Positions 1-34,638 of a stretch of 34,638 bases of DNA are shown in pieces. The stretch spans positions 1-34,638 of the forward strand of contig DATNQI010000063.1 in NCBI GenBank assembly GCA_036704125.1, given 5' to 3'. Below the pieces are notes generated by a model, which was not told where the DNA came from, ran no database searches, and saw nothing but the letters and a program-made list of their open reading frames with translations. Positions within the stretch are counted from its first letter, which is position 1. Each line of letters starts with the position of its first letter. The position numbers and the translations under genes are program-made. Origin of the DNA: Pantanalinema sp. GTDB taxonomy: Bacteria > Cyanobacteriota > Sericytochromatia > S15B-MN24 > UBA4093.

Positions 1-765
1 GGGGCGATCATCGAGGTGATCGACGACATCGCCGAGCAGACCAACCTCCTGGCCCTCAACGCGGCCATCGAGGCGGCACGCGCGGGCGAGCACGGCCGGG
101 GCTTCGCGGTGGTCGCCGACGAGGTGCGCAAGCTCGCCGAGCGCTCGGCCCGCGCCACCGGCGAGATCGCCACGCTCATCAAGGGCATCCAGCGCGAGAC
201 GCAGCAGGCCGTCGCCTCCACCCGGCAGGGCGAGGCCGCGATCCAGGAGGGCACGGGCCTCGCCCAGGGCGCCGGCGCCTCGCTCGCCGAGATCGTCGCT
301 GCGGTCCTGGAGGCCTCGTCCTTGATGGGCCAGATCGCCCACGCCACCGAGGAGCAGACCCTCGCCTCGGCCCAGATCACCCGGGCGATCGAGAACATGC
401 GCCTGTTGACCCGCCAGGTCTTTGAGGCGACCAAGGAGCAAGCCCTCGGCAGCGAGCACATCATCGTGGCCGTCGGGACCATGACCCGCATGACCCGCGA
501 GGTGTCCGTGGCGACCGGCGCGCAGAAGGTCGGGGGCGATCAGGTGCAGCTAGCCATCGCGGAGATCGACCAAAGCATCCACGAGTCCCTCGCGGCCACC
601 CACGGGATCTCGGGGGCGGTCCACGACCTGCAGCGCCAGGCCGAGGCGTTGCTCGGGGCGATCGCGTTCTTCAGGGACGAGCAGGCGGGGGTGGGGCCCC
701 GCTTCGAGGGGCGCGTGGCGATCGCGCCCGGCGCGCTACCTCGCTTGAGCGCGCCGGGGGCCTAG
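1..765 (+). CDS. Methyl-accepting chemotaxis protein, C-terminal part (5' end outside window)
   Basis: The reading frame is open from base 1, so sensor domain, membrane segments and HAMP lie upstream of the window. The first residues are the tip of the MCP cytoplasmic hairpin ([19 protein letters not shown], then [18 protein letters not shown]), which contacts CheA and CheW. About 200 residues of heptad-patterned returning helix follow, with repeated ATEEQ / ATKEQ / ATGAQ segments typical of the signalling and adaptation bundle. The C-terminus is a short Gly/Pro/Ala tail with no NWETF-type CheR/CheB docking pentapeptide. The stop is tag at 763-765. An inverted repeat (727-737 with 748-758) overlaps the last codons and may help end transcription towards the convergent kinase gene. 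Family call is certain; ligand and pathway cannot be seen. Confidence 0.95.
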
Positions 766-773
766 GGCCCGGC

Positions 774-2039
774 TCAAGGCCTCCCGCCCTGATCCGGCGG
801 GTGGCCTTGGCGCCGGGGCAGGCGAAGCCGGAAGGTCGTCGCGCGCTCGGTGGATTCCAGCAGCGAGAGCTCGCCGCCGTGGGCGCGGGCGATCGCCCGG
901 GCGATCGAAAGCCCCAGCCCCGAGCCGTCCGGGTTCGCGGCGCGGCCCGCCTCGAGCCGATGGAACCGCTCGAAGACCAGCTTTCGCTGCTCGCTCGAGA
1001 TGGCGCTTCCGGTGTTGGTCACGTCGAGGCAGACCGCGCCGTGCTCGAGCCGGAGGTTAGCCTTCACCGAGCCACCGGGCGGGGTGTAGCGGATGGCGTT
1101 GTCGAGCAGGTTGCGCGTGACCTGGCCGATGCGCGCCGGGTCGCCGTGGATCCATGCGCCGTCCGGCTGCGGGGCGAGCGAAAGGCTCACGTGCCGCGCC
1201 TGGGCGAGCGGCATGAAGGCCTCCACCTCCTCCTCGACCAGCTCCAGGAGCGAGAAGCGCAGCGAGGAGCCTCCCCCCCCGGCGTCGATCCGGCCCAGCG
1301 CGAGCAGATCGGCGAGCAGGGCGTTCATCTTGCGCGCGGTCGCGACGATAAGCTCCAGCTTGTCCCGGGCGGCCGCGCCCAGCTCGGGCAGGGTCAGCCC
1401 GAGCTGGGCGTGCGCCAGGATCACGGCGAGGGGCGTTCGCAGCTCGTGCGAGGCGTCCCGGGTGAACTGCCGCTCGCGCTCCAGGGCTTCCTCGAGCGGC
1501 TTGGCGGCGATGCCGATCAGCCACCTCCCCCCCAGCCATGCGATCGAGAGCCCCAGGGGCACCATGAGCGCCAGGGCGATCCCGAGGGCCCTCAGGGCGT
1601 GGTCGGTCTCGGTGAGGGACTGGCCGATCCGCAGGTAGCCGTGGAGCACCCCGTGGTGCTCGAGGGGGACGACCAGCATCCGCATGGCGGGGCGATCGGC
1701 GCGGGCCGGGTAGGTCGATATCCCCGGCCTCAGGGGGGGCTCGGGGGTAAGGGGGGTGCCTCGGATGAGGCGGGCGTGCCCCCTCGGATCCAGCAGGGCC
1801 AGGTGCTCCTCGTGCTCCAGCCCGATCTCGTCGAGCTCGTGGCGCTGCTCCTCCAGGTCGCCGCCGGCGCGCGCGAGCTTGCCTGCGACGTCGGCGATCG
1901 CATGCCGGTTGACGTCGTCGAAGCCGCGCAGCAGCACCGCGCGGGTCGCCCCGTAAACCCCCAGCCCGTACCCCACCAGGATCAGGGCGAGCACGCTCAG
2001 GTAATAGGCGCTCAGGCGGCGCCTGAGGGCGCGGATCAT
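774..2039 (-). CDS. Heavy-metal-type sensor histidine kinase (CusS-like)
   Basis: A 421-residue membrane histidine kinase, partner of the response regulator whose stop codon overlaps its ATG (ATGA, 2036-2039), so the two are translationally coupled. TM1 lies at about residues 10-32, an extracytoplasmic sensor region at about 35-145 and TM2 at about 150-173. The phospho-acceptor is H198 in SHELRTP, the N box is RNLLDNAIRYTP (309-320) and the G2 box is GSGLGLSIARA (372-382). The G1 box reads NTGSAI rather than DxGxGI; CusS-type metal sensor kinases carry the same kind of change (NPGTPI), so it is probably not a defect. Only about 20 residues separate TM2 from the H box, so HAMP is short or degenerate. 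Its neighbours (Spy-like lipoprotein, RND pump) suggest it senses metal ions or envelope stress. Confidence 0.93.
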   Translation of the reverse strand: MIRALRRRLSAYYLSVLALILVGYGLGVYGATRAVLLRGFDDVNRHAIADVAGKLARAGGDLEEQRHELDEIGLEHEEHLALLDPRGHARLIRGTPLTPEPPLRPGISTYPARADRPAMRMLVVPLEHHGVLHGYLRIGQSLTETDHALRALGIALALMVPLGLSIAWLGGRWLIGIAAKPLEEALERERQFTRDASHELRTPLAVILAHAQLGLTLPELGAAARDKLELIVATARKMNALLADLLALGRIDAGGGGSSLRFSLLELVEEEVEAFMPLAQARHVSLSLAPQPDGAWIHGDPARIGQVTRNLLDNAIRYTPPGGSVKANLRLEHGAVCLDVTNTGSAISSEQRKLVFERFHRLEAGRAANPDGSGLGLSIARAIARAHGGELSLLESTERATTFRLRLPRRQGHPPDQGGRP

Positions 2040-2707
2040 GGGGGGGCGAGGCGGTAGCCGATGCCGTGGACCGTCTGGATGAGGCGCGGCTCCGACTGGT
2101 CGCCGATGGCCCGGCGCAGGCCCTTGACGTGGGCCCGGATCACCTCGGGGTTCGGCTCGGCGTCGAGCTCCCACAGGTGGGAGACGATCCGGTCGTGGGT
2201 GAGGGTGCGCCCCGCGCTGCGCATCAGGGCCTCGAGCAGGGCGCGCTCCTTGCGCCCCAGCTTGATGCTCTGCCCCGCGCGCCAGACCTCGCCCGTGGCG
2301 GGGTCCAGCGAGAGGTCGCCCACGACGAGCACGGCCTCCTTCTGGGTCGAGTTGCGCCTCAAGAGCGCCCGGACCCGCGCCATCAGCTCCGGCAGCTCGA
2401 AGGGCTTCACCAGGTAGTCGTCGGCCCCCGCGTCGAGCCCCTGCACCTTGTCCTGCAGGGTGTCGCGGGCGGTCAGCATCAGGATGGGGGTCTCGACTCC
2501 CTCTCGCCTGGCCTCGCGGCAGACCTCGAGGCCGGATCGCAGCGGCAGCATCACGTCGAGCACCGCCAGGTCGAAGGGGACGGCGCGCAGCAGGTCGAGC
2601 CCCTCCACGCCGTCGTGGGCCACGTCCACGGCGTGACCCTGGGCGCTGAGGGCCTCGTGCAGGGCGTTCGCGAGGGGAGGTTCGTCTTCGATCACCAGGA
2701 TGCGCAT
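2036..2707 (-). CDS. OmpR/PhoB-family response regulator (CusR/CopR-like)
   Basis: A 223-residue DNA-binding response regulator. The receiver domain (1-115) has acidic residues E7/D8, phospho-acceptor D51 (VLDVMLP), T79 and K101 (YLVKPFE). The winged-helix C-terminal domain (about 125-222) ends in the usual VHGIGYRL segment. It probably controls the divergent efflux operon and its own pair. The ATG at 2707 has no AGGAGG upstream, only a G-run; instead TATGCT (2714-2719, preceded by TGA) sits exactly 6 nt before the ATG, predicting a leaderless transcript. A 34-nt palindrome immediately upstream separates it from the Spy-like gene. The family is certain; the metal is inferred from neighbours only. 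Confidence 0.94.
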   Translation of the reverse strand: MRILVIEDEPPLANALHEALSAQGHAVDVAHDGVEGLDLLRAVPFDLAVLDVMLPLRSGLEVCREARREGVETPILMLTARDTLQDKVQGLDAGADDYLVKPFELPELMARVRALLRRNSTQKEAVLVVGDLSLDPATGEVWRAGQSIKLGRKERALLEALMRSAGRTLTHDRIVSHLWELDAEPNPEVIRAHVKGLRRAIGDQSEPRLIQTVHGIGYRLAPP

Positions 2708-2713
2708 GCCCCC

Positions 2714-2722
2714 AGCATATCA
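2714..2722 (-). promoter_or_regulatory. Extended -10 promoter of the two-component operon, predicted leaderless
   Basis: The minus strand reads TGATATGCT, then 6 nt (gggggc), then the response-regulator ATG. A -10 hexamer ending 6 nt before ATG places +1 at the A of the start codon. No convincing -35; that position is occupied by the palindrome. Confidence 0.45.
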
Positions 2723-2728
2723 GAAGAG

Positions 2729-2762
2729 ACGGCCTGGGAGCGGCGCGCCGCTCCCAGGCCGT
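2729..2762 (-). terminator. Perfect 34-nt palindrome, likely terminator of the Spy-like gene
   Basis: The sequence is perfectly self-complementary (centre cggcgcgccg, arms ggcctgggag / ctcccaggcc, plus two outer base pairs). It begins 15 nt past the stop of the Spy-like gene (2778) and ends just before the -10 of the regulator gene. On the minus strand it is followed by gtctcttctg, only moderately T-rich. Because it is a true palindrome it could also bind a dimeric protein as an operator for the regulator promoter. Confidence 0.6.
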
Positions 2763-2777
2763 GCCGCACGAGGGCGG

Positions 2778-3611
2778 TTACTCCTCGGTCATGAGGGCCA
2801 TGTGGGCCTTCTTGATCTCCGCGAGCCGGTCGACGAGGATCTTGCGCTGGTCCTGGCTCAGGCTGCCGAGCCACTGGATCGAGGTGTCCACGTCGTCGTG
2901 GCCGATGCTGCGCTTGAGGCTGTCGGCCAGCGCGAGCTGGTTGCCGTCCACGATGAACTGGATGAAGGCCTTGCGCTTGGCCTCGCGCTTGACGTCGTGC
3001 TGGGCTTCCATGCGGGCCTGCAAGGCCGTGAGCGTCTCCTGCTGGCTGGTGCTCAGGTTGAGGGCGTTGATCGTGTTGGTGCGGAAGGTGGAGAGGGCCT
3101 GGGCCGCCATGGCGCCGGTCTGCTCGCCGCTCACCAGCGACACCAGCTTGTCACGCTGCTCGTCGGTCAGCACGTCGCGCATCTCGCCGGCCAGCGCCAC
3201 CATGGCGTCGACCCTCGCCTTGTGGTCGGCGTCGATGGACGCGATGAAGGCCTTGAGGGCGTCGGCGTCGACGATCTGGGCGTTCAGGAGGGCCTGCATG
3301 TTCTGCCACTTGGCCTTCATCTCTTCCCGGTTGAAGAGGGCCCTGACCTTGGAGCGGATCAGCTTGAGCTCGGTCTTCTGGGCGTCGTCGAGGTTGAGCT
3401 GGCTCATGATCTGGGCGTGGGTGCTCTGGCCCGACAAAACCTGGGCGTTGCTGCTGGCGGCCGCGTCGAGGACGAAGAAGCTGGGCGTCGTTGCCACCTG
3501 GCTCGTGGCCGGGGGCGCCTGGATCGGGCCGGGGGTGACGCGGCCGCAGCCGCTCAGGTGGATCGAGACGGCCATGGCCGCCATCACCATCGTCGTGGTC
3601 ACTCGTTTCAT
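2778..3611 (-). CDS. Spy/CpxP-like lipoprotein with two LTxxQ-type repeats
   Basis: A 277-residue predicted lipoprotein. The start at 3611 is chosen because AAGGAG lies 9 nt upstream and the signal peptide (KR, hydrophobic stretch, lipobox LSGC with C22) begins there; an ATG 45 nt further up is less likely. The mature part is all-helical and charged, with motifs resembling the LTxxQ signature of Spy/CpxP chaperone and metal-response proteins: LNLDDAQKTEL (72-82) with LTDEQRDKL (148-156), and again LNLSTSQQETL (184-194) with LSQDQRKIL (251-259). This suggests two tandem Spy-like units in one chain. It is divergent from the RND operon and followed by the two-component genes, so an accessory sensor or periplasmic metal-binding role in efflux control is plausible (inferred). 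Confidence 0.72.
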   Translation of the reverse strand: MKRVTTTMVMAAMAVSIHLSGCGRVTPGPIQAPPATSQVATTPSFFVLDAAASSNAQVLSGQSTHAQIMSQLNLDDAQKTELKLIRSKVRALFNREEMKAKWQNMQALLNAQIVDADALKAFIASIDADHKARVDAMVALAGEMRDVLTDEQRDKLVSLVSGEQTGAMAAQALSTFRTNTINALNLSTSQQETLTALQARMEAQHDVKREAKRKAFIQFIVDGNQLALADSLKRSIGHDDVDTSIQWLGSLSQDQRKILVDRLAEIKKAHMALMTEE

Positions 3612-3760
3612 GGGTTCGCACTCCTTCATGCTCCGGCGGCACGCTGGTGCCGCCACGAGCCAAAAATAGACCGACGGCGTTTTTTTTGAAATTCGATCCC
3701 GGGCAGAGTTTGGCAGGGGGATTCATCGATCGTTGGGTTCCCGTTTTTTTCACGAACCTT

Positions 3761-3769
3761 TGCTATCAT
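3761..3769 (+). promoter_or_regulatory. Extended -10 promoter of the RND efflux operon
   Basis: TGCTATCAT in the 196-bp divergent region between the Spy-like gene and the efflux operon. Predicted +1 is near 3776, giving a leader of about 32 nt to the GTG start. No strong -35 (region has a T-run at 3744-3750). A regulator site for the CusR-like protein is expected here, but I could not define a clear direct repeat. Confidence 0.45.
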
Positions 3770-3807
3770 TCGAGGTAACGACCGTCCTCTACGACACGGA
3801 GCACCCA

Positions 3808-5025
3808 GTGATCCAGCTTCGCACCTTGCTCGCTTCCTTATGCGCGCTCGCCCTTCTCCCCGCTCCCGCCTGGAGCCAAGCCACCGCCTCGCTCGCGGAT
3901 GTGGCGAGCGAGGCGGTGGCCCACAGCCCGGCCCTCAAGGCCATGGATCAGGCCATCATCGCCGCCAAGGCTCGGGCCACGGCCGCAGGAGCCCCCGCCA
4001 ACCCCAGCCTGATCGGCCAGCTCCAGCTCTCGCCCCAGGCGGCCAACAACATGCTCACCCTGGGCCTGCGCCAGCCCCTCGACTTTCGCGGGCTCGCCGC
4101 CCAGCGCAAGGAGCAGGTCGCCGAGGACGTCGAGATCCTGGCGCTTTCGCGCGATCGCCTCTCCAAGCAGGTGGCGCTGCAGGCCAAGGAGGCCTATTAC
4201 CGCCTCTGGGGCGCTCGCGAGGCCCTCAAGGTCCACGATCGGGACCTCACCTGGCAGCAAGAGGAGCTCTCGCGCGTGAACGCGCAGATCGCCGCGGGGG
4301 CGCTCGCCCCCCACGAGCGGGTGGACGCCGAGTTCGAGCTGATGAAGCTCGAGCGCGAGCGCCGCAGCGCCGCGCAGCAGGTCCTCGGCCTGGAGGCCCA
4401 TCTCGCCTTCCTGCTCGGCCGCGCCCCCGGATCCCCGGTCGCTCCGCTTTCGCTCGACCAGAAGGAGATCGCCCCCCTGGCGCCCCTCGAGACGTGGCTC
4501 GCCGAGGCCCGCGCGCAGCGCCTCGAGCCCAAGGAGATCGCGGTCGCTAGGCGCCGCGAGCAGCGCGGCGTGCGTCTCGCCGACTCCATGCGCTTCGGCA
4601 ACGGCGAGGTGCAGGCCCAGCTGGGCACGGCCGCCAACACCGAGCCGCTCGTGTACGGCGCCTTCGACCTGCCGCTGCCCGTGCGCTACGACCAGGCTGG
4701 CGAGCGCGCCGGCGCCGAGGCCGAGGCCTCGCGTCTCGAGGCCGAGCGCCTGGTCAAGGATCAAGAGATCGCCCAGGAGGTCCTCGCCGCCTACTACGCC
4801 TCGCTCGAAGCCCAGGCGCGCCTCAAGGACATCGACGCGCGCGGTCTGCCCTTCGCCGAGCATCAGCTCGAGAAGGCCACGGCGCGGCGCAAGGCCGGCA
4901 TCGGCTCGCTCACCGAGCTGGCCGCGGCCCGGCACGGCCTCTCGGACGTCGCCTCCGAGCGCCTTCAAGCCCTGCTTTCATACCAACTGTCTTACCTGCG
5001 GCTCGAGAGCGCCGCTGGACGTTAA
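3808..5025 (+). CDS. TolC-family outer-membrane efflux protein (CzcC/CusC-like)
   Basis: A 405-residue outer-membrane channel subunit of a tripartite efflux pump. The GTG at 3808 is preferred to the more upstream possible start (3733) because ACGGAG lies 6 nt before it and the signal peptide (IQLRTLLASLCALALLPAPA, cleavage near AWS-QA) begins at once. The mature chain has two OEP-type halves rich in long helices: LADVASEAVAHSPALKAMDQ near the N-terminus, then RQPLDFRGLAAQRKEQ, and in the second half the matching ARLKDIDARGLPFAEHQLEK and YQLSYLRLESAAGR. The length is typical of CzcC. It is the first gene of a three-gene operon; the adaptor starts 12 nt after its stop. The divergent Spy-like gene and two-component pair are probably its control circuit. 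Confidence 0.9.
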   Translation: MIQLRTLLASLCALALLPAPAWSQATASLADVASEAVAHSPALKAMDQAIIAAKARATAAGAPANPSLIGQLQLSPQAANNMLTLGLRQPLDFRGLAAQRKEQVAEDVEILALSRDRLSKQVALQAKEAYYRLWGAREALKVHDRDLTWQQEELSRVNAQIAAGALAPHERVDAEFELMKLERERRSAAQQVLGLEAHLAFLLGRAPGSPVAPLSLDQKEIAPLAPLETWLAEARAQRLEPKEIAVARRREQRGVRLADSMRFGNGEVQAQLGTAANTEPLVYGAFDLPLPVRYDQAGERAGAEAEASRLEAERLVKDQEIAQEVLAAYYASLEAQARLKDIDARGLPFAEHQLEKATARRKAGIGSLTELAAARHGLSDVASERLQALLSYQLSYLRLESAAGR

Positions 5026-5037
5026 GGAGACCCCGCC

Positions 5038-6198
5038 ATGAAGCCCCTCTTCCTGGGCCTCGTCACCCTTCTGCTCCTGGTCGGCTGCAGCAAGCAAGCC
5101 GATCCCCGCGCCCCGCAAGCCGCCGAGGCGACGGCCTCCGAGGAGGTGACCCTCCCCGAAGCCTCCCGGCGCCTCGTCACCCTCGAGACCGCGAGGGTCT
5201 CGCGGCGCTCGCTCGTGGCGAACCAGGCCGCCATCGGCCAGATCGTGCCGCGCCCCGAAGGCCAGAGCATGGTGCTCCCGACCCTCAAGGGCCACCTGGT
5301 GAGGCTCCACGCGAAGGTGGGCGATCGCGTCGCCGCGGGCGCAGCGCTCGCGACCCTCAAGAGCACGGAGCTGGGCGAGGCCCAGGCCGTCTACCTCAGG
5401 GCCCGCAGCGAGGCCGAACTCTGCGGCCGCGAGGTCGAGCGGGTCAAGAAGCTGATCGCCGCCGAGGTGGCTGCGACCAAGGACCTGGAAGCCGCCCGCC
5501 AGCGCCTCGACGCCGCGCGCGTCACCCGGGCCGAGGCCCGCGAGCGCCTTCGCCTGATGGGGCTTGCCGACGCGGAGGTCGCGGCCCTCGAGGGGCGCGG
5601 CCGCATCGATCCCTTGGTGGTGCTCAGGGCCCCGCTCGCGGGCACGGTGGTGGAGCGCACGGCGACCGTCGGTCAGTACGTGACCCCCGAGGCCCAGGCG
5701 CCCCTCTTCGCCCTGATCGACCTCTCCACCGTCCGGGTCCGGGCGGATCTCGCCGAGAAGGACTTCCTCTCGGTCCGTCCGGGCCAGGTCGCGACGGTCT
5801 CGCTGGCCGCCGTGCCGGGCAAGGCTTACCGGGGCAAGGTCGTTCGCCTCTCGCCGACCCTGGACGCCGAGAGCCGCACGGGCGAGGCGCTCGTCGATCT
5901 GCCCAACCCCGACGGCGGCCTGCGCCCCGGCATGTCGGTCAAGGTCTCCATCGCCTTCCCGCGTCCCGGGGTGCTCAGCGTGCCGCTCACGGCCGTGCAG
6001 CGCGAGGACGCGCGGGCCTACGCCTACACCCCCCTGGGCGGCGATCGCTACAAGGAGGTCGCGCTCAAGCTGGGCGATCGCTACGGCGACTACGTGGAGG
6101 TGCTCGAGGGGCTGAGCGAGGGCATGACGGTCATCTCCCGCGGCAGCTTCGACCTTCGCGCGCAGGCCCGCAAGGACCTGTTCGGAGGCGAGGAGTAG
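5038..6198 (+). CDS. RND efflux periplasmic adaptor lipoprotein (CzcB/CusB-like)
   Basis: A 386-residue membrane-fusion protein linking the inner-membrane pump to the outer-membrane channel. It starts 8 nt after AAGGAG. The signal peptide ends in lipobox LVGC, so it is probably lipid-anchored. Domain order fits HlyD/CusB adaptors: a first lipoyl half with LKGHLVRLHAKVGDRVAAGA, a coiled-coil hairpin of about 100 residues rich in Ala/Glu/Arg, a second lipoyl half (VLRAPLAGTVVERTATVGQYV), then beta-barrel (VRVRADLAEKDFLSVRPGQ) and membrane-proximal domains. No His-rich or Met-rich metal-binding N-terminus of the CzcB or CusB kind is apparent. One intervening base separates its stop from the pump ATG. 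Confidence 0.92.
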   Translation: MKPLFLGLVTLLLLVGCSKQADPRAPQAAEATASEEVTLPEASRRLVTLETARVSRRSLVANQAAIGQIVPRPEGQSMVLPTLKGHLVRLHAKVGDRVAAGAALATLKSTELGEAQAVYLRARSEAELCGREVERVKKLIAAEVAATKDLEAARQRLDAARVTRAEARERLRLMGLADAEVAALEGRGRIDPLVVLRAPLAGTVVERTATVGQYVTPEAQAPLFALIDLSTVRVRADLAEKDFLSVRPGQVATVSLAAVPGKAYRGKVVRLSPTLDAESRTGEALVDLPNPDGGLRPGMSVKVSIAFPRPGVLSVPLTAVQREDARAYAYTPLGGDRYKEVALKLGDRYGDYVEVLEGLSEGMTVISRGSFDLRAQARKDLFGGEE

Positions 6199-6199
6199 C

Positions 6200-9100
6200 A
6201 TGATCGACCGTCTCATTCGCTTCTCGCTGCGCCAGCGCCTCCTGACCCTGATCATCTGCTTGATGCTGGTCGGGGTGGGCCTCTTCTCCTTCCAGCGTCT
6301 GCCCATCGACGCCTTCCCGGACGTCACCAACGTCCAGGTCCAGATCCTGACCGAGGCCGAGGGGCTCGCGCCCGCCGAGGTCGAGCGCCTGGTCACCTAC
6401 CCCATCGAGATCGAGATGAACGGCCTGCCCAAGGTGGCCCAGGTCCGCTCGGCCTCCAAGTTCGGCCTCTCGGTCATCACCGTCGTCTTCCACGACGGGG
6501 TGGACATCTACTTCGCGCGCCAGCTCATCGGCGAGCGCCTCAGCAACGTCCAGAGCCAGATGCCCGAGGGGGTCCGGCCCGCCATGGGCCCGGTGGCCAC
6601 CGGGATGGGCGAGGTCTTCCAGTACTCGGTCGAGGGCCCGCTCTCGTTGGCCGAGCGCCGCTCGATCCAGGACTGGATCGTCAGGCCTTTCCTGCGCGCG
6701 GTGCCGGGCGTGACCGAGGTCAACAGCCTGGGCGGCCTGCTCAAGCAGCACCAGGTCGAGGTCAAGCCGGATCGCCTCGCGGCCTACGGCCTGGCCCTTC
6801 ACGACGTGGTCGACGCGGTCGCGCGCAACAACGCCAACGCCGCGGGCAACTACCTCGAGCACGGCGACGAGCAGTACCTGATCCGGGGCCTCGGCCTGGT
6901 GCAGCGCCCCGAGGAGCTCGAGAGCACCGTGGTGGCCACCCGCCAGGGACACCCCGTCTACCTGCGCGACGTGGCCCGGATCGTCGAGGGCGCGGCCCCG
7001 CGCCAGGGCGCCGCCACGCGCGACGGGCAGGAGACCGTGGTCGGCATCGTCATGAAGCTCAAGGGCGAGAACTCGCGCGAGGTGATCGGCCGGGTCAAGG
7101 AGCGTTTGGCCGAGGCCAACAAGATCCTTCCTCCTGGAGTGAAGCTCGAGCCCTTCTACGACCAGCTCGAGCTGGTGGAGAAGGCGGTCCTCACCGTCGA
7201 GAAGTCGCTGCTCGAGGGCGGCGTGCTGGTCGTGGCGGTGCTGCTCTTCTTCCTGTGGAACCTGCGATCCAGCATGATCGTGGCCGTGACCATTCCGCTG
7301 GCGATGCTCTTCGCCTTCGCGATGATGAAGCTCTTCAACCTGCCGGGCAACCTCATGAGCCTGGGGGGCCTCGCCATCGGCCTGGGCATGATGGTCGACG
7401 CCGCCATCGTCATGGTGGAGAACATCTTCCGCCACCTCAGCGAGGAGCACGGCGAGCACCCGCTGGTCGAGACCATCTACCGGTCGGCCGCCGAGGTTGG
7501 CCGACCGGTGGTCTTCGCCATCGCCATCATCATCGTGGTGTTCCTGCCCCTCTTCACCCTCCAGGGGATGGAGGGCAAGATGTTCAGCCCCATGGCCTTC
7601 ACCATCTCCTTTGCCATGCTGGGCTCGCTCTTCCTCGCCCTGACCCTGGTGCCGGTCCTCGCCTCGTACTGGCTCAAGGGCCCCCTGAGCGAGAAGGAGA
7701 ACCCCCTGTTGACCCACGTGCGCCGGGGCTACGCCCGCGCGCTCGACTGGTCGCTCACTCACGGCTCCTGGCTCCTGGGCGGCTCGGTCGCCGCTCTGTT
7801 GGCGTCGTTCGCCCTGGTCCCGAGCCTCGGCTCCGAGTTCCTGCCCAAGATGGACGAGGGCTCGACCGTCATCACGGCCTCGCGCCTGCCGAGCATCTCC
7901 CTGACCAAGGCGAACGCACAGTCCATGGCCGTCGAGAAGATCCTCAAGGCCTTCCCCGAGGTGGAGGCGGTCGTCAGCCGCACCGGCCGCGCCGAGGTCG
8001 CCTCGGACCCCATGGACGTCAGCCAGTCCGATATCTTCGTCAAGCTCAAGCCCCGCGAGGAGTGGGTGACGGCCAAGGACAAGGAGGCCCTCGTCGAGAA
8101 GATGCAGGAGGCCGTCAGCCACGTCCCCGGCATCGGCCTCTCGTTCGGCGAGCCCATCGCCGTGCGCGTCGACGAGATGGTCTCGGGGGTCAAGAGCCAG
8201 GTGGCCGTCAAGGTCTTCGGCGACGACATGGCGGTGCTGGCCGACCAGGCCGCCAAGATCCAGGCGGTCCTCCAGAAGGTCCCCGGCGCCATCAACGTCA
8301 AGACCGAGCAGACCGCGGGCCTGGCCCAGGTCCAGATCCGCTACGACCGCGAGGCGCTCGCGCGCCACGGCCTTGCGATCGACGATCTGGGCGAGGTGGT
8401 CTCGGCGGCCATCGGCGGCAAGGTCGCCACCGAGATCCAGGAGGGCCAGCGCCGGATCGGGGTCGCGGTGCGCCTGAGCGAGGGCGATCGCAACGACCCG
8501 GACAAGCTGGGCACCATCCTGGTGCCCACCCCCACCGGCGCCCGGGTGCCGCTGGGTAACCTGGCCCGGATCACCGTCGAGAGCGGTCCGGCGATGATCA
8601 GCCGCGAGAACGGCCAGCGCCGCATCGTCATCGAGGCGAACGTGCGGGGCCGGGACATCGGCTCGTTCGTGGCCGAGGCCAAGGAGGCGCTCAAGCGCGA
8701 GGTTCCGACCCCCAGCGGCTACTGGATCACGTGGGGCGGGCAGTTCGAGAGCCAGCAGCGCGCCATGGCGACCCTCTCGATCGTCGTGCCCATCGTCATC
8801 GGGCTGATCTTCGCGCTTCTGTTCGGGACCTTCGGCTCGGTGACCCAGTCGGCGCTCATCCTCCTGAACATCCCCTTCGCCCTGATCGGCGGGATCGTCG
8901 CCCTCTTCCTGTCGGGGCAGCACCTGAGCGTGAGCGCCTCGGTGGGCTTCATCGCCCTGTTCGGGGTGGCGGTGCAGAACGGGGTCATCCTGGTGAGCAC
9001 CTTCAACAAGCTGCGGCACGAGGGGCTGGGGCTGGAGAGCGCCGTGCGCGAGGCGGCCGCGGTGCGCCTGCGGCCGGTCCTGATGACGGCGATGGTCGCG

Positions 9101-9298
9101 AGCCTCGGCCTGGTGCCGTTGGCGCTGTCGCACGGCATCGGATCCGAGATCCAGCGGCCGCTCGCGTGGGTGGTCATCGGGGGCCTCTTCACCTCGACGG
9201 CCCTCACCCTCTTCCTCTTGCCGGTGCTGTACCGCTGGCTGATGCTCTGGCGCGCCGGGCACCCCGTGCCCGAGCCCGAGCGGGTCCCGGTGGCCTAG
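6200..9298 (+). CDS. Heavy-metal efflux RND pump (CzcA/CusA family)
   Basis: A 1032-residue proton-driven inner-membrane transporter, close to the usual 1040-1060 residues. It begins IDRLIRFSLRQRLLTLI and has the two-fold RND arrangement, each half with one TM, a large periplasmic loop and a block of TMs. The TM4 region (about residues 388-410) reads GGLAIGLGMMVDAAIVMVEN: closer to the CusA form (IAIAxGAMVDAAIVMIEN) and lacking the DFG of CzcA. In the periplasmic loop, however, the Met-cluster positions known in CusA are not clearly kept (STVITAS where CusA has the first Met; RVDEMVSGVKSQ, and VFGDD as in CzcA). Metal specificity (Cu/Ag versus Co/Zn/Cd/Ni) is therefore unresolved. Last gene of the operon, followed by a hairpin at 9317-9350. 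Confidence 0.93.
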   Translation: MIDRLIRFSLRQRLLTLIICLMLVGVGLFSFQRLPIDAFPDVTNVQVQILTEAEGLAPAEVERLVTYPIEIEMNGLPKVAQVRSASKFGLSVITVVFHDGVDIYFARQLIGERLSNVQSQMPEGVRPAMGPVATGMGEVFQYSVEGPLSLAERRSIQDWIVRPFLRAVPGVTEVNSLGGLLKQHQVEVKPDRLAAYGLALHDVVDAVARNNANAAGNYLEHGDEQYLIRGLGLVQRPEELESTVVATRQGHPVYLRDVARIVEGAAPRQGAATRDGQETVVGIVMKLKGENSREVIGRVKERLAEANKILPPGVKLEPFYDQLELVEKAVLTVEKSLLEGGVLVVAVLLFFLWNLRSSMIVAVTIPLAMLFAFAMMKLFNLPGNLMSLGGLAIGLGMMVDAAIVMVENIFRHLSEEHGEHPLVETIYRSAAEVGRPVVFAIAIIIVVFLPLFTLQGMEGKMFSPMAFTISFAMLGSLFLALTLVPVLASYWLKGPLSEKENPLLTHVRRGYARALDWSLTHGSWLLGGSVAALLASFALVPSLGSEFLPKMDEGSTVITASRLPSISLTKANAQSMAVEKILKAFPEVEAVVSRTGRAEVASDPMDVSQSDIFVKLKPREEWVTAKDKEALVEKMQEAVSHVPGIGLSFGEPIAVRVDEMVSGVKSQVAVKVFGDDMAVLADQAAKIQAVLQKVPGAINVKTEQTAGLAQVQIRYDREALARHGLAIDDLGEVVSAAIGGKVATEIQEGQRRIGVAVRLSEGDRNDPDKLGTILVPTPTGARVPLGNLARITVESGPAMISRENGQRRIVIEANVRGRDIGSFVAEAKEALKREVPTPSGYWITWGGQFESQQRAMATLSIVVPIVIGLIFALLFGTFGSVTQSALILLNIPFALIGGIVALFLSGQHLSVSASVGFIALFGVAVQNGVILVSTFNKLRHEGLGLESAVREAAAVRLRPVLMTAMVASLGLVPLALSHGIGSEIQRPLAWVVIGGLFTSTALTLFLLPVLYRWLMLWRAGHPVPEPERVPVA

Positions 9299-9316
9299 CC
9301 CCCCAGGAAGTCGCGC

Positions 9317-9350
9317 AGAGCGCCGAGGACGACGAGGTCCTCGGCGCTCT
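9317..9350 (+). terminator. Hairpin after the RND operon
   Basis: A 13-bp perfect stem (agagcgccgagga / tcctcggcgctct) with loop cgacgagg, 18 nt past the pump stop. Only tcttcgg follows, so it is a weak intrinsic terminator or an mRNA 3' stabiliser. Confidence 0.5.
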
Positions 9351-9404
9351 TCGGCATGCGGATCCTGGCAAGCTGGGCATTACGACCCGATCCGGCGACT
9401 GACT

Positions 9405-9425
9405 CCCGCCCCTTGGTGGGGCGGG
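9405..9425. other. Second GC-rich hairpin between convergent genes
   Basis: Stem cccgcccc / ggggcggg with loop ttggt. It lies between the RND operon hairpin and the zinc-ribbon gene terminator and has no T-tract on either side. Apart from these hairpins I see nothing in the 9299-9482 gap. Confidence 0.4.
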
Positions 9426-9435
9426 GAACAAAGCA

Positions 9436-9469
9436 CGAGGCCCCTTCCACCGGAGTGGAAGGGGCCTCG
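9436..9469 (-). terminator. Intrinsic terminator of the zinc-ribbon gene
   Basis: A 15-bp perfect stem (cgaggccccttccac / gtggaaggggcctcg) with loop cgga, 13 nt past the stop of the minus-strand gene. The minus strand continues tgctttgttccc, fairly T-rich. Confidence 0.75.
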
Positions 9470-9482
9470 CAGCGCGGAATGC

Positions 9483-9782
9483 TTACTTGCGGAAGCAGTC
9501 GCGGCAGTAGACGGGCTTGGCACCGTTGGGCTTGAAGGGCACCTTGGTGGCGACGCCGCAGGCGCTGCAGGTCACGTCGAACAGCTCGCGCTGGGGACGG
9601 GCCGAGCCGAAGCCGCCGGTGCCACCCTCGCGGGAGGCCTTGGCAGCCATGCGGCAGGGCTTGCAGCGACGGGGAGGGTTGCTGAAACCCTTCTCGGCGT
9701 AGAACTCTTGCTCGGAGACGGTGAAGGGGAACTGGGCTCCGCAATCGACGCAGGTGATCGTTTGCTCGGTAAACATGGCCAT
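9483..9782 (-). CDS. Small protein with two zinc ribbons
   Basis: A 99-residue protein with eight cysteines in four CxxC pairs: C11/C14, C40/C43, C72/C75 and C93/C96. The N-terminal unit (ITCVDCGAQFPFT, EQEFYAEKGF, PPRRCKPCR) matches the probable zinc-ribbon family (Pfam zf-trcl type) found in many bacteria and often linked to nucleic-acid binding. A Gly-rich linker (52-64) joins it to the C-terminal ribbon TCSACG...YCRDCF. Of two possible starts (9782 and 9776) I choose the first because GGGAG lies about 10 nt before it. The gene has its own terminator and a leader of about 135 nt able to form nested hairpins, so post-transcriptional control is possible. Function unknown. Confidence 0.85.
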   Translation of the reverse strand: MAMFTEQTITCVDCGAQFPFTVSEQEFYAEKGFSNPPRRCKPCRMAAKASREGGTGGFGSARPQRELFDVTCSACGVATKVPFKPNGAKPVYCRDCFRK

Positions 9783-9834
9783 TGACTTAATACTCCCTAA
9801 CGGAACGGACTTGCGGTTTCACGCGCCCCTTCAA

Positions 9835-9900
9835 TCACCAGGGCCCCCGCGGTCACCGCGAAGGCCCCCAACTCGAAAAGATGCGATAGACGGCTGGTGA
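9835..9900 (-). promoter_or_regulatory. Structured 5' leader of the zinc-ribbon gene (candidate)
   Basis: Nested complementarity: tcaccag (9835-9841) with ctggtga (9894-9900); inside it gggcc (9841-9845) with ggccc (9863-9867); innermost cgcgg-tca-ccgcg (9849-9861). It falls between the predicted promoter (9926-9934) and the ATG, so it would be transcribed as mRNA leader. I do not recognise a known riboswitch consensus. Confidence 0.35.
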
Positions 9901-9925
9901 ATCCTGTACAGCCTATACACAAAGC

Positions 9926-9934
9926 ATGATAACA
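9926..9934 (-). promoter_or_regulatory. Extended -10 promoter of the zinc-ribbon gene
   Basis: The minus strand reads TGTTATCAT. It is the same box as upstream of pepA (32963-32971) and one base different from that of the RND operon (3761-3769). Predicted +1 near 9919. Confidence 0.45.
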
Positions 9935-9970
9935 CCTGTTGAACGACATGGCAAGGTGTCGAGCGTAAGA

Positions 9971-11005
9971 TCACAGGATCGAGATCTCGCGATCGGGGGC
10001 GTCGGTCTCGAAGGGGTTGCGGCCCACCTCGAGCAGGCCCGACAGGGCCTGCTGGGGGGTCGCCCCCTCGAACAGGACCCGGGCGACCCCCTGGGTGATC
10101 GGCAGGTACAGCCCCTTGGCGCGGGCGTAGTCCGCGACCGTCCGGGTGGTCCGGACCCCCTCGGCAACCTGCTTGAGGTCGTGGGTGATGGCCTCGAGGG
10201 TCTCGCCCTTCGAGAGGCGGTACCCCACCTGGTAGTTGCGCGAGAGGGGGCTGAAGCAGGTGGCCATCAGGTCGCCGATCCCCGAGAGGCCCGAGAAGGT
10301 CGAGACCGAGGCGCCCATGTGGACGCCGAGGCGGGTCATCTCCGTCAGGCCGCGCGTCAGCAAGAGGGCCTTGGTGTTGTCCCCGAAGCCGAGGCCGTGG
10401 GCGAGGCCCGCCGCGATCGCGAAGATGTTCTTGAGGGTTCCTCCCAGCTCGGTGCCGACCACGTCGTCGTTGCCGTAGACGCGGAAGGTCTTGCTCTTGA
10501 GCAGCGACACGCCGGCCTCGACGACCTCCTGGTAGGCGGAGGCGACGACGGTGGCGCTCGGCTGGCCCTGGGCGACCTCCTTGGCGAGGTTGGGCCCCGA
10601 GAGCACGCCGATCTTGCGACAGCAGGTCTCCTCGCGAAGAACCTGGCTCATGCGCTTGAAGGTGCCGGGCTCGAGCCCCTTGATCCCATGGATCAGGATC
10701 CTGGAGCCGTCCAGGTGGTCGCCGAGCTCGCGGGCGATCGTCCTTAGCGAGTGGCTGGGGGTCACGATGACGAGGGTGGCCGCGTCGCGGGCGGCCTCCT
10801 CGAGGGAGCTGACGGCGAGCACGCGCGGGCTGAGCGCGAGATCCCCCAGGTAGCGCTCGTTGCGGTGCTTGAGGTTGAGCTCGGCCACCTGCTCGGGGTC
10901 GCGCATCCAGAGCTTGACCGGATGGCCGTTCTCGCCGATGAGGTGGGCGATGGTCGTGCCCCACGAGCCGCCCCCGATGACCGAAACGCCGTGCGGGGTC
11001 GTCAT
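9971..11005 (-). CDS. gpsA: Glycerol-3-phosphate dehydrogenase [NAD(P)+]
   Basis: A 344-residue cytoplasmic enzyme that reduces dihydroxyacetone phosphate to sn-glycerol 3-phosphate, the backbone for phospholipids. The Rossmann nucleotide site is VIGGGSWGTTIA (9-20). GIKGLEPGT (107-115, K109), SGPNLAKEV (136-144), the catalytic-lysine segment TELGGTLKNIFAIAAG (185-200, K192) and SGIGDLMATCFSPLSRN (241-257) are all present, and the length is typical. The ATG overlaps the stop of the acyltransferase gene upstream (ATGA, 11002-11005), so product supply and first acylation are made from one mRNA. The frame stays open upstream through the acyltransferase gene, but only this start has family support. 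Confidence 0.97.
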   Translation of the reverse strand: MTTPHGVSVIGGGSWGTTIAHLIGENGHPVKLWMRDPEQVAELNLKHRNERYLGDLALSPRVLAVSSLEEAARDAATLVIVTPSHSLRTIARELGDHLDGSRILIHGIKGLEPGTFKRMSQVLREETCCRKIGVLSGPNLAKEVAQGQPSATVVASAYQEVVEAGVSLLKSKTFRVYGNDDVVGTELGGTLKNIFAIAAGLAHGLGFGDNTKALLLTRGLTEMTRLGVHMGASVSTFSGLSGIGDLMATCFSPLSRNYQVGYRLSKGETLEAITHDLKQVAEGVRTTRTVADYARAKGLYLPITQGVARVLFEGATPQQALSGLLEVGRNPFETDAPDREISIL

Positions 11006-12615
11006 GGGCGGGCCTCCTGGGGAAAGAGCGCCTCTTCCAGGCCGTAGCCCGTCAGGCGGTTGTGGTAGTACAAGAGCAGCTTGAGGTCGACCAGGCGCAC
11101 CTCGTCGCCCGCGCGCTCGGCGAGCGGCCGGGTGTGGTAGACGCCGAAGATCCGCAGGGCCTGGTCCACCAGGGCCTCGGTGCCGTCGTCCCGGACGTGG
11201 TCGCCGAGCACCACCTCGCCCGCCTCGCCCAGGCGGACCAGGCGATCGCGCAGGCGATCGATCCGCTCGCAGACCTCGGCGAGCGGATAGGCCGTGTCGT
11301 CGGGCAGCCGCAGCAGCTGGAACAGGTCCAGCTGGGGGTGGCGCTCCTTGGCGAGACCGAAGAGGGCGAAGGCCACCAGGTGGGTGGAGAGCACCACCGC
11401 GTTCTTGCGGTAGCTGCTGGCGATGGCGCCGCCCAGCTCGCGGGTGTACTCGGCGTCGCGCTGGGCGCGGTGCCGCGCCTCGCCGTCCACCTCGACGTAC
11501 TTGCGGATGTCGATGGCGCGCCCGCGCAGGTCGCGGCTGACCCCGTCGCGGTCGACCGCGTTCCCGAACGGATCCAGCGGCTCGCCGAAGCGGATCACCA
11601 TGCTGGTGTCCAGCTTGAGCATCTGGTGGACGAAGCTCGCGATCCGGCGGGCCTGGGCCGACTCGTCGTTCTCGATGATGTAGCGCGACTTGCCCACCCG
11701 CTGCAGCTGGTCGTCGATGAGGGTCTCGGCCTCGAGCACCAGGTGGTAGTTGAGGGTGGCCGGCACCACGAACACCTCGGGGTTGGGTTTGCCCGCGCGC
11801 AGGTTGTTGATGTAGGCCGCAAGCCCCGTGCCCACCAGGCCGAGCTTGAGCCTGGACTCGAGGGCGTTGGATCGCGATCGCCCCCCGCCCGGGAAGAACA
11901 GCGAGTGGTAGCCACGCTCCAAGAGGACCGTGGAGTAGGTCTTGAGGACATCCTTGTAGAGGCCGTAGGTGAGCCTGCGGTCGACCTTGTAGGCCCCCAG
12001 GTTGTGCATGAAGAAGGACAGGAGCGCGTTGGTGAAGAGGTTCTTGCCGGCGCCGTAGGTGAAGGGCGGAAGGCCCAGGTGGTACAGGGCGTAGCCGATG
12101 ACCAGCGAGTCGAGGTTGCTCGAGTGGGTGGGCACCAGGATGACCGTGCCGCGCTCTGCCAGCGCGCGCAGCGTGTCGGTGTGGCCCTCGACGTGGATCC
12201 GGTCGGCGAGCGAGGGGGAGAGCGCCGGCAGCCGGCTCTGCTTCTTGAAGAGCCAGGTGAGGCCGTAGGGGACGGCCCGGGTGGCGAAGTTGTACACCTT
12301 CGGGTCGAAGTTGCCGACGATGCCGCGGGCCGAATCCGCGAGCAGGCGCCGGTAAAGGGCCTGCTTCTCGGCCAGGGGGCGGTGGCCCAGCGTGCGGTAG
12401 ACGTCGCGCCAGCGATCGAGCGCGGGCGACTTGCGCGCGCCCTCGAGCCGGGCGATCTCCTGGACGGCGGCGTCGTTGATCGCAAGCTCCAGGGCGCTCT
12501 GGGAGGCGGCCTTGCGCTCGTACTCGCGCGCGATCACGTCCGAGACGATGGCCTCGCGCTCCGCGTTGAAGCCGAAGATCTTGCCCGAGAGCGCGGGATA
12601 GGCGGGGGTCAGCAT
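11002..12615 (-). CDS. PlsB-like glycerol-3-phosphate / lysophosphatidate acyltransferase
   Basis: A 537-residue acyltransferase of the PlsC/PlsB superfamily, expected to acylate glycerol 3-phosphate or its 1-acyl product at the membrane. Block I is H164-SSNL-D169 (HX4D catalytic motif), block II is GAYKVDRR (207-214), block III is FPGGGRSRS (241-249) and block IV is VVPATLNY (283-290). In classical PlsB and PlsC block III has a conserved Glu (FVEGGRSR, FPEGTRS); here that position is Gly. The start has AGGAG 5-6 nt upstream. The chain is shorter than E. coli PlsB (about 807 residues) but far longer than PlsC, with a C-terminal helical region of about 200 residues. The ATGA overlap with gpsA strongly supports a role in glycerolipid synthesis; whether it uses G3P or lyso-PA is open. 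Confidence 0.85.
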   Translation of the reverse strand: MLTPAYPALSGKIFGFNAEREAIVSDVIAREYERKAASQSALELAINDAAVQEIARLEGARKSPALDRWRDVYRTLGHRPLAEKQALYRRLLADSARGIVGNFDPKVYNFATRAVPYGLTWLFKKQSRLPALSPSLADRIHVEGHTDTLRALAERGTVILVPTHSSNLDSLVIGYALYHLGLPPFTYGAGKNLFTNALLSFFMHNLGAYKVDRRLTYGLYKDVLKTYSTVLLERGYHSLFFPGGGRSRSNALESRLKLGLVGTGLAAYINNLRAGKPNPEVFVVPATLNYHLVLEAETLIDDQLQRVGKSRYIIENDESAQARRIASFVHQMLKLDTSMVIRFGEPLDPFGNAVDRDGVSRDLRGRAIDIRKYVEVDGEARHRAQRDAEYTRELGGAIASSYRKNAVVLSTHLVAFALFGLAKERHPQLDLFQLLRLPDDTAYPLAEVCERIDRLRDRLVRLGEAGEVVLGDHVRDDGTEALVDQALRIFGVYHTRPLAERAGDEVRLVDLKLLLYYHNRLTGYGLEEALFPQEARP

Positions 12616-12660
12616 GGCCGCTCCTGTCGGGATGCCACCGGGGCGATACGGTGAGGTCCC

Positions 12661-12669
12661 ATCTTATCA
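12661..12669 (-). promoter_or_regulatory. Extended -10 promoter of the acyltransferase-gpsA operon
   Basis: The minus strand reads TGATAAGAT. Predicted +1 near 12654, leader about 39 nt ending in the AGGAG site. No recognisable -35. Confidence 0.45.
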
Positions 12670-12714
12670 TCCCGCAGGAGCGAAACGAGGGTCACCCCGC
12701 CGCGGCCCGGGTCC

Positions 12715-13050
12715 CTAGGGCGTTTGGCGCGTTTTGTCGAACTGCTTCCTCTTGGCCTGGGCCTGCTCGTGGGGGTTGAAGGCACTGCCCGAGCCGCGCA
12801 CGCCCTCGGGGGGGGTGGCCCCGTAGGCCCCCGCGTTGGCCCCTCCCTCGGAGCGCTGCAGGCGCCCCCCCGAGACCACGGGCCCCTGCGAGCCGAGCTG
12901 GTTGACTGCGGGCTGGTCGCTCGGGTTGTAGGCGGCTCCAGGGCCGCCACCGCCTCCGCTCGGGGCTTTCGCGGCGGGCTTGCCTTGCTGGCAGGCCGCG
13001 ATCGCCACGGTCACGGCGAGGACGAGCGGGGTGAGCGAGCTGATGCGCAT
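12715..13050 (-). CDS. Small Gly/Pro/Gln-rich lipoprotein, function unknown
   Basis: A 111-residue predicted lipoprotein. The start at 13050 has AGGAGG 5 nt upstream and opens directly into a signal peptide (RISSLTPLVLAVTVAIAAC, lipobox IAAC at residue 20). The mature part is low complexity and probably disordered. It contains a short internal echo: AAYNPSDQPAVNQ early and SAFNPHEQAQAKR late, i.e. a repeated A-(Y/F)-N-P-x-(D/E)-Q motif. No known domain recognised. The subtilase gene ends 75 nt upstream on the same strand, so the two may be co-transcribed. Confidence 0.7.
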   Translation of the reverse strand: MRISSLTPLVLAVTVAIAACQQGKPAAKAPSGGGGGPGAAYNPSDQPAVNQLGSQGPVVSGGRLQRSEGGANAGAYGATPPEGVRGSGSAFNPHEQAQAKRKQFDKTRQTP

Positions 13051-13125
13051 GCGGCCCTCCTGCTCCTTGCTGGAAGGAGACGAGGCCATCATAGGCGCTG
13101 GGGGATTGGAGGCAACGGGTGGCTG

Positions 13126-14454
13126 TTACTTCATCCCCAGGGCCCGCAGGGGGTTGATCCGGCCGTGGCCGGTGGCGGTGTCGAAGCCCGGCACCCCCAC
13201 GTCGTCGGCGCTCGCCTCGAGGCGGGTTCTGACCTGCTGGGGGCTGAGGCCCGGGGTGTGGCTGAGCATGAGGGCCGCGAGGCCCGCGACGAACGGGGTC
13301 GCCATGGAGGTGCCGGACATCTGGTCGTAGTCCTGGGCGACCAGGCCGTGGACCGGGTAGGTCGGGGTGGTCGAGAGGATGCCGTCGCCGGGGGCCGACA
13401 CCGAGATCCAGCGGCCGGCGTTGGAGAAGTAGGCGCTCTTGTCGTCGCCGTCGGTCGCCCCCACCGCGATCACCCCGGGGAGCGCCGCGGGGTAGCTCGG
13501 GCTCACGCCGTAGCCGGCGTCGGGGTCGGCGCGGTCGTTGCCCATGGCGGCCACCACCGTCACGTTGCGCGACAGGGCGTAGGCCACGGCCTTCTCGAGG
13601 GCCTTCGAGCCGCCGTAGGCGCCGAGGCTCATGTTGATCACGTGGGCGCCGTGGTCCACGGCCCACACCACGCCGCTCGCCACGTCGCTGGAGAAGCCGC
13701 TCTCGTTGTAGGCGAGGCTCTTGACGGGCATGATCCGGCAGCGCGGGGCCATGCCGGTGATGCCCCTCGAGTTCTCGGAGGCCGCGATGATGCCCGCCAC
13801 GTGCGTGCCGTGGCCGCTGTCGTCCATGGGGCCCTTGTCAAGGAGGTCCACCAGCTTGGTGGTGCCGTCGTCCTGGTCCTCCTCGATCTGCTTGACGAAG
13901 TTCTTGCCCGTCACGACGCGATCGCGCAGGTCGGGGTGGGTCACGTCCACCCCGGTGTCGACGACCGCGACCACCACCCGCGGGTCGCCGAGGGTGGCGT
14001 CCCATGCCTGGTAGAGCGACGCGCGGAAGCCGACGTAGAGGCCGCTGAAGGCCCCGAGGCTCGAGTCGGGGTCCTGGGGGCGGTAGCCGGCATGCATGCG
14101 GACATCGGCCTCGACCGAGGCGACGGCGGGCTGGGCGGCGATGGCGCCGAGCGCGATCTCACGCCTGGCCGAGGCGGGCAGGGCGAACACGCTCATGCCC
14201 AGCTGGGGCAGGTCCTGGAGCGCGCGCAAGCCGAGGCGCGCCGTCAGGCTCTCCTTGCCCGAGGCCGCCTGGCCCGCCTTGAAAGAGACGAGCACCCGCC
14301 TGGTCGAGTAGGTGCCGGAGGGCATCTTGCCGGCGCTCGCCATCTGGTGCGCGGTAGGGCTCACCCCCGCCCCGCCGCCCAGTCCGCAGCCGGCCGTCGC
14401 GGCCGTGAGGGCCGCGACGAGAAGCGCGATGGGATCGAGGGCGCGTCGGGACAA
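13126..14454 (-). CDS. Subtilisin-like serine protease (S8), predicted lipoprotein
   Basis: A 442-residue secreted protease. It uses TTG as start: GGAGGA lies 7 nt before it and a lipoprotein signal peptide follows (lipobox TAGC, C23). Residues about 50-120 resemble an I9-type propeptide (RRVLVSFKAG ... AVASVEADVRMH). The catalytic domain has D166 (VVDTGVDVTHPDL), H217 (GHGTHVAGIIA), the oxyanion N306 (AAMGND) and S383 (GTSMATPFVAGLAA), so the triad is complete. The C-terminus ends soon after the fold (GHGRINPLRAL) with no extra domain. Lipid anchoring suggests action at the cell envelope, but substrates cannot be inferred. Confidence 0.95.
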   Translation of the reverse strand: MSRRALDPIALLVAALTAATAGCGLGGGAGVSPTAHQMASAGKMPSGTYSTRRVLVSFKAGQAASGKESLTARLGLRALQDLPQLGMSVFALPASARREIALGAIAAQPAVASVEADVRMHAGYRPQDPDSSLGAFSGLYVGFRASLYQAWDATLGDPRVVVAVVDTGVDVTHPDLRDRVVTGKNFVKQIEEDQDDGTTKLVDLLDKGPMDDSGHGTHVAGIIAASENSRGITGMAPRCRIMPVKSLAYNESGFSSDVASGVVWAVDHGAHVINMSLGAYGGSKALEKAVAYALSRNVTVVAAMGNDRADPDAGYGVSPSYPAALPGVIAVGATDGDDKSAYFSNAGRWISVSAPGDGILSTTPTYPVHGLVAQDYDQMSGTSMATPFVAGLAALMLSHTPGLSPQQVRTRLEASADDVGVPGFDTATGHGRINPLRALGMK

Positions 14455-14487
14455 GGAGGCTTCCTCCGCAGATCGCAGGACCTTTCG

Positions 14488-14493
14488 ATCTTA
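14488..14493 (-). promoter_or_regulatory. Probable -10 box of the subtilase gene
   Basis: The minus strand reads TAAGAT within gcgaTAAGATcg. Predicted +1 near 14481, leader about 26 nt containing the GGAGGA site. No good -35. Confidence 0.35.
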
Positions 14494-14547
14494 TCGCGAA
14501 ATCGCAGGAAAAGTTGCCTCGATCAGCGGCTTGGCGGCCGAAGACGA

Positions 14548-14802
14548 CTAGCCGCGGTGCTTCAGGCCTGCGGCCAGCTCGACCCCCATTCCGGGCGTCC
14601 GCCCGATGCGGCAGAGGCCGTCCTCGGCGTACGCGCGCCAGGCGTCGCTGATCTCCTCGGGCGGGATCAATCGTCCTGCGTGCTCCAGGTGCCAGGCGAA
14701 ATGGGCGTCGTCCAGCTGGTCGAGCACGAATTTCTCGGGGCCGGGCCCGGGGCCGAGCAGCTCGACGATGCGGTTCTCTAGATCGTACTCACGACGGCGC
14801 AT
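14548..14802 (-). CDS. Hypothetical protein, 84 residues
   Basis: A small soluble protein with AAGGAGG 5 nt before its ATG, which makes it a credible gene. It is acidic in the middle (DQLDDAHFAWHLEHAG) and ends GVELAAGLKHRG; no cysteine pairs, signal peptide or membrane segment. The segment IPPEEISDAWRAYAEDG looks helical. No family recognised. It precedes the subtilase gene on the same strand by 93 nt, where a separate -10-like box occurs, so it is probably an independent unit. It is divergent from the 15007 gene. Confidence 0.65.
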   Translation of the reverse strand: MRRREYDLENRIVELLGPGPGPEKFVLDQLDDAHFAWHLEHAGRLIPPEEISDAWRAYAEDGLCRIGRTPGMGVELAAGLKHRG

Positions 14803-14858
14803 GGCAACCTCCTTCGGACAGAATCGGCACGCGGATTATGCTCCCGGTCTCCATGCGC

Positions 14859-14864
14859 TACAAT
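14859..14864 (+). promoter_or_regulatory. Possible -10 box upstream of the 15007 operon
   Basis: TACAAT in the 204-bp divergent region. Predicted +1 near 14871, giving a leader of about 136 nt that includes the hairpin at 14878-14924. No clear -35. Confidence 0.35.
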
Positions 14865-14877
14865 GTTCGTTTGCGCG

Positions 14878-14924
14878 ATGGGCCCCCCCGGTCCCGGGCG
14901 GACCGGTGCCGATATTCGGCCCAT
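14878..14924 (+). other. Two-tier hairpin in the leader of the 15007 gene
   Basis: Outer stem atgggcc (14878-14884) with ggcccat (14918-14924), inner stem ccggtcc (14888-14894) with ggaccgg (14900-14906), loop cgggc. Both stems are perfect 7-mers. It lies in the predicted leader and has no T-tract, so it looks more like a leader element than a terminator. No known riboswitch recognised. Confidence 0.4.
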
Positions 14925-15006
14925 GTTTCGGGAATAAGAAGCTTGCGAGCGTGTGGCGCGGGCGCTTGGCCTTGCCCTGCCGTCGAAAATCAAGGAGGTC
15001 CACGTC

Positions 15007-15285
15007 ATGACATTGCGCGATCGCCTGCGGAAGATCATGGATGAAGGCGACCTGGTCGAACTGTTCTTCGCGCCGACCAACAACTACTACCTCGCCCGCC
15101 TCACCCGCATCGGCCAGGACTACATCGAGTTCGACGCCTGCGACGAGGAGGAGAACGTCGTCGCCCACAACCTGATGCCCCTGCAGCTGCTGGTGGGCAT
15201 CACCACCTCTTCGATCGACCGCAACCGCGAGAAGCTGGAGCTCATCCTGCGCCGGGACGCGGAAGGCGGGCAAGAGGTTCGCTAG
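15007..15285 (+). CDS. Hypothetical 92-residue beta-rich protein
   Basis: The start at 15007 has AAGGAGG 8 nt upstream; an earlier in-frame start (14953) lacks this. After a short helix (TLRDRLRKIMDEGD) come alternating beta-type segments: LVELFFAPTNNYYLARLTRIGQ, then DYIEFDACDEE, ENVVAHNLMPLQLLVGI. This order (strand, strand, 'DYIEFD', acidic turn, final strand) resembles a small SH3/Sm-like barrel, but I cannot assign a family. The next gene (HMA protein) begins 16 nt after its stop, so the two are probably co-transcribed. Confidence 0.7.
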   Translation: MTLRDRLRKIMDEGDLVELFFAPTNNYYLARLTRIGQDYIEFDACDEEENVVAHNLMPLQLLVGITTSSIDRNREKLELILRRDAEGGQEVR

Positions 15286-15301
15286 GAGGATGATCCCCGC
15301 C

Positions 15302-15499
15302 ATGCAATCGCTGAGCGTCACGGGCATGACCTGCCAGAACTGCGTCAAGCACGTCACTTCCGCCCTTTCTGCCGTTCCGGGCGTCACGCGCGTCTCGGTG
15401 GACCTCGCGACCGGCATCGCCCGGGTCGAGGGCGATGCGAGCCTCCCTTCGCTCCTCGACGCGGTGCGCGAGGAGGGCTACGACGCGGCCGTAGTATAA
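15302..15499 (+). CDS. Stand-alone heavy-metal-associated (HMA) domain protein, CopZ-like
   Basis: A 65-residue soluble metallochaperone-type protein with the ferredoxin-like HMA fold: GMTCQNC (C11, C14) binds a soft metal such as Cu(I), followed by VKHVTSALSAVPGVTRVSVDL and a final VREEGYDAAVV. The ATG at 15302 is preferred over the one at 15290, because AGGAGG directly abuts the latter with no spacer (it is 12 nt from the former). CopZ-like proteins deliver copper to P-type ATPases or regulators; no such ATPase is in the window, but an RND metal pump lies 6 kb away. Linked by 16 nt to the unknown protein before it. Confidence 0.88.
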   Translation: MQSLSVTGMTCQNCVKHVTSALSAVPGVTRVSVDLATGIARVEGDASLPSLLDAVREEGYDAAVV

Positions 15500-15500
15500 T
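15495..15500 (+). promoter_or_regulatory. TATAAT box overlapping the HMA stop codon
   Basis: A consensus TATAAT overlapping the taa of the HMA gene, 26 nt before the thioesterase ATG. Predicted +1 near 15507. No matching -35. Confidence 0.4.
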
Positions 15501-15526
15501 GGCCCCGCTAGAGGGGGCCTGACGCC

Positions 15527-15976
15527 ATGAGCCTGTCGCGCGAAGTCAAGACCTCGCTGCGCGTTCGCTACGCCGAGACCGACGCCCAGCAGGTCGCCTA
15601 TCACGCCAACTACATCGTGTGGTTCGAGGTGGCGCGCGGGGATTACCTGCGCGCCATCGGCCTCGACTACAACGCCATGGAGGCCTCGGGGGCCTTCGTG
15701 GTGGTCGCCGAGCTGCAAGCGAAGTACCTGGCTCCGGTCCGGTACGACGACGAGCTGACGATCGTCAGCCGGATCGCCGAGCTGCGCAGCCGCTCGTTCC
15801 GCTTCGCCTACCGGGTCTACAAGGGCGATCGCCTCGTCACCGAGGGCTGGACGGCGCACGTGGTGGTCAACCGGGAGGGACGTCCCATCTCGATTCCGCC
15901 CGAGCTGCGCGAGCGCCTCGAGGCGGAGGACGGCGAACGCTGGCAGGGGGACGCGCTCGTCAGCCCGCAAGCCTGA
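15527..15976 (+). CDS. YbgC/FadM-type acyl-CoA thioesterase (hot-dog fold)
   Basis: A 149-residue 4-hydroxybenzoyl-CoA thioesterase-like protein. The active-site segment RYAETDAQQVAYHANYIVWF (14-33) holds catalytic D19 and H26, as in YbgC (DTDAGGVVYHANY). The central helix EVARGDYLRAIG and later strands (AELQAKYLAPVRYDDEL) complete the single hot-dog domain. It should hydrolyse acyl-CoA or acyl-ACP thioesters in the cytoplasm, as part of lipid turnover. A G-run about 9 nt upstream serves as ribosome site. No tol-pal genes are adjacent, unlike E. coli ybgC. The kinase gene begins 18 nt after its stop. Confidence 0.9.
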   Translation: MSLSREVKTSLRVRYAETDAQQVAYHANYIVWFEVARGDYLRAIGLDYNAMEASGAFVVVAELQAKYLAPVRYDDELTIVSRIAELRSRSFRFAYRVYKGDRLVTEGWTAHVVVNREGRPISIPPELRERLEAEDGERWQGDALVSPQA

Positions 15977-15994
15977 GCCGGCCAAGGGGGTCAC

Positions 15995-17986
15995 ATGGAC
16001 CCGAAGCTGAAACGCATCATCACCGTGCTGCTCCTCTCGGGTGTGGGGGCCCTTCTCAACGCCTTCCCGCTCACCCTCTTCCCGGGCCTCTCATTTCTGC
16101 TCGGTCTGGTGCCCGTCCTGGTGGCGGCCGTCATCGGGGGGCCGGTGGTCGGTGCCTTCGTGGGCGTCTTCTCGACCCTTCCGACCCTGTTCTACTGGCA
16201 CGATCCCCTCGCGCCGCTGCGAATGGGGGCGATGGGCGCCTTCGTCGGCGCGCTCGCCCCGGGGCGGATGCCGCTGGTGACGGCCCCCTTGTTCTGGCTG
16301 CTGTTCGGGATTCCCTCCGAACTTTTGTACGAGCCTGCGTGGCCCCTCGCCTTCACGCCCCTCACCCTCCTCACCCTCCTCACCCTCCTCACGTTCGGCT
16401 GCAAGCAACTCCTCAACGCCCTGATCTGCGCGGCGGCGGCCGACGGCCTCTTGCTCTGGCCCTGGATGCGCGACCGGTTGCGCCTGGCCTATCCGCACCC
16501 ACGCCTGCCGACGGTCGATGTGAGGAGCTTGCTGATGGTGATGATGGTGCTCGTCGCCAGCATCCCCACCGTGCCCTTGACCTTCGTCGGGACGCGGCAG
16601 TTCACCCGCGGCTGGAACGAGCGGGTGGAGACGATCGCCTACCAGACCCTTCGCAGGGTCAGCGTCCATGTCCTCGACGGCCCCCGGGCCGGGGCGCTCG
16701 CGCCGTCGCTGGGCAGGGAGATGGACCGGCTGCGCCCGCCGGAGCTCGAAAGCTTGCTCATCGTCGACCGGCGGGGCAAGGTGCTCGCCTCGAGCGGGAA
16801 GCCCGCGCCGCCTGCCCTGCAGGCGCGCTTGCCGCTCCTTGGGGCCTTCGGCACCGTCTGGGTGTCCCAGAAACCGCCCTCGGCGCCAACCATGGCCCAG
16901 CAGCTGGCCGGGCTTCAGGTCGTCCACATCGCCATTCCTCAGGCCGGCTTGCAGGCGGTGGCGGTCATCGACCAGGTCCGGCTCGTGACCGACGTGGCCT
17001 TGCGCCTCTTCCTGGCGCTGATGCTCATGGTCGCCGCGCTGTTCGCGGCCATGGGGTTCGCCTCGCTCATGATCCCGCTGCTGGAGAGGCCCCTTGATCG
17101 CCTGAGCGGCGCCCTGAGGGCGGTCGCGGGTGGCGACCTGTCGGTGAGGGCGGGCCCGGAGGAGCTCAAGGAGGTCGACGAGCTCGCCAGGTGCTTCAAC
17201 GTGACGACCGAGCACCTGAGGACGACCGTCACCGATCTGCAGGACGCGAACCGGCGCCTCCAGGTCGCCATGGACAAGCTGACCGAGCTCGACAAGGTGA
17301 AGGGGACCTTCCTCAACGCCGTCAGCCACGACCTGCGCATTCCCCTCACCTCGATCGTGGGCTATGCGGAGTTCCTGCAGGAGGGGATGGGCGGGAGCCT
17401 CGGCGACGAGCAGCGACAGTTCGTCGATCAGATTCTGAAGTCCAGCGACTACATGGCCCGCCTGCTCAACGAGCTGCTGGATTTCGCGCGCTTCGAGTCC
17501 GGGCGCTTCAAGATCGAGCGGGTCGAGTTCGACTACGGCCCCTTCCTGCGCGAGACCTGCGCCAAGTTCGCCTACGAGGCCGATCGCAGGGGGGTGGCCC
17601 TCGAGCTCGAGCCCCTGAGCGAACCTCTCACCCTCGTGGCGGATCCGGACCGCCTGACCCAGGTGCTCAACAACCTGCTCTCCAACGCCATCAAGTTCAC
17701 CCCCGCCGGCGGGCGGATCGCGGTGCGGGCCTGCAGGGTGGTCGGCGGTCGCGTCCGGACGGAGGTGAGCGACATGGGCGTCGGGATCCCGGCCGAGGCC
17801 ATCCCTCATCTCTTCGAGCAGTTCTTCCAGACCGAGGCGGGCAAGAAGGCGGGTGGCACGGGGCTCGGGCTGCCCATCGTCCGGACCATCGTGGAGGCCC
17901 ACGGCGGCGAGGTCGGGGTCGACAGCGAGCCGGGCAAGGGCAGCACCTTCTGGTTCAGCTTACCTGCGACGCCGGCCGCCGAGTGA
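15995..17986 (+). CDS. Multi-pass membrane sensor histidine kinase with HAMP
   Basis: A 663-residue kinase. Residues about 8-160 form five or six hydrophobic helices, like an ECF-type or MASE-like membrane sensor ([38 protein letters not shown]). A further TM (about 178-197), an extracytoplasmic region (about 200-330) and another TM (about 333-360) follow. Then HAMP ([20 protein letters not shown]), a coiled coil, HisKA with H445 in [10 protein letters not shown] (HD instead of HE), N box [16 protein letters not shown]1 DMGVGIP and G2 [10 protein letters not shown]. No receiver domain and no adjacent regulator, so it is an orphan kinase here. Codons for [12 protein letters not shown] come from a 9-bp tandem repeat. 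The 3' end overlaps the convergent rluE gene by 27 bp. Confidence 0.93.
16361..16392 (+). repeat. 9-bp tandem repeat (ctcaccctc), about 3.6 copies, in frame
   Basis: Three perfect copies plus a partial one inside the membrane part of the histidine kinase, encoding repeated Leu-Thr-Leu. Each unit is three codons, so slippage would lengthen or shorten a membrane helix without breaking the frame. Confidence 0.85.
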
Positions 17987-18571
17987 AGGCGGCCGAAAGA
18001 GGGCCCGGAGCGCGGCGACCTCTTCGTGGGTCAGGTCGCGCCACTGGCCGGGAGCCAGGGGGCCCAGCGAGAGGCCGCCGAGTCCGACCCGGTAGATGCG
18101 CAGGGTGGGGAAGCCCACCGCGGCGGTCATCTTGCGGATCTGGCGGTTGCGCCCCTCGCGCAGCACGACCCTGAGCCAGGCGGTGGGGACGCTCTTGCGG
18201 AAGCGCACCGGCACGGGCCGCTCGCCCAGCGCCGGGGGCTCGCCCAGCAGCTCGAACTCGGCCGGGCGGCTCCGCTTGCCCTCGAAGACGACCCCGGTGC
18301 GCAGGGCCTGGAGCGCGGCCTCGTCGGGGACGCGCTCGACCTGGACCAGGTAGGTCTTGGGGTGCTCGTAGCGCGGGTCCGTGAGCCGGTGCGCGAGCGA
18401 ACCGTCGTCGCTCAAGAGCAGCAGGCCCTCCGAGTCCTTGTCGAGGCGTCCGACCGGGTACACCCCCGGGACGCCGACGTAGCCCCTGAGGGTCTGCGCG
18501 GGATCGTCGCCCGAGAATTGACTCAGGACGTCGTAGGGCTTGTTGAGCATGAGGTAGCGGAACGCGGCCAT
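17960..18571 (-). CDS. rluE: 23S rRNA pseudouridine synthase, RluE/RsuA family
   Basis: A 203-residue rRNA-modifying enzyme, like E. coli RluE, which converts U2457 of 23S rRNA. It lacks an S4 domain, as RluE does. Motifs: [18 protein letters not shown], catalytic [17 protein letters not shown] (D44), [37 protein letters not shown] and [20 protein letters not shown]. The start is fixed by an in-frame stop 9 nt upstream of the ATG. There is no Shine-Dalgarno near it; TAGAAT lies exactly 6 nt before the ATG, suggesting a leaderless mRNA. Its 3' end ([10 protein letters not shown]) overlaps the convergent histidine kinase gene by 27 bp. Confidence 0.92.
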
Positions 18572-18577
18572 GGAGTA

Positions 18578-18583
18578 ATTCTA
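18578..18583 (-). promoter_or_regulatory. -10 box of rluE, predicted leaderless
   Basis: The minus strand reads TAGAAT, 6 nt (tactcc), ATG. The predicted +1 coincides with the start codon. The TAG of this box is the in-frame stop that limits the gene start. Confidence 0.45.
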
Positions 18584-18605
18584 GCGCCTCTTTCGGCTCC
18601 TTGCG

Positions 18606-18614
18606 TGTTAGAAT
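18606..18614 (+). promoter_or_regulatory. Extended -10 promoter of the Nudix gene
   Basis: TGTTAGAAT, divergent from the rluE -10 box (22 bp between the two hexamers). Predicted +1 near 18621, leader about 45 nt. Confidence 0.4.
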
Positions 18615-18665
18615 GAACCATTCCTCAAGGCATCCCTTGCGGATTTGAAAGGATGGGAAGCCCTC

Positions 18666-19118
18666 TTGGCCAAGGTCAAGCACCAAGTTTCCTCGGGCGG
18701 CCTGGTTTTCCGCCGGCACGAGGGGCGGCTCGAGGTCGCGCTCATCGCCATTCGCGGCGGGCGCGTCTGGGCGCTGCCGAAGGGCCGCGTCGAGGCCGGG
18801 GAGACCCTCGAGCAGACCGCCCGGCGCGAGATCTTCGAGGAGACCGGCGTCGAGGGCGAGGTCGTCGATCGGCTCGGCACCATCTCCTACTGGTTCTACG
18901 CCAAGGAGGAGGAGGTCAAGGTCCACAAGACCGTCCACTTCTACCTGCTGCGCTACGTAAGCGGCGAAGCGACCGACGCCTGCGACGAGGTGGACGAGGC
19001 CCGCTGGTGGCCCCTGGACCAGACCCTTCCCATCCTGACCTACAAGAGCGAGCGCGAGACCGTCGAGAAGGCGATCGCGCTCTTGCGCGAGCGCGGCGAG
19101 CTTCCCGCTCAGGGCTGA
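18666..19118 (+). CDS. Nudix hydrolase
   Basis: A 150-residue Nudix-fold pyrophosphohydrolase. The Nudix box GRVEAGETLEQTARREIFEETGV fits GX5EX7REUXEEXGU fully (shown in parts: GRVEAGE, TLEQTAR, REIFEETGV). The N-terminus SSGGLVFRRHEGRLEVALI and the tail (EARWWPLDQTLPILTY) resemble diadenosine-polyphosphate / ADP-ribose hydrolases, but the substrate is not defined by sequence alone. No ATG start exists. I choose TTG at 18666, with AAAGGA 12 nt upstream; TTG at 18645 would add 7 residues and has no ribosome site. Convergent with the aldehyde dehydrogenase gene, 8 nt between their stops. Confidence 0.88.
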   Translation: MAKVKHQVSSGGLVFRRHEGRLEVALIAIRGGRVWALPKGRVEAGETLEQTARREIFEETGVEGEVVDRLGTISYWFYAKEEEVKVHKTVHFYLLRYVSGEATDACDEVDEARWWPLDQTLPILTYKSERETVEKAIALLRERGELPAQG

Positions 19119-19126
19119 ACGCCTTA

Positions 19127-20503
19127 TTACCGGATCAACTTCCTCAGCAGCCCCAGGCGCCCGGCGTAAGGCGGGTACTTGAGCGCCAGATCGAGCCAGG
19201 TCGCGGCCTCGTGGACGGCCTTGCGGTGAGAGAACGTCTCGAACGAGTGCTCGCCGTGGTAGGCCCCGAGCCCGCTCTCGTTGCGGCCCCCGAAGGGCAG
19301 GCCGGGATCGGCCAGGTGAACGATGGTGTTGTTGACGCAGCCGCCGCCGAAGGGCACCTGCGCGATCACCCGTTGCTGCTCGGCCCGGTCCTCCGAGAAG
19401 ACGTAGAGCGCGAGCGGGTTGGGGTGGTTGCCGATTGTGGCGATCGCCTCGTCCAGGTCCTCGACCTTGAGCACCGGCAGGACGGGGCCGAAGATCTCGT
19501 CCTGCATGGCCGGGTGCGAGGGGGACACGTCGCGCAGGACGGTCGGGGCGATGTAGCACCGCTCGGCGTCATGCTCGGCGCCCACCACGACGTTTTCCGG
19601 GGTGATGAGGCGGCAGAGGCGCTCGAAGTGCGCCGCGTTGACGATGCGGCCGTAGTCGGGGCTCGCGGCGGGGTCGTCCCCGTACATCTCCCGGATGGCC
19701 ACCTTGAGCGCGTCGAGGAAGGGCCCGTAGACGCCCTTCTCGACGAGCAGGTAGTCGGGTGCCACGCAGGTCTGGCCCGCGTTGGTGAACTTGCCCCACG
19801 CGATGCGGCGGGCCGCCACGTCGAGCCGGGCCTTGGCGGTGACGATGGCGGGGCTCTTGCCGCCAAGCTCGAGGGTCACCTTGGCGAGCTGCTCGGCGCC
19901 GGCTCGGGCCACGATCCGCCCGATCCCGGTGCCGCCGGTAAAGAAGATGTGGTCCCACTTCTCGGCCAAGAGCGCCTCCGAGACCTCCTTGCCGCCCTCG
20001 AGGACCGCCACGTGCTCGGGGGAAAAGGCCTCGCGCACCACCTCGGCGATCGCTTGCGAGGAGGCGCTCGCAAGCTCCGAGGGCTTGAGGATGGCGGTGT
20101 TGCCTGCGGCGACGGCGCCCACCAGCGGCGAGAGCGAGAGGCTGACCGGGTAGTTCCAGGGGGCGATGATGAGCGTCGCGCCGAGGGGCTCGTGGTAGAG
20201 GCGCTGACGCCCCGGCTGGAGGACCAAGGGCGTCGGGACCCGGCGGGGGCGGACCCAGCGGGGCAGGTGCTTGAGGGTGTGCCGGACCTCCTTGAGGACG
20301 AAGCCGACCTCGGTCAGGTACGATTCGGCCTCGGACTTGCCGAGGTCCGCGCGCAGCGCGTCGAAGAGCGCCTTCTCGCGCCGCTGAAGGGCGCCCTGCA
20401 GGCTGCGCAGGCTCTCCATGCGAAATTCAAGCGCTTTCGACTTTCCGCTCGCGAAGAAGACCCGCTGGGCGGCAAGGAGGGGCGAAAGGGTCTGCCGGGG
20501 CAT
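19127..20503 (-). CDS. Class 3-type aldehyde dehydrogenase
   Basis: A 458-residue NAD(P)-dependent aldehyde dehydrogenase, shorter than the usual 480-500 residues as in class 3 / fatty-aldehyde enzymes (YwdH, AlkH-like). Catalytic and cofactor residues: N117 in IIAPWNYP, K140 in ILKPSELA, FTGGTGIGR (188-196), E212 in LELGGKSP and nucleophile C246 in NAGQTCVAPDY. The C-terminal part PFGGRNESGLGAYHGEHSFETFSHRKAV is typical of class 3. GGGAGG lies 5 nt before the ATG. It starts 23 nt after the mnmA stop on the same strand, so it is probably transcribed with mnmA although the functions are unrelated. Likely oxidises fatty or aromatic aldehydes in the cytoplasm. Confidence 0.93.
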   Translation of the reverse strand: MPRQTLSPLLAAQRVFFASGKSKALEFRMESLRSLQGALQRREKALFDALRADLGKSEAESYLTEVGFVLKEVRHTLKHLPRWVRPRRVPTPLVLQPGRQRLYHEPLGATLIIAPWNYPVSLSLSPLVGAVAAGNTAILKPSELASASSQAIAEVVREAFSPEHVAVLEGGKEVSEALLAEKWDHIFFTGGTGIGRIVARAGAEQLAKVTLELGGKSPAIVTAKARLDVAARRIAWGKFTNAGQTCVAPDYLLVEKGVYGPFLDALKVAIREMYGDDPAASPDYGRIVNAAHFERLCRLITPENVVVGAEHDAERCYIAPTVLRDVSPSHPAMQDEIFGPVLPVLKVEDLDEAIATIGNHPNPLALYVFSEDRAEQQRVIAQVPFGGGCVNNTIVHLADPGLPFGGRNESGLGAYHGEHSFETFSHRKAVHEAATWLDLALKYPPYAGRLGLLRKLIR

Positions 20504-20526
20504 GGGGACCTCCCTTGCTGCGGGGC

Positions 20527-21576
20527 TCAGCCGGCGATCACGCCGCCCGCCACCAGCACGTCGCCCGCGTAGACGGCGGCCACCTGGCCGGGGGAGGCTG
20601 CGAACTGGCCCTCGTCGAAGTCGATGCGGAAGCCGTCGGCGGTGGGGGTGACGGTCGCGGGGGCGGGGGGCGTCTTGTAGCGGATCTGGACCTCGGCCCT
20701 GAAGGGGGCCTCGGGGCGTGCCCAGGAGACCCAGTTGACCTCGCGCGAGACGAGCGAGTCGACCAGGACCGCTTCGCGGGGCCCCACCACCACGGTGTTG
20801 GTCGCGCGCTCGAGCCGCACCACGTACATGGGCCTCGCGCTCGTGATGCCCAGGCCCTTGCGCTGGCCGACGGTGTAGTAGGCGATGCCCTCGTGGGTGC
20901 CGAGGCGCTTGCCGCTGACGTCCACGATGGGGCCCGGCGAGAGGCGATCGCCGATCTCGCGCTTGAGGAAGCCCAGGGTGTCGCCCATGACGAAGCACAC
21001 GTCCTGGCTGTCTGCCTTGTGGGCGATCGAGAGCCCGATCTGCTCGGCGATGGCGCGGGTCTCGGCCTTGTGGAGCTCACCGAGCGGGAAGATGACGCGA
21101 GCAAGCTGGCGCTGGTCGAGGCGGTAGAGCATGTAGGACTGGTCCTTGCTCGGATCCACCCCGCGCAGCAGCTGATGGCGGCCGTGCTCCTCGCTGTAGC
21201 GCACCCGGGCGTAGTGGCCGGTCGCCATGGCCTCGACCTCGAAGCGCCACTCGGCCTCGTCGAACAGCTCCTCGAAGCGGACCTCGGCGTTGCAGATGGT
21301 GCAGGGGTTGGGGGTGAGGCCCGCCTGGTAGCCCTCGGTGAAGGCGTCCACCACCCGCTGCTTGAAGGGCAGGATCAGGTCGATGGTGTGGTAGGGGAAG
21401 CCCAGGAAATCGGCGACGCGCTTGGCCTCGAAGACGGAGCGGGCGTCGCAGCAGCGGGATTCTGCGTAGTTGAGCGAGGTCACCCCGACCAGCTCGTGCC
21501 CCGCCTGCAAGAGGAGGTGGGCGGCCACGGCGCTGTCGACCCCGCCGCTGAGTCCGATTGCGACTTTCTTTGCCAT
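20527..21576 (-). CDS. mnmA: tRNA-specific 2-thiouridylase
   Basis: A 349-residue enzyme that adds sulfur to U34 of tRNA-Lys, -Glu and -Gln. The PP-loop ATP site is GLSGGVDSAVAA (8-19). The two catalytic cysteines are C92 in NPCTIC and C194 in SQDVCFV; KADSQD and YTVGQRKGLGI are also typical. The C-terminal beta-barrel is present (VQIRYKTPP ... PGQVAAVY). The ATG at 21576 lacks a Shine-Dalgarno; TGCTATAAT ends 6 nt before it, predicting a leaderless transcript. The aldehyde dehydrogenase gene follows after 23 nt. Confidence 0.97.
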   Translation of the reverse strand: MAKKVAIGLSGGVDSAVAAHLLLQAGHELVGVTSLNYAESRCCDARSVFEAKRVADFLGFPYHTIDLILPFKQRVVDAFTEGYQAGLTPNPCTICNAEVRFEELFDEAEWRFEVEAMATGHYARVRYSEEHGRHQLLRGVDPSKDQSYMLYRLDQRQLARVIFPLGELHKAETRAIAEQIGLSIAHKADSQDVCFVMGDTLGFLKREIGDRLSPGPIVDVSGKRLGTHEGIAYYTVGQRKGLGITSARPMYVVRLERATNTVVVGPREAVLVDSLVSREVNWVSWARPEAPFRAEVQIRYKTPPAPATVTPTADGFRIDFDEGQFAASPGQVAAVYAGDVLVAGGVIAG

Positions 21577-21582
21577 GCGGCC

Positions 21583-21591
21583 ATTATAGCA
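21583..21591 (-). promoter_or_regulatory. Extended -10 promoter of mnmA, predicted leaderless
   Basis: The minus strand reads TGCTATAAT (consensus extended -10), then 6 nt (ggccgc), then ATG. Predicted +1 is the A of ATG. This is the clearest of the leaderless candidates. Confidence 0.6.
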
Positions 21592-21607
21592 CCGCCGCTT
21601 CAGTTCA

Positions 21608-21829
21608 TCAGTTGAGGTCCTGGACCAGGCCGCGGAAGGCCTGGGCGCGCTCGCTCGTGTCGTAGGTGCTGATCAAGGGGGCGTCGGGGCGCGTCGGGGC
21701 GAGCGAGGCGGGAGCCAGGGCGCTCGGCGGATCCATCAGGAAGACCCCGAGCCAGACCACGGCCATGATGAGGGTGGCCATGGAGATGGTGCGGAAGAGC
21801 TGCTCCAGTTCGGGCGATTGGGTGTTCAT
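21608..21829 (-). CDS. Small single-pass membrane protein, function unknown
   Basis: A 73-residue protein with AGGAGG 6 nt before the ATG. It has one hydrophobic helix at about residues 15-32 (ISMATLIMAVVWLGVFLM), a Pro/Ala-rich stretch (33-50) and a polar C-terminus (STYDTSERAQAFRGLVQDLN). No family recognised. It is followed after 16 nt by the mnmA promoter, so it may be its own short unit. A -10-like TAGCAT with the same 11-bp context as upstream of the Tyr-rich lipoprotein gene precedes it. Confidence 0.7.
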   Translation of the reverse strand: MNTQSPELEQLFRTISMATLIMAVVWLGVFLMDPPSALAPASLAPTRPDAPLISTYDTSERAQAFRGLVQDLN

Positions 21830-21863
21830 CGGGGTCCTCCTCGGGGTGCCTCAAGCTGCCTCG

Positions 21864-21869
21864 ATGCTA
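21864..21869 (-). promoter_or_regulatory. -10 box of the small membrane protein gene
   Basis: The minus strand reads CCTAGCATCGA (TAGCAT as -10), identical over 11 nt to the box upstream of the Tyr-rich lipoprotein (22588-22598). Predicted +1 near 21857, leader about 27 nt. Confidence 0.4.
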
Positions 21870-21919
21870 GGCCCGCGGTGTTGCGGCCAAATCACGGGAG
21901 GATCACGCGCAAAACAAGA

Positions 21920-21953
21920 AGTGGCGCGGGATCCGCCGGGATCCCGCGCCACT
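21920..21953 (-). terminator. Intrinsic terminator of the Tyr-rich lipoprotein gene
   Basis: A 15-bp perfect stem (agtggcgcgggatcc / ggatcccgcgccact) with loop gccg, 17 nt past the stop. The minus strand continues cttgttttgcg, a T-rich tract. Confidence 0.8.
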
Positions 21954-21970
21954 GAGCCAGGGCTAGGCGC

Positions 21971-22510
21971 CTACCACCAGCGCGCGCCGTAGCGCCAGGC
22001 GTAGGGGCGATAGTAGTTGCCGTAGCCGTAGTAGTACGGATAGTAGTAGGAGCCGTAGTAGGGATACGAGTACGGGTAGTAGTAGCCGGCGGACAGGTAG
22101 TACGGATAGTAGAAGTTGTTATAGGGATAGTAGCTGAAGCCGCCCCAGCCGAGGCCGCCAAAGCCAAAGCCGCGCCCACCCCAGCCAAAGCCGCGTCCGC
22201 GCCAGCCGCGTCCCCATCTCTGCTGGGTGCTGCGCTCGTTGCCCTGCGCCAGCGGACCCTGGAGCTTGTCGGCGGGCAGATTGACGAGCATCTTCTGCGC
22301 GTCGGCCTCGCTGATCCGCCTGGGAAGCGCCTTCAGGACCTCGTCGTTGGTCGCCTGGCCATCCATGAGGACGGCGCGCTCGGGGGCGAGCTGCGCGGCC
22401 GGCTGCTGTGCGTCGGCCGTGGAATTGACGGTCGGAGCGGGGGTCGAGCATCCGGCCGCCGCGATGGCGAGACCGGTGACGATCCAGGTTTGCATGTTCA
22501 CCCGTTTCAT
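21971..22510 (-). CDS. Tyr/Gly/Trp-rich lipoprotein
   Basis: A 179-residue predicted lipoprotein. The start at 22510 has AGGAGG 9 nt upstream; the lipobox is AAGC (C21). A polar middle (ADAQKMLVNLPADKLQGPL) is followed by a low-complexity C-terminal half: first WGRGWRGRGFGWGGRGFGFG, then about 70 residues dominated by Tyr with Pro, Asn, Ser and Gly (repeats of YYPYYY type), ending YARW-like. Such aromatic, Gly-rich tails occur in surface adhesins, spore or cell-wall proteins and phase-separating proteins, but I assign no function. It has its own promoter, a structured leader and a strong terminator. Sequence simplicity suggests fast evolution. Confidence 0.75.
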   Translation of the reverse strand: MKRVNMQTWIVTGLAIAAAGCSTPAPTVNSTADAQQPAAQLAPERAVLMDGQATNDEVLKALPRRISEADAQKMLVNLPADKLQGPLAQGNERSTQQRWGRGWRGRGFGWGGRGFGFGGLGWGGFSYYPYNNFYYPYYLSAGYYYPYSYPYYGSYYYPYYYGYGNYYRPYAWRYGARWW

Positions 22511-22822
22511 CGTTCGCAACCTCCTGGCCCTATGGGCCATCCGGCGGCATCAGGTCCGAGCGGTGATGCCGCCCCTGTGCGCCGAGGTCGATGCTAGGGG
22601 GTGTTCGCCCCGGCTACAACGCGTGCTCTCGCGCTTGTGTAGGGGGCGAGCTTGGGCCTTGGAGCCGGGTGCAGCCCCCCTTCGTGCTGGGAACGGTCGA
22701 CTTGCCCTCAGCATGTTGGCCATTTTTTTGAACAAGGGCCGCTTCGCTGCGCGCGCGACGATCATGCGCCTGCTGGGTACAAAGAGGGTGCGAGCGATGG
22801 CGCTCGCCCGGAGGAGCGCGAC
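22511..22822. other. 312-bp hairpin-rich intergenic region
   Basis: Divergent region between the Tyr-rich lipoprotein and the patatin gene. It holds hairpins ggccc-tat-gggcc (22526-22538) and a 10-bp stem ggcggcatca / tgatgccgcc (22543-22552 with 22564-22573), both within the predicted leader of the minus-strand gene; a promoter for that gene (22591-22619); then on the plus side gggggc / gccccc around 22642-22679, an imperfect stem tgctggg / cctcagca (22685-22713) and a run of seven T (22723-22729 region, after ttggcca). A short RNA on the plus strand is possible; I do not recognise SRP, 6S or tmRNA. No ORF with a ribosome site seen. Confidence 0.4.
22591..22619 (-). promoter_or_regulatory. 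Promoter of the Tyr-rich lipoprotein gene
   Basis: The minus strand reads TTGTAG (22614-22619), 17-nt spacer, TAGCAT (22591-22596). This is the best -35/-10 pair I see in the window. Predicted +1 near 22584, leader about 74 nt containing two hairpins. Confidence 0.5.
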
Positions 22823-24091
22823 ATGGGCAAGGTTGGTTTGGTACTGTGCGGCGGGGTCGCCAAGGGGGCGTACGAGGCGGGCGTCCTCAAGGCCATCGCG
22901 GAGCACCAGATCTATCCCGACGCCATCGTGGGGATCTCGGCGGGGGCCATCAACGGGACCTTCGCCGCCCAGCTCATCGCCGCGGGCCAGTTCACGGGCC
23001 AGGCGGTCGAATCGGAGCTGGTCCACCACTGGCGCGAGACGGTCAACGCGCAGAACCTCTACCAGGGCTTCGGCCGGATGGACGGCGACGAGATGGAGCG
23101 CCGCAACCTGCGCACCCTCTTCAACCGCATCGGGGTCGACCCCCTGCGCCGCCAGTACCGCCCGCGCATCGGCTTCGATTCCCTCTTCGCCTTCGAGCAG
23201 CTGATCCGCGGCGACTTCGCCTCGCTCATCTCCCACCACTTCGTCCGGCAGATCATGGAGGACTACGTGCGCCTCCCGCAGGTCATCAAGCGCCCCGTCA
23301 AGCTGAGCCTGGTCGCCACCGACCTGATGGGCTCCACCTCCTTGAGCGACGCGATGGAACTCGCGGCCCGCTACTCGGTCTACGAGGACTACGTCTGGAG
23401 CAACGAGGCGAGCCACGAGGACTGGGAGGCGAACGTCCAACCTCGCCTGACCCGGATGATCGAGGCGTCGAGCTCTTTTCCCTTCCTCTTCCCCCCGACC
23501 CGCGACGCGCAGAGCGGGGCGATGCTGTTCGACGGCGGCCTGATGGACAACGCCCCCATCGGCCGCGTGATCCGCATGGACCCCGAGATCGACACGGTGC
23601 TCGTGGTCTCGGGAGTGACGGTGGTCGATCGGCCCGAGCACGAGCCCGACACCCTCTACGGGGTGCTGGGCCGGGTCTTCTCGATGCTCGCGGGTCGCTT
23701 CGTCATCCAGAACTACCGGAAGGTCCGCAAGGAGAACGACAAGCTCGAGCGCCTGCACGAGCTGCTCAAGCGCGGCAGGAACGGCAACGTCCTCCAGAAC
23801 GCCTTCAACCAGACCCTCGCCCAGGCCGCGGGTTACAAGAGCCTCGACGACCTTCTGGAGCGCCGGATCGTGCGCTTGATCCCCATCTTCCCCAAGCCCT
23901 CTTTGCCGGGAGACGTCTTCGAGGGCTTCTTCCGGCCCGAGCTCCGCGAGGCCTACATCCAGCAGGGCTATCGCGACGCCAGCGCCGCGCTCGGGCGCGA
24001 GGCCTGGGTCTCCACCGACGCGGGAGTCGCCGACATCCCCGAGGAGGCCCTCATCATGGCCCGCGCGTTCGACCACGCCTTCGATGCCTAG
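22823..24091 (+). CDS. Patatin-like phospholipase
   Basis: A 422-residue patatin-family acyl hydrolase. The start at 22823 has GAGGAG 6 nt upstream; the longer frame to 22652 lacks support. The oxyanion loop is CGGVAKGAYEAGVL (9-22), the nucleophile elbow GISAG with S39 and the second dyad residue D237 in FDGGLMDNAP. There is no signal peptide or clear membrane segment, so it is probably cytoplasmic or peripheral. The fold is longer than RssA-type proteins because of a C-terminal extension of about 150 residues (FFRPELREAYIQQGYRDAS near its end). Only 6 nt separate it from the nurA-like gene, so it is the likely first gene of the NurA-HerA operon. Confidence 0.92.
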   Translation: MGKVGLVLCGGVAKGAYEAGVLKAIAEHQIYPDAIVGISAGAINGTFAAQLIAAGQFTGQAVESELVHHWRETVNAQNLYQGFGRMDGDEMERRNLRTLFNRIGVDPLRRQYRPRIGFDSLFAFEQLIRGDFASLISHHFVRQIMEDYVRLPQVIKRPVKLSLVATDLMGSTSLSDAMELAARYSVYEDYVWSNEASHEDWEANVQPRLTRMIEASSSFPFLFPPTRDAQSGAMLFDGGLMDNAPIGRVIRMDPEIDTVLVVSGVTVVDRPEHEPDTLYGVLGRVFSMLAGRFVIQNYRKVRKENDKLERLHELLKRGRNGNVLQNAFNQTLAQAAGYKSLDDLLERRIVRLIPIFPKPSLPGDVFEGFFRPELREAYIQQGYRDASAALGREAWVSTDAGVADIPEEALIMARAFDHAFDA

Positions 24092-24097
24092 CTAGCG

Positions 24098-25255
24098 ATG
24101 CTCTACCGCGATCGCCTCTCGGCGGCGCTCGAGGCCTGCGCGAGCGCCTTCGACGCCTACGACGCCGCCCTGAGCGGGAGCCTCGACGCGCTGGGGGCAG
24201 CGCTCGACGCGCTCGGCCTCGCGCGCGCCGAGGACGTTCGCGAGGCCCTGGCAGCTTTCGAGGCTCCCGGCGCCGTGCCCACCGCGGAGTGGGACCAGGG
24301 CACGCGCATCCCCTTCGGCCAGGCATGGAGCGATCACGCCGCGGCGCGGGAATGGGCCGCCGCCACGCTCGAGGGCCGGGCGACCTTCGCCGCCGACGGC
24401 AGCCAGATCGAGCCCGACCGGCGCTTCTCGGTGCCGGTGGCCCTGGTCCAGGTGGGCTGGTTCGAGAACCTTCACTCGCGCGAGGCCCCGCACTACCGCA
24501 AGGACGTGGACGTGCGCGTGCTGGGCCCCGACGACCTGCGCGAGGACGAGGTGGGCCCCCCCAAGCGCAAGGTGGACCTCGCGCGCTTCGAGCTCGAGGT
24601 CTCGGCCCTGCGCCGCTACCTGGGGCAGCCGGGGCCCGCGGGGCGCATCGCCTACCTCGACGGCAGCCTGGTGGTCTCCTTTGCCGAGAAGCGCAAGCAG
24701 GACGCCTACGCCCAGCGCTACGTGGAGCTGGTGCGGGGGCTCTTGGCCGACGCCGAGGCCGCCCGGGTGCCGCTGGTCGCCTACGTGGACACCTCGTACG
24801 CCCACGACCTCTCGACCATGCTCGCTTGCTGGGGGGGGCTGTCGACTCACGGAGGGGTGAGCGACGCGGCCCTGCTTTCGGGGCGCCTGGGCTGGGGCGA
24901 TCGCACCCCGGGCGCCGTCTGCGCCCGCGAGGGCATCCTCGACGCCTACGGCGACTGGGCACGCCGCATCGGCTTCTGCTACCTCCAGACCAGCGCGGAC
25001 GCTCCGCCGGCGCGCCTGGAGTACCCGCTCTGGATCCAGGAGCAGGGCCTTCTGGACGAGGTGCTGGACGTGGTGCGGGCCGATGCGATCGCGGGCGGCG
25101 GCTACCCCTACACCATCGCGGCGGCGGACGCGACGGCGGTGATCAGGGCCCCGGACCGCGACGCCTTCTATCGTGCCGTCCAGGAGTTCCTCGCGGCGCG
25201 CGGCGTGTCGCTGCGCTTCTCGAAGAAGGCCCTCTCCAAGCTCCGGCGGCGCTAG
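24098..25255 (+). CDS. nurA: NurA-domain nuclease
   Basis: A 385-residue protein with the NurA nuclease fold (RNase H-like), which in archaea and some bacteria degrades DNA 5' ends together with the HerA translocase during end resection. Conserved acidic segments are visible: FAADGSQIEPD (D100), a helix with E166 (LARFELEVSALRRYL), IAYLDGSLV (D188) and YVDTSYAHDL, with Asp again near the C-terminus (YTIAAADATAVI). There is no ribosome site; the ATG sits 6 nt after the patatin stop, so translation is probably coupled. The HAS-barrel and HerA genes follow on the same strand. Gene identity rests on these motifs and on the HerA neighbour. Confidence 0.85.
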   Translation: MLYRDRLSAALEACASAFDAYDAALSGSLDALGAALDALGLARAEDVREALAAFEAPGAVPTAEWDQGTRIPFGQAWSDHAAAREWAAATLEGRATFAADGSQIEPDRRFSVPVALVQVGWFENLHSREAPHYRKDVDVRVLGPDDLREDEVGPPKRKVDLARFELEVSALRRYLGQPGPAGRIAYLDGSLVVSFAEKRKQDAYAQRYVELVRGLLADAEAARVPLVAYVDTSYAHDLSTMLACWGGLSTHGGVSDAALLSGRLGWGDRTPGAVCAREGILDAYGDWARRIGFCYLQTSADAPPARLEYPLWIQEQGLLDEVLDVVRADAIAGGGYPYTIAAADATAVIRAPDRDAFYRAVQEFLAARGVSLRFSKKALSKLRRR

Positions 25256-25276
25256 CTTGAACTCAATCGGTTGTTC

Positions 25277-25282
25277 TAGAAT
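25277..25282 (+). promoter_or_regulatory. Possible internal -10 box before the HAS-barrel gene
   Basis: TAGAAT in the 57-nt gap after nurA. A TTGAAC lies 14 nt upstream, too close for a standard -35. Could allow HerA expression apart from NurA. Confidence 0.25.
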
Positions 25283-25312
25283 CTCGAGGGAGCCATGACT
25301 GGAGGGATCGCC

Positions 25313-25891
25313 TTGCGCATCGGAAAGATCGTCTCGTCGCGATCGCACCTGGACTACGTCTGCCAGATCTACCACCCGGGCGAGATCCCCGACGTGCCCT
25401 CGCCCGCCTCGTACGCCTTCGGCCGCTTCGTGCGCCTCTCGGGGGATGCGGTCGGCATCGTCTACGACTCGCAGCTCCAGAACCCCGACTTCGGCAACTT
25501 CGGCCCGCGCCTGAGCAACTCGCCCCAGGAGATCCGGGTCTTCACCCCTGACCTCATCGACGAGCAGGCGACGCTCGTGAGCCTCCTGCTGCTCGGGCGC
25601 CTGAGCGGGGCGCACGGCATCCACGAGGTGCCGGGCGAGGTGATCCCGGTCCACTCCGAGGTCGAGACCCTGCCGGACGAGGCCTTCGTGGCCTTCCACC
25701 GGGACGAGGCCGGCCGGATCCAGCTTCGCTACCTTCCTTTGGTGCAGGCCCACGGCGGGCCCGCGAGCCTCAGCCTGCTTCTGGCGGTGCTCGATCGCCT
25801 CAACTCCCTGTGCCCCGAGGATCGCGCGCGGCTCGGCGTCCTGCGCAACGCCCTCAACTGGCAGCGGACCATCCAGGCGGTGAAGGCATGA
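25313..25891 (+). CDS. HAS-barrel-like protein between NurA and HerA
   Basis: A 192-residue protein beginning LRIGKIVSSRSHLDYVCQIY, the strand pattern of the HAS-barrel found at the N-terminus of HerA ATPases. PASYAFGRFVRL then GIVYDSQLQNPDFGNFGPRLS continue the barrel. The C-terminal half is helical (LLLAVLDRLNSLCPEDRARLGVLRNAL). I prefer TTG at 25313, where GGAGGG lies 6 nt upstream; the ATG at 25295 would add 6 residues but its G-rich site is only about 3-4 nt away. Its stop overlaps the herA ATG (ATGA, 25888-25891). It probably acts as an adaptor or regulator of the HerA-NurA complex (inferred from position). Confidence 0.75.
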   Translation: MRIGKIVSSRSHLDYVCQIYHPGEIPDVPSPASYAFGRFVRLSGDAVGIVYDSQLQNPDFGNFGPRLSNSPQEIRVFTPDLIDEQATLVSLLLLGRLSGAHGIHEVPGEVIPVHSEVETLPDEAFVAFHRDEAGRIQLRYLPLVQAHGGPASLSLLLAVLDRLNSLCPEDRARLGVLRNALNWQRTIQAVKA

Positions 25892-27549
25892 GCCAGGACC
25901 TGCTCGTCGGCACCGTCAAGGGCCCGGGCGAGAGCGCCCAGGAGTACCGCTTCATCACCCCGGACAACGCGCGCACCAAGGTGGGCGAGTTCGTCTACTA
26001 CCCGATCCAGGTGGAAGGCGCCGAGCGCCTGATCCTCGGCAAGATCACCGAGAAGGCCATCGTCCGGACCCTGCCCGACGCCTTCCTGGCGGATCCCCAC
26101 ATCCCGCCGTCCGAGGTTGCCGAGCTCATCGGCTTCGACATGGCGACCCCCGAGCTGTACGAGGTGACGGTGGCGATCGCGGGCTACTTCGACCCGCGCT
26201 TCAAGGGCTTCGTCAATCCGCGCGTGATGCCGGATCCGGGCGTGCGCGTCCACCTCGCCGGCAGCGCCCTGCTGACCGAGGTCCTGAGCCCCAAGACCCA
26301 GGGCGCCTTGGGCTCGGCGCACCTCGGCTCGCTCTTGACCCGCGCCCCCGGCGAGGTGCCCGTGGTGCTGGACGTCAAGAACCTGGTCTCGACCCACCTC
26401 GCGATCCTGGCCTCCACGGGCTCGGGCAAGAGCTACACGGCGGGCGTCCTCATCGAGGAGCTGCTGCGCCCCTACAACCGCGCGGCGGTGCTCGTCATCG
26501 ACCCTCACGGGGAGTACCACACCTTTAGGGAGTTCGAGAGCCATCCTGATTTCGAGCAGGGAGGGTACCGCCCCCGGGTCCGGATCATCCCTCACGACCA
26601 GGTGAGGATCCGCTTCTCCAGCCTCACCGAGACCGACGTGCGCTCCTTGCTGCCCATGATGAGCGAGAAGATGAACGCCTTCTTGGGCAAGGCCTTCGAC
26701 CGCGTCCGGGGGCGCAAGGGGGACGGCCACCTGTGGGGGCTCCAGGACCTCTTCAACGCCCTCGACGCCATGCGCAGCGAGGGGGCCGAGGACGACCCTT
26801 CCTCCAACGCGAGTACCATCGAGGGCATTCGCTGGCGCCTCGAGGACCGCTTCGCCCGCTCGCGCATCTTCCACGACCGCGACCACCTGCCCCTGCCCGA
26901 GCTGTTCTCGCCCGGCCAGGTCACCGTCATCCAGCTCAACGAGATCGACCAGGACATGCAGCAGGTGATCGTCTCGACCCTTCTGCGGCGCATCAACCGC
27001 GCGCGGATGGACACCAAGAACGGCAAGGTCCACGACGGCGAGACCTACGTGCCCTACCCGGTCTTCGTGCTGCTGGAGGAGGCGCACCGCTTCGCGCCGG
27101 CGGGCGCCACGGTGGTCAGCACCCCCATTCTCAAGACCATCCTCGCCGAGGGGCGCAAGTTCGGAGTCGGGGTGGGCCTCATCACCCAGCGGCCCGGCAA
27201 GCTGGACAGCGATGTGCTCTCCCAGTGCATGACCCAGTTCATCATGAAGATCGTGAACCCCCTCGACCAGCAGACCATCGCAAGCTCGGTCGAGGGCGCG
27301 GGGCGCGACCTGCTCGACGAGCTGCCGGCGCTGACCAAGGGCCAGGTGGTGGTCGCGGGGGTTGCGATCAACACGCCGGTGCTGTGCCAGGTGCGCGCGC
27401 GCCTGACGAGCCACGGCGGAGAGACCATCGACGCCCCGCAGGAGTGGCTCGACTACTTCGGCGTGGGCCAGGAGGAAGCCCGGGCCCAGGACGCGGCCGT
27501 GCTGCGGCCGCAGGCCAAGGCCGAGCGCTTCCGCGGTTATTCCATCTGA
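25888..27549 (+). CDS. herA: HerA-type DNA translocase ATPase
   Basis: A 553-residue hexameric-type ATPase of the FtsK/HerA superfamily that pumps DNA to feed NurA. The N-terminal HAS-barrel (LLVGTVKGPGESAQEYRF ... VGEFVYYPIQ) is followed by the Walker A motif ASTGSGKSYTAG (K181), VIDPHGEYHTF, Walker B VFVLLEEAHRF (E397/E398) and sensor-type motif GVGLITQRPGKLDSDVLSQC, then IVNPLDQQTI and a final arginine-rich region. Length agrees with archaeal HerA (about 500-600). The ATG overlaps the HAS-barrel gene stop, with no strong ribosome site, so translation is coupled. Role: DNA end processing in recombinational repair; related pairs also serve in phage defence, which is an alternative here. Confidence 0.93.
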   Translation: MSQDLLVGTVKGPGESAQEYRFITPDNARTKVGEFVYYPIQVEGAERLILGKITEKAIVRTLPDAFLADPHIPPSEVAELIGFDMATPELYEVTVAIAGYFDPRFKGFVNPRVMPDPGVRVHLAGSALLTEVLSPKTQGALGSAHLGSLLTRAPGEVPVVLDVKNLVSTHLAILASTGSGKSYTAGVLIEELLRPYNRAAVLVIDPHGEYHTFREFESHPDFEQGGYRPRVRIIPHDQVRIRFSSLTETDVRSLLPMMSEKMNAFLGKAFDRVRGRKGDGHLWGLQDLFNALDAMRSEGAEDDPSSNASTIEGIRWRLEDRFARSRIFHDRDHLPLPELFSPGQVTVIQLNEIDQDMQQVIVSTLLRRINRARMDTKNGKVHDGETYVPYPVFVLLEEAHRFAPAGATVVSTPILKTILAEGRKFGVGVGLITQRPGKLDSDVLSQCMTQFIMKIVNPLDQQTIASSVEGAGRDLLDELPALTKGQVVVAGVAINTPVLCQVRARLTSHGGETIDAPQEWLDYFGVGQEEARAQDAAVLRPQAKAERFRGYSI

Positions 27550-27666
27550 ATCCGGCCGAATGAAGATTTAACGCAAGCAAAACTTCGCTTTGTTCCCGGG
27601 CGGGAAACTCAGCCGGTGCTCGGCGGGATAACGAAGCAGGATCGTTTTTTGCAAGGGAGGGCGCCA

Positions 27667-28140
27667 ATGGGCATCGACGGCATCTCGGGCGGCGGAATGC
27701 AGGGCTTGCAGCGGGCCCAGGGTACGCCGGACCTCAGGCAGCTCCAGGAGACCGGCGCCAAGCTGGATCAGGAGATCAAGCAGCTTGCCGAGCTCATCAA
27801 GAGCGCCATGGCCAGCGGCGCCAACCCCGAGGCCCTGAAGGCGCTCATGGCCCAGCTCGCCCAGCTCCAGCAGGTGGCGGACGCCACCCAGGGCCAGGGC
27901 GGCATCGACGCCCAGGGCGGCGGCCAGCAAGGCGGCGGTGGGGCCGCGCCCCTCGACGTGGCGCGCAAGCTCGACGACCTCAAGAAGCAGCTCGAGGCGA
28001 TCGCCCAGTCCGGCGGGATCGAGGCGGGCGCGATCCAGGCGCAGCAGCAACAGGCCCAGCTTCAGCAGCAGATGCAGCCCGGTGCCATGGAGCGCGACCG
28101 CAACATGGTCCAGACGCCCAACCGGCTCGGCATGTACTGA
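27667..28140 (+). CDS. Gln/Gly-rich coiled-coil protein, unknown
   Basis: A 157-residue protein with a strong AAGGGAGGG site 5 nt before the ATG. Two helical heptad segments (about 30-75, DLRQLQETGAKLDQEIKQL and ALMAQLAQLQQVAD; about 100-125, VARKLDDLKKQLEAIA) are separated by a Gly/Gln-rich linker (GGIDAQGGGQQGGGGAAP). A Gln-rich tail (QAQQQQAQLQQQMQPG) follows. No signal peptide, so it is cytoplasmic unless exported unusually; the N-terminus MGIDGISGGGMQGLQ recalls small secreted or flagellar-type proteins but I assign no family. Followed by a terminator. Confidence 0.65.
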   Translation: MGIDGISGGGMQGLQRAQGTPDLRQLQETGAKLDQEIKQLAELIKSAMASGANPEALKALMAQLAQLQQVADATQGQGGIDAQGGGQQGGGGAAPLDVARKLDDLKKQLEAIAQSGGIEAGAIQAQQQQAQLQQQMQPGAMERDRNMVQTPNRLGMY

Positions 28141-28146
28141 GCCTCC

Positions 28147-28176
28147 CTCGGCGCCCGTGACCCTTGCGGGGCCGAG
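28147..28176 (+). terminator. Terminator after the Gln-rich gene
   Basis: Interrupted stem ctcgg / ccgag with inner cccg / cggg, followed by atttcgttt. It begins 7 nt past the stop. Confidence 0.55.
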
Positions 28177-28257
28177 ATTTCGTTTGAATTGACCTGGCGC
28201 GGCCTGCGGGGCCCGGGCTAGATGGTGGGCGGGACGACCCTCAGGGAGGAACTCGCC

Positions 28258-28737
28258 ATGCCTCGACTGCCTTGCTGGGTGCTGGCTGCGATCGCCTTTG
28301 CCTCGGTGAGCGCCTGCGACAACTGGACGGGCGCCTACGGCCCGCGCAGCGAGCAGAATCCCGTGATCGTCCGTTTCGAGGCGCGCGCCGCCTCGCCCCA
28401 GCAGGATCGAGGCCCCTTCGAGCTGATGGCCCTCGCGAGCGGGGTGGGGACGATGGCCTTCGACTGGCGCACCAGCGCGGGGCTGCTGTCTGTCGCCTCC
28501 CAGAGCGTGCCGGTGGCCTCGGATTCGCTCGCCACCAGCTACAGCGCCTACATGCCGCCGCGCACCCCGGGCACCTACGACGTCACCCTCACCGTCAAGG
28601 ACACGGGGGGCGGCGCCTTCCAGCGCACGGCGCGCTTCCAGGTGGACGAGCGCGGGGCCCGGGTCCTGTCGCCGCAGCCGACGGGCATCCCCTGGCCTCC
28701 CGGGCTCATGGTGCTGCGGCTGGGTGAAAGTTACTAA
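28258..28737 (+). CDS. Small lipoprotein with an Ig/PKD-like beta domain
   Basis: A 159-residue predicted lipoprotein. GGGAGG lies 8 nt before the ATG and a signal peptide leads to lipobox VSAC (C20). The mature part has beta-sandwich character: NPVIVRFEARAAS, MAFDWRTSAGLLS, PGTYDVTLTVKDTGGGAFQRTARFQV. The phrase GTYDVTLTVKD is typical of PKD or related Ig-like domains, which mediate extracellular protein or carbohydrate contacts. One domain only, so it may be a binding subunit. No functional partner is evident nearby. Confidence 0.75.
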   Translation: MPRLPCWVLAAIAFASVSACDNWTGAYGPRSEQNPVIVRFEARAASPQQDRGPFELMALASGVGTMAFDWRTSAGLLSVASQSVPVASDSLATSYSAYMPPRTPGTYDVTLTVKDTGGGAFQRTARFQVDERGARVLSPQPTGIPWPPGLMVLRLGESY

Positions 28738-28776
28738 CGAATGGTTAGTCCCCTAGCCAGACGCGCCGCGATCGAC

Positions 28777-28782
28777 GATAAT
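28777..28782 (+). promoter_or_regulatory. Possible -10 box of the zinc-ribbon membrane protein operon
   Basis: GATAAT, predicted +1 near 28789, leader about 65 nt with a 10-bp palindrome (ctcaattgag) close to the start. No clear -35. Confidence 0.3.
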
Positions 28783-28853
28783 GGAGGCCTTGCGGGTCGC
28801 GCGTCGTGCCGAGTCGCAGCAGTTCTTACGCTCTCAATTGAGGTATTGACGCG

Positions 28854-29168
28854 ATGATGACTTGTCCGAGCTGCGGCTACAAGGAAGACACCAAGTTCTG
28901 CAAGCACTGCGGGGCCCTGATGGTGTCCGAGGCCAAGGCCAGCTACCTTCAGACGCCTCAGTTCACCGGCATCACCATCCCGCCTCCCACCGCGACCGAG
29001 GGCTTCAAGGCCGACGACCTGGATGCCCTGGGCATCGAGGAGCGCGACTTCGGCGACGACGAGCACGGCGAGGGAGGCAAGGACTCCTGGTTCGGCATCG
29101 GCATGGTGCTGGTGCTGGTGGTGATCCTCGTGGCCTGGGGCATCGCGCGCGCCACCGGATCCAACTAG
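28854..29168 (+). CDS. Zinc-ribbon protein with C-terminal membrane helix
   Basis: A 104-residue protein with an N-terminal zinc ribbon (CPSCGYKEDTKFCKHCG, C4/C7/C16/C19), a polar acidic linker (FKADDLDALGIEERDFGDDE) and one C-terminal transmembrane helix (GIGMVLVLVVILVAWGIA, about 82-99). The ribbon therefore faces the cytoplasm at the membrane. Such 'zinc ribbon plus TM' proteins are common and mostly uncharacterised. Two adjacent ATGs occur (28854, 28857); GAGG lies about 10 nt before the first. The next gene starts 9 nt after its stop, so they form an operon and may act together. Confidence 0.75.
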   Translation: MMTCPSCGYKEDTKFCKHCGALMVSEAKASYLQTPQFTGITIPPPTATEGFKADDLDALGIEERDFGDDEHGEGGKDSWFGIGMVLVLVVILVAWGIARATGSN

Positions 29169-29177
29169 GAAGCGCCC

Positions 29178-30617
29178 ATGACCATCGTCGGAAACTGCGC
29201 CCTCAAGCCCTCTCACGTGGACCCGGTCGAGGCCTGCCTGGCCCTCAACCGCATGGCCGAGGGCCAGGCGATCTTCACCTCCACCACCCGCGACCATCAC
29301 CCGGCGAGCAACATCCCCTGGCGCATCTCGCCCGAGCCCTTCTGCATCTCCAAGGAGACCCACCTCTACGTCAAGAGCCTGGGCAACCACCTGCTGCGCT
29401 TCTACCAGGCCGCCAACAAGCTCTACTACGAGAGCATCAAGGACAAGGTCGCGCCCTGGGTGGCGGCCTACCTGGAGCAGGGCAAGCCCGAGCACCTGAT
29501 CGAGTACGCCCGCATGAACCGCCAGAAGAAGCTCCTTCCCGCGATCATCCGGCCGGATCTCATCTTCACCGACGAGGGCCGGGCGATCGCCTGCGAGCTC
29601 GACTCGGTGCCTGGCGGCCAGGGCTTCGTCTCGAGCCTCTCGGCGGCCTACTCCGCGCTCGGGTTCGAGACGGTGGGCGGCGCGGACGGCATGCTCCAGG
29701 GCTTTTCCCGCATGATCCGCGCCCAGGTCCCCGAGGTGGCCGACCCCCTCGTCGCCATCGTCATCTCGCAGGAGTCGAACGACTACTGGAACGAGATGGT
29801 CCACGTCGCCGACGCCCTCAACGCCGCGGGTCTCTTGCGGGTGAGGGTGGTTCGCCCGGAGGGCCTGCGCTACGCCGACGAGGCCTTCTGGCTCGACGCC
29901 GAGCGCCTGGATGTCATCTACCGCTTCTTCGAGCTGTTTGACCTCAAGAACGTGCCCAAGACCGAGCTGATGATGTACGCGGCCAAGAAGCAGCAGGTCG
30001 TCGTCACCCCCCCCTTCAAGACCTTCCTCGAAGAGAAGATGCTCTTCGCCCTGTTCCACCACCCCATGCTCCAGGCCTTCTGGCTGCAGGAGCTGGGAGC
30101 CGAGAGCTTCCATGCCATGGAGCGGCTCATCCCGCGCACCTGGATCGTGGACGCGCGGCCCCTGCCTCCGCACGGGGTGATCCCGGGCCTTGCGATCGAG
30201 GGCCGTTCGGTCAGCGACTTCCGCGACCTGATCCCGACCACCAAGAAGCAGCGGGAGTACGTCCTGAAGCCCTCGGGCTTCTCGGAGCTCGCCTGGGGCA
30301 GCCGGGGCATCACCTTCGGCAGCGACACCCCTTCCGAGGAGTGGGCCACCAAGCTCGAGGCGGCGCTCTCGAGCTTCGCAGAGACCCCCTACCTCCTGCA
30401 GGAGTACCACAAGCCCGCCAAGGTCGAGAGCCGGTACTACGACTTCAACCGCGCCGAGATCCGCAAGTTCGACGGCCGCGTGCGGCTGTGTCCCTACTAC
30501 TTCGTGGACGGGGACCAGGCCCACCTGCACGGGATCCTGGCCACCGTGGCGCCCGCGGACAAGAAGGCCATCCACGGCATGGTGGACTCCACCATGGTCC
30601 CGGTGATGGTCGAGTAG
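29178..30617 (+). CDS. Unknown protein, possibly of the circularly permuted ATP-grasp type
   Basis: A 479-residue soluble protein; AGGAAG lies 5 nt before the ATG. I do not recognise it firmly. Features suggesting a glutathionylspermidine-synthase-like or circularly permuted ATP-grasp fold: RPDLIFTDEGRAIACELDSV (about 125-144; such enzymes have RPD...G...ELN near a metal site), VVTPPFKTFLEEK (about 275-287) and YVLKPSGFSELAWGSRGI (about 360-377), where a K-P-x-G run followed by a Gly-rich loop would bind ATP. The C-terminus (PYLLQEYHKPAKVESRYYDF ... VRLCPYYFVDG) resembles the last ATP-grasp strands, which often end with an acidic or Gln pair. Would be a ligase of unknown substrate. Ends at a strong bidirectional terminator. 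Confidence 0.55.
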   Translation: MTIVGNCALKPSHVDPVEACLALNRMAEGQAIFTSTTRDHHPASNIPWRISPEPFCISKETHLYVKSLGNHLLRFYQAANKLYYESIKDKVAPWVAAYLEQGKPEHLIEYARMNRQKKLLPAIIRPDLIFTDEGRAIACELDSVPGGQGFVSSLSAAYSALGFETVGGADGMLQGFSRMIRAQVPEVADPLVAIVISQESNDYWNEMVHVADALNAAGLLRVRVVRPEGLRYADEAFWLDAERLDVIYRFFELFDLKNVPKTELMMYAAKKQQVVVTPPFKTFLEEKMLFALFHHPMLQAFWLQELGAESFHAMERLIPRTWIVDARPLPPHGVIPGLAIEGRSVSDFRDLIPTTKKQREYVLKPSGFSELAWGSRGITFGSDTPSEEWATKLEAALSSFAETPYLLQEYHKPAKVESRYYDFNRAEIRKFDGRVRLCPYYFVDGDQAHLHGILATVAPADKKAIHGMVDSTMVPVMVE

Positions 30618-30630
30618 GAACCACAGGAAC

Positions 30631-30662
30631 AAGGCCCCGGAACCACTCGGTTCCGGGGCCTT
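30631..30662. terminator. Bidirectional terminator between convergent genes
   Basis: A 14-bp perfect stem (aaggccccggaacc / ggttccggggcctt) with loop actc. T-run follows on the plus strand (tttt at 30661-30664) and the minus strand continues gttcctg. It serves the ATP-grasp-like gene and the nitrilase gene. Confidence 0.9.
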
Positions 30663-30666
30663 TTCG

Positions 30667-31545
30667 CTAGGGGGTCTGGGCCGTGAGGGCCTCGTAGGTC
30701 TCGGGCCTGCGATCGCGGTAGAACTGCCAGGTGTCGCGCACCTCTCGGATCACGTCCAGGTCCAGGTCGCAGACGAGCAGCTCGTCCCGGTCGCGGCTCG
30801 CCACCGCGACCATCTGGCCGCGCGGGTCGCAGAAGTAGCTCTGGCCGTAGAACTCCCCGATGTTCCAGGGGGCCTCGTGGCCGACCCGGTTGATGGCGCC
30901 GACGTAGTAGCCGTTGGCGACCGCATGGGCGGGCTGCTCCAGCCTCCAGAGGTACTCCGAGAGGCCCGCCACCGTGGCCGAGGGGTTGAAGACGATCTCG
31001 GCCCCGTTGAGGCCGAGGGCCCGGGCGCCCTCGGGGAAGTGCCGGTCGTAGCAGAGGTAGACGCCGATGGTGGCGTAGCGGGTCTCGAAGGTGGGATAGC
31101 CCAGGTTGCCGGGCTTGAAGTAGAACTTCTCCCAGAAGCCGGGGTGCAGGTGGGGGATGTGGTGCTTGCGGTACTTGCCCAGGAAGGTGCCGTCCGCGTC
31201 GATGACCGCGGCGGTGTTGTAGTAGACCCCCGGCATCTCTTCTTCGTAGATGGGGACGATGAGCACCATCTGGTGCTGCCGGGCGAGATCCTGCATCAGC
31301 TTGACGGTGGGGCCGTCGGGGATGCGCTCGGCCGCCTGGTACCAGCGGGTGTTCTGCTCGGCCGGGAAGTAGGGGCCGTAGAAGATCTCCTGCAAGCAGA
31401 GGATCTGGACGCCTTCTTTGCCTGCCTCGTGGATCATGGCGACGTGGTGGTCGATCATCGCCTTCTTGATCGCTTCGATGGGCTTGGAGGTGTCCTTCTC
31501 GACGTTCGCGGCCTGGATCAGGCCGCACTTGACCGTTCTTGCCAT
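30667..31545 (-). CDS. Nitrilase-superfamily amidohydrolase, beta-ureidopropionase-like
   Basis: A 292-residue C-N hydrolase. The catalytic triad is E53 (LQEIFYGPYF), K127 (GKYRKHHIPH) and C165 (YLCYDRHFPEG). The segments HLHPGFWEKFYFKPGNLGYP and ALGLNGAEIVFNPSATVAGLSEYLW match bacterial beta-ureidopropionase / N-carbamoyl-beta-alanine amidohydrolase relatives, which release beta-alanine, CO2 and ammonia in reductive pyrimidine breakdown. N-carbamoylputrescine amidase is the main alternative; no dihydropyrimidinase gene is adjacent to decide. The start at 31545 is chosen because the upstream ATG at 31590 overlaps a TATAAT box and so would not be transcribed; GAGGA lies 13 nt before the chosen ATG. 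Confidence 0.9.
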   Translation of the reverse strand: MARTVKCGLIQAANVEKDTSKPIEAIKKAMIDHHVAMIHEAGKEGVQILCLQEIFYGPYFPAEQNTRWYQAAERIPDGPTVKLMQDLARQHQMVLIVPIYEEEMPGVYYNTAAVIDADGTFLGKYRKHHIPHLHPGFWEKFYFKPGNLGYPTFETRYATIGVYLCYDRHFPEGARALGLNGAEIVFNPSATVAGLSEYLWRLEQPAHAVANGYYVGAINRVGHEAPWNIGEFYGQSYFCDPRGQMVAVASRDRDELLVCDLDLDVIREVRDTWQFYRDRRPETYEALTAQTP

Positions 31546-31588
31546 GGTGATGGGTTTTTCCTCAAGGTAAACGGGGGCCAGAAGCCCC

Positions 31589-31594
31589 ATTATA
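31589..31594 (-). promoter_or_regulatory. TATAAT box of the nitrilase gene
   Basis: The minus strand reads TATAAT in the gap after the HD-GYP gene. Predicted +1 near 31582, leader about 37 nt. It overlaps an upstream in-frame ATG and so argues against that start. No -35 seen. Confidence 0.45.
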
Positions 31595-31596
31595 CC

Positions 31597-32814
31597 CTAG
31601 GCCTTGATCTCGGGCCGGTAGAGATCCTGGATCACCAGGCGGCCGTGCTTGGCCAGGTCGATCAGCTGGCCGTCCATCTCGACCACCGGCCGGGTCGCGT
31701 CCTCGCGGTTGACCTGGGCGACCTTGGCGATCTCGCCCGAGTTTAACAACACCAGCGCGTTCTTGGGGTAGGGCACGATGAAGTTCTGGAACGCCCAGAC
31801 CATCCGGCGCTCGAAGTGGGTGTCCATGCCCTCCAGCATGATCCGATAGGCCTGGTTGGGCGGCATGCCCTTCTTGTAGACGCGGTTCGAGATCAGGGCG
31901 TCCCACACGTCGCAGATCGCGACCGCGCGCGCCATCTCGGGGATGTCGTTGCCCTTGAGGCCGTAAGGGTAGCCGCCCCCCGCCCACTTCTCGTGGTGGT
32001 GAAGGACGATCCCCTTGATCTCGGGAGTGGCCCAGCGGTGGTTCTGGATGAGGCGCAGCCCCTTCTCGGAGTGGGTCTTCATGACCGCGAACTCCGCCTC
32101 GGTCAGCTTCCCCGGCTTGTTGAGGATGAAGTCGGGGATGAGGTTCTTCCCCACGTCGTGAAGGAGCGCGCCGATGCCAAGCAGGCGCAGCTTGTCGACG
32201 GGGTAGCCGAGGGTGACTCCCATCAGGAGGCTCAGGCTCATGACGTTGGCGGAGTGGGCGTAGGTGTACTCGTCGTAGACGCGCAGATCGCAGAGACTGT
32301 TGAGGATCTCCTTGTTCATGACGATCTCTTGGAGCGTGGTCTGCACGCACGAGTCGGCCTTCTCGAAGTCGATGGAGGCCGACTCCTTGTAGGTGTTGGC
32401 GATCTCGCGGATCGAGGCGACGTTGTGGGTGACCACGTCGCGCGCCAGCTTCTCGATCCGGCTCTCGGCGAAGCGCGACAGGGCGCCGGTCTCGGCGCGC
32501 GACGGCGCGGGCGCCGGGGTCGAGGCCGGCTTGGGGGCGTCGCCCGCGCCGAAGAGGCGTCCCAGCGGGCCGGTCTTCGCCGGCTGGCGTACCGGGGCGG
32601 CCAAAGGGCGCGGGGTGGCCTGCACCGGCTGGGCCTGGAAGTTGATCACCGCCACCGAGTCGATCCCCGCGCGGTAGAGCAGCGAGAGGTTCTGGGGGGT
32701 GATGGCGGTGCCGGGCCCGAGCAGCTGCTGCCGGTTGGCAGGGTGGAACACTGGCTCGGCCAGGACCATCCCGGGCTGCAGGGCTTCGAGGGGGGTGCGA
32801 ATCGACGTGCTCAT
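31597..32814 (-). CDS. HD-GYP domain protein (cyclic-di-GMP phosphodiesterase type)
   Basis: A 405-residue soluble protein. The HD-GYP core is complete: H187 (YAHS), H219-D220 (LLHDVGK), H248 (KTHSEKG), H272-H273 and G281-Y282-P283 (WAGGGYPYGLKG), the set that binds the metals and hydrolyses cyclic di-GMP. The N-terminal 60 residues (MVLAEPVFHPANRQQLLGPG) form a small beta domain common in such proteins, followed by a Pro/Ala-rich linker (65-110). A C-terminal stretch of about 90 residues (FIVPYPKNALVLLNSGEIAKVAQVN) forms another beta unit seen in this family. The likely output is lowered c-di-GMP and increased motility. No clear ribosome site at the ATG. Divergent from pepA. Confidence 0.92.
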   Translation of the reverse strand: MSTSIRTPLEALQPGMVLAEPVFHPANRQQLLGPGTAITPQNLSLLYRAGIDSVAVINFQAQPVQATPRPLAAPVRQPAKTGPLGRLFGAGDAPKPASTPAPAPSRAETGALSRFAESRIEKLARDVVTHNVASIREIANTYKESASIDFEKADSCVQTTLQEIVMNKEILNSLCDLRVYDEYTYAHSANVMSLSLLMGVTLGYPVDKLRLLGIGALLHDVGKNLIPDFILNKPGKLTEAEFAVMKTHSEKGLRLIQNHRWATPEIKGIVLHHHEKWAGGGYPYGLKGNDIPEMARAVAICDVWDALISNRVYKKGMPPNQAYRIMLEGMDTHFERRMVWAFQNFIVPYPKNALVLLNSGEIAKVAQVNREDATRPVVEMDGQLIDLAKHGRLVIQDLYRPEIKA

Positions 32815-32962
32815 GCGAATCCGTCAACCATTTCTGAATCGTGCCGGCGAGGGAGACGGCAGGGGATGACCCTCGCCTGACATGATATACCCGCCACCCT
32901 GCTCGATTTATCGAATTCGGGTCCCTCCATCGCGCCTCGCGCGCATGGGCCCGCGTGAAATC

Positions 32963-32971
32963 TGTTATCAT
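32963..32971 (+). promoter_or_regulatory. Extended -10 promoter of pepA
   Basis: TGTTATCAT, identical to the zinc-ribbon gene promoter box (9926-9934). Predicted +1 near 32978, leader about 57 nt with GAGGAG before the ATG. Rest of the 220-bp divergent gap (32815-33034) shows nothing else clear. Confidence 0.45.
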
Positions 32972-33034
32972 GGGGTTTAGACGGGCTTAAACTAGCGGAA
33001 CGCTCAGGCCGTCGAAAGAATTTGAGGAGTCTCT

Positions 33035-34638
33035 ATGAAGCTAACCATCAAGACCGGTGCTCCGGCCGCCGAGAAAGGCGAACTGATCGCGATCGCCCTG
33101 TTCGAAGGCGAAACCAAGCTCAGCGCCGACGCGCTGGCCGTGGACAAGGCCCTCGGCGGCATCGTCTCCGACGTGATCAAGTCGGGCGACTTCGCCGGCA
33201 AGCTCAACCAGACCATGATGATCCCCACCGGCGGCAAGCTCGGCGCCAAGCGCCTGCTGCTGGTGGGCCTCGGCAAGGCCAGCGAGCTGACCGTCGACCG
33301 GGTTCGCCAGGCCGCCGGCAAGGCGACCGTGACCGCCCGCGACCTGGGCATCAAGACCTTCGCCAGCTCGGTCTTCGGCCTCGACGCCGAGGACATCGAC
33401 GCGCACGCGACCGCTCGGGCCTTCGTCGAGGGCATGCTGCTCGGCGATTACCAGTTCAACCGCTACCGCACCGAGAACAAGGACAAGCACAAGTACCTCG
33501 ACGGCGTGACGCTGCTGGCCGCCGACAAGGCCCAGTCCGAGCTCATCGGCGAGGCCCAGGCCGAGGCCGAGGCGATCGCGAGCTCGGTCGCCCTGAGCCG
33601 GGACATGGTCTCCATGCCCCCCAACGACCTGACCCCCTCGGTCATGGCCGACATGGCCAAGCAGATGGCCACCGAGGCCGGGATCACCTGCAAGGTCCTC
33701 GACGAGAAGCAGATCAAGCAGCTCGGCATGGGATCCTTCCTGGGCGTCGCCCAGGGCTCGATCGACGCCGAGCCCCCGCGCTTCATCGTCCTCGAGTACC
33801 TGCCCAACGGCGACAAGGAAGCCCCCCTGGTCTTCGTCGGCAAGGGCATCACCTTCGACTCGGGCGGCATCTCCATCAAGCCCGGCGAGGGCATGGAGAA
33901 GATGAAGTACGACATGGCCGGTGCCGCGGCGGTCATCGGCGCCATCCGCGCCATCGCCAAGCTGGCCCTGCCCGTCAACGTGGTGGCCCTGGTGCCCGCC
34001 ACCGAGAACATGCCCTCGGGCGACGCCATCCACCCGGGTGACGTGCTCACCTCCATGAGCGGCCTGACCATCGAGGTCATCAACACCGACGCCGAGGGTC
34101 GCCTGATCCTCGCCGACGCCCTGACCTACGCCGAGCGCTACAAGCCCCGCGCCGTGGTCGACCTCGCGACCCTCACCGGCGCCTGCGTCGTCGCCCTGGG
34201 CAGCCAGGCCATTGGCCTGATGACCAACGACGACGCCTTCGGCGAGAAGGTCCGCCAGGCCGGCGAGCGCTCGGCCGAGCGCGCCTGGAAGCTGCCCATG
34301 TGGGACGACTACTTCGACCTGATCAAGAGCGACGTGGCCGACCTCAAGAACACGGGCGGCCGCGCGGGCGGCACCATCACCGCCGGCGCCTTCCTGTCGA
34401 AGTTCGCCAAGAACTACCCCTGGACCCACCTGGACATCGCGGGGACCGCCTGGAACGAGAAGGGCGGCACCTACGTGCCCAAGGGCGCCACGGGCATCGG
34501 CGTTCGCCTCCTGGTCGAGCTGGCCACCGAGTACGCCTCCGAGGCGGCCTCGGCCCCCCAGCCCGCGGCCGTGAAGGCCGCCGCCAAGGCCCCGGCCAAG
34601 GTCGCCAAGGCCCCCGCCGCCAAGGCTCCGGCCAAGAA
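33035..34638 (+). CDS. pepA: Leucyl aminopeptidase (M17), with Ala/Lys/Pro-rich C-terminal tail; 3' end outside window
   Basis: 534 residues are visible and no stop is reached. The M17 metal and catalytic residues match E. coli PepA numbering exactly: K270, D275 (GKGITFDSGG), K282, D293 (KYDMAG), D352, E354 and R356 (NTDAEGRL). It removes N-terminal amino acids from peptides in the cytoplasm, as a di-metal hexamer. GAGGAG lies 5 nt before the ATG. The fold should end near residue 500 (GIGVRLLVELATEYA). Instead the frame continues into an Ala/Pro/Lys repeat region (AAAKAPAKVAKAPAAKAPAK) like a histone H1 or nucleoid-protein tail. Since the stop is outside the window, tail length is unknown; a fused extra domain beyond it cannot be excluded. 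Confidence 0.95.
   Translation, partial: MKLTIKTGAPAAEKGELIAIALFEGETKLSADALAVDKALGGIVSDVIKSGDFAGKLNQTMMIPTGGKLGAKRLLLVGLGKASELTVDRVRQAAGKATVTARDLGIKTFASSVFGLDAEDIDAHATARAFVEGMLLGDYQFNRYRTENKDKHKYLDGVTLLAADKAQSELIGEAQAEAEAIASSVALSRDMVSMPPNDLTPSVMADMAKQMATEAGITCKVLDEKQIKQLGMGSFLGVAQGSIDAEPPRFIVLEYLPNGDKEAPLVFVGKGITFDSGGISIKPGEGMEKMKYDMAGAAAVIGAIRAIAKLALPVNVVALVPATENMPSGDAIHPGDVLTSMSGLTIEVINTDAEGRLILADALTYAERYKPRAVVDLATLTGACVVALGSQAIGLMTNDDAFGEKVRQAGERSAERAWKLPMWDDYFDLIKSDVADLKNTGGRAGGTITAGAFLSKFAKNYPWTHLDIAGTAWNEKGGTYVPKGATGIGVRLLVELATEYASEAASAPQPAAVKAAAKAPAKVAKAPAAKAPAK

Follow-up and report, generated by a model that had tools for sequence, protein, structure and literature searches.

A predicted free-standing barrel protein encoded between the nuclease gene nurA and the ATPase gene herA, hereafter X, probably belongs to a Mre11-Rad50-NurA-HerA machine as a fifth component without a name, and hence probably an overlooked part of the apparatus that processes DNA breaks. 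HerA-NurA has been studied so far as a two-protein machine, and a protein whose occurrence follows a single HerA clade, across several bacterial phyla and onto haloarchaeal plasmids, would amount to an overlooked subunit. The assembly, loading, and strand specificity of HerA-NurA are debated. The Thermococcus pair cuts both strands, a result that its authors find hard to reconcile with end resection (PMC12977600, excerpt). In lineages that bear X, the protein offers a direct test of whether reconstructions of HerA-NurA miss a subunit. A literature search that most subscription papers lie outside found no free HAS-barrel protein accompanying HerA-NurA.

Locus and start codon

In the window, the whole 34,638-nucleotide stretch of Pantanalinema sp. 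DNA that was analyzed, X lies, as in the original prediction, between the nuclease gene nurA and the ATPase gene herA on the same strand (Table 1). The X frame closes with TGA at 25889-25891, a stop overlapped by the herA ATG at 25888. With a defined stop, this overlap, and relatives in other genomes (best E 1.8e-96 in a profile search), the reading frame is real. The window carries nurA-X-herA only; mre11 and rad50 of the same genome adjoin each other on contig C37. A patatin-like phospholipase gene (22652-24091; PF01734, 1e-21) stops just upstream of nurA, and a frame resembling it sits ahead of the X-herA locus of another cyanobacterial genome, G001 (L010:1536-2813).

Table 1. Features of the nurA-X-herA locus in window coordinates.
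Feature	Position	Strand	Basis
nurA nuclease gene	24098..25255	+	PF09376, E 6.4e-35
X, predicted free HAS-type barrel protein; 192 residues from the likelier TTG start, TGA stop	25313..25891	+	AlphaFold2 model, Foldseek, relatives, Shine-Dalgarno pairing
Alternative ATG start of X, less likely	25295..25297	+	alignment of relatives, pairing energy
Shine-Dalgarno-like GGAGGG ahead of TTG 25313	25301..25306	+	sequence, pairing energy
X residues 1-120, predicted barrel part	25313..25672	+	model secondary structure
Loop with short helix, conserved (X residues 57-84); putative contact segment	25481..25564	+	model, alignments
X residues 141-190, predicted helical tail	25733..25882	+	model
herA ATPase gene with its own predicted N-terminal barrel	25888..27549	+	PF01935, E 6.8e-45; HerA model; Foldseek

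The choice between TTG 25313 and ATG 25295, which had been flagged as needing resolution, falls in favor of TTG because of the methionines of its relatives and its stronger Shine-Dalgarno pairing. The TTG column holds methionine in five of six aligned relatives, with the sixth having its methionine one residue earlier, and the relatives recovered in a separate HerA scan (below) likewise begin at or near this position. Pairing with the anti-Shine-Dalgarno end of the 16S rRNA reaches -15.3 kcal/mol for the 20 bases upstream of TTG, compared with -7.7 kcal/mol upstream of ATG. On these sequence grounds, TTG is the likelier start and would give a protein of 192 residues; the model and the alignments were made with a reference sequence that lacks the final residue.

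Fold of X

An AlphaFold2 model built from 21 sequences (pLDDT 84.7, pTM 0.78) predicts that X is a beta-barrel followed by a helical tail. The first part of the model contains strands 2-9, 14-19, 39-42, and 46-56 and helix 71-77, and the remainder contains strands 86-98, 101-103, and 116-119, helix 122-128, and more helices between 141 and 190, with low confidence at residues 57-70 and 78-83. The model of the window's HerA (pLDDT 78.6) shows the N-terminal HAS-barrel that the original prediction had assigned to it: strands 5-13, 19-24, 35-42, and 45-58, helix 74-81, strands 91-102, 107-109, and 120-123, and helix 126-133. The order of strands and helices is identical in the two models and their spacing nearly so, bearing out the claim that X begins with a HerA-like strand pattern. 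Since the models share this order and near-equal spacing, HerA appears to keep its own barrel and X to be a second, free one.

Structure comparison with HerA barrels agrees. A Foldseek search with the X model puts 29 PDB chains at E <= 1e-3; HerA or HerA-type chains fill all of its best 50 rows, among them TdpA, which is presumably a HerA-type protein. VIA-align recovers the same HerA-type group in rows 1-25 (Z 10.6 to 7.9, 98-123 residues aligned), followed in rows 26-50 by ATP-synthase subunits, save for a HerA at row 41 (Z <= 7.7, 70-78 residues; a Z under 8 may reflect a common arrangement). ATP-synthase subunits are the other proteins behind the HAS fold name. The window's HerA model finds Thermococcus HerA as its best Foldseek match (E 2.3e-32) and lies closest to the archaeal HerA structures 9x1m and 4d2i. 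The structural match of the predicted X model to solved HAS barrels supports a HAS-type barrel fold.

At the sequence level, no relation between X and HerA barrels was found (hhalign E 0.11), nor any homology of X to a solved structure, and none of 28 X members matches the Pfam HAS-barrel family PF09378. These results could mean that the barrel assignment is wrong and the fold of X unrelated, an explanation that is scarcely credible given a confident model and structural neighbors that are first HerA-type proteins and then ATP-synthase subunits. X from the window has no family match in Pfam, NCBIfam, or PADLOC; across the 28 members there is none in PHROGs or NCBIfam, and Pfam returns four matches, each to a single member and none better than E 0.07. 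The RecA-like ATPase domain (PF01935) is absent from X, with neither a Pfam match nor such a domain in the model. X therefore shares the predicted fold and element order of the HAS-barrel of HerA and F1-ATPase but differs in being free-standing, in lacking an ATPase, and in carrying a helical tail. The notion of a duplicated barrel survives in part: the models place a second, free barrel beside that of HerA, but no sequence link supports its origin by duplication. A PF09378 match in the same genome was considered as a second free barrel and rejected, as it sits among genes that are presumably ATP-synthase-like, where an F1 barrel is expected.

Co-occurrence in Cyanobacteriota

X is found by profile search in 21 of 386 Cyanobacteriota genomes, covering 17 genera and about 11 families. 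A HerA profile matches 148 of the 386, with a sharp gap between 21 genomes below 1e-200 and the next at 1e-25. This HerA clade and X occupy the identical 21 genomes. Were genomes independent, such a match would arise by chance with a probability of about 1e-34, although the 21 are related (11 families) and the true weight is less. A NurA clade profile at E 1e-40 matches 20 genomes, all inside the X-bearing 21. X thus tracks this NurA clade and not NurA as such, because Pfam NurA occurs in 145 of the 386. Both clade profiles, that for HerA and that for NurA, derive from sequences themselves linked to or near X, and up to eight (X), three (HerA), and four (NurA) candidates were scored per genome, such that absences can be misses. 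For Mre11, TIGR00619 (SbcD) matched 15 of 15 genomes and is blind to Mre11 clades. A purpose-built profile (A8) instead detects one Mre11 clade in all 21 genomes with X and in none of 24 genomes without X, the latter hand-chosen from those listed.

Physical linkage is looser. Gene neighbors are unlinked in several of the 21 genomes, and in four of them (L011-L014) neither nurA nor herA lies within about 4 kb of X. The neighbors of X at these and the other cyanobacterial loci read are taken to be housekeeping-like genes. G001, the X-bearing genome outside the NurA clade, has X, HerA, and Mre11, and no NurA was found there. In this genome an AIM24-family gene (L010:2922-3632; PF01987, 1e-70) occupies the position of the window's nurA.

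Gene order in other bacteria and on haloarchaeal plasmids

A scan with a HerA alignment yielded 27 loci, with X near HerA in 16 and NurA in 14. Of the remaining 11 loci, which are without X nearby, ten (nine titled Acidobacteria-type, one Nitrospinota) had their genomes searched whole, and in all ten of these genomes X is encoded elsewhere, in two pieces in G404. Coming from other phyla, these genomes probe the association between X and HerA separately, in a test that could have failed. The NurA clade is present in nine of the same ten genomes; the tenth, G401, has X and no NurA match. In the genome of an eleventh X-less locus (L060) no X was found, and the sole HerA frame detected at the locus spans 155 residues.

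Thirteen loci have an SMC-like gene upstream of nurA, and the three such genes that were scanned are Rad50/SbcC-like. The order mre11-rad50-nurA-X-herA, on one strand, is present in 11 of 12 longer stretches, and the twelfth ends inside rad50; in L147 the rad50 frame is split in two pieces within this order. The 11 stretches come from two Cyanobacteriota (G176, G331) and nine MAGs titled Chloroflexi, Anaerolineae, Chloroflexia, or Rubrobacter. X is accordingly encoded together with mre11, rad50, nurA, and herA, and the earlier proposal of a third component of HerA-NurA, a putative assembly factor, needs to be widened: its tie to HerA and NurA stands on the co-occurrence in Cyanobacteriota and in other phyla, but it is incomplete, as the unit elsewhere is Mre11-Rad50-NurA-X-HerA. 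Archaeal operons of Sulfolobus and Thermococcus hold the same four partner genes, mre11-rad50-nurA-herA, whereas X is an added fifth gene here and goes unmentioned in the excerpt of that report (PMC12977600).

Relatives of X with 27-37% identity are also encoded on four haloarchaeal plasmids in a plasmid collection, where each is annotated as a hypothetical protein. Three of the four carry, in order, genes for a metallophosphoesterase, an SMC-type ATPase, NurA, X, and a HerA-like ATPase; on the fourth, X lies near the record end along with an ATP-binding protein. The X profile also has a second, weak hit at L175 (G407:C110:27821-28120; E 2.2e-4), inside an open frame of 323 residues that is perhaps another barrel protein.

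Proposed role in the Mre11-Rad50-NurA-HerA machine

The favored reading, held with moderate confidence, assigns X as an accessory subunit to a single clade of Mre11-Rad50-NurA-HerA machines, found in bacteria and on haloarchaeal plasmids, where it would dock as an adaptor between HerA and NurA. In that accessory capacity X is probably obligate. Machines with X would process double-stranded DNA ends. X would be co-produced with NurA and HerA, docking where the HerA barrel ring meets the NurA dimer, through a conserved loop and helix placed like the NurA-contacting loop and alpha1 helix of HerA. Once docked, it might help couple a six-fold pump to a two-fold nuclease, or control the movement of DNA from one to the other.

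Docking at this joint is proposed from the HAS-domain contacts in published structures and the matching segment in X. In Deinococcus radiodurans, the HerA barrel contacts NurA in a complex of 6:2 stoichiometry, and acidic residues of the HAS domain hold NurA (PMC9960219, excerpt). All HerA alpha1 helices and their preceding loops contact NurA in Thermococcus (PMC12977600, excerpt). The Deinococcus complex is a two-protein one, with a separate barrel protein unmentioned in the excerpt (PMC9960219), and, as far as these excerpts go, the solved pairs from both organisms work without X (PMC9960219; PMC12977600). The matching segment, residues 57-84 of X, has 7 of 28 positions invariant in ten diverse members ranging from the window to haloarchaea, against 13 of 163 in the rest of the protein (Fisher p 0.014, and 0.015 when columns with gaps are left out; the region was picked post hoc). 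Conservation of the loop over 28 sequences is weak, with 34 of 191 circular shifts scoring as high. Model confidence that is at its lowest in parts of residues 57-84, together with the conservation there, weak as the statistics are, fits a segment that might settle on partner binding.

G001 and G401, which have X without a NurA match, bear on how X would act. X may not need NurA, and its main contact is more plausibly with HerA because of these two genomes. The same pair argues against X being a brake that keeps NurA or HerA inactive until the full machine has assembled. Such a brake would be made with NurA and HerA, as the overlap of the herA start with the X stop suggests, and a mimic of the HerA barrel could occupy NurA; it is nonetheless a distinctly improbable role. 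Equally doubtful is the idea that X is a missing specificity subunit, a look-alike of the HerA barrel that adds another barrel layer between pump and nuclease such that one strand is trimmed and not both. Were that so, pairs studied without X would look like plain destroyers of double-stranded DNA.

The barrel might instead bind DNA, passing an end or strand from Mre11-Rad50 to HerA-NurA and not serving as a protein-protein adaptor. The five-gene order, which unites X with Mre11 and Rad50, is consistent with this, as is the helicase BrxHI of BREX, whose HAS-like barrel, a domain inside the helicase and likened to X by description, is presented as a DNA-binding module (PMC12839542, excerpt). 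HerA structures, in contrast, give the barrel as the NurA contact (PMC9960219; PMC12977600, excerpts), and DNA binding is considered an unlikely function, though less so than a brake.

Repair or defense

A similarly minor share of belief goes to the explanation that the entire module with X serves to destroy foreign DNA and not to repair breaks, which would make X a defense component. The authors of the Thermococcus study propose that HerA-NurA may destroy foreign double-stranded DNA (PMC12977600, excerpt). Gene context is divided. In the window, PADLOC matches two of the eight neighbors scanned, both weakly, and none of the others, and four of the eight belong to ordinary Pfam families (a patatin-like phospholipase, a tRNA-modification enzyme, an aldehyde dehydrogenase, and a carbon-nitrogen hydrolase; the other four have no Pfam match). 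PADLOC does not match X from the window or from Natrinema, phage records contain no match to X, and the neighbors at cyanobacterial loci, by their presumed identities, speak against defense. The module may repair in some hosts and defend in others.

The haloarchaeal plasmids offer a different setting. On a Natrinema zhouii plasmid (L185:8830-22959), TerB_N/TerB_C, BrxC/D-like, and DEAD-helicase genes, matching PADLOC SngA, SngB, and SngC, precede mre11-rad50-nurA-X-herA on the same strand, an arrangement that favors defense. SngABC is presumably the Shango defense system; these genes adjoin the X operon on this plasmid but were not seen among the eight window neighbors scanned. A DL31 plasmid (L184:15803-29791) likewise has TerB_N/TerB_C, BrxC/D-like, and DEAD-helicase genes ahead of the five-gene set on the same strand, a parallel that also points toward defense, with genes of the same lengths as in Natrinema in equivalent places, the two being likened by length and position alone.
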